A DNA stretch of 64,000 nucleotides from the NCBI GenBank assembly GCA_026401035.1, contig JAPLNR010000033.1:16227-80226 (forward strand). The letters are read 5' to 3'. Positions 1 to 64,000 of the stretch are shown here, one piece after another. The stretch's first letter is position 1; each line of letters starts with the position of its first letter. This DNA is from Planctomycetia bacterium (GTDB lineage: Bacteria > Planctomycetota > Planctomycetia > Pirellulales > UBA1268). The translations under genes and the position numbers were made by a program. The notes beneath the pieces are model-generated. The model was given only the letters and a program-made list of their open reading frames with translations, made no database searches and was not told the DNA's origin.

Positions 1-52
1 AGCCAGTGTTCTGGCAGATGCTGGGCATCAATGTGGACTGACTGCAGCAGCG

Positions 53-1420
53 TTACTCAAGAGGCGTTAGGAAGTCACGGTATCCCATCGCAGCCGGGTC
101 GACGATGACGTCTGACTGACGAAGCGGTCTGGCCAACGTGAGGCCGTCAAGCGTCCTGCATCTGCTCAGAGCGACGTACGTCTGTCCGTGGGCGAACGCG
201 CGATGACGCATCTCGAAATGAGCGCGATCCAGCGTCTGGCCTTGGCTCTTATGAACCGTCATCGCCCATGCCAAACGGATGGGCAGTTGGGTGAACGTAC
301 CGACCACATCATGCGTGATTTTTCGAATCGCAGGGTCGTACTGGTATCGAATGTTCTCCCATTGGACTGTCTCGATGAGATGCAGTGAGCCGTCGATGTC
401 CACCTGGACCCAGCCTGACCCGACATGAGCAACACGGCCCAGAGTGCCGTTCACCCAACGCTGCGCCAGATCGTTGCGTGCCATCATGATTTTGGCCCCC
501 GGCTTGAGCAGCAGAAGGTCGTCGACCGGATAGAACGACTCCGGAAATATCCCCTCAATCACTGCCTCGAACTTGACGCTCGGGCCCGGAAGCTGGGCGA
601 GCATCATCGCATTGATGTCGTTGGCCGCATTGTTCTTTCCCGTGAGTGTCACAGTGCTGTTTCGAAACACCAGATCGTTGCGGTCATCTACTCGCTGATT
701 CAGGTCCGCAAGATCTTCCGGCGTGACTAAGTTGTTTCGAATTCCGGTAAGGATCTCGCGAAACCGATCGTCGTGATGCCGAAAAGGTTCCCGCAACTCG
801 ACAAGAGAGAAGTGCTCGCGAGGAAACTCGCCGGTTTGGAAAAAGTACGGCCCGGGATACTCCACGCCGAAGAACGCCGCTTCTTCCTTGCCCACGACCG
901 GGGGAAGCTGCGCAAGGTCACCAACAAGGACCAACTGTAGCCCTCCAAAAGGACTCCCGAACTCTCGTCGTGCGCTCCGCAAAGCACGATCGACAGCGGC
1001 CATAACGTCTGATCGGACCATCGACACCTCATCGATGATGAGGGTGTCGAGATCGCGAAGCATCTGACGATTGCGAGAGTTGATAGTCTCGTGCGGTGTT
1101 ACAAACCGCGGCGGAATGCTAAAAAACGAGTGGATGGTTTGGCCGCCCACGTTTACGGCGGCACACCCTGTCGGGGCAAGCACAGCGACGCAACGACCGC
1201 GGGCCCGGGACTCCTCGATAAGTCGCCTTAGTAGCGTCGACTTCCCAGTGCCGGCGTCTCCGGTTAGGAACAGCGAAACACGCTCGTCGACAACGGCAGA
1301 AATCGCCCGCTTGAACTCCGTTGTCTCGCGGTAGCCGGCGATCGACTCGGCCACGGACAAAGGCGTTGCCGCTTCGGCTGGTTCGGTAACCGGATCGGTT
1401 TCGTGTTTCTTTGGGGTCAC
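53..1420 (-). CDS. PIF1/RecD2-like AAA ATP-dependent helicase
   Basis: Walker A GDAGTGKSTLLR, Walker B LIIDEVSMV, C-terminal MTVHKSQGQTLDRA and YVALSRCRTLDGL motifs typical of PIF1/RecD-like helicases. Confidence 0.9.
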   Translation of the reverse strand: MTPKKHETDPVTEPAEAATPLSVAESIAGYRETTEFKRAISAVVDERVSLFLTGDAGTGKSTLLRRLIEESRARGRCVAVLAPTGCAAVNVGGQTIHSFFSIPPRFVTPHETINSRNRQMLRDLDTLIIDEVSMVRSDVMAAVDRALRSARREFGSPFGGLQLVLVGDLAQLPPVVGKEEAAFFGVEYPGPYFFQTGEFPREHFSLVELREPFRHHDDRFREILTGIRNNLVTPEDLADLNQRVDDRNDLVFRNSTVTLTGKNNAANDINAMMLAQLPGPSVKFEAVIEGIFPESFYPVDDLLLLKPGAKIMMARNDLAQRWVNGTLGRVAHVGSGWVQVDIDGSLHLIETVQWENIRYQYDPAIRKITHDVVGTFTQLPIRLAWAMTVHKSQGQTLDRAHFEMRHRAFAHGQTYVALSRCRTLDGLTLARPLRQSDVIVDPAAMGYRDFLTPLE

Positions 1421-1890
1421 CGCTCAAGGCTCACGAACGTCACCTCTTGCAGAACCATCCTTGCTGCATCTGTCATGGAGCGATGAATAGCCTCAGCCCG
1501 TTCCAAGGTCTGCGGGCTGGCCTTCTTGACCGTGATGTTGTCACGCAGCTGTTTGATCAGGTGCTCCATATCGGCCAGGGCTGCATGGGCAGCATCCATG
1601 ACGTTTTCCGGGCGGGAGGACGGCAACCCCATACTTTCCAAAAAGGGGTTCAGATGGTCGCGAAGAAGGTTGTAAATCGCGATTGAGCCATGCGGCTGGT
1701 CAAGCATTCCTTTTGAAGCCACGAAGCCCCAGAGCACGCCATGCTTTTCGTCGCGGCCAGTGACGCGAATGCCTTTGCCGAGAGGTTCCAGAACGACTGA
1801 CCCCGGCAGTATCCTGTGCGGTCCGTGATCAGCGGGCGGTGCGCCGTCGTTGTCATCGACAAGTTGATCGAATGTGCGTTGCGAACTCAT
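1417..1890 (-). CDS. hypothetical protein, translationally coupled upstream of the PIF1-like helicase
   Basis: 157 aa ORF whose stop overlaps the helicase start (1417/1420); no recognised domain. Confidence 0.65.
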   Translation of the reverse strand: MSSQRTFDQLVDDNDGAPPADHGPHRILPGSVVLEPLGKGIRVTGRDEKHGVLWGFVASKGMLDQPHGSIAIYNLLRDHLNPFLESMGLPSSRPENVMDAAHAALADMEHLIKQLRDNITVKKASPQTLERAEAIHRSMTDAARMVLQEVTFVSLER

Positions 1891-1958
1891 GAAACGTCTC
1901 CGATGAAAGAAGTCGGTGGCTCCATCGCTTTGCGACAGAAACGGGCCTGCGTTGTTGA

Positions 1959-4178
1959 TTACACCTCGGCAATGCCCAGTTCCGTCAGATAGTCATAAAC
2001 CCCCTCGTAGAACCCCGGGCTCCGTGTCTTGTCGCGCTTCGCCCCCGGCGGGACGAAGATCACCATCCCCTGCCGGGCCCGCGTGAGCAACACGCGGTAG
2101 GCGTTCTTCAGATACTGCCGCCGCTCGGGCTTCTTCACGTCCGTCCACTTCGCCCCGCGAAAGCTGTGGTAGCTCCAGTCGTCGCCCGACCAGCGTAAGT
2201 CGGCGTCCCACGTGACGATCGTCCAGTCGAGCTCCAGCCCCTGCACCTGAAACTCCGTCGCCGCGTCTTCGAGATAGAGCGACGAGCGGGTGTCTTTCGC
2301 GGGGCTCAGAAACCAGTGGACCGGGTCGATGTCTACCCGAATGTCGATCGCGTGGGGCTTGAGCCGCTGGGCCGACGAGGAGGCCACGAGCCCCGCCCGC
2401 TCCGTGCCCCGCCGCTGCTGGCGGATCCACCGCCGGGCTGCCCGCATGCTCCGGGTGAGCACGATGGGATACTGCTCGCGAAAGGCGGAGAAGAGCTCGC
2501 GGCACGACTCGGCTTCGCCGTCGAGCAGGGCTTTGACGAAGTGGGAGACGTGTTCGGCGCGGAAGGAACGCATCGAGGTGGCGAGGTGGAGGGAGGGGTT
2601 GGTGGAAAGGGTGCCAGGGGCGAAAAAGGAGCCAGCCACCATTTTCGTCGGGTCCAGCGGTGTGGATACGTCACTCGTGAAAATGGTGGCAGGCACCGTT
2701 TTCGCTTCCGTTTTCGCTCTCGATTCCGTGAGCCGAGCGAGGGCACCGGTGGCCGCATACTCGGAGTCGGTCAGATGCGGCGAAATGAAGACGTCCCACG
2801 CGGGAAATACGCTTCGCAGGCTCTCGAGCCACGCGCTGATCCCCGCCTCGCCCGTGTTGATCTCCTGGCCGCCGCCAACGAGACACACTACCACCGCCCA
2901 GTCGGCGTGACGGTCGAGCGCGGAAAGCAGGATGTCGGGCTCGGTCTGCGTGAACCCCGGGATGCCCTTCTTCCGCTTCATGAAGCTCGCGAGCTGCCGG
3001 GCATCCCACGCCCGCTGGGCCTCGTCAAACACCACGACGTGGTCGGCCGGCGCCGCGGGGCTGCGGAGGGTGTCGCTCCGGAAGTGATGAACGTTTTGAA
3101 TGAAGGCCTGCACTTTATTGCGGCAGGTGCCTTTGCGAATCGCTGAGTCTGTGAGCCGAATCCGGTCGTATTCGTCGCGGGCCAGGGCCTCGCGGAGCAC
3201 TGCCACCAGCGGGCCATTGCCCGACAGAAACACCGCGTGGGCCGTGTCGGTTTCCCGGCCATGACGCGTGGCCACGTTCAGCCCCACGAGCGTTTTGCCT
3301 GCTCCGGGCACGCCCGTCACAAACACGATTGCCTTCCGTCCCCGGGCCTTCGCATCGGTGATGATCCGCTCGATGCACTCGCTCGTGGCGGCGAGGTTCA
3401 CGGCCCCGGCGTCGCTGCGGGTGATGTCGTGCACCGTGTGGCGGGCGTAGAGCGACCGGGCCGCCTCGATGATCGTGGGCGTGGGGGAATAGGCGCCCGT
3501 GCCCCATGAAAAGGGGACGCAGCTCTTTTCCTGGGACTCCATTGGCGTCAACGAGCCATCTGAGGAAAAGAGCTGCGTCCCCTTTTCGGTGGCTTCGATA
3601 GCCAGGCGGATCCCGCGGCCGAGCGACTCGCCACTACAGCAAAACGGCGGGCGGACGCCGTCGGCGTGGGGCGGCTTCCAGCGGCGGTCGCTGTCGCCGG
3701 CTTCCGTGGCACAGAGAATCGGGAAGATCGGTGCGGCATGGCTCGGGGCGTGGAAGTTTTTGAGGTCGAGGCCGTAGTCCCAGGCCTGTTCGATGTCGAG
3801 CCGCTCGAATTTCTTCGCGCCCACCTTGAACTCGATCGGGATCACGCACTCTGGGAGCACGAGCACCGCATCGACCCGCCGGCCGAGCCGCGGGATGTCG
3901 AACTCGAGGTGGATCCAGGGGGAAAAGGGGACGCAGCTCTTTTCCTCGGAAAAGAGCTGCGTCCCCTTTTCCAATCCGGCCAAGGCCGCGCGGAGCACGG
4001 GCAGCTGCAGGTGCCACGCGGAGAGCTGCTCGGGGGCGAGCGTGTAGCCCTTGGGGGCGGCGAGCGGCGCATAGGCCTCCGCGTCGCTCGCGGCGAGAAA
4101 CTCGCTCACAGGTGCGGCGTAGAAGGCGGCATTGAGGCGCGGGCCGGGCTGGCCCGGGCCGACGGTCGCTGAGAACAT
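1959..4178 (-). CDS. DUF2075-type ATPase/helicase with N-terminal nuclease-like region; contains three in-frame palindromic repeat insertions
   Basis: Walker A VTGVPGAGKTLVGLNVA; C-terminal LTRARQGMVIFVPP...TRSPGFYEGVYDYL; N-terminal VLPECVIPIEFKVGAKKF resembles a PD-(D/E)xK nuclease. Start placed at MFSATVG; the ORF track extends to 4271. Confidence 0.8.
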   Translation of the reverse strand: MFSATVGPGQPGPRLNAAFYAAPVSEFLAASDAEAYAPLAAPKGYTLAPEQLSAWHLQLPVLRAALAGLEKGTQLFSEEKSCVPFSPWIHLEFDIPRLGRRVDAVLVLPECVIPIEFKVGAKKFERLDIEQAWDYGLDLKNFHAPSHAAPIFPILCATEAGDSDRRWKPPHADGVRPPFCCSGESLGRGIRLAIEATEKGTQLFSSDGSLTPMESQEKSCVPFSWGTGAYSPTPTIIEAARSLYARHTVHDITRSDAGAVNLAATSECIERIITDAKARGRKAIVFVTGVPGAGKTLVGLNVATRHGRETDTAHAVFLSGNGPLVAVLREALARDEYDRIRLTDSAIRKGTCRNKVQAFIQNVHHFRSDTLRSPAAPADHVVVFDEAQRAWDARQLASFMKRKKGIPGFTQTEPDILLSALDRHADWAVVVCLVGGGQEINTGEAGISAWLESLRSVFPAWDVFISPHLTDSEYAATGALARLTESRAKTEAKTVPATIFTSDVSTPLDPTKMVAGSFFAPGTLSTNPSLHLATSMRSFRAEHVSHFVKALLDGEAESCRELFSAFREQYPIVLTRSMRAARRWIRQQRRGTERAGLVASSSAQRLKPHAIDIRVDIDPVHWFLSPAKDTRSSLYLEDAATEFQVQGLELDWTIVTWDADLRWSGDDWSYHSFRGAKWTDVKKPERRQYLKNAYRVLLTRARQGMVIFVPPGAKRDKTRSPGFYEGVYDYLTELGIAEV
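2622..2703. repeat. REP-like palindrome (GAAAATGGTGGCAGGCACCGTTTTC family) inside the DUF2075 ORF
   Basis: Arms gaaaaaggagccagccaccattttc (2622-2646) and gaaaatggtggcaggcaccgttttc (2679-2703), imperfect inverted repeat. Confidence 0.75.
3508..3587. repeat. REP-like palindrome (GAAAAGGGGACGCAGCTCTTTTCC family) inside the DUF2075 ORF
   Basis: Arms gaaaaggggacgcagctcttttcct and aggaaaagagctgcgtccccttttc with ~30 nt loop; translated EKGTQLFSSDGSLTPMESQEKSCVPFS. Confidence 0.9.
3921..3972. repeat. Perfect 52-bp REP-like palindrome inside the DUF2075 ORF
   Basis: ggaaaaggggacgcagctcttttcc-tc-ggaaaagagctgcgtccccttttcc, 25-bp perfect arms; translated EKGTQLFSEEKSCVPFS. Confidence 0.95.
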
Positions 4179-4225
4179 GGCGGGCAGCCTACCAAACCGG
4201 GGGGACAACCTTGGTCCCGGAAGGG

Positions 4226-4253
4226 TTGACAACTGAGTGTACGTGCGTACACT
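4226..4253 (+). promoter_or_regulatory. Candidate sigma70-like promoter with overlapping palindromic operator for the RelE/HTH module
   Basis: TTGACA (4226-4231), 16-nt spacer, TACACT (4248-4253); palindrome gtgtacg-tg-cgtacac at 4237-4252. Confidence 0.55.
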
Positions 4254-4304
4254 TTTTGGCGTCGTTCCCAAATCCGATGCTCTCCCGCCTTGCCTCGACC
4301 CGGA

Positions 4305-4320
4305 ATAGCCTATAGGCTAT
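4305..4320. promoter_or_regulatory. Perfect 16-bp palindrome ATAGCCTATAGGCTAT, candidate TA autoregulatory operator
   Basis: Perfect self-complementarity 8 nt upstream of the toxin ATG at 4329. Confidence 0.5.
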
Positions 4321-4328
4321 AAATACTC

Positions 4329-4703
4329 ATGTGGCCGGTTGCGACAACCGATGTCTTCGATGAGTGGTTTGTGGCTCTAGGCGACGAGGAACGGGCGGAG
4401 ATCGAGGCCAAGGTCAACTTGCTGGAGCTCTTCGGCCCGACACTTGGCAGGCCACATGCCGATACGCTCAACGAGTCGAGGTACCGAAACATGAAGGAGT
4501 TAAGGGCTGACACCGCCGATCACACGCTGCGGATTGCGTTTGCCTTCGACCCCTCGAGAGCGGCGATCCTTCTGGTTGGCGGAGACAAACGCGGCCGATC
4601 GCAGCGGCCGTTCTACCGGCAGTTGATTGCCAAGGCAGACATGCTCTACGCCGAACATCTCGACAAGCTGAAGACGACGGCAAAGAAGCGCGGAGGCAAG
4701 TGA
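4329..4703 (+). CDS. RelE/HigB-type (phage Gp49-like) toxin
   Basis: Small ORF with RYRNMKELRAD...LRIAFAFDPSRAAILLVGGDKRG pattern, followed 1 nt later by an HTH antitoxin ORF. Confidence 0.8.
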   Translation: MWPVATTDVFDEWFVALGDEERAEIEAKVNLLELFGPTLGRPHADTLNESRYRNMKELRADTADHTLRIAFAFDPSRAAILLVGGDKRGRSQRPFYRQLIAKADMLYAEHLDKLKTTAKKRGGK

Positions 4704-4704
4704 C

Positions 4705-5031
4705 GTGGCAAAATCGTTTCGGGAACTCGTGGCACGAACGGGCACCGCCAAGACGCGGCGGATCGCGGCGCGGCGCACCCGGGAACTGCTTGCGGAGATG
4801 GTGCTCAGCGAGATCCGCGAGGCTCTCGGCAAGACCCAGAGCCAGATGGCAAAGGCCGCCGGCATGAAACAGCCGAGCTGGGCCAAGCTCGAAGGCCAAT
4901 CCGACATGATGATTTCGACGCTCCACAAGGTGATGAACGCCATGGGCGGCCAACTGGAAATCAACGTGCGTTTCCCACAGGGCCGAGTGCGGCTGAAGCA
5001 ATTCGGTCTCCGGCCTGTCGCGGCGAAGTAA
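4705..5031 (+). CDS. XRE-family HTH antitoxin (HigA-like)
   Basis: LGKTQSQMAKAAGMKQPSWAKLEGQSDMMISTLHKVMNAMGGQLEI is an HTH_XRE pattern; adjacent to RelE-type toxin. Confidence 0.85.
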   Translation: MAKSFRELVARTGTAKTRRIAARRTRELLAEMVLSEIREALGKTQSQMAKAAGMKQPSWAKLEGQSDMMISTLHKVMNAMGGQLEINVRFPQGRVRLKQFGLRPVAAK

Positions 5032-5039
5032 ACCCATCG

Positions 5040-5237
5040 ATCTGCGCTCCACTTGCATGGTTTCCCCGGCTCATGCACGCCACGCCCGAACAACTGACTC
5101 GCTTTCATATCGCCGGAGCGGGGTACGGAATCCACTGGCCGGAAATCGACGAAGACGTGAGTGTCGAGGGCCTGCTTCGCGGAGCTCCGGCGTCAAGGCG
5201 TTCGGCCATCAGCGCCCAAGCACGCCCGTCCCCATGA
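5040..5237 (+). pseudogene. N-terminally truncated DUF2442 gene remnant
   Basis: Frame reads ICAPLAWFPRLMHATPEQLTRFHIAGAGYGIHWPEIDEDVSVEGLLRGAPASRRSAISAQARPSP*, closely matching ISAPLAWYPRLLHATPEQRTNWQVAGAGYGIHWPEIDEDISVEGLLRGAPAPRPSAKAS at 8726-8986; no start. Confidence 0.85.
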
Positions 5238-5267
5238 GCATCATCAATCGGCGGTGATTGTGCTTCG

Positions 5268-5516
5268 ATGAACAAAGCAGACCGATACACCAAACTCGTC
5301 GTGTGGTCCGATGAAGACAACTGCTTCATCGGCACCTGTCCGGAGTTGTTCTACGGTGGCTGCTACGGCGATGATGCCAAGCAGGTGTTTGCGGAGTTGT
5401 GCGAACTTGCTGAGGAGGCAATTGAAACGCTGGAAGAAGTGGGGAAGCCGTCGCCGAAGCCACTATCGGCGGAGGATCTCGGAAAACTTCTCCCGCGAAG
5501 GGAGGCGCGGGCATGA
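5268..5516 (+). CDS. HicB-family-like antitoxin
   Basis: KLVVWSDEDNCFIGTCPELFYGGCYGDDAKQVFAELCELAEEAIETL resembles the HicB fold. Confidence 0.65.
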   Translation: MNKADRYTKLVVWSDEDNCFIGTCPELFYGGCYGDDAKQVFAELCELAEEAIETLEEVGKPSPKPLSAEDLGKLLPRREARA

Positions 5517-5725
5517 AACTCGCCTATCACGCCGATACGGACTCGCTCTACGTCGAGTTCACGGAACGCCCGGGCGTGGAGAGTACCGAGATCGCGGCCG
5601 GTGTCGTCGTCGACTTCGACGGCCAAGGCCGGGTCGTCGGGATCGATATCGACAATGCCCGCAACAAGGTTGATCTGGACCGTGTTGTCGTCAGCGCCGT
5701 GCCTGGGTTCATCGAGGTCGCATAG
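5513..5725 (+). CDS. DUF2283 family protein
   Basis: MKLAYHADTDSLYVEFTERPGVESTEIAAGVVVDFDGQGRVVGIDIDNAR. Confidence 0.8.
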   Translation: MKLAYHADTDSLYVEFTERPGVESTEIAAGVVVDFDGQGRVVGIDIDNARNKVDLDRVVVSAVPGFIEVA

Positions 5726-5760
5726 TCACGTTGTACAGACAGGTCCGTAAGACACGCGTT

Positions 5761-5985
5761 ATGAAAACCGTAGAAGACATCATTGCCGCCGCCTCGTCAC
5801 TCAGCCCGGCTGAGAGACTGCAGCTTGTCGAGGCGATCTGGGACTCGCTGCTCGAGTCGCCGAATACCATCCCTGCGCCCGACTGGCACCGCCAAGTATT
5901 GGATGAGCGCCGCAAGTCACCAGCGGAGATGCTCGATTGGGAGGAAGTGAAGGCCAGGCTCCGCAAGCGGGCCGGCGAAGGATAG
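5761..5985 (+). CDS. Addiction module component (putative antitoxin)
   Basis: MKTVEDIIAAASSLSPAERLQLVEAIWDSL...DWEEVKARLRK; preceding in-frame ATGs in track (5731) less likely. Confidence 0.75.
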   Translation: MKTVEDIIAAASSLSPAERLQLVEAIWDSLLESPNTIPAPDWHRQVLDERRKSPAEMLDWEEVKARLRKRAGEG

Positions 5986-6042
5986 GGAGGTGTTTCGCTT
6001 GAGCTCGAACCCGAGGAAAAAACGAGCCTGCCACGGGAAGCG

Positions 6043-6507
6043 ATGATGAGTAGACTCAGCGAGGTCCGAAAGGCTCGCAACGCGATGTCAGCCGCCGTGG
6101 GGCACGATGTTCGCAAACTCATCGCCCAGCTGAACGCAGGGCGGGCGGAGTGGCAACTACCGACGATTCCACGGTCGATGGACTGTCCGATCATCGAGTG
6201 GCACTTTCAGCTGCCCAACGGCGCTGAGTGCAAGGTAGTCCGGCGCCTGTTGACGAAAGCCATGACACGCATTCATCCAAGCGATTTTCTCGACCTGATC
6301 CCCGCGATGCTCCAGGCCCCGCATCGTTCGATGCACTGCACGTATGACGAACCCGCGGACGTGATGTACGTCAACTTCGAGCCGGGCGCCGAGGCAACCG
6401 ATAGCGAGCTCGGGACCGATGACATCATCGTGCGCTACCGGCATGACGAGGTGATCGGCCTGACCATCTTCCACGCCAGCCGCCGCGCCCGCGTGAACCG
6501 CGACTAG
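6043..6507 (+). CDS. Composite ORF ending in a DUF2283-like domain
   Basis: C-terminal MHCTYDEPADVMYVNFEPGAEATDSELGTDDIIVRYRHDEVIGLTIFHASRR is DUF2283-like; N-terminal SEVRKARNAMSAAVGHDVRKLIAQL resembles small planctomycete antitoxin N-termini. Confidence 0.55.
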   Translation: MMSRLSEVRKARNAMSAAVGHDVRKLIAQLNAGRAEWQLPTIPRSMDCPIIEWHFQLPNGAECKVVRRLLTKAMTRIHPSDFLDLIPAMLQAPHRSMHCTYDEPADVMYVNFEPGAEATDSELGTDDIIVRYRHDEVIGLTIFHASRRARVNRD

Positions 6508-6528
6508 TAATTCCCTTCAGATCGAAAC

Positions 6529-6759
6529 ATGAGCGGCTTGTCGCCTGAAAACGAACAGTTCCTCGTCCGGGCCGTCTCAACCGGCCTGTATCACGATCGA
6601 ACCGAAGCCCTTGACGACGCGGTCAGCCTGCTGCGGCGTCGCGAAAAGCTGATCGAGGACGTGAACCACGGCATCGATCAGATCAGTCGTGGCGAAACCG
6701 TGCCATTCGATCTCGGCGAGATGAAAGCAGCGCTCCAGCGTCATCTTCAGGCCCGGTAG
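6529..6759 (+). CDS. ParD/CopG-like antitoxin (orphan)
   Basis: LSPENEQFLVRAVSTGLYHDRTEALDDAVSLLRRREKL, typical ParD-like. Confidence 0.75.
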   Translation: MSGLSPENEQFLVRAVSTGLYHDRTEALDDAVSLLRRREKLIEDVNHGIDQISRGETVPFDLGEMKAALQRHLQAR

Positions 6760-6792
6760 CGACGGGCACTCATGCCGCGCAGCCTGCCAAGC

Positions 6793-6814
6793 GAGGGGAC
6801 AACCTTGGTCCCTC
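6793..6814. repeat. GGGGACAACCTTGGTCCC repeat, second copy of the one at 4201-4218
   Basis: Identical 18-nt core in both copies plus related flank gcagcct(a/g)ccaa. Confidence 0.6.
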
Positions 6815-6830
6815 TGCCGTCGGAAATCCG

Positions 6831-6891
6831 TTGCAACGTTCCGAATCGCCCATAGACTACCCCACGGCCGCGGGGTGTCATTCCCCGCGGC
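6831..6891 (+). promoter_or_regulatory. Candidate promoter and leader hairpin of the Mg-chelatase-like gene
   Basis: TTGCAA-N16-TAGACT (6831-6858) then 9-bp stem gccgcgggg-tgtcatt-ccccgcggc (6867-6891), upstream of ATG 6916. Confidence 0.4.
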
Positions 6892-6915
6892 AGTTTCCCC
6901 GGGAGAAGGCCTCGA

Positions 6916-8556
6916 ATGTCGCAGTCCGGCCCCAGCACGCTCTGGCAAACCATCCCCGACGACCAGCTCGTGCGACTGCTCGACCGCAGCCACACGCTCA
7001 ACGGCGCGGTGCTCCTCGGCCTTGATGGCCTCATGATCGAAATCCAAGCCCGGGCGATGAACGTCGATGAAGACGGGCTCTCGTGGCGCAAGGCCGTGAA
7101 GATCAGCGGCATGGCCAAGGGCGCCGTCGGCGAGGCGCTCGATCGGATCAGCGGAGCGTTTCGGGCCACTGGCATCCCCGACCCGAAGGTCGAGATCCTC
7201 ATCAACCTCACGCCGCCCGACGTGCCCAAGGACGGCACGTGGCTCGACCTGCCGCTGGCCATCATCATGCTCCAGGCCGCGGGCTACCTCCCCGATCTGC
7301 CCGACCACAAGGAAGGCGACTACATCGTGGTTGGCGAGCTCGGCCTCCACGGCGAGGTGCGACGCGTGCCGGGCGTCTTGTCGCTGGCCTACATGGCCAA
7401 GGCTGGTCAAAAGCTGATCGTGCCCACGGGCAATGAAAAGGAAGCCGCCCTGATCCTCGCCAAGCCGGGCCACGAAGGCTGCGGCGTGTATCCGGTGGGC
7501 CTGCTCTCGGAAGTGACGGAGTTTTTTGCCGGCCGCCGCAAACTCGAAAACGCCCTCAAGCAGCGGATCGTGTTTGAGAGCGTGGTTGAGCGGGCCGTCG
7601 ATTTCGGAAAGATCCGTGGGCAGGAGATGGCCAAGGAAGCGGCTGTGCTGGCGGCGGCCGGCGGCCACAACCTCCTGCTCATCGGGCCGCCGGGCGAGGG
7701 GAAGTCGCTTCTGGCGAGCGCCATGCCCGGGATCCTGCCGCGGCTCTCCGACGCGGAGAAGGTGCAGCTCACGCGGATCTACTCGGCGTCGGGCGCCCTG
7801 CAGAAAGACGGCCAGGCCGTGACGCGGCGGCCGATGCGGTCGATTCACCACACGGCCTCGAAGCAATCGATCGTGGGCGGCGGGTCGGGCGTGCCGCGGC
7901 CGGGGGAGATCACGATGGCTCATCTGGGCGTGCTCTTTCTCGACGAGATCGCGGAATTCAGTTCGGCGACGCTCGAGGCGATGCGGCAGCCGCTGGAATC
8001 GGGCGAGATCACTGTGACGCGGGTGGGCGGCAGCTACACCTATCCCTGCCGGTTTACGCTCGTGGCCGCGATGAACCCCTGCCCATGCGGGTTTTTCGGC
8101 ACCGACCGCTGCCGCTGCAAGCCGGCCGAGGTGAAGAAATACCAGTCGAAGATCAGCGGACCGATCTCCGACCGCATCGATCTGCAGGTGACGCTCAAGC
8201 CGCTCTCGACCGATGAACGCTTCGCACCGACCGAGGACGACGTCTCGCCGAAGCTGCGGGCCCAGGTGGAGGCGGCGCGGCAGCGGCAGCGCGAGCGGTT
8301 TCAGGGAACGGAGATCGCGATGAACGCCGCGATCCCGGGCGGGGCGGTGATGGACTATTGCAAGCTCTCGCCGGCCGCGCTCGATCACTACAAGGCAACG
8401 ATCGACGCCAACACGCTCTCGACGCGATCGATGGACCGGCTGGCGAAGGTGGCCCGCACGGCGGCCGACCTGGCTGGCGGCGACATGACGGAGCCAGAGC
8501 ACATCGATGCGGCGGCAAGGTTCGTGATCGGTGGGACGCTCAGGGAAAACTTCTGA
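6916..8556 (+). CDS. comM: YifB/ComM-family Mg chelatase-like AAA ATPase
   Basis: GGHNLLLIGPPGEGKSLLASAMPGILP, RPMRSIHHTASKQSIVGGG, GVLFLDEIAEF, AAMNPCPCGFFG, RIDLQVTL: full ComM/YifB signature. Confidence 0.93.
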   Translation: MSQSGPSTLWQTIPDDQLVRLLDRSHTLNGAVLLGLDGLMIEIQARAMNVDEDGLSWRKAVKISGMAKGAVGEALDRISGAFRATGIPDPKVEILINLTPPDVPKDGTWLDLPLAIIMLQAAGYLPDLPDHKEGDYIVVGELGLHGEVRRVPGVLSLAYMAKAGQKLIVPTGNEKEAALILAKPGHEGCGVYPVGLLSEVTEFFAGRRKLENALKQRIVFESVVERAVDFGKIRGQEMAKEAAVLAAAGGHNLLLIGPPGEGKSLLASAMPGILPRLSDAEKVQLTRIYSASGALQKDGQAVTRRPMRSIHHTASKQSIVGGGSGVPRPGEITMAHLGVLFLDEIAEFSSATLEAMRQPLESGEITVTRVGGSYTYPCRFTLVAAMNPCPCGFFGTDRCRCKPAEVKKYQSKISGPISDRIDLQVTLKPLSTDERFAPTEDDVSPKLRAQVEAARQRQRERFQGTEIAMNAAIPGGAVMDYCKLSPAALDHYKATIDANTLSTRSMDRLAKVARTAADLAGGDMTEPEHIDAAARFVIGGTLRENF

Positions 8557-8570
8557 CGCGCGGAGCTGGC

Positions 8571-8598
8571 TTGACGAGGGAGGATACGCATGTACACT
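8571..8598 (+). promoter_or_regulatory. Candidate promoter with TGTAC-type motif
   Basis: TTGACG-N16-TACACT; ggatacgcatgtacact matches the 10112 copy. Confidence 0.45.
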
Positions 8599-8650
8599 CC
8601 TTGCCTACGTGGCGTGATGCCGCTGAAAGCCCCGCCAATCGGGATGCCCG

Positions 8651-8707
8651 ATGCCGACGATTCTGCGAAGTGGGCCGGTGGCCCTCGCCAGTAACCTTGG
8701 ATTTTGA
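8651..8707 (+). pseudogene. Possible DUF4160 N-terminal remnant
   Basis: atgccgacgattctgcgaagtgggccg... reads MPTILRSGPVALASNLGF*, resembling DUF4160 starts (MPTxLR.GPYRF); DUF4160 commonly precedes DUF2442. Confidence 0.35.
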
Positions 8708-8725
8708 GCACACGGGAGGCTATCC

Positions 8726-8986
8726 ATGGCGACACAGGGTGAACGCGTGACGAACGTGCATTGCACCGATGATTGCGTCGTCGTCGACTTGGCCGATGGC
8801 CGGACCATTTCCGCCCCGCTCGCCTGGTATCCGCGGCTGTTGCACGCGACGCCCGAACAGCGGACCAACTGGCAGGTCGCAGGAGCTGGGTACGGCATCC
8901 ATTGGCCGGAGATCGACGAGGATATTTCCGTCGAAGGTCTGCTTCGCGGGGCTCCCGCGCCGAGGCCGTCAGCCAAAGCCAGTTGA
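8726..8986 (+). CDS. DUF2442 domain protein
   Basis: DDCVVVDLADGRTISAPLAWYPRLLHATPEQRTNWQVAGAGYGIHWPEIDEDISVEGLL. Confidence 0.88.
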   Translation: MATQGERVTNVHCTDDCVVVDLADGRTISAPLAWYPRLLHATPEQRTNWQVAGAGYGIHWPEIDEDISVEGLLRGAPAPRPSAKAS

Positions 8987-9000
8987 CGAGCGCTGTCGGC

Positions 9001-9093
9001 CTAAACCTGTGGCACGCCGAGGTCGGTGAGGTACTGGCTCACGCCTTCGTAAAACCCCGGGCTACGCGTTTTGTCGCGTTTGGCCCCCGGCGG
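9001..9093 (-). pseudogene. 3' remnant of a second DUF2075 gene
   Basis: Reverse frame reads PPGAKRDKTRSPGFYEGVSQYLTDLGVPQV*, paralogous to the C-terminus of the 1959-4178 protein (PPGAKRDKTRSPGFYEGVYDYLTELGIAEV); ends abruptly next to half a REP arm aaaaggggacgcagg. Confidence 0.88.
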
Positions 9094-9120
9094 AGGGGAA
9101 AAAGAAAAGGGGACGCAGGA

Positions 9121-9137
9121 ATGTACGGGCGTATACT
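9121..9137 (+). promoter_or_regulatory. TGTAC-type motif upstream of the antitoxin/PemK-like module
   Basis: atgtacgggcgtatact aligns with gtgtacgtgcgtacact (4237) and contains TATACT. Confidence 0.45.
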
Positions 9138-9174
9138 TTGTGCTGGCGGCTGGAAAACCGGTTACGCTCAGAGC

Positions 9175-9366
9175 ATGGCCATGAGCAAGCTTCAGGAAAT
9201 CGAGAAAGCCATCGAACTATTGCCGCTCGCGGACCAGCTGCGGCTGTATTGCGACATCCCACACCTGATCGGCCGCGATCGGGAAGACCTGGAGTGGCAG
9301 CGGCTGGCCATCGAGGAGTTTTTCAAGGACGATTCGCCCGATGACGCCGTCTATGACAGCATCTAG
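9175..9366 (+). CDS. Putative antitoxin of PemK/MazF-like toxin
   Basis: Small ORF MAMSKLQEIEKAIELLPLADQLRLYCDIPHLIGRDREDLEWQRLAIEEFFKDDSPDDAVYDSI overlapping the start of a PemK-like ORF. Confidence 0.6.
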   Translation: MAMSKLQEIEKAIELLPLADQLRLYCDIPHLIGRDREDLEWQRLAIEEFFKDDSPDDAVYDSI

Positions 9367-9895
9367 GGTTGGCGATGTTGTGGCCGTGGAGTTTCCCTTC
9401 ACGGACATGCAGGGCCGCAAGCGTCGGCCTGGAGTTGTGCTGGCGGGCGACGCCAGCGACCTCTTGTTGGCTCGGATCACGACTCATGAGCCGCGGGATT
9501 CCTTCGACGTGCAACTCGACGATTGGACGATCGCCGGTCTTCCGAAACCATCGACTGTGCGGCTGATGAAGCTGGCATCCCTTGCGACATTCCGTGGCTG
9601 CAGTCTCGAGGCAAGGTGTATCAGTTGGTCGATGGATAGCGAGGCCAGTTCGATGCCCCTGATCACTCTGGCGGAAATTATTGAAGCGGCGCGGGCGCTG
9701 AGCCCCGCTGAACAACTGCAGCTTCTCGATGCGATGTGGGATGCTGAACATCCAGATGCTTGGCCCGTACTGAGCCCAGAATGGCTCGCCGAAGTCCAGA
9801 ACCGCTCGGCCGCATTTGATGCGGGCCGCATGAACGCATCGCCGTGGCAGGACGTACAGGCTCGAGTCCGGCGAAGCGCCGGCCTCGATCACTGA
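9341..9895 (+). CDS. PemK/MazF-like toxin ORF fused to a downstream addiction-module antitoxin; likely a frameshifted junction
   Basis: N-term SRVGDVVAVEFPFTDMQGRKRRPGVVLAGD...DDWTIAGLPKPSTVRLMKLASL is PemK-like; C-term MPLITLAEIIEAARALSPAEQLQLLDAMWD is an addiction module component that could start at 9653. Confidence 0.6.
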   Translation: MTPSMTASRVGDVVAVEFPFTDMQGRKRRPGVVLAGDASDLLLARITTHEPRDSFDVQLDDWTIAGLPKPSTVRLMKLASLATFRGCSLEARCISWSMDSEASSMPLITLAEIIEAARALSPAEQLQLLDAMWDAEHPDAWPVLSPEWLAEVQNRSAAFDAGRMNASPWQDVQARVRRSAGLDH

Positions 9896-9910
9896 GCCCA
9901 GGCTTGAAGC

Positions 9911-10100
9911 GGCCGCTCAGATCCGCGGGCGGTTGATCATCCGCAGGCCCGCGATCAGGACGATCGCGCCGACCGTGGCCGTCACGAGGCTGCCGATGAG
10001 GCCCGTAGCGGCAAGCCCGAGCAGGCCGAACAAAAACCCGCCCAGGATCGCGCCGATCACGCCCATGATCAGATCGGTGACGAGGCCCGAGCCGCCCCCT
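9911..10100 (-). pseudogene. Truncated duplicate of the GlsB/YeaQ-like gene (3' portion)
   Basis: ~190 bp near-identical direct repeat of 10780-10970; lacks the N-terminal coding part. Confidence 0.9.
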
Positions 10101-10111
10101 GGTCGCGCAGA

Positions 10112-10128
10112 ATGTACGCATGTACACT
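10112..10128 (+). promoter_or_regulatory. TGTAC-type motif upstream of the BrnT-like/HTH module
   Basis: atgtacgcatgtacact; reverse complement agtgtacatgcgtacat closely matches gtgtacgtgcgtacac at 4237. Confidence 0.45.
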
Positions 10129-10188
10129 ATTAATGAGCTGCGCTTGAATACTGCAACAGAATGCAGTACCCTTGAGAATGTCGTTGTC

Positions 10189-10437
10189 ATGCGATGGACG
10201 CAGGTTGTCTGGGACCCCACGCCAGGCGGCAACGTCGCGCATGTCGAGGAACACGGTCTGACCACGGATGAGGTCGACCATGTTTTGCAGCATCACGATA
10301 GGCGTGCAGTGAGCAAGAGTAGTGGCCGAGGTTGCGTTTTCGGCCATGTTCTGGATGGCCGATACATCATTGTTGTATTCGAAGAAAACGGGCATGTTGT
10401 CGTGCCTGTTACGGCGTACGAGATATCCGAACCCTGA
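10189..10437 (+). CDS. BrnT-like toxin
   Basis: MRWTQVVWDPTPGGNVAHVEEHGLTTDEVDHVLQHHDRRAVSKSSGRGCVFGHVLDGRYIIVVFEENGHVVVPVTAYEIS; followed by an HTH gene. Confidence 0.6.
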   Translation: MRWTQVVWDPTPGGNVAHVEEHGLTTDEVDHVLQHHDRRAVSKSSGRGCVFGHVLDGRYIIVVFEENGHVVVPVTAYEISEP

Positions 10438-10440
10438 CGG

Positions 10441-10764
10441 GTGCAATCGACAATGCCTGCCAAGCTCCAGCATGTAAACCGACGGCTGAACGCCCGGGAG
10501 CGGGCCCGGCACGCGAAGGTGCGCGACGCGATCATGCGAGAGATTCCACCAAAGCGCATGCCCGCCGACGCTCGGGGAGGGATTGCGGGGCAAATCCGGG
10601 CGGAGCGGGAGGCGCGGCAGCTGACCTGGTATGCCCTCGCGAAAATGGCGGGGATTCCCAATCAGGCAACGATCCGCGCGATCGAACAGGGCAAGGACGT
10701 GCGGCTGTCAAACGTCGAGCGGGTTGCCCGCGCCTTGGGCCTTACGCTCGAGCTCGTCCGCTGA
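10441..10764 (+). CDS. XRE-family HTH antitoxin
   Basis: IAGQIRAEREARQLTWYALAKMAGIPNQATIRAIEQGKDVRLSNVERVARALGLTLEL. Confidence 0.8.
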   Translation: MQSTMPAKLQHVNRRLNARERARHAKVRDAIMREIPPKRMPADARGGIAGQIRAEREARQLTWYALAKMAGIPNQATIRAIEQGKDVRLSNVERVARALGLTLELVR

Positions 10765-10785
10765 AGCCTCGTTTGACTTGGCCGC

Positions 10786-11034
10786 TCAGATCCGCGGGCG
10801 GTTGATCATCCGCAGGCCCGCGATCAGGACGATCGCGCCGACCGTGGCCGTCACGAGGCTGCCGATCGCACCGACGGCTGAGAGCCCGAGCAGGCCGAAC
10901 AAAAACCCGCCCAGGATCGAGCCGATCACGCCCATGATCAGATCGGTGACGAGCCCCGAGCCGCCCCCCTTCATGATCTGGCTCGCGAGCCACCCGGCCG
11001 CCAGACCGATCAAGAGAAACCACACGATATCCAT
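10786..11034 (-). CDS. GlsB/YeaQ/YmgE family stress response membrane protein
   Basis: MDIVWFLLIGLAAGWLASQIMKGGGSGLVTDLIMGVIGSILGGFLFGLLGLS. Confidence 0.9.
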   Translation of the reverse strand: MDIVWFLLIGLAAGWLASQIMKGGGSGLVTDLIMGVIGSILGGFLFGLLGLSAVGAIGSLVTATVGAIVLIAGLRMINRPRI

Positions 11035-11139
11035 GACGAGAGCCTCCGGGAACGAGAATACCGATAACGATCCTACCCTCGGGCCGGCACGGCAAGCCAT
11101 GACGGACCGGCAGGCTACCCGAGGCTACACTCGTCGTGC

Positions 11140-11514
11140 ATGGAGACTTTCCGCCTACTCCTCTTCACGACGCTCTGGACCGCGATCTGGGCGGCGCCGC
11201 TGCCGAAGCTCCCCCGCCGCGTGGAACTCGTGGCCGGGCTGATCCCGTTTGCCGCCTTCGGCCTGCGGGTGTTCGGGGCCTGCTTCATCGGCGTCCCCAC
11301 TGACGATCCCGTGCGGATGGCGGTGGCGCCGCTCGTTGACTGGATCAACGGCTCGGCGGGCCCGGTGCCGTTTCAGTGGGTGCTCGACGTCACCGTGGCG
11401 ATCGGGCTTGTGTGGTTTTCCTCGATCGCGAACATCTCGCGGCGCTGGCGGCTCGCTACGATCTGGGTCATGCCCGCCGTGGCTCTCGCAAGCCTCGTGC
11501 TCGGGCGAAGCTAG
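11140..11514 (+). CDS. small hydrophobic membrane protein, unknown function
   Basis: 124 aa ORF with several predicted hydrophobic segments. Confidence 0.6.
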   Translation: METFRLLLFTTLWTAIWAAPLPKLPRRVELVAGLIPFAAFGLRVFGACFIGVPTDDPVRMAVAPLVDWINGSAGPVPFQWVLDVTVAIGLVWFSSIANISRRWRLATIWVMPAVALASLVLGRS

Positions 11515-11741
11515 ACAGGTTCGCAGTCGTCTTCCATCCGGCCTGCCGCGTTACGCCGCCCGATGGCATGAATCGTACGGAGTTGCCGCTCCTCCTCCAG
11601 CAGTCCCTGCACGGATTCAAAGTCGGCCTCAGACACGAGGACGTATACCTCGTTGGTTCGCGGATCAACGACACGCGGCCGATCGGCGTCGCGGGCGTCG
11701 ACCGCGGGAAACTGTTGTGGAATGAGCGGGATAGGACTCAT
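11511..11741 (-). CDS. small antitoxin-like protein
   Basis: VVDPRTNEVYVLVSEADFESVQGLLEEE resembles solitary antitoxin-like proteins. Confidence 0.5.
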   Translation of the reverse strand: MSPIPLIPQQFPAVDARDADRPRVVDPRTNEVYVLVSEADFESVQGLLEEERQLRTIHAIGRRNAAGRMEDDCEPV

Positions 11742-11792
11742 ACTTCAATAATACCGCGTGCCGCACAGGCTTGCCACGCGCCAATTACCCCG

Positions 11793-12965
11793 TCACGCTG
11801 TCGCGGCGACGAGGGCTGCATACACGCGCCGCATCTCGTTCTTCGTGAATCGCGGGGCCAAGAGCCGCATCACGGCGGCCTTGTCGGCCGGAAATGACAG
11901 GCCCTCCGCCCGGATCGCCTCGTAGGCCGCCACGACCCGCGCCCGGAAGTCGAGCTCTGCCCGCACGGCCACGATGCAGTCGTCGATATGCGGCCGGAAG
12001 GCATCGATGGCTTCCGGCGGATACTCCTCGAGCAACAGCGGCCGCACCGTGTCAAAGGAAAGCTCGTCCACCGTCTCGAGCGCGTTCCAGCAGGTGGCGA
12101 GCACGGCCTGCTTGTTGATGCCGGTGGCCCAATGGATCTCCTCGATGCTCTCGGGCTTGCACTTCCAGAGGCTCACCTCGCCCGACGGCTCCGTCACGCA
12201 CCACACGGCACCCTCCGTGCCGGACAGCTGCTCGTCCGAGATTCGCACGTTGCGGGCCTCGAGCTCCGCACGGAGTTTCTGAAAGCGGGCCACCGGATCC
12301 TCCTCCGCCCGCAGCTCCGCCACGAGCGGCGCCGCCGGCACGCTCCCCAGGTCGAGCGCGAAGGGGGCGACGAGCCGGGCCGTCGCCGGATCGACGCCGA
12401 ACAGCACCGCCATGGCCAGCGGTTCGTCGTAGGCGATCAGATGCGGGTTGCGGCCGCCGTAGAGCTCAAAGGAGATCGAGCAGCCATTGCGCTCCGGGAG
12501 CGCCGTGGCCTCCGGATGCCGCTCGAGCAACTCCCGCCACATGTCGAGAAAGCCGCCGAACGTGCCGTTGCGGAGCACCGGATGCAGCCGGAGCTTGAAC
12601 GTCGTTCGCACGATTTCGGCGGCGTCGTGGTAGCGGTAGGCCAGCACGTTCGTGCCGTCGAGCTTCTCGTAGACATGCGCCCGGGCGATCGGCGGAAACC
12701 GAAACCGGCCGTCGCGGTCGAACGGATACCGCAGTTTCGGCGTGGCATGGATCAGCTGCGGGCAGGGCTCTTCACCCACGCTGGTGATCACGATCGCACC
12801 GTAGCGGTGATCCGTCTTATGACAGAGAAAGCCCTCGAGCGGCAGGCCGTCGTGAAAGGGGTCGGCCACCGCGAATGGCTGCAGCAGCCCCGGCTGCACG
12901 CCCAGCATCTCCGCCACCTGGTCGATCGTCATGATCGCCTCGCTCATGCCTCGCCGTTGGGCCAT
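11793..12965 (-). CDS. RNA ligase-like nucleotidyltransferase
   Basis: Motif I HVYEKLDGTNVLAY, SFELYGGRNPHLIAY, EGAVWCV, LWKCKPESIEEIHW order consistent with the RNA ligase superfamily; start may be at the internal MSEAIM. Confidence 0.8.
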   Translation of the reverse strand: MAQRRGMSEAIMTIDQVAEMLGVQPGLLQPFAVADPFHDGLPLEGFLCHKTDHRYGAIVITSVGEEPCPQLIHATPKLRYPFDRDGRFRFPPIARAHVYEKLDGTNVLAYRYHDAAEIVRTTFKLRLHPVLRNGTFGGFLDMWRELLERHPEATALPERNGCSISFELYGGRNPHLIAYDEPLAMAVLFGVDPATARLVAPFALDLGSVPAAPLVAELRAEEDPVARFQKLRAELEARNVRISDEQLSGTEGAVWCVTEPSGEVSLWKCKPESIEEIHWATGINKQAVLATCWNALETVDELSFDTVRPLLLEEYPPEAIDAFRPHIDDCIVAVRAELDFRARVVAAYEAIRAEGLSFPADKAAVMRLLAPRFTKNEMRRVYAALVAATA

Positions 12966-12989
12966 GAAAAGGGGACGCAGCTCTTTTCC
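12966..12989. repeat. Single REP arm GAAAAGGGGACGCAGCTCTTTTCC
   Basis: Exact match to the arm of the 3508 and 3921 elements, between the RNA ligase start and the tRNA. Confidence 0.85.
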
Positions 12990-13008
12990 GTTCCTCTTCG
13001 AAACTCAC

Positions 13009-13082
13009 TACCCCCGGCAGGGATCGAACCTGCGACCTGAGCTTTAGGAAAGCTCCGCTCTATCCAACTGAGCTACGGGAGC
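13009..13082 (-). tRNA. tRNA-Arg (anticodon CCT)
   Basis: Reverse complement GCTCCCGTAGCTCAGTTGGATAGAGCGGAGCTTTCCTAAAGCTCAGGTCGCAGGTTCGATCCCTGCCGGGGGTA folds as a cloverleaf; anticodon loop TTCCTAA. Confidence 0.95.
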
Positions 13083-13156
13083 GAAATGCCGTGCGTGGCG
13101 TAAACTCATAAGCATACACCGCCCCGCGAACAGACCGTAAAGCCCGCCCTGATCGA

Positions 13157-13783
13157 TCAGGCCGCCGTGCGGCTGCCGGTTTTGTAGAGGTAGGGATTCA
13201 TCGTCGGGTCGTTGTACATCTTCATCTGCCGGAACACCCGCAGCGGCCGCTGCCCCGCGAAGATCTCGCCGAGCAGCCGGGAGAGCGCACCCATCAGATG
13301 CGTCCGCTGCATGTCGAGCACGACCATCCGGGCGGCAGCCTTTTCACGATGCTCCAGCGTGGCATCGGCACGGTCGATCTGCTCCCGCATGTGATAGCGG
13401 CGCAATTCGAGGATCGAGAGCCGGTCGATCGCGGCGCCGGGGGTCTCCGTGGCGGCCGGCGCATCCGGCCCGGCGACGATGCCGCGACCCGCCAGCTCTT
13501 CGATCAGCCAATCGTCGACCTTTTCGATCGAGTCATTGCGGGCCTGGTTATATCCGTCGATGGCCCGCTTCACCTGGGCGATCTTCGCATCGGTGACGTC
13601 TGGTGAACGGGCGATGTCTTCCTCGTGCCAGAGCAGGAAGTTGAACCGGTGCAGGTCGCAGATCCGGCCCCGTAGACCGTCTGCAGCGTGGGCCGGTTCG
13701 ACCACATGCCACCGGGCCACGAGATCCTCGAGGAGACCGTCAATCTCGTCGCTGGACAGAGGGACGGCGGTTGTCGTGATCAT
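13157..13783 (-). CDS. DUF4254 family protein
   Basis: LHRFNFLLWHEEDIARSPDVTDAKIAQVKRAIDGYNQARNDSIEKVDDWL. Confidence 0.8.
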   Translation of the reverse strand: MITTTAVPLSSDEIDGLLEDLVARWHVVEPAHAADGLRGRICDLHRFNFLLWHEEDIARSPDVTDAKIAQVKRAIDGYNQARNDSIEKVDDWLIEELAGRGIVAGPDAPAATETPGAAIDRLSILELRRYHMREQIDRADATLEHREKAAARMVVLDMQRTHLMGALSRLLGEIFAGQRPLRVFRQMKMYNDPTMNPYLYKTGSRTAA

Positions 13784-13876
13784 GCTGACTGCTCCTGAAG
13801 TATCGCTGTGGTGAAAAATCGGGTGACGAGGGCGTGACAATCTTGGGTTTAGGCGCTTGGGTTTAAGCGTTTGGGT

Positions 13877-15118
13877 TCAGGCCGCCGCGCGAATCACGAG
13901 GCAGAGATTCGAGCCGCCAAATCCAAACGAGTTGCTGGCCGTGACCCGCACCCGCGCCGGGCGGGCGACGTGGGGCACATGATCGAGCGGGCAGTTCTCG
14001 TCGGGGTTGTCGAGATTCACAGTCGGCGGAATCGCCTGCCGGTCGATCGCGGCCAGGCAGGCGATCGCTTCGAAGGCCGCGGCGCCGCTGACCAGATGCC
14101 CCGACATGCTTTTGGTGGAACTGACCGGCACGCGGTCGGCCGCGGTGTCGAGCGCCAGGCGGATCGCCCCGGCCTCGGCGGCGTCGCCCACCGGCGTGCC
14201 GGCGGCATGGGCATTCACGTAGTCGACCTCGTCGGGCCCGACGCCGGCATCTTCCAGCGCCATCACGATCGCCCGGGCGGCATTCCTGGGATCGATGCAG
14301 GGCGTGACCATGTGGGTGGCATCGCTCGACATGCCGACACCGGCCAGTTCGCCATACAGGCGGGCCCCGCGGCGGGCCGCGTCGGCACGCCGCTCCAGCA
14401 TGAAGAACGCGCCCCCTTCGCCCATCACAAAGCCGTCGCGATCACGATCGAAGGGCCGCGAAGACTTCGTCGGGTCGTCGCCGCGTCGCGATAGGGCGCG
14501 GAGATTGTAGAAGGCTGCCAGGGCCGTCGGACGGAGGATGTCGCAGCCGCCCACGATGCAGGCATCGACCCAGCCGGCCTCGAGCCAGGTGCGGCCGAGC
14601 GCCATCGCGTAGCCGCTCGAGGCACAGGCCGCCGCCGCCGTGACGGCCGGCCCGCTGACGCCAGTATGCTGCGCGAGCCGATGCACCAGCGACTGATCCT
14701 GCCGCGGTTCGAAGACCATCGTGCCGTGGTCGAGGAAATCGAAATCCCATTCCTTCAGCTGCTCCGCTCCCTGGCCGAGCACGAGGCCGATCCGGGTTCG
14801 CGGGTAGCCGACGGGCAGCGCGGCGTCGGCCAGCGCATGCGTGATCGGACTCAGGCAGAGCCGATCGAGCCGGGGCAGCGCGGCGAACGCGGCGGCGTCG
14901 AGCTGGCACGTGCCGGCGGGGGGCAGCGGAATCCCGGTCAGCGGGGCGGCAAACTGGCGGGTTTCGCGGGCGAATGCATGGGGCGGGATCGAACGCACGC
15001 CCGATGCGCCAGCCATCAGGTTGGCGGTGATCTCCGCCACCGAGCTGCCCAGCGGCGACACCGCCCCGATGCCGGTGATCATGATCGACTCGCGAGCGGC
15101 AGCGGCGGCGCCAGTCAT
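13877..15118 (-). CDS. Beta-ketoacyl-ACP synthase (FabF-like)
   Basis: VTAAAACASSGYAMALG (active Cys), VNAHAAGTPVGDAAE, STKSMSGHLVSGAAAFEAI. Confidence 0.9.
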   Translation of the reverse strand: MTGAAAAARESIMITGIGAVSPLGSSVAEITANLMAGASGVRSIPPHAFARETRQFAAPLTGIPLPPAGTCQLDAAAFAALPRLDRLCLSPITHALADAALPVGYPRTRIGLVLGQGAEQLKEWDFDFLDHGTMVFEPRQDQSLVHRLAQHTGVSGPAVTAAAACASSGYAMALGRTWLEAGWVDACIVGGCDILRPTALAAFYNLRALSRRGDDPTKSSRPFDRDRDGFVMGEGGAFFMLERRADAARRGARLYGELAGVGMSSDATHMVTPCIDPRNAARAIVMALEDAGVGPDEVDYVNAHAAGTPVGDAAEAGAIRLALDTAADRVPVSSTKSMSGHLVSGAAAFEAIACLAAIDRQAIPPTVNLDNPDENCPLDHVPHVARPARVRVTASNSFGFGGSNLCLVIRAAA

Positions 15119-15948
15119 GCGGCCTCTCCCTGGGTGGCGACGTCGGCCGGCACGAGACGGATTTCAGCGGCCCATGGGCAGCGATGCGACCACGACGCAG
15201 TTCCGCCGGCGTGGCCGTGGGCCGCCAGGGCCCTGCCAAACGCGGCGAGGAGACCGGGCGTCGGCCGTGCAGCCGGTTTGAGACCGGCCGCAGATTCGAG
15301 GTGCATCTCCAGCGCGAGCTGCCCCGGTCGTGGCGGCACGAGCGACAGCGCCACGGCACGACAGATCGGATCGGTGACCGGCTTGCCGGCGGCATCGAGC
15401 ACCGGTTCCTCGTCCCAGCCGCTCACGATCAGCCAGACACCATCGCAACGCATGCGGCCCGCTGCCGTGGGACGCAGCCAGGAGATCGCCGTGAACAATC
15501 CCTCCGCAAGCGCATCCGGCCCGCCACCAACGCCGATATTTGGCCCATGCATGCCCAGGCCCACGCTCACGGCGCCGGCTGGAGAATGGAGCGAGCACTC
15601 CGGCACGATTCGCGTCGAGACGGCGGTGCCGCCGATGGCAGCCGCCTGCACGAGCGTCTGCGCCGCGGAGATCCTTCCCGCCTGGCAGGAAGCGGCGATC
15701 ACGCCATGGAGGTCGAACGAGGGCCGCGGCTCCGGATACTGCGCGATCGCCGCCAGCACGGCATGCATGCCGACCACGGTCTGCTCGTCGGAGTGGCGGA
15801 GAAACCGCGGTGCCAGGGCCGGCGCCGAGGCCGGCCAGCCACCGGTGCGCAGCGCATCGATCGCCGACAGCCGGGTTTCGACCATCGCATGGCTGGCGAC
15901 CGCGCACGCGGCTGCGGCCGGGCCAACGGTGTGCGGAGAGGTTGGCAT
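15115..15948 (-). CDS. Beta-ketoacyl synthase N-terminal-like protein lacking the active-site Cys
   Basis: LGMHGPNIGVGGGPDALAEGLFTAISWL aligns with the GPxxxVxxACASG region without Cys; truncated thiolase fold. Confidence 0.75.
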   Translation of the reverse strand: MPTSPHTVGPAAAACAVASHAMVETRLSAIDALRTGGWPASAPALAPRFLRHSDEQTVVGMHAVLAAIAQYPEPRPSFDLHGVIAASCQAGRISAAQTLVQAAAIGGTAVSTRIVPECSLHSPAGAVSVGLGMHGPNIGVGGGPDALAEGLFTAISWLRPTAAGRMRCDGVWLIVSGWDEEPVLDAAGKPVTDPICRAVALSLVPPRPGQLALEMHLESAAGLKPAARPTPGLLAAFGRALAAHGHAGGTASWSHRCPWAAEIRLVPADVATQGEAA

Positions 15949-15956
15949 AGGGCCGT

Positions 15957-16223
15957 TTATGCTGCCTGCTTGGAAGTCTTGGCGGCGACTTTGGCCTGCA
16001 GGATGTCGAGCAGCCTGCCGACCGTGTTCACGTCTTCGAGAAGTTCGGTCTCGACCTGGATGCCAAACCGGGTCTCGATATGCAGCACGAGTCCGGCCAT
16101 GTCGAGCGAATCGAGGTTCAGTCCCTCGCGCAGCGACGTCGAGTCTTCGAGCGCCGGGTAGGTCTCTCCGGTCTCCTTTTCGAGCAGTTCGAGCACGATT
16201 GCCGAAAGTTGCGTGCGGTCCAT
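15957..16223 (-). CDS. Acyl carrier protein
   Basis: SLREGLNLDSLDMAGLVLHIETRFGIQVETELLEDVNTVGRLLDIL, with Ser in the LDSLDM phosphopantetheine site. Confidence 0.9.
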   Translation of the reverse strand: MDRTQLSAIVLELLEKETGETYPALEDSTSLREGLNLDSLDMAGLVLHIETRFGIQVETELLEDVNTVGRLLDILQAKVAAKTSKQAA

Positions 16224-16316
16224 GAACTCCACTCCTGTCCTGTCATGCAAAACTGGTAGATGATTGCCGCGACGGTATCATGCGGTGCCGCGGCACGAGG
16301 CTGGAGACAGTAGCGA

Positions 16317-16748
16317 ATGCAGACCGACGGGCGAAGGGCAAAAGAGACCGCATTTTCGCGGGTTTATCGCCGGTATCGGTCGAGCGTGCTCGCGGCCGCG
16401 ACGGCTGCGTATACCGCCCTGCTCGTGGCCGCCACCCACTATCCGAAGCCGGAGCGGCTGCTCGGCCGCAACCCGCCCTCCGACAAACTGCTCCACTTCA
16501 TGGCCTACGGCGTGCTCGGCGCACTGGCCGCGGCGGCGCTGCGTTCGCGGGGCCGGTGGTCAGGCCGGACGATCGCGGCGCTGGCCGGCGGGCTGGCCCT
16601 GTTCGCCGCGCTCGACGAGATCACGCAGCCCTTCTTCGCACGGGCGGCGGACCCGCTCGACTGGGTCTTCGACTGCATCGGGATCGCCGGCGGGATCCTG
16701 CTCGTCGTCACGATCAGTAGTTTGGTGTCGGCGCGCGGAAGTCGCTGA
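16317..16748 (+). CDS. VanZ-like family membrane protein
   Basis: [43 protein letters not shown]...[15 protein letters not shown]...[12 protein letters not shown]. Confidence 0.85.
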
Positions 16749-17688
16749 GCTTTACCGAGCGAAACCATTCGATCGTCTTGGCGAGCCCCTCCCGCAGGGC
16801 AATGGCCGGCTCCCAGCCGAGGTGCTTCTTGGCGAGCGTGATGTCGGGCCGCCGCCGCTCCGGATCGTCGACGGGCAGCGGTTTCTCGATGAGCTTCGAT
16901 TTCGAGCCGGTGAGTTCGAGCGTGAGTTCGGCAAGCTGCCGGATCGTGAACTCACCGGGGTTGCCGATGTTCACCGGGCCGATGAAATCATCCGGGCCGT
17001 TCATCATGCGGATGATGCCCTCGACGAGGTCGTCCCGGTAGCAGAAACTCCGCGTCTGCCCGCCGTTGCCGAAGATCGTGATCGGCTCGCCGGCGATCGC
17101 CTGCCGAATGAAATTCGAAACCACGCGACCGTCGAAGGGATGCATCCGCGGGCCGTACGTATTGAAGATCCGTACGATCCGGATGTTGACCCGGTTGTGG
17201 CGGTGGTAGTCCATGAAGAGGGTCTCGGCGGCCCGCTTCCCCTCGTCGTAGCAGGCGCGGGGCCCGATCGGATTCACGGAGCCGCGATAGCTCTCCGGCT
17301 GCGGATGCACCTCCGGGTCGCCATACACCTCGCTCGTCGAGGCCTGCAGCACCTTCGCCCGGCAGCGCCGGGCCATGCCGAGCACGTTGATGGCGCCCAT
17401 CACGCTCGTCTTCATCGTCTTGATGGGGTTGTATTGGTAGTGACCGGGGGCGGCCGGGCAGGCGAGGTTGTAGATCTCGTCGACCTCGAGCCAGAGCGGA
17501 TGGATCACGTCGTGCCGGATGAGCTCGAAGTTGCCGCAGCCGAGCAGGTGGGCGACGTTGGTCTTCTGACTCGTGAAAAAGTTGTCGACGCAGATGACGT
17601 CGTGCCCCATCTCAACGAGACGGTCACAGAGGTGGCTGCCGAGAAAACCGGCACCGCCGGTGACAAGGATGCGTTTGATTGTTGCCAT
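16714..17688 (-). CDS. UDP-glucuronic acid decarboxylase (SDR family)
   Basis: [75 protein letters not shown]. Confidence 0.93.
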
Positions 17689-17754
17689 GGTGCGGGAATC
17701 CTACCGTAAACGCCGCAGAAAGGCATCCACTCCCCGGCAGCTGGCAGGGCGGCG

Positions 17755-20700
17755 CTATCGGCCGAGTTCGGAGAGATACCGCACGAGGTCGGCGAGCTCT
17801 TCGCGGCTGAGGCCGTCGATGAGCCCCGCGGGCATCAGCGACGTGCCGGCCGACTCCTCGTCGATGTCGGCCGTGGGAATCTTCACCTCCTTGCCGATCG
17901 CGTCGCGCAGCACAAGCTCCTCGTCGCTCCGCGACACCTGGATGCCCGTCACCACCTGGCCGTCGTCGGTGAGCACGACGAGGGTATTGAAGCCCTCCTT
18001 GACGTTCTTCGCCGGGTAGACGAGCGAGTCGATGATGTAGTCGAGCGGGCTGGCGGCCCCGATCGCGGCGAGGTTCGGACCCACCCGGGCGCCGTCGTCG
18101 CCGATCCGGTGGCACGAAACACACTTCAGGCTCTCGCGCTTGTAGATCGCCTCGCCCCGGCCGCGGTCGGCCTTCGTCCGCACGAATTCGACGAAGGCGT
18201 CGAGATCGGCGTTGGTCATGGCATGACGTGGTCCGCTGGCCGGTTGCGGAGCGGCGCTGCCCACGGAGCGGGCGACCACCGTCTCGAGCGCCTTCGCCAG
18301 CGCCGGCTCCTGCCGCCCCGCCGCGCTGATCGCCTGTAGTCCGCTCTTTGCGAGCGCGGCCGGGAACGACGCCTCCGCGGCGTCGATCGCGGCGGCCAGG
18401 GTGGCCGCGCCATCCTTCGCCGTGAGAAAGGCCCGGTAGACGCCGTCGATCGCCGCCGTGTCGCTCGCGGTCGCGAGCCAGGCCACCGCCTGCCGGGCAG
18501 CCAGCTCGCGCGACTGGGGCACGAGCGCCGCGAGGGCCGCCGCCTGCGTCTGCACACTGCCCGAGCCGGCCTTGGCCAGCTGGAGGAGCACCTCGCGCGA
18601 GGCATTGCCGGGCAGCGCGCCGAGCGCCGCGATCGCCGCCCCGCAGACGGCAGGTGATCGTGTCGCTTGCGTGGCAATGGCCGCCAGTTCATCCCCCGCG
18701 GCCGCGATCTTCCAGGCGGCCACCGCCTCGATCGCGCGGGTGGCGCAGGCGTCGTCACTCGACGCCAGGAGTTTCTCCACCGCGATGAGATCACCCGCCG
18801 GAACGGCCCGGCGGCGCTGCTGCGCCCCGAGCAGGTGGCCGAGCAGTGTCGACGCCTCCGCGGGCGGTGTGGCCGGATCGACGACGATGTCGAACACTAG
18901 CCGCAGGTCCTGCGGGCTGCCGAGCGTGGCGATGCAGTCGAGCGCTGCGGCGCGGTCGGTGGCGGAGAGCCCCCCCTCCCGCAGCCGGGCGACGATCCGG
19001 GGAACCGCCGCGCCGGCTTCGGCCGACCGCACGGCGAAGATCACGCGGCCGAATTTTCCGCCGTCGACGAACGTGCCGTCGATCACCGCCGGCAGCCAGG
19101 CCTCACGGAGCTCACGCGCGGCGAGCCAGACGGCGTAGTCGAGGGAATCGTCGCGGTCATGATCGACGGCATGCAGGGCCAGCTCCGCGGCCCGAGTGCC
19201 ACCGAGCGTTGCCAGCGCCCGAACGGCCTCGAGCCGCACCTGCGGCGCGGGATCGTCGACGAGCGGGGCGAGTAACTCCGCCGGTGCCTCGAGCCGGTCG
19301 GCCCAGTCGCAGACAATACGGGCAGCCGCCGCGCGGGCCCGCGACTCAGGCGACGCGAGCACCGCCTGCAACAGCGGGAGATCGACCTCAGTCGCGCTGC
19401 CCCGGTCAAACCCCTGCTTCAGCCGCAGCCCGTCGAGACGGAGCCGTTCAAAATTGGCCGCCTTGGGATCGAGCGCGGCGAGCCAGCGGTCGACCTCGGG
19501 CCGCATCTGCTCTCCGCCGCGAGCAAACAGTTCACGGCGGGCCATGTCGCGGGCGTGGGCTTCCGGCGACTCGAGCTGGCCCAAAAGCTCGGCGGCGGAA
19601 AGCTGCTTGCAGTCGATCCGCGGCACGAGCGGGCGGCCCTTGGCCGTGACCCGCCAGATGCGGCCGTGCGTGCGGTCCCGCCGCTCGTCACGAAAATCGA
19701 CCTCGCCGTGCTGGATGATCGGGTTGTACCAGTCGGCGATGTAGATCGCGCCGTCGGGGCCCATCTTCACGTCGATCGGACGGAACGTGACCCGCTTGGA
19801 GTGAATGAGGTCGGGAAGTTTTTCACTCGTGAATCCTGAGCCCGCTTCCGTGAGCCGAAACCGGCAGACGCGGTTGGCCCGAAAGTCGTTCGTCACCAAG
19901 AGCCCCTGGGCATCGTCGGGCAGATGCCGGCCGCCGATGATCTCGAGGCCGCAGTATTTCGGGCTGCTCGGATTCATCCCGTGCAGGACCCGTGGCGTGC
20001 CGACGGCCGCCTGAAAGGCGGCGCCGGGGAAGGCGTAATAGATGCCTTCGCCACCAGCGCCGTCCGTCGCGAGCGACCGGCCCCAGGCATCGAAGACATG
20101 GCCCCAGGTGTTCACCCACCCGCGGGCAAAGACGTCGAGCGCGAGTGACTCGGGCTGAAACCGCCAGATGCCGCCTCCGTTGAGCCGGCGCACGCCCTGC
20201 GGCGTCTCCACATGGCTATGGATATAGATGGACTGGCTGAAATAGAGCCGCGCGTCGGGACCGCGACGAAAGGTGTGGATGATGTGGTGCGTATCTTCCG
20301 TGCCGAAGCCGGAGAGCACGACCTTGCGGCTATCGGCCCGGCCGTCGCCGTTGGTGTCGGCGAGGTGGAGAAATTCCGTGCTGTTGGCGACGTACGCGCC
20401 CCCCAGGTCGTCGGGCAGAATGGCCGTGGGCATGAGCAGCCCGTCGGCAAACACCGTGCTCGCGTCGGCGCGACCGTCGCCATCGCGGTCCTCGAGGATC
20501 GTGACCGTGTCGTTGGCGACCTCGCCCGGCCGAATCTGCGGATAGATGCTCGACGACGAGACCCAGAGCCGCCCCTGCGGATCGAAGTTCATCTGCAGCG
20601 GCTTCGAGATCAGCGGATCGGCCGCAAACAGATTCACCTCGTAGCCGTCGGCGATCTCCATGGCCGCGAGTTCCGCTGCCGGATCCGGAGGGGGAATATC

Positions 20701-20775
20701 CTTGAGCCCGCGCTGGGCCAGCGCCGGCTGCACGGACAGGGCGATCAGGACCGCGGCCGCGATGCGAACGATCAT
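17755..20775 (-). CDS. PVC-type membrane-bound dehydrogenase with HEAT-like repeats and C-terminal cytochrome c domain
   Basis: DGYEVNLFAADPLISKPLQMNFDPQGRLWV, repeated HEAT-like helices, LKCVSCHRIGDDGARVGPNLAAIG; start placed at MIVRIAAAVLIALSVQPALA. Confidence 0.88.
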   Translation of the reverse strand: MIVRIAAAVLIALSVQPALAQRGLKDIPPPDPAAELAAMEIADGYEVNLFAADPLISKPLQMNFDPQGRLWVSSSSIYPQIRPGEVANDTVTILEDRDGDGRADASTVFADGLLMPTAILPDDLGGAYVANSTEFLHLADTNGDGRADSRKVVLSGFGTEDTHHIIHTFRRGPDARLYFSQSIYIHSHVETPQGVRRLNGGGIWRFQPESLALDVFARGWVNTWGHVFDAWGRSLATDGAGGEGIYYAFPGAAFQAAVGTPRVLHGMNPSSPKYCGLEIIGGRHLPDDAQGLLVTNDFRANRVCRFRLTEAGSGFTSEKLPDLIHSKRVTFRPIDVKMGPDGAIYIADWYNPIIQHGEVDFRDERRDRTHGRIWRVTAKGRPLVPRIDCKQLSAAELLGQLESPEAHARDMARRELFARGGEQMRPEVDRWLAALDPKAANFERLRLDGLRLKQGFDRGSATEVDLPLLQAVLASPESRARAAAARIVCDWADRLEAPAELLAPLVDDPAPQVRLEAVRALATLGGTRAAELALHAVDHDRDDSLDYAVWLAARELREAWLPAVIDGTFVDGGKFGRVIFAVRSAEAGAAVPRIVARLREGGLSATDRAAALDCIATLGSPQDLRLVFDIVVDPATPPAEASTLLGHLLGAQQRRRAVPAGDLIAVEKLLASSDDACATRAIEAVAAWKIAAAGDELAAIATQATRSPAVCGAAIAALGALPGNASREVLLQLAKAGSGSVQTQAAALAALVPQSRELAARQAVAWLATASDTAAIDGVYRAFLTAKDGAATLAAAIDAAEASFPAALAKSGLQAISAAGRQEPALAKALETVVARSVGSAAPQPASGPRHAMTNADLDAFVEFVRTKADRGRGEAIYKRESLKCVSCHRIGDDGARVGPNLAAIGAASPLDYIIDSLVYPAKNVKEGFNTLVVLTDDGQVVTGIQVSRSDEELVLRDAIGKEVKIPTADIDEESAGTSLMPAGLIDGLSREELADLVRYLSELGR

Positions 20776-20776
20776 G

Positions 20777-21721
20777 TCAGCGTAATTCCTTTGCCGAGTT
20801 TTGCACCTTCTGCTCCGCCTCTTTGACGAGCGCGTCGAACTGCGGCATCTCGACGGCGTTGTTGCCCTGCTCGTGCTTGCGGAACAGGAAGATGTAGGTC
20901 TCGTTTGCCGGTCGCCAGCGGTGGAAGAAGAGCGTGTTCTTCGCGACGACGAGCTTTCGGAGCGCTGCCGATGGGTCGGTCGATTCCGTGGGCAGCGGCC
21001 GACCGCCGGCTTCCACAAATACGCGGGCGGCCTGGGCGTAGCCAACGTTGGATAGATGGACGCCGTTTTCAGTGACGGCGGCGCCGGCCGTGATCTCGGG
21101 CAGCCGTGCGAAGAGGTCAACGAGGCCGGCCTGCTTCTCCGCGGCCACCTCGCGGATCGTCTGGCTGTAGGGGGCCAGGGCCGCGTTGCGAGCGTCGGCG
21201 TCCAGCGATTCGAAGCGGTGCGGCGTCACGAACACGAGCCGCACGTCCTGCGGCGCGTTGGCATGGGCCGCCGTCCGTAGGTCGTCGCAGAGCTTTCCCA
21301 ACTGGCCGCGGAACGCCGCCAGCCCGGCATCCCCCTTGAAGGATTCATTGCGGCCGTACGCCACGAAGATGATCGTCGGCTCGAGTTCGCGGACCAGCCC
21401 CAGCATCCGCTCGTAGCCCTTTGCCGCCGGGTCGAAGACGCCGCGGGACTCGGCCCAGACCGTGTCGCCGCTCCAGCCGAGGTTGCGAAACGTGAGCGCT
21501 GCCTCCGGATGCGCGGCCAGGAGCGCCGTCTCGATGAAGCCGCGGTCTCCCTCCCGTTCGATGAAGGTGTCGCCCAGGAAGACGACCCGGTCGCCGTCGC
21601 GGAGAACCCAGGCCGGCGGCGGAGCCGGCGGCGCTGCCGGAACGGCCGCCCACGGGATCATCGCCACGGCGATGGAAAGCCCGACCACCGCAGGCGGGGA
21701 GAACCGTGAAAGGTGCATCAT
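20777..21721 (-). CDS. SGNH/GDSL hydrolase family protein, secreted
   Basis: DRVVFLGDTFIERE, VAYGRNESFKG, NGVHLSNVGYAQAA; signal-like N-terminus. Confidence 0.82.
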   Translation of the reverse strand: MMHLSRFSPPAVVGLSIAVAMIPWAAVPAAPPAPPPAWVLRDGDRVVFLGDTFIEREGDRGFIETALLAAHPEAALTFRNLGWSGDTVWAESRGVFDPAAKGYERMLGLVRELEPTIIFVAYGRNESFKGDAGLAAFRGQLGKLCDDLRTAAHANAPQDVRLVFVTPHRFESLDADARNAALAPYSQTIREVAAEKQAGLVDLFARLPEITAGAAVTENGVHLSNVGYAQAARVFVEAGGRPLPTESTDPSAALRKLVVAKNTLFFHRWRPANETYIFLFRKHEQGNNAVEMPQFDALVKEAEQKVQNSAKELR

Positions 21722-21825
21722 GGCGGGGAACTTTTCGCGGGTGAATTCAACTGTTAGTGTAGTCGGTTCCGGGGTCGGTGCCATGTGCAGGCTGCCCGAA
21801 ACAAGAACACCTCTCGCCGACATCA

Positions 21826-22761
21826 ATGCCTGACCTGCTCACCCGCCGTCATGCCATCAAAGCCGCCGCGGCTGCCGGCGCCGTGGCCGCCGCCGGGCCG
21901 CTTGAATTCATCCATTCCGCTGAAGGGAATTCTCCAATGAAGGGTCGCATCAATCAATCGATCGTCTACTGGTGCTTCAATGTCACCGGCGACCAGTGGG
22001 ACATCGAGAAGACCTGCCAGGTCGCGAAGCAACTCGGCTGCAAGTCGATCGAACTGGCCGATCCCGAGACCTGGCCGACGATCAAGAAGCACGGCCTCAC
22101 CTGCGCCGTCGCCCCCAACGGCATGCCGGGCGCGCCCTTCATGAAGGGGTTCAACAATCCGCGGTATCACGACGAGGTGATCGCCAGCACGACCAAGATG
22201 ATCGACGCCTGCGCCGCCGCCGGTTTTCCTTCCGTCATCGCCTTCACCGGCTACAAGTGGCGGGACGCCGACGATCCGCAGAGCGGTGAAATCTCGCTGG
22301 CGGAGGGGGCTGACAACTGCGTCGCCGGCTTCAAGAAGATCATCGGCCACGCCGAGAAGAAGGGGGTCACACTGCAGCTCGAGCATCTCAATACGCGGGA
22401 CGGCAGCCATCCGATGAAGGGGCACCCGGGCTATCAGGGCGACGATGTCGATTATGTCGCCAACATCATCCGTCGCGTCGGCTCCGAGCGCCTCAAGATG
22501 CTCTTCGACTGCTACCACGTGTCGGTGATGAACGGCGACGTGATCCGCCGGATCGAGCAAAACAAGGACGTGATCGGCCACGTGCACACCGCCGGCAATC
22601 CGGGCCGCGGCGAGCTCGACGATGCGCAGGAGATCAACTACCCGCCGATCATGCGAAAACTCCTCGACATCGGCTACAAGGGCTATGTCGGCCAGGAGTT
22701 CATCCCCACCCGCGACGCCTTCGCCGGCCTCAAGCAGGCCGTCGAACTCTGCGACGTCTAG
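21826..22761 (+). CDS. Hydroxypyruvate isomerase-like sugar phosphate isomerase/epimerase (TIM barrel), Tat-type signal
   Basis: TRRHAIKAAAAAGAVAAAG; LQLEHLNTRDGSHPMKGHPGYQGDDVDYVANIIRRVGSERLKMLFDCYHVSVMNGDV. Confidence 0.88.
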   Translation: MPDLLTRRHAIKAAAAAGAVAAAGPLEFIHSAEGNSPMKGRINQSIVYWCFNVTGDQWDIEKTCQVAKQLGCKSIELADPETWPTIKKHGLTCAVAPNGMPGAPFMKGFNNPRYHDEVIASTTKMIDACAAAGFPSVIAFTGYKWRDADDPQSGEISLAEGADNCVAGFKKIIGHAEKKGVTLQLEHLNTRDGSHPMKGHPGYQGDDVDYVANIIRRVGSERLKMLFDCYHVSVMNGDVIRRIEQNKDVIGHVHTAGNPGRGELDDAQEINYPPIMRKLLDIGYKGYVGQEFIPTRDAFAGLKQAVELCDV

Positions 22762-22781
22762 GTTCACACCCATCTCAAAGT

Positions 22782-23309
22782 GGGACAGGCTCAATCCTGT
22801 TCGGCACATCGCTTGCCGCGACGCGGGCCTGGCGTTTGGCACCAAGAATCAACTTGCCCAACCGGCACGGGGTTGCCCACGCCCCATCGCCGGACGTTCG
22901 CTACGGGCTGCGTCTTTCGCGCTGGCGCCGCCGTCCCGGCGTCGGCGCCAGCTTACGGTCGCCGGGCAAAGCCCGGCTTAGGGATCGCCTACGCTCTCTG
23001 CACGCCGGCTGCGCTTCGCCATCCTGGCTACGCTGGCCGCCGAGCCCGGCTCCTGGGGCACGGGCAACCCCGTGCCTACCCGAAAGAGATGAACACACGC
23101 GGACGGAGGCAAAGGGCTACCCATGCCCCGGGAGCCGGCGTTGCTGACAAGCGCAGCCAGGATGGCGGAGCGCCGTCAGCATCGAGTAAGCGAAGCCCAG
23201 GATGGGCGTAGCGCACGTCCGGCGATGGGGCGTGGGTGGCCCGAAGCCGGATCGGGCGAGTCGAGGCAATCCTTGTGCCGAACAGGATTGGGACAGGCTT
23301 CAGCCTGTC
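22782..23309. repeat. ~0.5 kb imperfect inverted-repeat element
   Basis: Left end gggacaggctcaatcctgttcggcaca mirrored by tgtgccgaacaggattgggacaggc on the right; internal mirrored blocks cacgccccatcgccggacgt/acgtccggcgatggggcgtg and cgccatcctggct/agccaggatggcg. Confidence 0.75.
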
Positions 23310-24540
23310 ACGGTTGCGCCAGCACGATCCGCACGTCGGCCACGTTCGTGCCCGTCGGGCCGGTGCGGATGAGGCCGCCGGCAACCTGTAATAACGGATA
23401 GGCGTCACAGCGGGCCAGCGCGCGCCCCACGTCGAGACGATGCGCACCGATCGCCGCCACGACGGCTGCGTCGGCAACCGCGCCGGCCGCGTCGGTCGGG
23501 CCGTCCTCACCATCGGTGCCGATGCTCGCCACGAGCAGCCCTTCGGGCCATGCACCGGTGGTCGCAAGCACCGCGTCGATCGCCACGAGCACCGTCTGCT
23601 GGTTGCGGCCCCCGACCCCATGATCGGCAGGCACCGTCACGGTCGCCTCCCCTCCGGCGATCAACGCCCGCGGCTGGCCGTCCCGCCGCGTGGCCGCCAG
23701 CAACGCGACCGCTGCAGCGGCGAGCTGCCTGCCTGTCGCTTCAGCCGACAGCTCGGGACCGACCACGCCCGGCACCACTTCATAACCTGCCTGCCGCGCC
23801 GCCGCGGCCGCGGCCTCCACGGCGGTCGCGTTGTCGCCGACGATGACATGCCGCACGGCGCAGCCGGCCGGCGTCGTCCACGCACCGGCCGGCAGTGTCG
23901 GCGCGGGGGGCATGCAGGGCCCGGAGGCGATCACGTCGAGGTCGTCGCCAATCACGTCGGACAGCACGACCACGAGCAGCCGGCCGGCCGCGCAGGCCCG
24001 CGCGAGACCGCCTCCCTTCACGAGGCTCAGTTTTCGGCGGGCGGCGTTGAGCGTGGCGATGTCGGCGCCCGCGGCGGAGAGCCGCTGAGTGATGGCGATC
24101 TTCTCCGCGAGCGATACACCCGCCTGCGGCGCCGCCAGGAGCGCCGAGCCACCCCCGGTGATCAGGGCAATCGCCAGATCCCGCGGGCCGAGCGCTGAGA
24201 CCGCGGCAAGCATCTCCTGCGTGGCCTGCACGACCGCGGGGGTCGGCAGGTTGGCCCCCGCCGGCCGCGTCTCCCGGACCTCGATCCCCGCGACGCTGCG
24301 GCCGCAGCCCACGGGCACGCTCACAAGCCCGCTCACGCGATGCCGCGCGAGCCCTTCCGCGCCGAGCAGCTCCGCGATGCCGGCCGCCATGCCGCCGGCC
24401 GCCTTCCCGGCGCCCACCACGGCGATCCGGTCGACCGCGGCGAGGCTGAGGTCGTCGAGGGAGACGCGCCGCGCGACCAGCCGTTCCGGCAGCACGGCCG
24501 AGATGGCGGCCGACCAGATTGCTTCGGCAGCGGTGCGCAT
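23308..24540 (-). CDS. Glycerate 2-kinase (MOFRL/DUF4147 family)
   Basis: VVGAGKAAGGMAAGIAELLG, LITGGGSALLAAPQAGVSL, GVGGRNQQTVLVAI, SIGTDGEDGPTDAAGAVAD. Confidence 0.9.
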   Translation of the reverse strand: MRTAAEAIWSAAISAVLPERLVARRVSLDDLSLAAVDRIAVVGAGKAAGGMAAGIAELLGAEGLARHRVSGLVSVPVGCGRSVAGIEVRETRPAGANLPTPAVVQATQEMLAAVSALGPRDLAIALITGGGSALLAAPQAGVSLAEKIAITQRLSAAGADIATLNAARRKLSLVKGGGLARACAAGRLLVVVLSDVIGDDLDVIASGPCMPPAPTLPAGAWTTPAGCAVRHVIVGDNATAVEAAAAAARQAGYEVVPGVVGPELSAEATGRQLAAAAVALLAATRRDGQPRALIAGGEATVTVPADHGVGGRNQQTVLVAIDAVLATTGAWPEGLLVASIGTDGEDGPTDAAGAVADAAVVAAIGAHRLDVGRALARCDAYPLLQVAGGLIRTGPTGTNVADVRIVLAQP

Positions 24541-24553
24541 GATGGAGTGCAGG

Positions 24554-25408
24554 TCAGCTTCCCGGAGGCTGTTGGAAATTCTTCGGATCAAATCGGGCCA
24601 GGTCGATGCCGCCGCGGGATTCCTCCTCCAGGAGCTTCAGCCGCATCTCGAGCCTGTCGAGCCGGCGGGCGAGGATCGCCGGCGTCTCCGCAGAGGGGAC
24701 GACGGGATCTGGCCGTGGTACAGCTGGATAGCCGAGTTGACGCTGCAGCGCCGCAAAGAAGAAGAGCGGATCCTTGCCGCGGTTGGCCCGCGCGATCCGC
24801 CCCTCCTTTTCACCAAACAGGATCACGCGGTCGGGCCCCGCGTCTTCGCGGCCGGCGAGCAGGGCATCCCGCTTCTCGAGCCGCCAGTATTCGGGACTGC
24901 GCACGTAGACGAGATCGGCGAGGTCGACCAGACCCACCTGCCGCGCGACGGTCTGGATCCACGCCCGCCACTCATGGTCGAACAGGTCGTCGGTGGCGAC
25001 GGCCCCGAGGCCGCGGTCGTAGTCGAGACGGTTTCGGGACAGGCATTCGAACCGATAGAAGAACAGCCCCTGCGGCGTCGGGCTCTCGGCGCGATAGCTC
25101 GCCTCGCGCTCGAGCATCGCCAGCGCCGTCCGCATGTCGAACCGGCCGGCATCCTGTTCGGCCTTCTCCATCACGAACGACTGGAAGGCGCTGAAGTAGT
25201 GCGGCAGGCGGACCATCGCCGTCGAGAGGGTGCCGACGAGCTTGAGTTCACCGGCGAGATAGTCGATCGCCAGCGGCAATTTCGACGTCGCCAGCACCTC
25301 TTGCGCGATCGCGGCGAGGGCCTCCTGCGCCGCGATGCCGGCCGCGATCCGCTCGGCGAACACCCTGAAGAGGTAGGCCTGCTCGATGTATTCCTCACGG
25401 TCGAGCAT
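24554..25408 (-). CDS. Conserved hypothetical planctomycete protein
   Basis: 285-codon frame from MLDREEYIEQAYLFRVFAER; coherent amino-acid composition; no named domain recognised. Confidence 0.75.
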   Translation of the reverse strand: MLDREEYIEQAYLFRVFAERIAAGIAAQEALAAIAQEVLATSKLPLAIDYLAGELKLVGTLSTAMVRLPHYFSAFQSFVMEKAEQDAGRFDMRTALAMLEREASYRAESPTPQGLFFYRFECLSRNRLDYDRGLGAVATDDLFDHEWRAWIQTVARQVGLVDLADLVYVRSPEYWRLEKRDALLAGREDAGPDRVILFGEKEGRIARANRGKDPLFFFAALQRQLGYPAVPRPDPVVPSAETPAILARRLDRLEMRLKLLEEESRGGIDLARFDPKNFQQPPGS

Positions 25409-25529
25409 GGCGGACGGACTTCCTGGGGAGAATTCGCGGGGCGGTGCCTCGGCGGCCCTCGTCCCCATCCTATAATCAGTTCGGTGTCCGCAAGAGTCCG
25501 CGGCCCGCATCCCGCCGGAAGAAACTTCC

Positions 25530-26738
25530 ATGCCCGACCGCTTCTCGTCGATCGAGTCCGCCGTTGCCGCCATCCACCGCGGCGCGATGGTGATCGTCGT
25601 CGACGCCGAGGATCGGGAGAACGAGGGGGATTTCGTCTGTGCCGCCGACAAGGTTTCGACCGAGATCGTGAACTTCATGATCAAGCACGGCCGCGGGCAG
25701 GTCTGCATGCCGATCCTGCCCGATCTGGCCAAGCGGCTGGAACTGCCGATGATGGTCGAGACCAACTCGACGCCGCTGGGCACCGCCTTCACCGTGCCGG
25801 TCGACCACGTCACGGCCCGCACCGGCATCACGGCGGCCGAACGCGCCACCACGATCGCCGCGATGCTCCAACCGGACAGCAAGCCGACCGACTTCGTCCG
25901 GCCGGGCCACCTCTTCCCGCTCGTGGCCAAGGAGGGGGGCGTGCTCAGGCGGGCCGGCCACACCGAGGCGGCCGTCGACCTCGCGCGACTGGCGGATCTC
26001 CAGCCGGCCGGCGTGCTCTGCGAGATCCTCGACGAGTCGGGCAACCGGGCCGACCGTGCGGCGCTCTTCGCGCTGGCCCGCGACCACAAGCTCGAGATCA
26101 TCACCATCGAGGAACTGATCCGGTATCGCCGCTCCCGGGAAAAACTCGTCTACCGGATCGCCGAGGCCGACCTGCCGACGAAGTGGGGCCGCTTTCGCGT
26201 GGTCGCCTACGGCGTGAAGTTCGAGACCCAGCAGCCGCTGGTGCTGGTGATGGGCGACCTGTCGTCCGTGGCGGCGCCCTTGGTGCGACTGCATTCTTCC
26301 TGCTTCACCGGCGACCTGCTCGACAGCTTGCGGTGCGACTGCGGCGACCAACTCCATCTCGCGCTCGACATGATCGGCCGCGAGGGAGCGGGCGTGCTCG
26401 TCTACCTGCCGCAGGAGGGCCGCGGCATCGGGCTCGTCGAGAAGATCCGCGCCTACCAACTCCAGGATCAGGGACTCGACACCGTCGAGGCTAATCTCGC
26501 CCTCGGCTACAAGGCCGATTCGCGGGATTACGGCGTCGGCATTCAGCTGCTCAAGGACCTCGGACTGCGGCGGGTGCGGCTGCTCACCAACAATCCGAAG
26601 AAGACCGACGCCTTCATCTACGGTGGCTTTGATCTGGAAGTCATCGACCAGGTGCCGATCCTGCCCCCCGTGCACGAGTTCAACGAGCGCTACCTCGCCA
26701 CGAAGCGCGAGAAGATGGGCCATCAGTTTCCGGATTGA
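25530..26738 (+). CDS. ribBA: Bifunctional 3,4-dihydroxy-2-butanone 4-phosphate synthase / GTP cyclohydrolase II
   Basis: VDAEDRENEGDFVCAAD, MIKHGRGQVCMP, DHVTARTGITAAERATTI, SSCFTGDLLDSLRCDCGDQL, YLPQEGRGIGL. Confidence 0.97.
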   Translation: MPDRFSSIESAVAAIHRGAMVIVVDAEDRENEGDFVCAADKVSTEIVNFMIKHGRGQVCMPILPDLAKRLELPMMVETNSTPLGTAFTVPVDHVTARTGITAAERATTIAAMLQPDSKPTDFVRPGHLFPLVAKEGGVLRRAGHTEAAVDLARLADLQPAGVLCEILDESGNRADRAALFALARDHKLEIITIEELIRYRRSREKLVYRIAEADLPTKWGRFRVVAYGVKFETQQPLVLVMGDLSSVAAPLVRLHSSCFTGDLLDSLRCDCGDQLHLALDMIGREGAGVLVYLPQEGRGIGLVEKIRAYQLQDQGLDTVEANLALGYKADSRDYGVGIQLLKDLGLRRVRLLTNNPKKTDAFIYGGFDLEVIDQVPILPPVHEFNERYLATKREKMGHQFPD

Positions 26739-26853
26739 GGTCGCGCGGACCGCACGGCCATGCCGACGGCCCGCTGCCGGCCGGATTGACCGGCCCGCGC
26801 GGAGCGGCGTAGCATCACTTTCCGACGGAACCCTTTGACCGGCGGAGTGCACG

Positions 26854-28839
26854 ATGCATCGATGGAGCGGCGTTGAACAGGGCCGGCGGCCGGCCGTTTC
26901 GGTGATCGTGGCGCTGGCGGCGTTGCTGCTGCTGCCGGCCTGTGGCCGGAAGACCGGCGATGCCCTGGAAGAGGCGCTCGAAAACGCCCGGCCGGAGTCG
27001 ACGGCCGCCGAGCCCACCCGGGCGGAGCCGGCGCCTCCGCCCGCCGAACGCGGCACCGAGCCGTTCACGCCGCCGGCCCTGGCGGCGCTCGACGCCGAGG
27101 CCAAGTGGATCGACCGGCCGGTGCGGGACGGCCTGAAGATGCTCCGGGAAGCACAGAAGCAGGAGACCGTGCTGGCCACGGTCGACGAGGCGCTGGCCCT
27201 CGAAAACGACTCCGCCGCCGCGAATGCCAAGATCCTCTCGGCGCTCGGCCGGCTGCCAGAGCCCGAACAGGCGGATCTCGAGGCCCGGATCGACCGCCAC
27301 GTGACCGGCGACCTCGGCAGCACCAATCCGATCATGATCAGCACGTCGGCGGAGTTCGACATCCTCGGCCTGACGGGCTTCGGGCTCTTCTCGTTCGACC
27401 GGATCCTCGAACCCTTCGCCACCGCCGAGACCGTCGCCTCCTGGCAGACGAGCGCCGACGGGCTCCTCGACAAGGTCGTGCTCCGCGACGACATCCTCTG
27501 GAGCGACGGCCGGCCGATCACGGCCCACGACATCGCCTTCACCTACACGGTGATCATGGATCCGCGGGTGCCGGTGCCGGCCGTCCGCAGCGGCACCGAT
27601 CAGCTCCGCTGGGTGCATGCCTACGACGACCGCACGCTGGTCTTCTTCCACAAGGAGCCGCTGGCCACCAACGTCTGGAACATCAACTTCCCCGTGCTGC
27701 CGAAGCACATCTATGAAAAGACCTGGGAGCAGGACCCCACGCTCAAGGACAGCCCCGAGCACGTGACGCTCGAGCAGTCGCCGGTGTCGGGCGGCCCCTA
27801 TGAGATCGTCGAACGGAAGCGCGGCCAGCAGATCGTCCTCCGGCGCCGGGCGAGCTGGGCGACGGTCGGCGGCACCCGGGTTCGCGAGGAGCCCTTCTTC
27901 AAGGAGATCCGCTTCCGCATCATCGAGGATCCCAACACATCGCTCCTGGCCCTCAAGTCGGGCGAGATCGACGAGATGATCCTGCTCCCCGAGCAGTGGA
28001 CGACGCAGACCAAGGGGGAGGACTTCTCCGGGCGCAACACGAAGGTGACGGCGCCGGAGTGGGTGAGTTTCCATTTCGGCTGGAACATCGAGACGCCGTT
28101 CTTCGCAGACCGCCGCATCCGCCGCGCGATGAGCTACGCCTTCGACCACGATGCGATGCTCGAGAAACTCTGCTACGGCCTCTACGAACCGGCCGTGGGC
28201 ACGTTCCACCAGTCGTCGTGGATGTCGCCGAAGAAGAAGCTCGAGCCCTCCAAGCAGGATCTCGACAAGGCCGAGGCGCTGCTCGACGAGGCCGGCTGGA
28301 CCGACCACGACAACGACGGCGTCCGCGACAAGGAAATCAACGGCCGGCTCGTGCCGTTCGAGTTTTCGATGCTCGTCAACCAGCAGCCACTGCGGGTGGC
28401 GATCTGCACGCTGCTCAAGGAAAACCTCGACCAGATCGGCGTGCGGGTGAACGTCCGGCCGACGGAGTCGACCGTGCTGCAGCAGCTCACCCAGGAAAAG
28501 AAATTCCAGGCCTACCTGGGCGGCTGGGGCGCGGGCACCGATCCCGACTCGTCGGAAAATATCTGGGCCACAGGCGCCGGCCGCAACTTCACCGGCTACT
28601 CCAACCCCGAGGTCGATCGGCTCTTCGCGGAGGGCCGCCGCGTGCTCGACCGGGCGAAGCGGGCCGAGAAGTATGCCCGCATCCAGGAGATCCTCTACGA
28701 GGACCAGCCCTACACCTGGCTCTACTGGCGGAACAGTTTCTACGGCTTCTCGAAGGGTCTCCGCGGCTACGTCTTCAGCCCCCGCGGCCCCTACCACTAT
28801 TCCCCCGGCTTCAGCAGCCTCTGGATGCCCCGCGAGTAG
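26854..28839 (+). CDS. Peptide ABC transporter substrate-binding lipoprotein
   Basis: LLLPACG lipobox; ITAHDIAFTYTVIMDP, VSGGPYEIVERKRGQQIVLRR, SBP_bac_5-type motifs. Confidence 0.93.
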   Translation: MHRWSGVEQGRRPAVSVIVALAALLLLPACGRKTGDALEEALENARPESTAAEPTRAEPAPPPAERGTEPFTPPALAALDAEAKWIDRPVRDGLKMLREAQKQETVLATVDEALALENDSAAANAKILSALGRLPEPEQADLEARIDRHVTGDLGSTNPIMISTSAEFDILGLTGFGLFSFDRILEPFATAETVASWQTSADGLLDKVVLRDDILWSDGRPITAHDIAFTYTVIMDPRVPVPAVRSGTDQLRWVHAYDDRTLVFFHKEPLATNVWNINFPVLPKHIYEKTWEQDPTLKDSPEHVTLEQSPVSGGPYEIVERKRGQQIVLRRRASWATVGGTRVREEPFFKEIRFRIIEDPNTSLLALKSGEIDEMILLPEQWTTQTKGEDFSGRNTKVTAPEWVSFHFGWNIETPFFADRRIRRAMSYAFDHDAMLEKLCYGLYEPAVGTFHQSSWMSPKKKLEPSKQDLDKAEALLDEAGWTDHDNDGVRDKEINGRLVPFEFSMLVNQQPLRVAICTLLKENLDQIGVRVNVRPTESTVLQQLTQEKKFQAYLGGWGAGTDPDSSENIWATGAGRNFTGYSNPEVDRLFAEGRRVLDRAKRAEKYARIQEILYEDQPYTWLYWRNSFYGFSKGLRGYVFSPRGPYHYSPGFSSLWMPRE

Positions 28840-28878
28840 CGCGCAAAGTGGGGTAGCCTTCAGGCTGCCATCCTCAGC

Positions 28879-29868
28879 ATGACCACGTATCTCATCCGGC
28901 GGCTGCTCTTCGGGGTCGTCACGCTCCTCGTCATCACCTGCTTCGTCTACGGGCTGGCCCGCAACATGCCGGGCACGCCGCTGACGGTGCAGCTCGGCGA
29001 GACCGACCCGAGCCGCAAGTTCAACCCTGAGGATCTCGAGCGGATGAAGCGGATCTACGGCCTCGACAAGCCGTGGCCGGTGGGCTACGCCCAGTGGCTC
29101 GGCAATGTCGTGCAGGGGGACCTCGGCCGGTCGATTTCGCGGAAGCAGCCCGTGGCCACGCTGATCGCCGAACGGATCGGGCCGACGTTCCTCGTCTCCG
29201 GCACGGCGCTGGTCCTCGCCTGGCTGGCGGCCATTCCGCTGGGCTTGTATGCCTCTGCCCGCAGCGGCACGGTCGACGAGCGGGCGACGAGCCTCGTGCT
29301 CTACGTGCTCTATTCGTTCCCGACGTTCGTGGCCGCGCTCTTCCTGCAGATCATCTTCGCGGTCTGGCTGCGGGGCACGAACTGGGAGCTGCCGCTCTTT
29401 GGCATGACCGACCTGCCGGCCGATGCACCGCTGCTGGTGCGGATCACCGACATCGCTCGGCACGCGATCCTGCCCGTCACCTGCCAGACCTACGTGAGCC
29501 TCGCCTACGACAGCCGCTTCATCAAGGCAAACATGGAGGAGGCGGTGCGGCAGGACTACATCCGCACCGCGCGGGCGAAGGGGGCGGGGCCCTGGCGGGT
29601 GCTCTTCCGCCACGCCTTCCGCAACACGCTCATCCCGCTCGTCACGCTCTTGGGCCTCTCGCTCCCCGGCCTCATCGGCGGCTCGGTGATCATCGAGCAG
29701 ATCTTCACCTGGCCCGGCATGGGGCGTCTCTTCTTCGAGAGCATCCGCGAGCGCGACTATCCGACGATCATGGGGCTGACGCTGATGTTCAGCATGCTCA
29801 CGCTGGCCGGCCAACTGCTCGCCGACCTCCTGTACTGCGTCGTCGACCCCCGGGTGAGCGTCGAATGA
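28879..29868 (+). CDS. Peptide ABC transporter permease (OppB/DppB-like)
   Basis: BPD inner-membrane motif ARAKGAGPWRVLFRHAFRNTLIPLVTLLGL. Confidence 0.95.
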   Translation: MTTYLIRRLLFGVVTLLVITCFVYGLARNMPGTPLTVQLGETDPSRKFNPEDLERMKRIYGLDKPWPVGYAQWLGNVVQGDLGRSISRKQPVATLIAERIGPTFLVSGTALVLAWLAAIPLGLYASARSGTVDERATSLVLYVLYSFPTFVAALFLQIIFAVWLRGTNWELPLFGMTDLPADAPLLVRITDIARHAILPVTCQTYVSLAYDSRFIKANMEEAVRQDYIRTARAKGAGPWRVLFRHAFRNTLIPLVTLLGLSLPGLIGGSVIIEQIFTWPGMGRLFFESIRERDYPTIMGLTLMFSMLTLAGQLLADLLYCVVDPRVSVE

Positions 29869-30944
29869 ATGCCTCCTCGCCAATCCGTTCCAGCGGCTTC
29901 TGGGCGGAGGCCTGGCGGCGGTTTCGCCGGAAGCCGCTGGCCATGGCCGCGCTGGCGTTCGTCTCGTTGCTCATGCTCGTGGCCGGCCTCGCGCCGGCCA
30001 TCGCCGGCACGAAGCCCGTCATCTGCCGCTACAAGGGCCGGCTCTACGCGCCCTGCCTGGGCTACTTCGACCGGCGGCTCGAACCCACGATCTTCGCGAA
30101 GGACAAGTTCCGCGGCACCTATCCAAGGAACCTCGTGGAAAAGGATCCCGGGAGCTGGGCGGTCTGGCCGCTAGTCTTCCAGGATCCCTACCGCAGCGTC
30201 CGCGACGACGAATGGCCGGGCCGCCCGGCCAACCCGGCCCGCGACGAGGGGCGGCCCAGCCGCATCAATCTCTTCGGCACCGATCAGGCCGGCGTCGACG
30301 TGTTCGCGAAGATGGTGCATGGCACCACGATCGCGCTGTTGGTCGGCTTTGTGTCGATGGGGATCGCGGGCTCGATCGGCATCGTCGTCGGCGCGCTGGG
30401 GGGCTACCTCGGCGGCTGGGTCGACATGCTCACCAGCCGCGTCACCGAGATCGTGATGTGCATCCCCACGCTCGTCCTGATCCTGTCCATCATGGCGCTG
30501 CTGGAAAAGCCGACGATCTGGCACACGATGGCGATCATCGGCGCCACCGGCTGGACCGGGATCGCCCGGCTCACCCGCGGCGAATTCCTCCGGCTGCGGC
30601 AGAGTGAATTCGTGACGGCCGCCCGGGCCACCGGCGCCGGCCCCGTCCGCATCATGCTGCGGCACATCCTCCCCAACGCCCTGGCCCCGATCCTCGTGCC
30701 GATCACGTTCGGCATCGCCTCCGCCATCCTCACCGAAAGCTCGCTGTCGTTTCTGGGCTTCGGGCCGCCGCCGCCGTCGGCCAGCTGGGGCTCGATCCTC
30801 AACGACGCGCGGAGCAACCTCTCGATGTGGTGGCTCGTGGTCTTCCCGGGCGTCGCCATCTTCCTCACCGTGCTGGCCTACAACCTGATCGGCGAGGGGC
30901 TCCAGGAAGCGACCGATCCGCGGCTCCGCGAGGCCAGAAAGTAG
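29865..30944 (+). CDS. Peptide ABC transporter permease (OppC/DppC-like)
   Basis: MNASSPIRSSGFWAEAWRRFRRKPLAMAAL; ARATGAGPVRIMLRHILPNALAPILV; overlaps the previous stop (ATGA). Confidence 0.95.
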   Translation: MNASSPIRSSGFWAEAWRRFRRKPLAMAALAFVSLLMLVAGLAPAIAGTKPVICRYKGRLYAPCLGYFDRRLEPTIFAKDKFRGTYPRNLVEKDPGSWAVWPLVFQDPYRSVRDDEWPGRPANPARDEGRPSRINLFGTDQAGVDVFAKMVHGTTIALLVGFVSMGIAGSIGIVVGALGGYLGGWVDMLTSRVTEIVMCIPTLVLILSIMALLEKPTIWHTMAIIGATGWTGIARLTRGEFLRLRQSEFVTAARATGAGPVRIMLRHILPNALAPILVPITFGIASAILTESSLSFLGFGPPPPSASWGSILNDARSNLSMWWLVVFPGVAIFLTVLAYNLIGEGLQEATDPRLREARK

Positions 30945-30962
30945 GACAGGCTTCAGCCTGTC
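30945..30962. repeat. GACAGGCTTCAGCCTGTC hairpin abutting the OppC stop codon
   Basis: AAG TAG gacaggcttcagcctgtc; 8-bp perfect arms. Confidence 0.85.
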
Positions 30963-31004
30963 ACCACCACCGCACACACAGGCCCCCGCCTGTCGCCACT
31001 CCCC

Positions 31005-32084
31005 ATGCCACTCCTCGAAATCAACAACCTCGTGACGGCGTTTCACACCCCGGCCGGCCGCGTGCCGGCGGTGGATGGCGTGTCGCTGTCGATCGAACGC
31101 GGGAAGACGCTCGGCCTCGTCGGCGAGAGCGGCTGCGGCAAGAGCGTGACGGCGATGTCGATTCTCCGGCTGGTGGCGTCGCCCGGCGTGATCGAGTCGG
31201 GCGAAATCCTGCTCGCCCGGGAGGGGGGCAGCGTCGATCTCACGCAGCTGCCCGAGCCGGAGCTCCGCAAGGTTCGCGGCGGTCGAATCGGCATGATCTT
31301 CCAGGAGCCGATGACGAGCCTCAACCCAGTGTTCACGATCGGGGATCAGATCGCTGAGGCCGTCCTGCTGCATCGGGCCGTTCCTCGGGCGGCCGCGCGG
31401 GCGCGGGCGCTGGAGATGCTGAAGCTGGTACGGCTGGCCGATCCCGAGCAGCGGCTCGACGAATATCCGCACCAGCTGTCGGGCGGCATGCGACAGCGGG
31501 TGATGATCGCGATGGCGCTGGCCTGCGAACCCGATCTCGTGATCGCCGACGAACCCACCACGGCGCTCGACGTCACGATCCAGGCGCAGATTCTCGAATT
31601 GCTCTCCGACCTGCGCCGCCGGCTGCAGACCTCGCTCCTGCTGATCACGCACGACCTCGGCGTGGTGGCCGAGACCTGCGACGAGGTGGCGGTGATGTAT
31701 GCAGGCCGGATCGTCGAACGCGCGCCGGCCGCGGAGCTCTTCGCCAATCCGCAGCACCCCTACACGATCGGCCTCCTGGCGGCCCGGCCGGCCACCGGCG
31801 TGCGTCACGAGGGTCCGCTGCGGACGATTCCCGGCATGGTGCCGCTGCCGCAGAACTTTCCAGCCGGCTGCCGGTTTCACCCGCGGTGCGCCTACGCCCG
31901 CCTGCCGCACTGCGCCGGCGACGTGCCGCCGCTGCGGGACATCCGCCCCCAGCACCAGGCCCGCTGCCACTACGCCGGCGAACTCGGTCCGGCAACGGGC
32001 GAAAAAGGGGACGCAGCTCATTTCCCGCATTTTTCAAACGCGGGAAATGAGCTGCGTCCCCTTTTTCCGGAGGGGGGTTCATGA
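31005..32084 (+). CDS. Peptide ABC transporter ATP-binding protein (OppD-like) with palindrome-encoded C-terminal tail
   Basis: [44 protein letters not shown]; tail [28 protein letters not shown] derives from the 32001-32067 palindrome. Confidence 0.94.
32001..32067. repeat. REP-like palindrome, 28-bp perfect arms
   Basis: gaaaaaggggacgcagctcatttcccgc-atttttcaaac-gcgggaaatgagctgcgtcccctttttc. Confidence 0.95.
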
Positions 32085-33172
32085 CCACGCAGCCGCTCCT
32101 CGTCGTGGAGAACCTCCAGACGCACTTTCCCGTGCGCCGCGGCCTGCTCCGCCGCGTCAGCGGCAGCGTTCAAGCGGTCGACGGCGTGAGCTTCTCGATT
32201 GCCAAGCGGCGCACGCTCGGGCTCGTCGGCGAAAGCGGCTGCGGCAAGACGACGGTCGGCCGCAGCATCCTCAGGCTCGTCGAGCCGACGGGGGGCGACG
32301 TGCGGTTTGCCGGCGCGAGCGTGCGCGGCATGAATGCCCGCGACCTGCGGGCGCTCCGCCGCCGGATGCAGATCGTGTTTCAGGATCCGTATGGCTCACT
32401 CAATCCACGGATGACGGTCCGCGGCATTCTCGAGGAGGGGCTCGTGATCCACCGCATGGGGGACGCACGGGACAGGCTCGCGCGGATGCGGCGGGCGCTC
32501 GACCGCACGGGCCTGACGGCGGCGACGCTCGAACGGTATCCGCACGAGTTCTCCGGCGGGCAGCGGCAGCGGATCGCGATCGCGCGGGCGCTCGTCCTCG
32601 AGCCCGAGTTTCTCGTGCTCGACGAGCCGATCTCGGCGCTCGACGTATCGATCCAGGCACAGGTCGTCAACCTGCTCGTGGAGCTCCGCGAGGAATTAGG
32701 GCTCACGTATCTCTTCATCTCGCACGATCTGTCGGTGGTCGAATACGTCTCCGACGACGTGGCCGTCATGTACCTCGGCCGGCTCGTCGAACGGGCCGAC
32801 GCCGCCGCGCTCTATCGCGCTCCGCTCCATCCCTACACGCTGGCGCTCTTCTCGGCGGTGCCCACCATCGACCCGGCCCGCCGCCGCCGCCGGATCGTGC
32901 TCACCGGCGACGTGCCGAGCCCCTCACGGCCGCCCCGCGGCTGCCGGTTTCATCCCCGCTGCCCGCTCGCGGAGAGCGTCTGCCGCGAGGTCGATCCGCC
33001 CGCAACGACGCTCGACGGCCACCTCGTGCACTGCCACGTCGCAGCCCGCGAACTCGAGCGATCGGCGGGCGACGTGCGGGCCGCCGCGGCCAGCATCGCC
33101 GAGGCGATGGCCGCCGCGTCCGCCAAACCGGCCTCCGACGCCGCGGCAGCTTCCGGTACACTCAAGGCGTAA
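32081..33172 (+). CDS. Peptide ABC transporter ATP-binding protein (OppF-like)
   Basis: [55 protein letters not shown]; starts at overlapping ATGA. Confidence 0.94.
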
Positions 33173-33241
33173 CGCCGCCGGCCGCTGACCAAGGTCGCTG
33201 CAGCGGTGTTGCTCCAGTCCGACACCGCAATGAGGTCTGCG

Positions 33242-34093
33242 ATGAACCAGCAGCGAATGCTCCTGGCTGTGGTCGTCCTGATGACGGGAGCCGCGGCCCA
33301 TCCAAGTGCGGCGCAAAATCCGGAGACGCCACCGCCACGACGAGGCGGCCTGCTGCCGCAGCGGACGGCGGCCCCCAGCGTCGAGCCCATCTCCCGCGCC
33401 GAATTGCTGCGCCGCTTCGATCTCAACGCCGACGGCAGCATCGACGAAGCCGAGGCCGAGATGGCCCGGTCGCGGATGCGCCGCGAACGGGCCGAGGTGC
33501 TGCGCAACTCCGGCATCGATCCGGTGACGGGCCGGCCGCGGGGAGCTCCGCCGCCGCAGGCACCGGCAAAAGCCGTGGCGACACAGCCGCCCGCCAGCGG
33601 GCAGGCGGCAGGCGACGAATTGCTGCTGGTGCCGGGGCGGCCGGATGGCAGCGGCATCCCGCCGACAGCGCGTGATGCCAACGCCGGTGCCCGTCAGCCC
33701 GGCGGCGCGTCGCCGGTCTCCCCTGCGACGGAGCGGCCGATGGCCACCACCGGCGGCGTCCGCGCCGGCGCGCCCCCGGTCAGGCCGGGCTACGGCTCGC
33801 TCGGACCGAAGCCCAATCTCAATGCCGGTCGCCCGCTCGACGCACCGGCTGGGGGCCAGCGTGGGATTCAGGCTGGGATGCAAAGTGGCGGTCGGTCTGG
33901 CGCGCAGGCTGGCCCGCAGGCTGGCGTGCAGGGTGGAACGCCGGCACCTCGGCCGGGCCTGCCACGCACCGGCGGCGGCGTTTCCGGCCGCTCGACACAA
34001 AATGCCACGCCGTCCCGCGGGTCGCCACCACCGCGGCCGGGTCTGTTTCCGCAGGCTTCCCCCCGGATTTCGGCCGAAGACATCGGCCAATAA
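33242..34093 (+). CDS. Secreted EF-hand-type calcium-binding protein with Gly/Gln/Pro-rich tail
   Basis: RFDLNADGSIDEAEAEMARSRMRRER EF-hand loop; signal peptide MLLAVVVLMTGAAAHPSAAQ. Confidence 0.75.
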   Translation: MNQQRMLLAVVVLMTGAAAHPSAAQNPETPPPRRGGLLPQRTAAPSVEPISRAELLRRFDLNADGSIDEAEAEMARSRMRRERAEVLRNSGIDPVTGRPRGAPPPQAPAKAVATQPPASGQAAGDELLLVPGRPDGSGIPPTARDANAGARQPGGASPVSPATERPMATTGGVRAGAPPVRPGYGSLGPKPNLNAGRPLDAPAGGQRGIQAGMQSGGRSGAQAGPQAGVQGGTPAPRPGLPRTGGGVSGRSTQNATPSRGSPPPRPGLFPQASPRISAEDIGQ

Positions 34094-34231
34094 CCCCGGT
34101 GTCGTTCCGATGCAGTCGTGCGTCAGCGGATTTCGCCGGGCGATTCCATTCGTTGAGATGACCGCGCCTCCGTGCATAGAATCAGCGGCCCGTTCCGCTT
34201 GATTGCCCGTCGGCCGCGCCTGGGAGGATTC

Positions 34232-36823
34232 ATGCTCGCTCGGTTCCCGCTTTCCATCCATCGGATGCTGCTCTGCCTCGTCGTCGGCGGCATCTGCGCC
34301 GGGCACGGCGTGTCGCCGGCTGCCGCCGATCAGGCGGCGCCGCTCGTCTCGGCGACCGACTCGCGGCGGGTCTTCGTGTCGGGCGTTCCCGATCGGTTCA
34401 ACCGCGTACGGGCCGCGGTGGAGCAGGCGAAGAAGGAGAGCGGCCGCGACTACCGCGTCATCGTGGTGGGCGATGCCGGCGCCGGCGGGCAGTCGGCGAA
34501 GAACATGCTCGAGACCGTGATCGACCGCTGGCGAAAAGAGAGCCCGACGGCGGACGGCAGGCCCGTCGGTTTCGACCCCGCCCGCGACGTGACGATCGTG
34601 CTCGATGCGAAGGGTCGCACGATCGCGATGCGAGCGCCCTGGGGCCTCGAGGTGTCGAGCGGACTCGATCCCGCCACGATCGAGGAGGAACTGATCAAGA
34701 AGGTCTTCGTGCCACGGGCGAAGGACGAGCAGTATGACGAGGGGCTGTCAGACCTCGTGGTCGCCACCGAGACCTGGGTGAAGAACCGGGCCGACCGTGA
34801 CAAGGCGCGGGTCGAGGCGGCCCGCGTCTTCCGTACCCGCACGCTGCCCATCGGGCTCATGGCCGCGGGGGTGCTCGGTGGGCTGACGGTGTTTTTCATC
34901 CAGCGTTCCCGGCACGACCGCCGCCTGCACGAGGCCCGCACAAAACTCGCCGCCTTCAAGGGGGAGGTGGTCGCGCTTTCCGACCTGCTCGACAGTCAGC
35001 AGGAGCGGCACCGCCTGCTGCCGCACACCGACCCCGACTTCAAGACGCCGATGCAGGGGGCGACCCGCTCGACCTACGACACGGTGCAGACCTCGATCCG
35101 CCGCTATCGCGAACGTTGGCTGGGGCTCATGGACGTCTGGGAGCGGGCCGAAGGCCGGATCGACTCCGAGTGGTTCCTGGGCACGGCCGAGGCCGAGGCC
35201 GCGATTAGACTGCTCGACTCGGCCGACGCGCGGCCGCCGCTGGCCGACGTGGCCGGGGAATGCCGGGCCCCGCTCGACGTGCTGGAACAGGCACACGAGA
35301 CGGCCCGCACACTGGCCGACAAACTCGATGTCACGCTCGGCACGGCCGGCGGCCGGCTCGAACAGTTCGCAGCCCGCGGCCGCTCGTCCGCCGTCTTCCA
35401 GGCCACCATCGCCCACGTCGCCCGCAATCTTGCGGTCGCACGGCAATCGCTCGAGGCCGATCCCGTCGAGGCGCGAGGCCGGCTCGAGGAGGCGACGGCG
35501 GCGCTCGGGGGCACACTCGGGCGGATCGACGCCTTCGAGGCGGCGGATGATCGACGCGGCCGGGCGTCGCAGTCGGCCGCCGATGCGGAGCAGAAGATCA
35601 AGGCCAAGCGGGCCGAGGGCTGGCTGCTGGCGGAGCCCGGCGCCGATCCGCAGGCCCTGGTCGACGAGTCTCGGGAGCAGGTTGGTCTGGCGGCCCAACT
35701 GCTCGACGCGGGTGAACTCGAGGGTGCAATCAAGAACGTCGAACTCGCCGAGCGCGGTGCCGCCGAGGCACTGGCCATGCTCGAGAGCATCGTCGCCGCC
35801 AAGACCCGCATCGACGAACTGCTCCCCGGGTGCATGGCCCGGCTCGAGGCGCTTGCCGCCCGCCGCAGCCAGACCATCCAGGCCCTCGAGCAGATGGCCG
35901 CGGCCTACGCCGAGAGTTCCTGGACGGATCTCGCCGACAACACGGCCAAGGCCGACGAGGGCCTGGCCCGGATCAGGACGCTGATCACCGAGGCCCAGAC
36001 GGCGGCGGAGCCCGGCAGGCAGCACTTCTTCCGGGCGCTGGCGCTCCTCGAGGAGGTCGTGCGGCAGCAGGAATGGGTCGCGGGCTGCCAGATGGCAGTC
36101 ACCGATCGGCGGACGGAACTCGACGGCCTGCGTTCCTCCCTGCCGGCCCGCTGCACCACGCTGGCCCAGCGGGTGGGCGGGCTCGAGCAGCGGCTCGAGC
36201 GGCAGCGAACCGACCGCGTGCGGGCCAACGAACATGCCCGCGAGGCCGGCCGATTGGTGCAGAGTGCGGAGCAGGGCCTGCGGGTGCCGCGGCCCGATCT
36301 GCTCCAGTCTGGACGGGTGCTCGATGCCGCCGACACGGCGGCCGTGCGGGCGGAAGAACTGGCGACCGAGGACGACCGGCTCGCGCGGCAGGCATTCGCG
36401 GAAATCGAGGAGACCGACAGCCTCATCCGGCGGGCGGCCGCCTGGTATGCCGAGGGTGTATCGGCCGATGTTCGTGCCGCCATCTCGGCGCTCGAACAGT
36501 CGAAGGCGCTGCTCACACGGCAGCGTTACGAAGACTCGATCAAGGCTGCGGCGGAGGCCGCACGGCTCGGCCGCGAGGCCTATGCGACGGCCACCGCCGA
36601 GGCGGAGCGGCGCCGGCAGAAGCGGCTGCAGGATATCCAGCGGCGACAGATGGAGGATGCGTTTGGACGCCTGTCGCGGGGCGCGGGGCCGTGGATGATC
36701 TCCCTGCCGAGCGGCAGCTTCACGGGTCCTGATCCATGGCGCTCGATAGGCCGCTCGATCGGCGGATCGTCGCGCTCCGCCGGCGGCAGTTGGTCGCGGG
36801 ACATCGCCGAGGTCCGCTGGTGA
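34232..36823 (+). CDS. TPM-domain-like protein with long coiled-coil region
   Basis: GRDYRVIVVGDAGAGGQSAKNMLETVIDRW...RDVTIVLDAKGRTIAMRAPWGLEV; single TM followed by long Glu/Ala/Arg-rich helices. Confidence 0.7.
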   Translation: MLARFPLSIHRMLLCLVVGGICAGHGVSPAAADQAAPLVSATDSRRVFVSGVPDRFNRVRAAVEQAKKESGRDYRVIVVGDAGAGGQSAKNMLETVIDRWRKESPTADGRPVGFDPARDVTIVLDAKGRTIAMRAPWGLEVSSGLDPATIEEELIKKVFVPRAKDEQYDEGLSDLVVATETWVKNRADRDKARVEAARVFRTRTLPIGLMAAGVLGGLTVFFIQRSRHDRRLHEARTKLAAFKGEVVALSDLLDSQQERHRLLPHTDPDFKTPMQGATRSTYDTVQTSIRRYRERWLGLMDVWERAEGRIDSEWFLGTAEAEAAIRLLDSADARPPLADVAGECRAPLDVLEQAHETARTLADKLDVTLGTAGGRLEQFAARGRSSAVFQATIAHVARNLAVARQSLEADPVEARGRLEEATAALGGTLGRIDAFEAADDRRGRASQSAADAEQKIKAKRAEGWLLAEPGADPQALVDESREQVGLAAQLLDAGELEGAIKNVELAERGAAEALAMLESIVAAKTRIDELLPGCMARLEALAARRSQTIQALEQMAAAYAESSWTDLADNTAKADEGLARIRTLITEAQTAAEPGRQHFFRALALLEEVVRQQEWVAGCQMAVTDRRTELDGLRSSLPARCTTLAQRVGGLEQRLERQRTDRVRANEHAREAGRLVQSAEQGLRVPRPDLLQSGRVLDAADTAAVRAEELATEDDRLARQAFAEIEETDSLIRRAAAWYAEGVSADVRAAISALEQSKALLTRQRYEDSIKAAAEAARLGREAYATATAEAERRRQKRLQDIQRRQMEDAFGRLSRGAGPWMISLPSGSFTGPDPWRSIGRSIGGSSRSAGGSWSRDIAEVRW

Positions 36824-36838
36824 GCACCCCGTCGGGGC

Positions 36839-37699
36839 TCAGCGGACCGTGATCGGCTGGATGTCGAGCGCGCCGATCTTCGCGGCCGGCGTCGGCTTGG
36901 AGGATTCCTCCGTGATCACCGTCTGGACGACCCGCTGCACGAGCATTCTTTCGAGCGTTTGGACCCGGCTGCGGACCGCCGTGGGGATTTGGCTCCACTG
37001 CTCGGGCGTCTCGATCGCGTCGTTGAAGATGATCCGCGAACGGGCATCCTTGACGACAAGCCTTTTCTCGTCGCCTCCGGTCAGGTGAACCGAGTAATCG
37101 GAATCGCGTTGCAGCAACGATCCATCTGATAATTGCCGGACGGTGCCGGTCGTGGCCGTCATCCTTGCCGGCTTGGCGGGTCCGGTGGGGAGCGCGGTCT
37201 TCGTCGGCACCATTGCCAGTACCGATGCCGCGGGCTTGAGCGCGGCACGGCCGTGGGGCGACTGCGGCGCGACCGGCCGCAACCGCAGGGAAACTTCGGT
37301 CTGCCGACCGTCGCGGATCACGCGGCAGACGAGGGGCGCATCCCTGCCCGACTCCTCGAGCAGGGTCAGGAGCTGTTCGGGCACGACGAGCAACTGGTCG
37401 TCGAGCGACACGAGCACGTCATGCTGCTGGAGCCCCGCCTTCTCGGCGGTCGAACCGATGGCAACTTCCTCCACGATCAACCCGGCGCCACGCTCCATGG
37501 CGAGCTGCCGGCGCAGCACGGCCGGGGCCCGCGATGTCGTGAGTCCCGCCCACGGCGGGCTCGCCTGGGCGGCAATCTCTCCCACCGGCTGGATATGAGA
37601 TCGGGGGGCGGGCGTCGGCTTCGAGGCATTCTCTTCGGCTGCCAGTGATGCTGCGGCAAGGCTGATGAACACCGTGCCGGCGATGAACTGTGGCCGCAT
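36839..37699 (-). CDS. PDZ-domain secreted protein
   Basis: ERGAGLIVEEVAIGSTAEKAGLQQHDVLVSLDDQLLVVPEQLLTLL. Confidence 0.8.
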   Translation of the reverse strand: MRPQFIAGTVFISLAAASLAAEENASKPTPAPRSHIQPVGEIAAQASPPWAGLTTSRAPAVLRRQLAMERGAGLIVEEVAIGSTAEKAGLQQHDVLVSLDDQLLVVPEQLLTLLEESGRDAPLVCRVIRDGRQTEVSLRLRPVAPQSPHGRAALKPAASVLAMVPTKTALPTGPAKPARMTATTGTVRQLSDGSLLQRDSDYSVHLTGGDEKRLVVKDARSRIIFNDAIETPEQWSQIPTAVRSRVQTLERMLVQRVVQTVITEESSKPTPAAKIGALDIQPITVR

Positions 37700-38040
37700 G
37701 GTCGTGATCACTCGTGATGACGGAATGGGAGTGGAAATATTGGCTGCACCAACGGGGTTGTGACGGGAAGACCACCGACTCGCCAGATGACTTTGGCCAT
37801 CCCGTCCCCAGCGACGCCACCGACAGGCAGGCTGGGGGGAGCAGGCAGCCTGGCGGACGCCGGTCGCAGTGAAAGGCTGGTCAATCTGCGGCAGGCTGTT
37901 CATTCGCAGGGGGAACAGGAGGGCCGGTTCGATTCTGCCGTCTGGTGGGGTCGATACCCAATGGCAGCCGGAGAGGCGGAGTTGTTCCGCCTCACGGAGA
38001 CGTTTTCCGGCCTTGGTTTCTTCGAGCGGGGGGATTTGTC

Positions 38041-39105
38041 ATGGCGACTTGGATTGCTGCACATCGGACATTCACGCTGGCCGCCTACGCTGCCCTCGGC
38101 ATCGCCTGTGCGACCGCCGCGACCGCCGCGCCCACCGCGCCGCAGCCGCCCGCGCCGAAGCCCACCGCGCCGAAGCCGGCCGTGGCCAAGAAACCGGTGC
38201 TCGTGCCGGGCACTGGCTCGGTCGCCAAGGGCGCCACCGACACCTTCGAAGACGAGAAGTGGTCGTGGAACTACAACCATCCCAAGAGTTCCGAGGAGCA
38301 GGACAAGCGCATGCGCGGCCCGATGGCCAAGAGCGTCAACCGTCTCTGGTTCGAGGGGCCGAAGCGGGGCACGCCCGACGTCGTGAAGCGGATCGCACTG
38401 CCGACCCCGGGCTTGGAGGGGAGCACGCACGGCATGCTGATCGCATCGCTGCGCACCGGCATCCCGGGTAAGATCACCTACGAAATGCAGCAGGACGACC
38501 TGATCTTCGCGGCCAGTCGCAGCATCGGCCGGGGCATCGCGGTGGCCGACAGCCCGAGCATCGTGACGCGGGTCTATCTCCCGCCCTTCGAGCAGTGGGA
38601 GAAGCGGAACGGGCCCTCGTTCGGGTTCCGTGCCGGCTGCTACACCCACGCCATCATCACCGGCGAGGATCATCCCGATAAGGGCCGCTTCGGCCTCGAG
38701 GAATACTGGCCCGGCATGTTCATCTGCTTCGAGCCGGCCAACGCCAAGAAGAAGACCGAAGACGCCGCCTACCTCCGCGTTCGGGGTGGTCGCAACGGCG
38801 GCGAGATCCGCGGCCCGCAGATGAAGGAGCTCGGCTGGTGGACGCTCGGCCTCTCCTTCTCGCCGGACGGCATGGTTCACTACTTCGCAAGCCCCGGCGT
38901 GGACGATCTCACGATGGACGACCACATCACCTCGCAGTTTCCCTACGGCTATCGCACCGAAACCCTGAAGACGTTCTTCTACAACGTCTGCACGAAGGAC
39001 GACGGCAAGACGTGGAGCACGCCCTGGGTGGTGGACGATCCCAGGATCTACTTCGTGAAGCGGCCGCAGGTGGCGACGGGCAAGCCGCCCGTCCGGAGGA
39101 AGTAG
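38041..39105 (+). CDS. Secreted protein of unknown function
   Basis: Signal-like N-terminus then Ala/Pro-rich linker and a globular domain (PSIVTRVYLPPFEQWEKRNGPSFGFRAGCYTH). Confidence 0.7.
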   Translation: MATWIAAHRTFTLAAYAALGIACATAATAAPTAPQPPAPKPTAPKPAVAKKPVLVPGTGSVAKGATDTFEDEKWSWNYNHPKSSEEQDKRMRGPMAKSVNRLWFEGPKRGTPDVVKRIALPTPGLEGSTHGMLIASLRTGIPGKITYEMQQDDLIFAASRSIGRGIAVADSPSIVTRVYLPPFEQWEKRNGPSFGFRAGCYTHAIITGEDHPDKGRFGLEEYWPGMFICFEPANAKKKTEDAAYLRVRGGRNGGEIRGPQMKELGWWTLGLSFSPDGMVHYFASPGVDDLTMDDHITSQFPYGYRTETLKTFFYNVCTKDDGKTWSTPWVVDDPRIYFVKRPQVATGKPPVRRK

Positions 39106-39128
39106 GCAGGTCGCCAGCGGAGAAGGCA

Positions 39129-39146
39129 GACAGGCTGAAGCCTGTC
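39129..39146. repeat. GACAGGCTGAAGCCTGTC hairpin repeat
   Basis: Same family as 30945, 47816 and 51518, in the intergenic region. Confidence 0.85.
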
Positions 39147-39408
39147 CTACTTTTACCAACCTGGCACAGGCCCGGAGGGCCGGGTAGTAACCTGCAACCG
39201 TGGGTTGCCAAGGAAAAATGAACACGACGTTCATGTTTTCCGTGAAGCCACCCGCTGAGGAGACGGTCGGGGGCACGCGCAGAAGACGCAGATAATTGCG
39301 ACTCACGGACGCTTCGCAATCGCCCACGAGCCTCCTGTAGCAATTTCCGCGGCTCCGAGCATGTCACCGCCGGCGAACAATACGGCCAGCCGGCTCACGC
39401 CAGACCAT

Positions 39409-39426
39409 GACAGGCTAAAGCCCGTC
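39409..39426. repeat. GACAGGCTAAAGCCCGTC hairpin repeat variant
   Basis: Family member, same flank cctacttt as 39129. Confidence 0.8.
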
Positions 39427-39532
39427 CTACTTTCCGGACAGCAAGCGCCGTGCCGAACAGGATTGAGCCTGTTCCCGACGATCCGGGCAGTGGATGTTGC
39501 CGGGTCGGCATGACCTGGCATACCCTGCAGGC

Positions 39533-41158
39533 ATGCAGCGGCGCGACTGGTTCAAACACGTTTCGGTGGCCGGGCTAGCACTTGCGGCCGGCCGCTGGCA
39601 GGTGACCACTGCCCGGGCGGCCGGCATCGCGGATGTTTTCTCGTCACTCGCCGACTCCGCGCTTGGCAAGGCCACTGCGCTCGGGGCGTCGTTCGCGGAT
39701 CTGCATGTCATGCAGTCCGACTCAGAATCGCTCTTCGTCCGCGAGGAGATGGTGCAGGGGGTGCGGGCCGACTCGACGCTCGGCTGCTCGGTACGGGTGC
39801 TCGTCAACGGGGCCTGGGGGTTCGCGGCGAGTACCGATCTTTCGGTCGCCGGCGTCGTGCGACTCGCGGAGTCGGCCGTGGCGATCGCCCGGGCGCAGGC
39901 CGGCTGGCGGGGCCAGCCGGTGGAGATCGAGACGCTTCCCGCCCACTCCGCCCGCTGGGAGCAGCCGGTCGACGTAGATCCCTTCACCGTGCCGCTCGAG
40001 GAGAAGGTCGAACGGCTGCTGGCCATCAGCGGCGCCGCCCGCGTTGCCGGCGCCGACTTCTGCACCGTCGGGCTCCAGCAGGTGCGGGAGCGGAAATGGC
40101 TGGCCAACAGTTTCGGAAGCCGGATCGAGCAAACCCGAATCCGGGTGGCCCCGACGTTCACCGCCACGGTGACCGACCCCAAGACCGGCCGCTTCGCCTC
40201 CCGCGACAGCCTCGCGCCCCCCCGCGGAGCCGGCTGGGAGCATCCGCGCGACTGGGATTTCATCGCCGAGGCGACCCTTGCCGTCGAGCAGGCGCGGGAG
40301 AAGATGGCGGCTCCCTCCGTGACACCGGGCCGGAAGGATCTCGTGATCGCGCCGAGCAACCTCTGGCTCACGATCCACGAGACGGTGGGGCATCCCACCG
40401 AACTCGACCGCGCCCTCGGCTACGAGGCGAACTTCGCGGGCACCTCCTTCTGCACGCCGGACAAACTCGACCGGCTGCAATACGGCAGCGAACTGGTGAC
40501 GATCCGCGCCGATCGCACCGCGTCGCAGGGGCTCGCCACGACGGCCTTCGACGACGATGGCGTTGAGACGGCGGGGAAGGAGTTCCCGATCATCGAGCGG
40601 GGTGTGTTTCGGAATTTTCAGACGGCCCTCGGACAGGCGGCGCTCATCGGCCGCGCCGGCTCCAACGCCTGCGCCTATGCCGACGGATTCGCCGCATTCC
40701 CGCTGCAACGGATGCCAAATATTTCGCTCCAGCCGGGCCCCGATCCCGCGGTCACGGTCGCTGATCTCATCGCCGGAGTCGATGACGGCATCTACATCGA
40801 GGGGAACGGCAGCTGGAGCATCGACCAGCAGCGGTACAACTTCCAATTCACCGGCACGGTCTTTCATCGGATCACGGGGGGCAGGCTCGACGGCATGCTC
40901 CGCGACGTGGCCTATCAGGGCAACTCGGTCGACTTCTGGAACGCCTGCGATGGACTGGGGGGCGCGGCGGCGTGCGAATTGCGCGGCGCCTTCCACTGCG
41001 GCAAGGGGCAGCCGCCGCAGGCGGCACCGGTTTCCCATGCCGCGGTGCCGGCCCGGTTTCGCGGCGTCAACGTCCTCAACACCGCCGCGGAGGCGGGTGG
41101 CCGGGCCGGCGCGGCCGGTGGTGCCTGCAACGGGGGGAGCCTCCGACGATGGGCCTGA
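39533..41158 (+). CDS. TldD/PmbA family protein (TldD-like)
   Basis: LWLTIHETVGHPTELDRALGYEANFAGTSF (HExxxH), GVFRNFQTALGQAALIGRAGSNACAYADG. Confidence 0.9.
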   Translation: MQRRDWFKHVSVAGLALAAGRWQVTTARAAGIADVFSSLADSALGKATALGASFADLHVMQSDSESLFVREEMVQGVRADSTLGCSVRVLVNGAWGFAASTDLSVAGVVRLAESAVAIARAQAGWRGQPVEIETLPAHSARWEQPVDVDPFTVPLEEKVERLLAISGAARVAGADFCTVGLQQVRERKWLANSFGSRIEQTRIRVAPTFTATVTDPKTGRFASRDSLAPPRGAGWEHPRDWDFIAEATLAVEQAREKMAAPSVTPGRKDLVIAPSNLWLTIHETVGHPTELDRALGYEANFAGTSFCTPDKLDRLQYGSELVTIRADRTASQGLATTAFDDDGVETAGKEFPIIERGVFRNFQTALGQAALIGRAGSNACAYADGFAAFPLQRMPNISLQPGPDPAVTVADLIAGVDDGIYIEGNGSWSIDQQRYNFQFTGTVFHRITGGRLDGMLRDVAYQGNSVDFWNACDGLGGAAACELRGAFHCGKGQPPQAAPVSHAAVPARFRGVNVLNTAAEAGGRAGAAGGACNGGSLRRWA

Positions 41159-42483
41159 CCCCAGCCGCAGCCCGCACGCTCTGCGACCGCATTCTCGACC
41201 TGGTCGCAGCCGATTCGGCCACGGTGCACATTTCGGCGGCGGACGACCAGCACGTCCGGTTTGCCAACAACGACATCAGTTCCAGCGCCCTGATCGACCA
41301 GCTCGAGTTGACGCTGACGGTGGGCTACGGCCGCCGGTCGGCCACCGTGGCGACGACTGCCACGGACGAACGTGCGCTCATGAGGCTCGTGGACCAGGCG
41401 CAGGCGCTGGCGAAACTCGCGCCGGAGGATCCGGAACACATGCCGCCGGTGAAACCGGCGCGGTTCGCCGAGGCCATCGCCTGGTCCGACCGCACGGCGA
41501 ATGCGGCGCCCGAGGACGCCGTCGGCTGGCTCCGCCCCGTGATCGAACGGGCCCGCGCAGCGGGCGTGGACACCGCCGGCTACCTCACGCGCTCGGTCGG
41601 CGGATCGACGCTCGCCAACAGCAGTGGCCTGTTCGTGCAGCAACGTTCCACGTCGGTCGGCTTCTCGCTCACCGCCCGCACGCCCGCCGGCCGCGGCTCG
41701 GGCTGGGCGAGCACGCAGGTCACCGACATCCGCGATCTCGATCTGGCGGCCGTCGGCGAGCAGGCCATCGGCAAGGCGCTCGCGTCCCGCAATCCCGTCG
41801 CACGGGCACCGGGCCGGACCACCGTGGTGCTCGAGGCCGCCGCCGTCCGCGACCTGGTCTGCTGGCTGCTCTGGCGGCTCGAGAGGCGGCCCTTCGACGA
41901 GGGACGAAGCTTCCTGAACCGCTTGGTGGAGCAGGGGAGTGATCCGCTCGGGGCCGCCCTCTTCGGGAACAGCGCCACGCTGCTGTCGGATCCCCTCGAC
42001 CCGGCGGCCCCCTGCGCGACGCACGCCGACGGACTGCCGCTGACACGGACGCCGTGGATCGAAAACGGCAGACTCAAGTCGCTCGCGGTGGGCCGGTATT
42101 GGGCACGGAAGCAGGGGCTGCCGCCGCAGCCAACGCCGGGCAACCTGCTGATGCCGGGGGACGGCAAGTCGCTCGACGAACTGGTCGGGATGGTCGACGA
42201 CGGCATCCTGATCACGCGGATCTGGTACCTGCGCGAACTGGAGCCGGAGACGCTGCTCGTGACCGGTCTCACCCGCGACGGCACGTTCGCCATCCAGCAG
42301 GGACGCCTCGCCGGGCCCGTCCAAAACTTCCGCTTCAACGAGTCGCCGCTGAACATCCTCCGGCGGATCGTCGCCTCCGGCATCCCGTGCCGCGTGCTCG
42401 GCAGCGAATCCGACTTTCCGGCGCACGTGCCGCCGCTCGTGGTCGCCGACTTCAACCTCTCGAGCATCTCCGACGCGAGCTGA
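41149..42483 (+). CDS. TldD/PmbA family protein (PmbA-like)
   Basis: Overlaps TldD end; LTVGYGRRSATVATTATDERALMRLVDQA, NLLMPGDGKSLDELVGMVDDGILI. Confidence 0.9.
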   Translation: MGLTPAAARTLCDRILDLVAADSATVHISAADDQHVRFANNDISSSALIDQLELTLTVGYGRRSATVATTATDERALMRLVDQAQALAKLAPEDPEHMPPVKPARFAEAIAWSDRTANAAPEDAVGWLRPVIERARAAGVDTAGYLTRSVGGSTLANSSGLFVQQRSTSVGFSLTARTPAGRGSGWASTQVTDIRDLDLAAVGEQAIGKALASRNPVARAPGRTTVVLEAAAVRDLVCWLLWRLERRPFDEGRSFLNRLVEQGSDPLGAALFGNSATLLSDPLDPAAPCATHADGLPLTRTPWIENGRLKSLAVGRYWARKQGLPPQPTPGNLLMPGDGKSLDELVGMVDDGILITRIWYLRELEPETLLVTGLTRDGTFAIQQGRLAGPVQNFRFNESPLNILRRIVASGIPCRVLGSESDFPAHVPPLVVADFNLSSISDAS

Positions 42484-42493
42484 GCAGCCCTGA

Positions 42494-42524
42494 CGGGAAA
42501 AAGGTGACTGTCACCTTTTTCCCG
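42494..42524. terminator. Perfect palindrome in a convergent junction, possible bidirectional terminator / REP element
   Basis: cgggaaaaaggtgac-t-gtcacctttttcccg, between convergent pmbA-like (+) and BASS (-) genes, overlapping the end of the BASS ORF. Confidence 0.6.
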
Positions 42525-43434
42525 TCCTGGAGCGCCACCAGCCGGCGAGCAGGCTGCCGATCACGGAGTGTACGACGCTGGAGATCGCGCAGGGCACGGC
42601 GGTGAGCGGCTCGGCGGGAAAATGCTTCTGCGCGAGCACAACGCCAAGGCCAGAGTTTTGCATCCCCACCTCAATCGAGATCGTCCGCGCCACGATCCGG
42701 TCATAGCCGCAGCAGCGGGCGAAGAGATAGCCCACACCGAAGCCGATCGCGTGCAGGAGCGCGACTGCCAGGAGGAGCTGCGGGCCGCTGGCGCGGACGG
42801 CCGCGGCGTTTTGTCCGATGATGCTCGCGCAGACCAGCGCGATCGTGATCACGCTCACCAGCGGTGCGACGGGGAGCACGGCCCGCACGACCCGCGGCAG
42901 CCAGCGGTTGATCGCCACGCCCACCGCCACCGGCAGTACGACCACCTGCAAGGTCGAGAAGAAGAGCCCCCAGGCATCGACCTCGACGAGCCGGCCGGCG
43001 AGCAGTTTCGTCAGCAGCGGGGTGAGGATCACCGCGCCCAGCGTCGTGCAGGTGGTCATCACTACCGAGAGGGCGACGTCGGCCCGGGCGATGTAGGTGA
43101 CAACGTTCGAGGCCGTGCCCCCCGGGCAGCAGGCCACGAGCATCAGCCCCACCGCGAACGGCGTGTCGAGCTCGAGCGTCGTGGCCACGAGCCACCCGGC
43201 CAGGGGCATGATGAGAAATTGCGCGAGGAAGCCCGCGGCGACCGTCATGGGCCGCGTCGCCACCCGTGAAAAATCCTCGATCGAGAGCGTGATCCCCATG
43301 CCGAGCATGATCACTGCCAGCCCAACGACGATCGCCGCGCCGCGAAACCAGACGAACAAAGCCGGTTCGACGAGCGCCAGACCGCAGGCGGCGAGCACCC
43401 AGAAGGGAAAGGCATTGGCCAGACGGTCGAGCAT
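42511..43434 (-). CDS. Bile acid:sodium symporter (BASS) family transporter
   Basis: VACCPGGTASNVVTYIARADVALSVVMTTCTTLGAVILTPLLTKLL; ISIEVGMQNSGLGVVLAQKHF. Confidence 0.92.
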   Translation of the reverse strand: MLDRLANAFPFWVLAACGLALVEPALFVWFRGAAIVVGLAVIMLGMGITLSIEDFSRVATRPMTVAAGFLAQFLIMPLAGWLVATTLELDTPFAVGLMLVACCPGGTASNVVTYIARADVALSVVMTTCTTLGAVILTPLLTKLLAGRLVEVDAWGLFFSTLQVVVLPVAVGVAINRWLPRVVRAVLPVAPLVSVITIALVCASIIGQNAAAVRASGPQLLLAVALLHAIGFGVGYLFARCCGYDRIVARTISIEVGMQNSGLGVVLAQKHFPAEPLTAVPCAISSVVHSVIGSLLAGWWRSRTGKR

Positions 43435-43487
43435 GGAAACTCACGCATCGCACGCCGGCGGCGGGCGCCACGGCGGGAAGAGCCGTT

Positions 43488-44792
43488 CTACGGGGTGTCT
43501 GCCCCGAGGCGGGCCGTGCGGACAAACTCACAGGCCGGCGGCATCACGTCGGCCAGGGCGTCGCCCGCGCAGCGAATCGACACTCCGTCCGGCCCCACCC
43601 GCTCGAGCACAACCGTGCAGGCGGCCGACTCATCGGCCCCCCGCCCCTCGAGCCGCACGCTCCAGCGGTCGCCATCCCGCGTCCACGAACCCTCGGCAAA
43701 CCGGCCATCGGAGGTGAAGAGCCAGGAGCGCACCTGCTGCCGGTCCGGATCCCAGCCGATGATCTCGGTGATCTCGCGGCTCCTGCCCGTGCCGGCGGAG
43801 AGCAGGCCGGGAATCGAGGCATCACCGGCCGCAGGCCGGGTCGTGCCGGGGGAGTCGAACGTGACGACGTGGCTGCGAACTAGAAACGCCTTGCCGGCGC
43901 TCCAGAAGCAGTGTGTGCCGGCGGTCACTCCCTCGCCGAGGTCTTCCCATGAACCAACGAGCCAGTCGAGATCGTCGAGCGAATGCCGGGGCCGCGGCGC
44001 CGTCGGCAGCGCCGTCTCGCGCACGCTCTCGAGCATCCAGCGGCCCTCCTGTTTGACGACCACTGCGGAAAAGCGGGTACTTGCCGGGCTGGAATCGGCC
44101 TGCTGGTCGCCGTGCGGTGTCGCATCGTCTGAAAACGAGATCTGCGTCACACCGTCCACGACGGCGACGTCGTCGCGAAGGGGACGGATCGATTCGATAT
44201 CGATGTCGATTTTGGCTGCCGCATCCTCCTCGAAGAGCGTTGCAAACACCTGCTCGACCGCCTCACGGCCACGGGTCGTTTCCCCGGAATCGAGATCGAT
44301 GTTTTCGCCGCTGGTGCTCCAGTGGGACGCCAGCGCCGTCGAATCGTGGCCATTGAAGGCCTGTAGATACTCTCGCAGCATCGCGCTCACCTCGGCGACC
44401 GCTGGACTTTCGTCGCCAGCCGGACTGGCGGCGACAGCCGACGGCCCGGCGAAAGCCGCGAGTTCATGGGCGGGCGTGGCGTGCTGGCTTGCTGACTGAG
44501 GCTTCGTCGGGACCGCCGGCATCCGCGGCTGCATCGTGACCGGCTCGAGCGACGGCACGGCTCCCAACGCATCGGGCAGCCGGAACGGCCTGGGCTTCGT
44601 GATCACCTCCGGAATCGGCCGAATGGTCCGCGTCCGGGGATCGGCCGAGGCGGTTGATCTGGCAGGCAGATCAAGCCGGCCGATATCGGACTGCTGCCGG
44701 CCGCACCCGACCGTGGTCAGCGTGGCCGCCAGAAGAAGGCCGCCGCAGGCAAACCGCCGAAAACCTGTGTTCGTCACGAGAAAACCCTCCAT
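43488..44792 (-). CDS. Lipoprotein with SnoaL/DUF4440-like ketosteroid-isomerase fold domain
   Basis: LLLAATLTTVGCG lipobox; VSAMLREYLQAFNGHDSTALASHWSTSGENIDLDSGETTRGREAVEQVFATLF. Confidence 0.75.
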   Translation of the reverse strand: MEGFLVTNTGFRRFACGGLLLAATLTTVGCGRQQSDIGRLDLPARSTASADPRTRTIRPIPEVITKPRPFRLPDALGAVPSLEPVTMQPRMPAVPTKPQSASQHATPAHELAAFAGPSAVAASPAGDESPAVAEVSAMLREYLQAFNGHDSTALASHWSTSGENIDLDSGETTRGREAVEQVFATLFEEDAAAKIDIDIESIRPLRDDVAVVDGVTQISFSDDATPHGDQQADSSPASTRFSAVVVKQEGRWMLESVRETALPTAPRPRHSLDDLDWLVGSWEDLGEGVTAGTHCFWSAGKAFLVRSHVVTFDSPGTTRPAAGDASIPGLLSAGTGRSREITEIIGWDPDRQQVRSWLFTSDGRFAEGSWTRDGDRWSVRLEGRGADESAACTVVLERVGPDGVSIRCAGDALADVMPPACEFVRTARLGADTP

Positions 44793-44873
44793 GGTCGTGC
44801 GAAAGCCCTCCGGCAAAACTACCGGATGGCAGGGTAATCTAGCGTTTTCCACGGCCGCTGCACAGCCGAGTGG

Positions 44874-46448
44874 TCATTGCGCCGACACGGTCACGCCGGG
44901 AAAGTCGTCGGTGCGAAACGGCGTCAGCGGCAGGCCGGCGGCCGAATACATGTTGCACACGGGGTTGTCGGCCCAGGCATAGCGGACGGCGACGGGGTCG
45001 GCGACCGCCTCATTCGACACCTCGATCCGGCCGTCCGGCAGGATAACCGCCTTGGCCGGCAAGAACTTCCGGTCGGCTCCGGCGATCGTGAAGCCAATCG
45101 GCTCGGCCACGTCAAACGGCCGCCAGCTGCCAGCATTGCTGGCAACATTGTCGAACGACAGCACGATCTTCGAGCCCTGCTTCTCCATCGACTTGTAGAG
45201 CGGGCTGCGGGCCGCGATGCCGGGCTGCTTGTAGGTCTCCGCCAATGCCCAGCGGGCCAGCCGCTTGGCCACGTCCTGCTTGTTCTTCGGGTGGATGTCT
45301 TTCCCCTCGCCGATGTCGATGATCACGGCCTCGCCCGTGTTGGGCAGGGCCTTCATCGTCATGGTCTGCGCTTCGCGCAGCTCGGCCCAATCGCTCTCGG
45401 CCGGCTCGGTCTTTTCGCCTTTGAAGTCGGCGAGCTGCACCCAATAGAACGGGAAGTCGCCGAGGCCCCACTCCTCCCGCCAGGATTTGATCATGAGGGG
45501 GAAGAGTTCGCGGTATTGATAGGCCCGGCCGGCATTGCTCTCGCCCTGATACCAGATCGCGCCCTTGATCCCATAGCCGATCGACGGCGTGAGCACGCCG
45601 GAATGGATGTTGCCGGGCCGGGCGTTGCCCTTCATCTGGCCATCGGGGCTGCCGGGTGGCTTCGGCGCGGGCTTACCCTCGGCCTTGGCCTTGTCGGCCT
45701 CCACCTTCCAGTCGGCCATTTTCTTCTCGAAATCCGCCAGCGCCGCGCCGAGCCCCTCTTCCATCTTCACCCAGCGGTCGTGCAACGGCTTGAGCTTCTC
45801 ATTGGCAGCCAGCTTGTCGCGCTTCACCCATGCCTCAGCGGCGCTGCCGCCCCAGGCGTTGTTGATGAGGCCCACGGGCACGTCGAGCGTCTGATGGAGC
45901 TGCCTTCCAAAGAGATAGCCCACCGCGGAGAAGCCGCCGACGGTCTCCGGCGAGCAGACCTGCCACTTCCCATTGAAGTTCCACTGCGGCTCCTGCGTGC
46001 CCACCTGCGGCACCGAGATCAGCCGGATGTTCGGAAACGTGGCCGCCGCCTTCTCGAGATCGGCGTCGTTCGACTGGTTCACGCTCCACTGCATGTTCGA
46101 CTGCCCGGCGCAGACCCAGACCTCGCCAATCAGCACATCGGTGAACGTGATCGTGTTCTTCCCCTTCACGGTAAGCGTGTGGGGCCCGCCGTAGTCCTGC
46201 ACCGGGTCGAGGAACACATGCCACGTGCCGTCGGCGGCGGCCGTCGTCGAATGATTCTGCCCGCCGAGCGAGACGGTGACGGCCTCGCCGGGGTCGGCCT
46301 TGCCCCAGACTTTGTTCTTGATGCCCTGCTGGAGCACCATGTGGTCGCCAAACATGTTGTTGAGCGCGACGTCCGCCCGCACGGAGGGGGCCGCCACGGA
46401 GGCACAGGCCAGGCCGATGAGGGCAATCATCCGACAAACGCTACGCAT
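44874..46448 (-). CDS. Sialate O-acetylesterase-like protein
   Basis: LNNMFGDHMVLQQGIKNKVWGKADPGEAV, EVWVCAGQSNMQWSV, GAIWYQGESNAGRAYQYRELFPLMIKSWR. Confidence 0.93.
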   Translation of the reverse strand: MRSVCRMIALIGLACASVAAPSVRADVALNNMFGDHMVLQQGIKNKVWGKADPGEAVTVSLGGQNHSTTAAADGTWHVFLDPVQDYGGPHTLTVKGKNTITFTDVLIGEVWVCAGQSNMQWSVNQSNDADLEKAAATFPNIRLISVPQVGTQEPQWNFNGKWQVCSPETVGGFSAVGYLFGRQLHQTLDVPVGLINNAWGGSAAEAWVKRDKLAANEKLKPLHDRWVKMEEGLGAALADFEKKMADWKVEADKAKAEGKPAPKPPGSPDGQMKGNARPGNIHSGVLTPSIGYGIKGAIWYQGESNAGRAYQYRELFPLMIKSWREEWGLGDFPFYWVQLADFKGEKTEPAESDWAELREAQTMTMKALPNTGEAVIIDIGEGKDIHPKNKQDVAKRLARWALAETYKQPGIAARSPLYKSMEKQGSKIVLSFDNVASNAGSWRPFDVAEPIGFTIAGADRKFLPAKAVILPDGRIEVSNEAVADPVAVRYAWADNPVCNMYSAAGLPLTPFRTDDFPGVTVSAQ

Positions 46449-46600
46449 GGTCTGCTCGCTCCTGCAGGAATTCGTGATCCGTCTACTGGGAGCAGGATAC
46501 CGGCGCGAGGCGCACAAAAAAACCGGCCGGCGGGTTTCTGACGTTCCCGCCCGGATGGGGTATCGTGGTCACCAGTTTATCCGCGAAGAGGAGTCGCCCG

Positions 46601-47815
46601 ATGCACGAAGACCCTACGACTGTCACGACCGGCACTCGGCCAGCGCCGGGCCAGCCACCGACGGCACCGCCCAGGCGATCCATGGCCGCGATCCTGCCGC
46701 TCGTAGCCCTGGCAGGCATCGTTGCCACCGCGGTTCTCCTGGGCAGCCGCCCTGCCGTGCCGCCGACGGTGGTCGATCACCTGTCGAGCGAACCTCTGCC
46801 TCCCAGCGCCGTTGATCCGTTGCCCAGTTGGAATGCCGGGCCGACGAAGCAGTCGATCCTGACGTTTCTCGATACGGTGACCCGTCCGAACACCGACACG
46901 TTCGTACCCGTGCCGGAGCGGGTAGCGGTGTTCGACCACGATGGCACGCTGGTCTGCGAAAAGCCGATCGTCCATGGGGCGTTCCTGATCGAACGGCTGC
47001 GAGGCTTCGTCGACAAGCACCCGGAACTCGCCCACGAAGAGCCCTATGCCACGCTCCTCAGCGGCGACATCGACTTCGTCCGCAAGCTCGGCAAAAAGTT
47101 CTTCGCCGACCTCACGTTCTCCACCCTTGCAGGCGCTCCCGAGGAGGAACTCGAGGCGTCAGTGCGGGAGTTTCTCGCGACGGCCCGGCATCCGGTCTTC
47201 GGCGTTCCCTATGGAGATGTCACCTACCAGCCGATGCAGGAATTGATCGCGCTGTTGCGCAGCCGGGGCTTCACCGTCTGGATCTGCTCCGGCAGCGGCA
47301 TCCATTTCATGCGGCCGGCGGCGGAGGCCTGGTATGGGATCGGTCCGGAGCATGTCATCGCCTCGCGGTCGACGACCGAGATGCGGGAAATCGAGACAAC
47401 CGAGGAGCTCCCCGCGGGCAGTTCCCCCAACCGCCGGCTGGCGCTCTTCGTCAAGCCCGAGCTCGAGGTCCTCAACGACCAGGACCGCAAGCCGGTCAGC
47501 ATCGGCGAGCAGATCGGCCGCCGGCCGATCTTTGCGGCCGGCAACGTCGGCACCACGGGCGACATCGCGATGCTCCGCTGGTCGCAGTCGAGCCGCCGGC
47601 CGAATCTGCAGCTGCTCGTGCTGCACGACGATGCCGAGCGGGAACTCGCCTATGACGAGCCGACAAACGCCTCGCTCAAGGCCGCCGAGCAGTACGGCTG
47701 GCAGGTGGTGCGGATGGCGTCCGACTGGAAGAGGATCTTCGCGAAGCCTCTCCAGAGGCAGGCCTCGCCGCCGGTCCGCTCGGAGGAGATGCTGCGCGAA
47801 ACGCCGGCCCAGTAG
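46601..47815 (+). CDS. HAD family hydrolase (phosphoserine phosphatase-like), membrane-anchored
   Basis: VAVFDHDGTLVCEKP, GFTVWICSGSGIHFMRP, AGNVGTTGDIAMLRW. Confidence 0.85.
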   Translation: MHEDPTTVTTGTRPAPGQPPTAPPRRSMAAILPLVALAGIVATAVLLGSRPAVPPTVVDHLSSEPLPPSAVDPLPSWNAGPTKQSILTFLDTVTRPNTDTFVPVPERVAVFDHDGTLVCEKPIVHGAFLIERLRGFVDKHPELAHEEPYATLLSGDIDFVRKLGKKFFADLTFSTLAGAPEEELEASVREFLATARHPVFGVPYGDVTYQPMQELIALLRSRGFTVWICSGSGIHFMRPAAEAWYGIGPEHVIASRSTTEMREIETTEELPAGSSPNRRLALFVKPELEVLNDQDRKPVSIGEQIGRRPIFAAGNVGTTGDIAMLRWSQSSRRPNLQLLVLHDDAERELAYDEPTNASLKAAEQYGWQVVRMASDWKRIFAKPLQRQASPPVRSEEMLRETPAQ

Positions 47816-47833
47816 GACAGGCTTCAGCCTGTC
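47816..47833. repeat. GACAGGCTTCAGCCTGTC hairpin abutting the HAD stop codon
   Basis: CAG TAG gacaggcttcagcctgtc. Confidence 0.85.
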
Positions 47834-47848
47834 ATGCCCAGCGGTCTG

Positions 47849-48291
47849 TCAGGCGCGGCGGTAGATGTAGTCCTCCACCTGATGCAGCGCCACTTCGCAA
47901 CTCGTGAAGCGGCCTGCATTCACGTCGCCGATCGACACCAGCCCCACGACGCCGCCGTCGCCATCGACCACCGGCACGTGGCGGATGCGGCGGCAGCGCA
48001 TCAGATCGCTCACCTCCTCGACCGCCGTGCCGGGGGTGCAGCAGACCACGTGCTCCGTCATCACGTCACGGACGGGGGTAAACGCGGGTGACCGGAGTTC
48101 CCCGACCACCCGCTGGAGCACGTCGCGCTCGGTAAACATGCCGACGAGCCGGCCGTCTTGCATCACGAGCAGGGCGCCGATCCGCTCGTCGTTCATCATC
48201 TTCGTGGCCTCGAGCACGGTCGTGGCGGGGCTGGTGGCGAAGAGCGGCCGCTCCCCCTTCATGCGCAGAAGATCCAAGGCGGTTTCCATGA
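47849..48291 (-). CDS. CBS-domain pair protein
   Basis: LEATKMMNDERIGALLVMQDGRLVGMFTERDVLQRVV and VEEVSDLMRCRRIRHVPVVDGDGGVVGLVSIGDV. Confidence 0.93.
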
Positions 48292-48406
48292 TGGCCTCTC
48301 CCTGAAGCTGTTGTCTTTCCCGATGCCCCTCGGTTGTGCGACAACACAGCCTCTGACGAGAATTATACGGAACCCGAGCCGCTTCCCTTGCCGCGGGAGA
48401 AAAATC

Positions 48407-49285
48407 ATGCACGGCGCGCCTGACGAGCAGCAGGACACCTTCGAATGGCTCTGGTCGGGCGCCTGGCTGCCCGGCCTGCCCGAGCGGGTGCGGGAGCCGG
48501 CGGCGCGGTTCGTCATCTTCGCGGCGGTCGCGGTTGTGACGCTGCTCGGCTACGCGCCGTTCGTCGATTCCCGCGGCGAGGCCTATCTGGAGGCGTCGTT
48601 CACTCGCACCCTGGCGGCGCTGGCCGCCACCCGCGGCCTCGACAGTGCGATCTCGCTCGCGCAGAGTTCCGAAGTGAGCTTTAGCTTCGGCCCCGGCGGC
48701 AGCCTCGGCATCGGCCAGGCGCTCGATCCGGTGAACGATCTCATCGAGCAGTACGGCGCGCTGCTGCTGACGAGCACGACGGCGCTCGGTGTGCAGCGGT
48801 TGGGCATGCAAATCAGCCGGACGCTCGGCTGGTGGCTCTTTCTGCCCGCGCTGGCGGCGGTGGCCGTCGCGGCGGTCAGCGGCAAAAAACGGCAGCCGGC
48901 GCTCTTGTCATGGGGCCGGCGGCTTTTTGCCATCGCGCTCTTTGCACGGCTGGCGATCCCCACGTCGGCCTGGCTCGATTCGCTCGTGGCCTCGCAGTTT
49001 CTCGAGGCCAACTACCAACAGGCCACGGCCGCGGTCGCGGCCACCACGGAAAAGATCGAGCAGGCGGAAGACGGTGCCGGCGACAAACCGTGGTACGAAC
49101 GCTTCAATCCCGTCGACTACGTGGGGGACCGGGCCCAGCGGCTGTACGCCGCCGTTGCCGACGTCGGCGAGTCGATCGTCAACCTCGCCATCTACTTCAC
49201 GATCTCCACGATCGTGCTCCCGCTGGGCACACTTTGGCTCCTGTCCCGGCTCTCCGGGGCGTTTTTTTCCGCCCGGGCCCCCTAA
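48407..49285 (+). CDS. Integral membrane protein of unknown function
   Basis: Multiple hydrophobic segments; MHGAPDEQQDTFEWLWSGAWLPGLPERVREPAARFVIFAAVAVVTLLGYAPFV. Confidence 0.75.
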   Translation: MHGAPDEQQDTFEWLWSGAWLPGLPERVREPAARFVIFAAVAVVTLLGYAPFVDSRGEAYLEASFTRTLAALAATRGLDSAISLAQSSEVSFSFGPGGSLGIGQALDPVNDLIEQYGALLLTSTTALGVQRLGMQISRTLGWWLFLPALAAVAVAAVSGKKRQPALLSWGRRLFAIALFARLAIPTSAWLDSLVASQFLEANYQQATAAVAATTEKIEQAEDGAGDKPWYERFNPVDYVGDRAQRLYAAVADVGESIVNLAIYFTISTIVLPLGTLWLLSRLSGAFFSARAP

Positions 49286-49424
49286 GGCGTTTCGCCGCGA
49301 CTCCCCAAAAGTGGCTAGCGACCCGGGGGGACCGTAACAGCCGCCCTAAACACCGAAAAGCAGCGATTTTGTGGGCCATCCCGCTGCCGAAGGGGGACTT
49401 TGCAAAAATCTGCCGAGCAGCCGC

Positions 49425-49452
49425 TTGCATGCCAGTTTAGTCAACGTAATCT
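49425..49452 (+). promoter_or_regulatory. Candidate promoter of the YTV gene
   Basis: TTGCAT-N16-TAATCT, ~130 nt upstream of GTG start, with SD-like ggagg at 49576-49580. Confidence 0.35.
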
Positions 49453-49585
49453 ATCCAACTTATCAGGCGGCCGAGTCGTTCGGTCGTTGTAAGAGAAAGG
49501 TCTCTTCGACCGACCGATGTTCGGGCGCGTTCGAGAACAACCTGCTCGATTTGTTTCTTTCTGTTCTTTTTACCCGGAGGTTTGC

Positions 49586-51412
49586 GTGATTCGCAAAGTT
49601 CTTTCTGGCCTTTTGTCGGCGTTCGCCGTCGTCGCCCTGTGCACCAGCACGTGGGCTGCCGATTGCGGTGCCTGCAAGGGCGGTTGCGAAGGTGGCTGTG
49701 AAGGCGGCGCCGTCGTCAGCAGTGGTGATTGTGGTGGTTGCGGTGCCGCATGCGGCACCAAGACGGTGTATCAGCGTCAGTATGTGACCGAGATGAAGAC
49801 GGTCACCTGCACGGAATACACAACGGAAACCCGTGAGCGGACCTACACGGTCAACAAGCAGGTTCCGCGGACCGAGGAGAAGACCCGCACGGTCACCGTG
49901 CAGGTTCCGGAAACTCGGACCAAGACCGTGAACTACACGGTCAACAAGAACGTGACGGAAACCAAGACGGCCGAATACACCGTCCAGGTTCCGTACACCG
50001 AGCAGGTCGAGCAGACCTACACGGTGAACGTGCCGGTGAGTGAGGAGAAGACCTCCACCTACACGGTCATGGTTCCGAAGCAGGAAGAGAAGACCTCGAC
50101 CTACACGGTTCAGGTCCCTTACACCGAAGAGGTCGAGCAGACCTACACGGTGTGCGTGCCTGTCCAGGAAGAGAAGACCTCGACCTACACGGTTCAGGTC
50201 CCTTACACCGAGCAGGTCGAGCAGACCTACACGGTGAACGTGCCCGTCAAGGAAGAGAAGACCGCCACCTACACGGTGATGGTGCCCTACACCGAAGAGA
50301 AGGTTTCGACCTACTCGGTGAGCGTTCCTTACACCGAGCAGGTCGAGCAGACCTACACGGTGAACGTCCCCTACACCGAGCAGATGACCGGCAGCCGGAC
50401 CGTGCAGAAGCGCGTTCCGGTCCAGTCGATGAAGACGGTGCAGGTGCGTGGTGGCAGCTGGCAGACCGAAATGGTGGAGGTTGCCGGTGGCACCGACGCC
50501 TGTGGCTGCCCGTGCCCCCCGAAGATGTGCTGCAAGCGCGTCTGGGTGCCGACGTGTGAAACGAAGGAAGTCGCCTGCACTTCCTACCAGTGCACGACGG
50601 AAGAGGTCCCCTACTCCTACACGGTCACCAAGTGCCGTCCGGAGCAGCGGAGCCGCATGGTTTCGGTGAACAAGTGCCGTACCGAAGAGCGCACCCGCAC
50701 CTACACGGTGTCGAAGTGCCGCCCCGAGGAACGGACCCGCACCTATTCCGTGACGAAGTACGTGCCCGAGCAGAAGACCCGCACGGTCAACGTGACGAAG
50801 TGCCGTTCAGAAGAGCGGACTCGGAACTACACCGTGACGAAGATGGTCAACGAGACGAAGACCCGCAAGGTCAGCGTCACGAAGCACCGTCCGGAAGAGC
50901 GGACCCGCACCTACACCGTCACGACCTGCGTGCCGGAAGAGCGGACCCGCACCTACACCGTCACGAAGATGGTGCCGGAGCAGAAGACCCGCACGGTCTC
51001 TGTCCAGAAGTGCAAGACCGAGACTCGCACCCGCGAGTACCAGGTCACCAAGTGCGTGCCGGAGACGATGACCAAGGAAGTTTCCTACACGGTCATGGTT
51101 CCCCAGCAGAAGACCGAGACCTACTCGGTCACGGTGTACGACTGCGTTCCCGAGACGAAGACCGCGAGCTACACAGTTCGCGTTCCTCACCAGGTGACGA
51201 AGGAAGTGCCCGTGCAGAAGTGCGTCACGGTCGCCGTCGAAGTGCCCGTCGAGGGTGGCTGCGGTGCGGCTGGTGCCTGTGGTGACGCCGGTGCCTGTGG
51301 TGACGCCGGTGCCTGCGGAGCCGGTGGTTGCGGCGAGGCTTCGGCCTGCGGCGACTGCGGCTCGAGCAAGGGCTGCGGTCGGAAGCGTGGCTGCCGTCGC
51401 TGCGGCTGCTAA
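49586..51412 (+). CDS. YTV-repeat, Cys-rich secreted cell-wall/surface protein
   Basis: GTG start with ggagg; signal peptide IRKVLSGLLSAFAVVALCTSTWA; many TYTVxVPYTEQVEQTYTVNVP repeats and a Gly/Ala/Cys tail. Confidence 0.93.
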   Translation: MIRKVLSGLLSAFAVVALCTSTWAADCGACKGGCEGGCEGGAVVSSGDCGGCGAACGTKTVYQRQYVTEMKTVTCTEYTTETRERTYTVNKQVPRTEEKTRTVTVQVPETRTKTVNYTVNKNVTETKTAEYTVQVPYTEQVEQTYTVNVPVSEEKTSTYTVMVPKQEEKTSTYTVQVPYTEEVEQTYTVCVPVQEEKTSTYTVQVPYTEQVEQTYTVNVPVKEEKTATYTVMVPYTEEKVSTYSVSVPYTEQVEQTYTVNVPYTEQMTGSRTVQKRVPVQSMKTVQVRGGSWQTEMVEVAGGTDACGCPCPPKMCCKRVWVPTCETKEVACTSYQCTTEEVPYSYTVTKCRPEQRSRMVSVNKCRTEERTRTYTVSKCRPEERTRTYSVTKYVPEQKTRTVNVTKCRSEERTRNYTVTKMVNETKTRKVSVTKHRPEERTRTYTVTTCVPEERTRTYTVTKMVPEQKTRTVSVQKCKTETRTREYQVTKCVPETMTKEVSYTVMVPQQKTETYSVTVYDCVPETKTASYTVRVPHQVTKEVPVQKCVTVAVEVPVEGGCGAAGACGDAGACGDAGACGAGGCGEASACGDCGSSKGCGRKRGCRRCGC

Positions 51413-51444
51413 GCCCGGCCCGGTAACCTGCGTGTTGTGAATCA

Positions 51445-51484
51445 GAGCGGGCCGGACGTCAGACGTCCGGCCCGCTCGCTTTTT
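51445..51484 (+). terminator. Strong intrinsic terminator of the YTV gene
   Basis: gagcgggccggacgt-cag-acgtccggcccgctc followed by gcttttt; 15-bp perfect stem. Confidence 0.88.
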
Positions 51485-51490
51485 CCGGTG

Positions 51491-51535
51491 GACAGGCTGA
51501 AGCCTCTCGCCGTCTCGGACAGGCTAAAGCCTGTC
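51491..51535. repeat. Two tandem GACAGGCT-NN-AGCCTGTC family hairpins
   Basis: gacaggctgaagcctctc (51491-51508) and gacaggctaaagcctgtc (51518-51535), the latter abutting the mscL stop. Confidence 0.85.
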
Positions 51536-51949
51536 CTACTTGCGCTCCTTCAGCAGGTCGCGGATCTCCATCAGGAGTTCCTGATCCTTCGTCGGCGCCG
51601 GCGGGGCGACGGCCTCGGCGGCCTTGCTCTTCATGATCCAGCCAAGAAACTTCACGATGAACACGAAGAGGGCCGCCGCCAAGAGCAGAAAGCTCACGAT
51701 GTCGCCGAGAAACGCCCCGTAGGGAATGGTCTTCTCGCCGATCTTGAGCACCCAGTCCTTATAGCCGGCGTTGCCTGGCAGAATCACACTCACCACCGGC
51801 ATGATGATGTTGTCGACGAGGCTCGACACAATCTTGCCGAAGGCACCGCCGATGATCACACCGACGGCGAGATCGATGACATTGCCCTTGAAGGCGAAGT
51901 TCTTGAATTCCTCGAAGAGCGAAAAGGCGTGTTTGGTCGGAATTGGCAT
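51536..51949 (-). CDS. mscL: Large-conductance mechanosensitive channel
   Basis: FEEFKNFAFKGNVIDLAVGVIIGGAFGKIVSSLVDNIIMPVV. Confidence 0.96.
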   Translation of the reverse strand: MPIPTKHAFSLFEEFKNFAFKGNVIDLAVGVIIGGAFGKIVSSLVDNIIMPVVSVILPGNAGYKDWVLKIGEKTIPYGAFLGDIVSFLLLAAALFVFIVKFLGWIMKSKAAEAVAPPAPTKDQELLMEIRDLLKERK

Positions 51950-52248
51950 GGGGCGGCACCTGTTTTTGTGGGAAGGGGGAATTGCCGGTTTTCGAAGGCC
52001 GTGGCCGGAACAATACCTGTAGCCCCACTGGAACGACAAGCCGCGGCTGGCGACCGGTTCGCCGCGGGACCGGGGAAAACCCCGGCCGGCAAAGACTGCT
52101 GGAGCCGAGCCAATCTCGTTCTGGCCGCAAAAAGGGAACAACCCTCCCGGTACCGGGAGTTATTGGCCATTTCTGCCGAAAAATTGACGGCAACCGAACT
52201 ACGGGGTAGTCCTGACCGTATTAGGAGGCAGATCCCCGGAGCGGCCCC

Positions 52249-54114
52249 ATGCCCATGACACGACATCCCTCGAGCCCGCGATTCAGTTTGTTCCCGAAGC
52301 GGGTCCGACCGCGGGTGCTCGCCAGGCGCGGTGGGCTGCGTGCAGGGGAGGCGCTCGGCCCGGGACTGCAAGGCCTCGAGCGGTTCGAGTCGCGGACGAT
52401 GCTGGCGGCCGATCTCGGCATCGCGATCAGCGATGCCCATGTCTTTTATCTGCCGGGCACGCAGACAACCTATACGGTCGAAGTGACCAATCTTGGCGAC
52501 GCCACGGCGACCAATGCCACGGTCACGACGGTCCTCGGCAGCCAGATCACGCAGAAGACCTGGACGGCGGCCTACTCGTCTGGCTCATCGGGGCCGGTGA
52601 TCGGCGCCGGCAATCTGAACAGCCAAGTCACGCTCGCGGCGGGCGGCAAGGCGACGTTCACGGTCGTCGCCACGATCGACAAGTCGGCCACGGGCCCGCT
52701 GACGTCCACGGCCGCCGTCTCGCTCGCCGGCGAGTCAACCACCGCCAACAACACGGCCACCGATATCGATCAATTCGCGCCGAAAGTGATCGCGGTGACC
52801 GATACCATCGGCCGCACGAGCACATCGTTGGTCCGCATCGTCAATCCCGAAACTGGAGCGTTGATCAGATCATTCGCCGCCTTCGAGCCGGGATTCAAGG
52901 GCGGGGTTCAGGCGGTCATGGCGGACGTCGACGGCAATGGCGACCTGGAAGTTGCCGTGGCATCGGGCCGCGGCCGCGTCGGTGAAATTCGTGTCTTCAC
53001 AACCGCGGGCACGGAGTTGACCCAATACCGCACGCTTCCCTTCGGCCCCGGATGGAAAGGGGGCGTGAATCTCGCCGTCGGAGATGTCGATGGCGACGAC
53101 CGCGCCGACATCGTCGCCGCCATGGCGAGCGGTGCGGGCGAGGTGCGGGTCTTCCGCTCCGTGGACGCCGCCGATCCGATCCAGGACGTTCCGTACCGCA
53201 CGATCAGGCCCTTCGCGTCGACTTTTGGCGGCGGGGCCTCCGTAACGCTCGCCGACATGGGCACGTTCGCCAATGGCACTGTGATCGACGCCGGCAAGCA
53301 GGACGGGAAGGCCGAGCTCATCATCGGCAATGGAGCCTCGATCGCGCCGCTCGTGAGGGTTTACGATCTCTCCTCGACGACTCCGACGGTGATCGACACG
53401 ATCCGGCCGCTGACACCCGCGAGCAGGGGCGGCTTAACGGTGACGGCAGCTCGGGTGAACGAGGATTCGATTCCCGACATCATCGTGTCGGAAGGCCGCT
53501 CAAGCCGGCCGACGACGGAGGTTTACGACGGTCGTGTTGCTCCCGCTGCAAATGCACGGCTCACCAGCTACCAGGCCTTCGCTGCCCTCGGCCGCTCGGT
53601 CGCGTCAGCCTTCACCTCGGCTGTCGATCTCGACGGTGACGGTCGGGCCGACTCGTTCTATGCGTCGCAGGGATATGGCGGCGCGAGCGGCCTGAAGCTG
53701 GTGTCGACGGCCGGCGTGGTCGGGAGCGGGCTTGGCTCGTTCGCTGGCCCCGCCCAGATTGCCGCTCCGCGGGCAGAGACGAATCCGGCGATCGTAACCA
53801 CGGCCTCAGGTCTGCAGTATCGAGACATCGTAAAGGGCGCCGGTGCGGCACCAGCCGGCCCCACGTCGACCGTGCGGGTCAAGTATGAAGGGCGCCTGCT
53901 TGACGGCACGCTGTTCGACAGCAACCCGAGCATACTGTTTCAGCTCAACGGCGTAATCCAAGGCTGGACGGAGGGCGTCGGCTCGATGGCGGTCGGCGGC
54001 CGCCGGCAGCTCATCATCCCGGCGAATCTCGCCTATGGTGCCGCCGGCAGTCCACCGAAAGTCCCGCCAAATGCGATGCTCGTCTTCGACGTCGAGTTGC
54101 TGGGCCTGAGCTGA
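52249..54114 (+). CDS. Extracellular FG-GAP/CARDB-like protein with C-terminal FKBP-type peptidyl-prolyl isomerase domain
   Basis: [17 protein letters not shown]-like signal; [17 protein letters not shown] repeats; [36 protein letters not shown]...[34 protein letters not shown]. Confidence 0.88.
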
Positions 54115-54148
54115 TCGGACGAATCGGCAAGACAGCCGGCGGAACACC

Positions 54149-55165
54149 CTACCAGCGGGCTTCGAGGCCGAGGTTCGCACCGGAGAGAAACACGCTGCTG
54201 CCGCCGTGGAGTTGCGTGCCGCCGGCGGGCGGCGAACTGAAGTCAAACTGATTGGGCGCGAGGGCCACTCCCGACAGCCAGATCAGGTTGTATCCCATCC
54301 GCAGGCCCCAGGTGTCGGTCAGCCGATAGACCGCGGTGAAATTCATGTCGCCGATGAAGCCCACTCCGCCTTCGCGGGACGACTGGCCGGGCCGTTCCTC
54401 GAACTCGATGATCGAGTTGTAGATGGGCGACTGCGATTGGCTCATCGCCGAACCGGCGAGCGCCACCTTCGCCCAGCCCTCGAAGGCCCAGCGGTCCCAG
54501 GTCATTCGCCCACGGCTGCCGAGCTGCACGCCCGCGAGATTGGTCGTGGTGTTGAGGGCGTAGAGTCCGGCTCCGGGGTTGCCGCTGGGCGAAAACGCGA
54601 GGGCCGCCGATTCATCCAGTCCGGCCCAGCGGAATCCCACGAGCCAGTCGAGCGTGCCTTGGCAGTAGTTGTCGCACCGCCGCCACGGCTCACCCGCCCG
54701 CCGGTTGTAGCCGCCGTCGCAGGACCGGAAAAATAGGTTGGCTTCCGCCGAATTGAGCGACGAGGAGTATGTGGCCCGTGCGAAGTCCGCGCCATTCAGA
54801 ACGCCGTCCGGGGTTCCCAGCGGATCGGGTGCCTGGAGGGTGCCTGCGTTGGCGGCATTCGCATCGGCGAACATGCCCCAGACGCCGAGATACCCCACCT
54901 CCCAGCCGGCGCTTTCTTCCCCGACATGGCCATAAAAAAGCCGCATGCCTGGCTGGACTGAAAACCGGAGGTCGCCGGTGCTGATCGCCGCAGGGCCGCC
55001 GCTCGCATCGAGCACCAGTGGCCGGGCGATGCTGACGTTGTCACGCTGCAGGAAAAGGGCATCAAAAACCGCGTAGCTCTCCTCGGCAGCCGCGGGCAGG
55101 GCCTGGGCCACGCAGACGGCCGCCGCCATCAGTCCGATCGCGATTCGCTGCCACTTCCCAGACAT
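54149..55165 (-). CDS. BBP7-like outer-membrane beta-barrel protein
   Basis: YAVFDALFLQRDNVSIARPLVLDAS...RLFYGHVGEESAGWEVGYLGVWGMF...YRLTDTWGLRMGYNLIWLSGVALAPNQ. Confidence 0.8.
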   Translation of the reverse strand: MSGKWQRIAIGLMAAAVCVAQALPAAAEESYAVFDALFLQRDNVSIARPLVLDASGGPAAISTGDLRFSVQPGMRLFYGHVGEESAGWEVGYLGVWGMFADANAANAGTLQAPDPLGTPDGVLNGADFARATYSSSLNSAEANLFFRSCDGGYNRRAGEPWRRCDNYCQGTLDWLVGFRWAGLDESAALAFSPSGNPGAGLYALNTTTNLAGVQLGSRGRMTWDRWAFEGWAKVALAGSAMSQSQSPIYNSIIEFEERPGQSSREGGVGFIGDMNFTAVYRLTDTWGLRMGYNLIWLSGVALAPNQFDFSSPPAGGTQLHGGSSVFLSGANLGLEARW

Positions 55166-55426
55166 GCCTTGCCCCCGACCGCCGCCCCCGAAAAATCGCT
55201 ATCCAAGGAGCAGCCGCTCCCACCCCGTTTTTCGGCACAACCGGCAGGAGGCATGAGGATCGTTGCCGGTCGTTTTTGTCCGGTGGCAGGGGGCCGAAAC
55301 TGAGCAGACTTTGCGGGGGCCCAACCTGCCGAACTGGCAGGTCTTTTCCCAGATGTTTTGACGGGGACTGGAGGACGTCAGGTGGGGCAAACCAAGGGAG
55401 GCAATCAATGCCACGCTGCGAAGCTT

Positions 55427-56446
55427 TCACGCCGCCCGAAGTCGCGGGCTCGTCGCGGTGGCCTGCCGGGCCTCGACCATCATCCGGGCGACGTCGGGCA
55501 TCTTGTGGTGCGCCGTCCAGCCGAGACGCTGCGTCGCGTATGACGTGTCGGCGCGGCCGCACTGGATCTCATTCAGCCGCACCAGTTTTGGATCCCGCTG
55601 CACGCAGTTCCGCCAGTCGAGGCCGACGGCGCGAAACACCTCCGCCACGAAGTCCTCGAGGCTGCTCGTCTGCCCGGTCGCGATCACGAAATCCTCGAGG
55701 GTGGGCTGTTGCAGCATTTCGTGCATGGCCACCACGTATTCCGGTGCCCAGCCCCAGTCGCGTTGCACGGAGAGATCGCCGAGCGTGATAGTCTGCTGCT
55801 CGCCGGCGGCGATCCGGCACGCGCCGGCGACGATCTTTTGCGTCACGAACCGCTCCGGCCGCAGCGGACTCTCATGATTGAAGAGGATGCCGGTGCATGC
55901 CTGCATGCCATAGGCATCGCGATACTGCGCGATCTGCCAAAACGACGTCGCTTTCGCAATGCCGTAGGGGCTCCGAGGCCGGAGCACCGTCGTCTCACCG
56001 GCCGCCCGGTCACCGGTATTGCCAAACATCTCGGAGCTGCCGGCGTTATAGAGCCGGATCGGCTTGCCGAGCATCCGGATCGTCTCCAGCAGGTTCACGG
56101 TGCCGATGATGATGCTTTCAAACGTCTCGACGGGCTGGTCAAACGAGAGCCCGACCGACGTCTGGCCCGCGAGGTTGTAGATCTCGTCGGGCTCGTGCCG
56201 TGCGATCGCCTGCATGGTCGACCGAAAGTCGACGAGCGTCATCGATTCCACGGTCACCCGGTCGCGAATCCCGAGCCGGGCGAGACTCTCGAAGCGGTTG
56301 GCCTGCGCATCACGGCTGGTGCCAACGACGGCATAGCCCTGCTCCAGCAGGTGCGCAGCAAGATACGCCCCATCCTGGCCGCCAATGCCACAGATCAAGG
56401 CGGTCTTTGGGGTTCTGGTCTTTCGGTGTGAATGCGCGTGGTCCAT
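55427..56446 (-). CDS. gmd: GDP-mannose 4,6-dehydratase
   Basis: TALICGIGGQDGAYLAAHLLEQGYAVVGTSRD; EIYNLAGQTSVGLSFDQPVET; GRADTSYATQRLGW. Confidence 0.9.
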   Translation of the reverse strand: MDHAHSHRKTRTPKTALICGIGGQDGAYLAAHLLEQGYAVVGTSRDAQANRFESLARLGIRDRVTVESMTLVDFRSTMQAIARHEPDEIYNLAGQTSVGLSFDQPVETFESIIIGTVNLLETIRMLGKPIRLYNAGSSEMFGNTGDRAAGETTVLRPRSPYGIAKATSFWQIAQYRDAYGMQACTGILFNHESPLRPERFVTQKIVAGACRIAAGEQQTITLGDLSVQRDWGWAPEYVVAMHEMLQQPTLEDFVIATGQTSSLEDFVAEVFRAVGLDWRNCVQRDPKLVRLNEIQCGRADTSYATQRLGWTAHHKMPDVARMMVEARQATATSPRLRAA

Positions 56447-56477
56447 GACGGCGGATCCTAGCAGGCCAATCGTCGCA

Positions 56478-57440
56478 TCACGGACCCTTGCGAATAATGA
56501 GCCCAATCGAGGTGGCGGCAAACCGCCTCAAATCAAGCCGCAGGTGCGGCGCGCTCGAATATGGCTTGCCGTCGATAAAGCGATCCAGTTCGTGATCACC
56601 TGGATCGAGATCGAGTGGCTCGACGTGATGCCCCTGAGCCTGCAGCCGGGTGCAGACGCGCTCGATGTCCTGGAGACGATAGATCACGCACGAGCCTTCA
56701 GTGAGTGTCTTATCGTTCGAGGAAAGATTGAACTCAGTCGTATGAACTGCGATCCCGCCCGGCTTCAGGCATTCCATCTGCCGTTCCAGAAACCGCAGCC
56801 CCAGTTCCAGCGTCCCACAATGCTCGAACGAGCAGGTTGACCAGGTGAAGTCATAGCCCTGGAGACCGGCCGGGATGTCGTTCATATCGATGGGGCGGAA
56901 CTTCACCAGGTTTCTGAATTGATCGTCCGGGCACAGGCCATACTGATTGAGCGCCTCGAGACTTGGAGCCCACTGGCCTGATTCAGCCCACTTTCGGTTG
57001 CGCTCGTCTTCCGCTGGCAGGTCAGAGGCGAGGATCTCGCAGCCACGAGATGCAAACAGGCTCGGCAGCCTCTCCATGCCGACTGCAAATCCAAGACCGC
57101 GTCTACCCGGGGCGAGCATCCCCCGCTGCTGAAGAGCTTCGCAGATGTAGGCGAGTTCCCAGAGTTTTCGATGGGGCCGCCATTCTTCACCCAGCACAGC
57201 GGCCCATTGTCGGAAGACCGGCGAATCGAGTTCGCGATGGGTGCACAGGGTGCAAATGGTCCGGTCCGGATCGCTCCGCGAACCTGGAGCCACGTGCAGC
57301 GCCGGCGCCGCCCGAGGAAACTCCCGAATCCGGATCTTTGCCCTTGAAATCCGTTTTTTCGCCCGGTTCCCGAAGAGCCTGAGATTCGGTCTCCGGCACC
57401 ACGCCGTGATGGAGCCGAGAAGTTCACTGGTCCTCGGCAT
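56478..57440 (-). CDS. Class I SAM-dependent methyltransferase-like protein
   Basis: GLGFAVGMERLPSLFASRGCEILASDLP; DFTWSTCSFEHCGTLELGLRFLERQMECLKPGG. Confidence 0.78.
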   Translation of the reverse strand: MPRTSELLGSITAWCRRPNLRLFGNRAKKRISRAKIRIREFPRAAPALHVAPGSRSDPDRTICTLCTHRELDSPVFRQWAAVLGEEWRPHRKLWELAYICEALQQRGMLAPGRRGLGFAVGMERLPSLFASRGCEILASDLPAEDERNRKWAESGQWAPSLEALNQYGLCPDDQFRNLVKFRPIDMNDIPAGLQGYDFTWSTCSFEHCGTLELGLRFLERQMECLKPGGIAVHTTEFNLSSNDKTLTEGSCVIYRLQDIERVCTRLQAQGHHVEPLDLDPGDHELDRFIDGKPYSSAPHLRLDLRRFAATSIGLIIRKGP

Positions 57441-57662
57441 GTTGCAAATCCGTTCAAGGGGGGATCGTGCCGGTAATGGTTCGCGGGACTATAACCAGCC
57501 GCCACAGCCGCGGAAAAGTCCAGTAATCGCGAAGAATATTCGGGATACCGGCTCTTTCGTAGCCTTCGTATATTGCGGGAAACACCCCGCGGGCAACCGC
57601 GGTCCGCTGACCAGTCAATTCCCCTACCCCGGCTCAGCCTACGTCGAAGCGATTCCCGCACC

Positions 57663-58709
57663 ATGCCAGCTCCGCTCGTGAGCGTTGTCATTTCGACGTT
57701 CAATTCTGCCATCTGCCTCCGAGCGTGCCTCCGGCAATTGCTCGCACAGGATGCGCTGCCGCAGAGTGAAGTGATCGTCATCGACAGCGGTTCTGAACAG
57801 GACGAATCAGCCGTCTGTTCCGCGATGGCATCAGAGTTTCCCTGCCTCCGGTACGAGCGGACACCACGAGAAACAATTTACGCGGCCTGGAACCGGGCCC
57901 TCGCGATCGCCCGCGGCACCTACTTCGTCAATGTCAACGCTGATGACTCGATCCATCCGAACTGTCTCAGCCTGATGACGCTCGCTCTGGATACCCATAC
58001 GGAGTGTGCCGTTGCCTATGGGGATTGGCTCTGGGCAGACGTCCCCAATGCCCCATACCCATGGAACACCACGTTTCGGCGCTGCCGGCATGCCCCCTAT
58101 GATCCGGCGACACCGCTCTTCTACTGCTTCACGGGATGCATACAGTTTTGGCGCACGGCCCGACTGCGTGAAATTGGCGGCTTCAACGCCGCCCGACATG
58201 CCGCCGGAGACTACGAGGCGGCCTGTGCGCTCATCCCCAGACGGTGGTCCGCCATCTATGTTCCAGAACCAGTTGCGGCCTATTACCAGAACCCGCGGGG
58301 GCTTTCCCGGTCGACGAACCGGTCGATAACGGAGTTTTACGAGATCCGTGATGCCGTGCGGGCATCGCTGCGAATTTCCGACGTCTTCGCCGTTGACGAG
58401 GATGATGCACGAGCCTGCGCTGCCGGTTGGCTGGCACTCGCACAGCGGGCGATGACGTTTTCCGTGCCGTGGGCGACCACCCGCAAACCGGATGTGACAT
58501 TCGCTCTGGCATGCGTCGATAAGGCGCTATCGCTGGAGCCAGACAATGCACAGGCGCGACGTGCTCGCAACGTGATCCCGAGCCACCAATGGCGTCACCT
58601 GCACCGCATCCTGTCGAGATTGGGAATCACGCGCCCAGACCTTCTGCTACCGCCTTACGACGATCTGCCATACCGCGTTGGCGGCGCGGCCTTCAACCGC
58701 CAGGACTGA
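57663..58709 (+). CDS. Glycosyltransferase family 2
   Basis: PLVSVVISTFNSAICLRACLRQLLAQ...EVIVIDSGSEQDES...YAAWNRALAIARGTYFVNVNADD. Confidence 0.9.
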   Translation: MPAPLVSVVISTFNSAICLRACLRQLLAQDALPQSEVIVIDSGSEQDESAVCSAMASEFPCLRYERTPRETIYAAWNRALAIARGTYFVNVNADDSIHPNCLSLMTLALDTHTECAVAYGDWLWADVPNAPYPWNTTFRRCRHAPYDPATPLFYCFTGCIQFWRTARLREIGGFNAARHAAGDYEAACALIPRRWSAIYVPEPVAAYYQNPRGLSRSTNRSITEFYEIRDAVRASLRISDVFAVDEDDARACAAGWLALAQRAMTFSVPWATTRKPDVTFALACVDKALSLEPDNAQARRARNVIPSHQWRHLHRILSRLGITRPDLLLPPYDDLPYRVGGAAFNRQD

Positions 58710-58753
58710 CGGCGGTTTTTGTCGTGCAGTCAGGCTCCGTGGAGAGCCCGTAC

Positions 58754-59917
58754 TCACGCCCTCGGAGGCATCGCGCTCGCTGCCAAGACGCTTTCGTAGA
58801 TCATCGCATATCGCTCTGCGCTCGCCTGCCACGAAAACGATTCGGCATGCCGGCGGCAACGACTGGGCAGTGTCGGGTCGGCAGCCCAGTGCTCCATCCC
58901 TTGCCGATATGTGGCGGTCATTGCTGGAGCGTCATACGATTCAAAGAAATAGCCACAGTCGCCTGCAATCTCCGGTAGGCTCGTCTTCCGCGACATGAAG
59001 ACCGGCTTCCCGCACTGCATGGCCTCCAGAACAGGAAACCCGAATCCCTCCGTCAGTGACGGAAACAGGAATGCATCGCATTCCTCGTAGAGCCATTGGC
59101 GGTCACCGTCCGACAACTCGCCCGGCATGACGACGCGGTTTTGCAGTCCCCTTCGGCTCACTTCGCGCTCGACGAAATTGCCGTAGGCGGTCGCCTTCTT
59201 GCCGGCGATGACCAGGCGTTTCTCTGGAACACTCGCGATGAGATCGAGCAGGACGTGGAAATTCTTGTGCGGCAGGAAGTTGCCGATCGTGAGCAGAAAC
59301 GGCCCCCCCGGCAGGAATTGGGGCCGTGACGGTGATGCCAACGGCGGAGGCGGTATCCCATTGTGAACCACATGCAGGGGCTTCCCCCGAAGGTCAAGAT
59401 GTCGCTTCACATCATCGGCGACGAACGTGGAAATTGTGGTGATTGCCGCCGCCCGATCGATTTTTTCCTGAACGAGTGCCAGCTTCCGCCTCATAGCACG
59501 GGCCGCGACATCCTCTTCGCCGTCGTGCAGAAAGTTCAAGTCATGAATCGTCAGAATGACGGGCACCCGCCCGTCGAATGGCAGGTACTTCGAGTGTTGG
59601 TTCGTAACGTGCCAGAGATCAGTATTTGATTTTTTCAGGAGACGCTGGACCGCCATTCGGATCAGGCGATTCGTTGATTCCTTCTGCCAGCGTACGGCGG
59701 GCTTGGGCGCATACCCCGACGGCGGGAAGTGGTGCTCGGTGCCGGGCGGCAGGAAGAACACCGGCTGAAACCGACCTTCAGCAATCTTGAGCATCTCCTG
59801 GCCAAGGTGCAGAGCAAACCGCCCGAGGCCGGAATTGATATGCCGAACCTTTTCCAGATCGATGACGACGCGGGGCAGCGAAGCGATGGTCGAACTAGGG
59901 CGCATCATCGGAAACAA
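58754..59917 (-). CDS. Glycosyltransferase family 4 (GT1 group)
   Basis: FLLTIGNFLPHKNFHVLLDLIASVPEKRLVIAG; DAFLFPSLTEGFGFPVLEAMQCGKPVFMS. Confidence 0.93.
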   Translation of the reverse strand: MFPMMRPSSTIASLPRVVIDLEKVRHINSGLGRFALHLGQEMLKIAEGRFQPVFFLPPGTEHHFPPSGYAPKPAVRWQKESTNRLIRMAVQRLLKKSNTDLWHVTNQHSKYLPFDGRVPVILTIHDLNFLHDGEEDVAARAMRRKLALVQEKIDRAAAITTISTFVADDVKRHLDLRGKPLHVVHNGIPPPPLASPSRPQFLPGGPFLLTIGNFLPHKNFHVLLDLIASVPEKRLVIAGKKATAYGNFVEREVSRRGLQNRVVMPGELSDGDRQWLYEECDAFLFPSLTEGFGFPVLEAMQCGKPVFMSRKTSLPEIAGDCGYFFESYDAPAMTATYRQGMEHWAADPTLPSRCRRHAESFSWQASAERYAMIYESVLAASAMPPRA

Positions 59918-59997
59918 TCACCAACGGATCGATCACGGGGTGGAGGATTGCCGACATTCTCGACAATGGAGGCCATTATTTGCAAAATGAAATGGTT

Positions 59998-61257
59998 TCA
60001 GGCCGCATAGCGCCGCGGGCCGCCCGCCGATATCGTCCGGGCATTTCGCAAGACCTCGGCCACCGTTGCGGCCAAAGCATCCGGAGAAACCCGCATGTCG
60101 GAATCTCCGATACCTGAGGCGGCATCGAAGTGCCACACGTTTTCCGGCTCGGCCAGATACAGGCGGTAGTCGAGTTCCCGATGATGGGCGATGTCGTAAA
60201 AACACGTGCCCGGGCGATAGGGGGTGTTCACTTCGATCACCTTCGTACCAGAGCGGCAGAAAACGATATTCGTCAATCCTGCCCCGTGCGGGCCAACGAC
60301 ACACTCAGCGCGATGAAACAGAGAAATCTGGTCGGCGACCGACATGCTCTCCAGATCGTAGCGGTGGAATCCCATGGGCTTGAGTGCGGCAAACGTCTCG
60401 TCTTCGTTGACGATGATCCGTTTTCCACGGCGCCGTCTGGAAATGTAGACGCGCAGCGACGGCGGATCCGACTCCCCGAGCCACCCGGTCAGGCGCTGGT
60501 GCAAGAAGTCGGTCTTGCTGCGGGTCGCGAGCAGACCCTGCCAAGACGACGCCGCGAGTCGATCGGCAACGACGTGCTGATTGCACGTAGCCGGCTCAAT
60601 CGCCTCACGTGGAATTCCCAGTAAAGCGAGCGTCTGTCTCTGAAAGCGGCGCTGCGTCGGCGCATAGTATCGGTCGATGCGAAGCTCCGCGGCCTCGTAG
60701 AGCGCCAACCGGGGAATGGCGTCCATCATCCAATGATAATAATTGTAGGGCGTGGAGCAGCTGAGCACTGCGACGCATCCGTCGACACGCTTTGCCGCCC
60801 GTAAGAATTTTAACCGGAGCGGGTTGGTGGGGATCTCCGAGTCCCTGCAAAGCCCGGAGGCACCGATCAGTACTCGATTGTCCGGCGTGATCACGACGCC
60901 AGCGTCGTGGGTCAGCCGCCCCTGCTCGAGAATCATCACGAAATCATCAACTCGCTTGTGACTCTGGCCAAGGAGGTCGCGACGATACATCTCTCGCGCG
61001 ACGGGGTTCGTTATCTGTTGGGCCACTCGCTCCGCGCTTTGCCTCTCTCCACTGACGATGCGCGGCGGAATGGGCTTGGATCGCGGCTGCGGCAGCGGGA
61101 TGAAGCGCTGGCTGCCCGGGGCAACACGCTGCATTTCCTCGGCATAACCAGCGACCGTGATTTCATCCAACGGCGTGGGCACGCCATTGAACCGTCGCGC
61201 TACGTCGTAAAAAGCCTGCCGTAGGCTGCGTTTCCAAAATCCGGTGATCCTGCTCAT
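59998..61257 (-). CDS. Glycosyltransferase family 61 protein
   Basis: STPYNYYHWMMDAIPRLALYEAA; RVYISRRRRGKRIIVNEDE; VVGPHGAGLTNIVFCRSGTKVIEV. Confidence 0.9.
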   Translation of the reverse strand: MSRITGFWKRSLRQAFYDVARRFNGVPTPLDEITVAGYAEEMQRVAPGSQRFIPLPQPRSKPIPPRIVSGERQSAERVAQQITNPVAREMYRRDLLGQSHKRVDDFVMILEQGRLTHDAGVVITPDNRVLIGASGLCRDSEIPTNPLRLKFLRAAKRVDGCVAVLSCSTPYNYYHWMMDAIPRLALYEAAELRIDRYYAPTQRRFQRQTLALLGIPREAIEPATCNQHVVADRLAASSWQGLLATRSKTDFLHQRLTGWLGESDPPSLRVYISRRRRGKRIIVNEDETFAALKPMGFHRYDLESMSVADQISLFHRAECVVGPHGAGLTNIVFCRSGTKVIEVNTPYRPGTCFYDIAHHRELDYRLYLAEPENVWHFDAASGIGDSDMRVSPDALAATVAEVLRNARTISAGGPRRYAA

Positions 61258-61357
61258 ACCAGGCCGCTCCTAAAAAAGAAGAACCTGCGGAAAATACGCA
61301 GTCCATGGCCGCGGGAGCAAGACTGCTTTGCGGACGCCGGCGGCCTGCCGGGCAGTT

Positions 61358-62902
61358 TTAGGCGGCTCTTTCCTCAAGCGCGAGTCTGCCGGGATTGAGA
61401 GAGGCGGTAGCCGCGCGGGAAACGAAGTGTTCTCGGTCCGCCTTGCGCAGGGCCAGGCGATACGTGATCGCGAAGCTCGGCCAAATGGCCGTGAACTTGC
61501 CGCTCCTGTGCTGGTACCAGCTCTTGCAGGGCAATTGCCAGACGCTCCCGTCGCTCTTCCAGACGCTCTTGTCGAACTTCCGCTGCAGGGCCTCGTTGAA
61601 GGCCCGCTGCACATCCTCGCGAACCTCCACGGTCTCGAGAGCCGGCTGGCCCGACCTGCCGCGGTCGAGCCACGCGAGGCACTGCAGGATGTAGTTCACC
61701 TGTGTCTCGATCATGAAGATGATCGAGTTGTGGCCCAGGCCCGAGTTTGGCCCCATGAGCATGAAATAGTTGGGGTACCCGGCCACCGCCACCCCATGAA
61801 AGGCCTCCGGTCCGTCGGACCAGTCTGCGGCGAGCGTCCGGCCGCCCCGGCCCTGGATGTGCATGTCTCCCGATGGATCAAACGGTTTGAAGCCGGTGGC
61901 ATGAATGATCACGTCCACGGGCCGCTCCCTGCCGTCTGCCGTGACGATCGAGTGGGGCCTGACCGCCGCGATCGAGTCGGTGACGAGCTCGACGTTGTCC
62001 CGTGTCAGCGCCTGGTAGTAGTTATCGGAGATGAGCACCCGATTGCAGCCCATCGTATACATCGGCATCATCCGATCGGCGAGCGCCTTGTCTTTGACGA
62101 TGCTCCGCATGTATCTGTCTGACCGCTTCTGGCCACGGCCCATGAGCTTGGGCTTCACGGTGAAGCCGAGCGCAAATGCCTCGGCATACCAAAACTGCAC
62201 CGCGCGCCAGAACCGCTGCAGAGGCGGCAGCCGGGCAAGCATCGATCGCGCGAGCGTCGACGTGGGCCGATCATTCCGCGGCAACACCCACGGAGGCGTC
62301 CGCTGAAACACATGGAGCCTGCCGACATGGGGAGCGATTTCCGGAATGAACTGTATGGCGCTCGCCCCCGTGCCGATCACGGCCACCGTCTTGCCTGCCA
62401 GATCGACATCGTGCCGCCAGCGGGCTGAGTGGAAGGCCGGTCCCTGAAACGAATCGAGCCCCGCGACATCAGGCACTTTGGGCAGGTGCAGCCCCCCCAC
62501 GCCCGACACGACGACCTTGGCCGTGAACTGCCGGCCGTCGGCGGCGGTGAGTCGCCAGTGACTGGCCTGCTGATCCCAGACGAGCGCCGTGATCTGCGTG
62601 TTGAACTGGATTTTTTTCTCGAGCTGATGCTCGTCGGCCACGCCCTGCATGTAGGCGAGGATTTCGGGCTGCGTGGCGTACGCCCGTGACCAGTCCTTGT
62701 TCTGGGCGAAGGAAAAGGAATAGAGATGCGACGGCACATCGCAGGCACAGCCCGGGTAGGTATTGTCACGCCACGTGCCGCCCAGCGACGACGCCTTCTC
62801 AAAGATCACGAAGTCATCCCGGCCCGCCTCGAGCAGCCGAATCGCCATGCACATGCCGGCAAAGCCGGAGCCGAGGATGGCAACAGGCAGGGTTGCTGTC
62901 AT
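61358..62902 (-). CDS. Flavin-containing / Baeyer-Villiger-type monooxygenase
   Basis: VAILGSGFAGMCMAIRLLEAGRDDFVIFEKASSLGGTWRDNTYPGCACDVPSHLYSFSF; TVAVIGTGASAIQFIPEIA. Confidence 0.94.
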   Translation of the reverse strand: MTATLPVAILGSGFAGMCMAIRLLEAGRDDFVIFEKASSLGGTWRDNTYPGCACDVPSHLYSFSFAQNKDWSRAYATQPEILAYMQGVADEHQLEKKIQFNTQITALVWDQQASHWRLTAADGRQFTAKVVVSGVGGLHLPKVPDVAGLDSFQGPAFHSARWRHDVDLAGKTVAVIGTGASAIQFIPEIAPHVGRLHVFQRTPPWVLPRNDRPTSTLARSMLARLPPLQRFWRAVQFWYAEAFALGFTVKPKLMGRGQKRSDRYMRSIVKDKALADRMMPMYTMGCNRVLISDNYYQALTRDNVELVTDSIAAVRPHSIVTADGRERPVDVIIHATGFKPFDPSGDMHIQGRGGRTLAADWSDGPEAFHGVAVAGYPNYFMLMGPNSGLGHNSIIFMIETQVNYILQCLAWLDRGRSGQPALETVEVREDVQRAFNEALQRKFDKSVWKSDGSVWQLPCKSWYQHRSGKFTAIWPSFAITYRLALRKADREHFVSRAATASLNPGRLALEERAA

Positions 62903-63051
62903 GGCAAGGGCAGGGATGAAGGATGGGAGGTCGGTTTCGGCCCGCAGGGTCGCAGGAGGGCGGAAACTGGGCAAGGTAGAAACAGAGGCCAATTCGCAGC
63001 GATTCCCCTCCCTTCAAAGACGCTTGGACATCCCCGCCTGTTGACGTTCCC

Positions 63052-63198
63052 TCCCCTCCGCGGACCAGCAACGGGGGCAGGCCAAAGGTGCACGATCGAT
63101 GTGTCGGATGTCACGACGAGGGCGAGAGCGGCCATCATGGCCGCCGTGTCCATGAAGGCGCCTTCGCCTTCGTCCATCTCAGCAGTCCAATCGAGGAC
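63052..63198 (-). pseudogene. Remnant of a TPR/glycosyltransferase-type protein C-terminal motif
   Basis: PVLDWTAEMDEGEGAFMDTAAMMAALALVVTSDTSIVHL resembles (D)xxGxFxDTAAxMxxLDLVxTSDTSxxHLAGALG of TPR-glycosyltransferases. Confidence 0.65.
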
Positions 63199-63204
63199 CG
63201 GCCA

Positions 63205-63331
63205 CTCTGCGGCCAGCGTCGGCGAGACGGCCGGCCATGGAGACCACCTGTGGGCCTGGGGGAATCGCAGGGAGCAGGCGTTCCTGAATGTCGACAACGC
63301 AGAGCAGGGAGGACGGGGCATGGAGACGCAT
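63205..63331 (-). pseudogene. N-terminal remnant of an isochorismatase-family hydrolase
   Basis: MRLHAPSSLLCVVDIQERLLPAIPPGPQVVSMAGRLADAGRR matches the isochorismatase N-terminal pattern then runs out. Confidence 0.6.
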
Positions 63332-63405
63332 CAGCACCTCGCGGTATGGGAGCCTCAAAGCATACCGCGACTGCCTGATGCCGGCAGCCACCCCGGGTCT
63401 GTGGC

Positions 63406-64000
63406 TCAAGAGGTCTGGAAGGAGCCGCCGGTGGCGGTCGAGGTCCTGATGTTGGTGCCGTTGCCGGAGATCGTGTTGCCGGTGACGGTGGTGCCTGTGG
63501 AGAGGCCGCTGGCATAGAGTCCGAACGCGGTGTTTGAGATAACCTTGTTCGTGTTGTTGATGGTGATGCCCTGGGCAGTATTGAGCACGATGCCGTTGGT
63601 GTTGTTGGAGATCGTGTTGGCGGCGACGGTGGAACTGGTCAGGGTTCCTGTGGCGTAGAGGCCGTTCTTCGTGGCGGTGATGGTGTTGGCCTGCCCAGCG
63701 ACCGTACCACCGACCTGGAGACCCCGCACACCGGTCAAAAACACGCCGTAGGTCGTGGTGGCACTACCGTTGATCGTGTTGCCTTGGAACGTGCTGCCGG
63801 TGTTCACGCCCGTGGCGTAGAGGCCGAAGATGGTGTTTTTGGTGAGCTGGTTGCCGCCGTTGATGGTGAGCCCCGCGGCGGTATCGAGCACGATGCCGCT
63901 CGTGTTGTTGGAGATCGTGTTGGCGGCGACGGTGGAACTGGTCAGGGTTCCTGTGGCGTAGAGGCCGTTCTTCGTGGCGGTGATGGTGTTGGCCTGCCCA
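63406..64000 (-). CDS. Right-handed parallel beta-helix repeat protein (partial, continues past the window edge)
   Basis: NTISNNTNGIVLNTAQGITINNTNKVISNTAFGLYASGLSTGTTVTGNTISGNGTNI; 303-bp near-exact direct repeat; frame open to 64000. Confidence 0.88.
   Translation of the reverse strand, partial: GQANTITATKNGLYATGTLTSSTVAANTISNNTSGIVLDTAAGLTINGGNQLTKNTIFGLYATGVNTGSTFQGNTINGSATTTYGVFLTGVRGLQVGGTVAGQANTITATKNGLYATGTLTSSTVAANTISNNTNGIVLNTAQGITINNTNKVISNTAFGLYASGLSTGTTVTGNTISGNGTNIRTSTATGGSFQTS

Follow-up and report, generated by a model that had tools for sequence, protein, structure and literature searches.

A helicase gene in the planctomycete DNA analyzed here carries three palindromes that lie in frame and would be read as part of the protein. 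These palindromes are likely non-autonomous mobile repeats: inverted pairs of an arm that also forms the ends of RAYT genes, inserted widely and kept in genes where the reading frame tolerates them. The gene lies on the minus strand at positions 1959 to 4178 of the window, by which we mean the whole 64,000-nucleotide stretch that was analyzed, and encodes a 739-amino-acid Schlafen group 3 (DUF2075) helicase (Pfam PF09848, 2e-79). Its frame is open from position 4271, with the likely ATG start at 4178. The initial annotation had called a DUF2075/nuclease-like gene, which was right in substance: DUF2075 is now the Pfam family SLFN-g3_helicase, and a nuclease-like region lies N-terminal to that domain. 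The best PDB folds were SLFN11/SLFN14 and RecD, at low TM-scores.

Two of the palindromes belong to one family (F1, arm AAAAGGGGACGCAGCTCTTTT). The one at linker site 1 (3921 to 3972) has 25-nt arms with 100% complementarity around a 2-nt loop and encodes EKGTQLFSEEKSCVPFS (residues 70 to 86); the one at site 2 (3508 to 3587) has 25-nt arms of the same complementarity around a 30-nt loop and encodes EKGTQLFSSDGSLTPMESQEKSCVPFS (residues 198 to 224). The palindrome at site 3 (2620 to 2705; residues 493 to 519) is of a different family (F2, arm GGTGCCTGCCACC), with 27-nt arms that are 89% complementary and a 32-nt loop. All three had been reported in the initial annotation, the last as spanning 2622 to 2703, and its reading of a frame that stays open across each of them, yielding the three peptides it listed, was borne out. 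A whole-window scan found 7 hairpins, the three in the helicase among them; none turned up in any of 5 local shuffles. The idea that the site 2 spacer is original host sequence caught between two arms was considered, without clear support.

In an AlphaFold model of the helicase (mean pLDDT of 78.7), all three segments are predicted to be disordered loops or flexible linkers, with regular secondary structure on both sides of each insert. The pLDDT falls below 50 at residues 79 to 84 of site 1 (between a helix at 49 to 72 and a strand at 88 to 95), at 201 to 206 and 208 to 217 of site 2, and at 495 to 518 of site 3. The model thus places the inserts in linkers.

Orthologs of the helicase in three related genomes (77 to 89% identity) have open, intact frames. 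In the conserved blocks, dN/dS was 0.17 to 0.28 against the 89% ortholog and 0.10 to 0.15 against the 77 to 78% orthologs, from which the conserved parts of the gene appear to be under purifying selection and the gene itself maintained. Because dN/dS is 0.10 to 0.28 and pLDDT is below 50 at the inserts, the gene is best read as a maintained one with inserts in tolerant loops. A nonexpressed pseudogene had been raised at the outset as the circumstance under which frame retention would mean little, and chance retention, with the gene decaying or unexpressed, would be consistent with the broken and fragmentary helicase-family copies clustered in three genomes (G027:C19, G015:C306, and G008:C2); these copies suggest that the family has repeatedly duplicated and decayed. 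The window copy, however, is intact over 739 amino acids, its conserved blocks show the constraint just described, and UvrA and NuoL (below) follow the same pattern, which leaves chance retention highly improbable.

An alignment of 30 helicase sequences from many phyla, 25 of them distant rows, sets the window protein apart at each insert. Site 1 holds 17 residues in the window protein versus 1 in the distant rows (2 and 7 in two rows); site 2 holds 27 versus 9 to 10, and site 3 holds 27 versus 0, in all 25. As expected of insertion-free homologs, the distant rows are gapped at all three segments. Among the close orthologs, the sites are mostly hypervariable linkers, often with other palindromes, rather than clean empty sites. 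In the three close orthologs, the linkers are different, shorter, or otherwise filled. Site 1 holds an F2b palindrome in G008, and site 3 holds a GGTGTCAGGAGTCG palindrome in one locus (L109) and is empty, with closely similar flanks, in two others (L043 and L110). No obvious target-site duplication was seen in the one comparison of a filled with an empty site 3 (L109 versus L043). Degenerate palindromes suspected at site 3 in G018 and G012 were not significant.

The F1 arm is a repeated sequence in this genome and its relatives. It matched 7 times in the window versus 0 times in 100 dinucleotide shuffles, and 23 times at about 16 sites genome-wide, where a reversed control pattern gave 0. Single arms and inverted pairs both occur, with 45 arms in G029 and 24 in G022 beside the 23 in the window's own genome (G000). 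At most sites, two copies of a constant 21-nt arm stand in inverted orientation around a spacer of 2 to 46 nt; nearly every site has its own spacer length and sequence, and some spacers lengthen the hairpin. Within the window, a single F1 arm that is not known as translated (12967 to 12989, plus strand) adjoins a tRNA-Arg (CCT) gene at 13009 to 13082, 19 nt away, and a single REP-like hairpin of the F2b family (GGTGACTGTCACC, 17-nt arms; 42492 to 42526) is apparently intergenic, directly after a stop codon. The arms of F1 to F4 are stop-free in all six frames (shuffle probability of 0.015 to 0.09 each), and those of F2b and F5 have one stop. An excess of stop-free arms beyond chance is suggestive only, as the examples were selected and survivorship possibly contributes.

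The helicase is not the only protein into which such repeats are translated. A search of other ORFs for the arms, proposed in the initial annotation, placed F1 in frame in UvrA, NuoL, a short-chain dehydrogenase/reductase (SDR) protein identified by Pfam, and the C-terminus of an OppD/DppD-like ABC ATPase. In the last of these, the palindrome (32001 to 32067, plus strand; 32-nt arms and a 3-nt loop) forms a C-terminal tail of 28 amino acids in a gene that ends at 32084. For most close OppD-like homologs, the match runs from query residue 1 to about 168 to 172 of 199, the point at which the F1 tail begins. The stop codon lies within 20 nt of the palindrome and is overlapped by the ATG of the next gene. 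In UvrA, F1 falls in frame between the Pfam interaction and DNA-binding domains in G000, G022, and G014. Among 30 UvrA loci surveyed, 28 of which were read at the linker site, the same linker holds F3 in G013 and G029, F4 (AAAAAGGGGACATTCTGCTTTTT) in G066, and a single arm in G075; the rest have no recognized palindrome. In NuoL, F1 is present in G005 and G023, and in decayed form, still in frame, in G014. An unrelated GGGAGAGGGCCGGGGTGAGGG-type repeat occupies the same NuoL linker in frame in G001, G072, and G075 (L325, L357, and L358). A degenerate repeat of the GGGAGAGGGCCGGGGTGAGGG type was also seen in G004 (L324), in the linker otherwise used by F1. An example of a peptide inserted in UvrA or NuoL is GDAALFPTTSDGSAQEK. 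In all three proteins (helicase, UvrA, and NuoL), then, different palindrome families occupy the same linker across species.

Two-armed F1 sites were read in frame in 4 of 8 cases in this genome and in about 10 of 38 across all sampled genomes, fractions that derive from individually retrieved loci, count the same site in different species several times among the ten, and at many sites take coding status from a codon model. A first codon-usage scan was too weak to split coding from shadow frames, and a retrained model was used. Many long ORFs across F1 sites had no Pfam match and were treated as spurious or unresolved.

The arms connect these palindromes to a transposase family. A RAYT in G138, a genome of the same order and another family (L300), has the exact F1 arm at its two ends (AAAGGGGACGCAGCTCTTTTT / AAAAAGAGCTGCGTCCCCTTT), the sole instance encountered. 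Most full-length RAYTs of the family in relatives are bounded by F2- and F3-type inverted repeats: GGTGCCAGCCACC or GGTGCCTGGCACC (F2-like, with GGTGCC-type ends; L276 to L285) and GGTGTCAGGAACC and GGGGACGGGAGCG (F3; L229/L267). The F2 arm of helicase site 3 belongs to the families that bound RAYT genes in relatives, e.g., L278. The RAYTs matched Pfam Y1_Tnp above the cut-off and NCBIfam REP_Tyr_transpos below it; at E of ≤1 on L300, L229, and L226, Y1_Tnp was the sole confident Pfam domain, and a C-terminal HTH was not detected. The assemblies are metagenome-assembled genomes (MAGs), and in that of the window (94.5% complete) a search for an intact cognate RAYT returned a fragment only (G000:C82:113677), which resembles the GGTGCC-type RAYTs more than those of the GGGGAC type. 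Carriage of F1 by an intact RAYT of its own genome was accordingly rejected, subject to the incompleteness of the assembly. Because the same arms bound RAYTs in relatives and the window's genome holds only a fragment, F1 and F2 are, as judged from their sequences, non-autonomous RAYT-associated repeats, and a RAYT presumably moves them.

Placement among named element classes is partial. RAYT-bounding inverted repeats with many single and paired copies were found, but without an intact RAYT in the same genome; inverted-pair hairpins as in REPINs were found, but without a conserved spacer that spreads as a unit; and, as with Rickettsia palindromic elements, the palindromes are inserted in frame in working genes. 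The GGGGWSAS core is not fully matched: F1 (GGGGACGC) agrees at 7 of 8 positions, F1 and F3 (GGGGACGG) deviate at position 7, and F4 (GGGGACAT) deviates at position 8. A terminal unpaired GTAG or CGTC tag is absent from the arm sequences.

We favor a history in which arm pairs identical to the ends of a RAYT (an IS200-like Y1/HUH transposase) would have inserted at many places, presumably as single-stranded hairpins. Intragenic survivors would be those that kept the frame, were stop-free, and had landed in a flexible linker or at the end of a protein, positions at which 17 to 27 new amino acids would be tolerated; the helicase would have three such linkers, all of them filled in this lineage. 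Mobilization would then be by the RAYT, frame retention would reflect selective survival, and the peptides would be nearly neutral. Several findings count against this history: the F1 spacers are unique, although a REPIN that spreads as a unit usually retains its spacer; only a RAYT fragment was found in the window's genome; and the one RAYT with exact F1 ends comes from another family of the order. The unique spacers beside constant arms also fit a process in which existing palindromes fill the linkers through repeat-templated repair or gene conversion, with the arms of a resident palindrome rewritten in concert and genomic families overwriting it. Two UvrA comparisons point the same way. Between G013 and G029, whose flanks are 89% identical, alignable spacers make the insertion look inherited, yet the two arms have changed together (ACTGA/TCAGT versus AGCGA/TCGCT). 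Between G022 and G059, whose flanks are 95% identical, the linkers are completely different, an F1 palindrome versus none. These comparisons indicate that resident palindromes can be rewritten or replaced, and the concerted arms may stem from template switching or conversion. That, however, is one clear concerted case; the arms are exact RAYT ends, and helicase site 3, empty in L043 and L110 and filled in L109, fits de novo insertion. As the explanation for the filled linkers, conversion is therefore rather unlikely, although conversion and fresh insertion can act together.

Selection might instead have retained the peptides or the mRNA hairpins for a function (linker length, a translational pause, or a gyrase or nuclease site), so that the insertions are domesticated. 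The same linkers are hit repeatedly and inserts are retained across genera, as domestication would predict, but many relatives lack an insert at these linkers, and families, lengths, and peptides vary where one is present. The NuoL palindrome of G014, which is decaying while in frame, looks like tolerance, and we consider domestication improbable. Returning to insertion of RAYT-end repeats, a broader proposal can be made tentatively, at somewhat less than an even chance: that RAYT-TIR palindromes are a standing source of new protein linkers in this planctomycete family, with a few permissive ones in the SLFN-g3 helicase, UvrA, and NuoL repeatedly emptied and refilled by whichever palindrome family is active, both arms of a resident palindrome rewritten in concert, and mobile hairpins contributing more than point mutation to how these linker sequences evolve.

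In-frame intragenic REPs are already known. In a 2013 description (PMC3733652), GTAG/CGTC REPs occur in frame within genes, often repair genes including uvrA, and tolerance by flexible linkers is discussed; they are often inverted pairs that encode 20 to 30 amino acids. Two REP dimers are reported there in a Thioalkalivibrio uvrA, and each of the two uvrA genes of Opitutus terrae has a double insertion. The insertions in that description are mostly at different sites, with recB of two Xanthomonas as the exception. The planctomycete repeats are likewise short palindromic repeats or pairs in frame, in uvrA among other genes, with linkers suggested; they differ in that the arms are untagged and of the RAYT-TIR type, and in each of three proteins a given linker is occupied by one family here and another there. 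PMC3733652 also covers RAYTs whose flanking TIRs have a GGGGWSAS core, repeats that also form dimers. Most such TIRYTs are assigned to TnpA_REP subclass 2.1 in a later study (PMC6006769), which also reports REPs in frame within RAYT genes. Shared with TIRtrons/TIRYT (PMC3733652; PMC6006769) are an IS200-like Y1 gene bounded by inverted repeats with GGGGAC-like cores and pairs elsewhere; in contrast, the F1 core agrees at 7 of 8 positions, no C-terminal HTH was detected with Pfam, and intragenic TIR repeats do not appear in the accessible portions of those descriptions. In the subclass 2.4 REPs found inside RAYT genes, the frame is also kept in a peripheral variable region, but those REPs are limited to the transposase gene, whereas the planctomycete repeats lie in host genes (PMC6006769). 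Perfect inverted repeats in protein-coding genes are also described for Nematomorpha, where they are mitochondrial and animal (PMC6649704).

The initial annotation had likened the elements to Rickettsia palindromic elements. In both cases, palindromic repeats lengthen working proteins by peptide segments, and the analogy is fair; the host phylum is unrelated, though, and relatives of this planctomycete have a transposase with the same ends. RAYT-associated REP/TIR repeats explain the elements better. The interpretation of in-frame palindromic insertions is itself supported. Relative to the openly accessible literature, what is added is coding insertions of the RAYT-TIR type, their occurrence in planctomycetes, exact identity with a RAYT end, and recurrence of different families at the same linker. 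An element kind named "extragenic" thus appears to have been reshaping proteins in this planctomycete group. Coding palindromes are tied to a specific transposase family by end identity, outside the groups previously described, and form a natural series (the same linker, different families, empty and filled alleles, three proteins, and many genera) that allows a direct test of how protein sequence arises from inserted repeats, a long-standing question.

Two further features were observed near these genes. In most members of this planctomycete family, the open frame that contains UvrA is very long (about 2000 to 2200 amino acids; L238 to L266). The same stretch of contig holds another UvrA-like match, and the arrangement looks like a tandem UvrA fusion. 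Adjoining the helicase, positions 4329 to 5031 of the window encode a Gp49-like protein of the HigB/RelE type and, after it, a small ORF of helix-turn-helix-like character; the two probably form a toxin-antitoxin pair.
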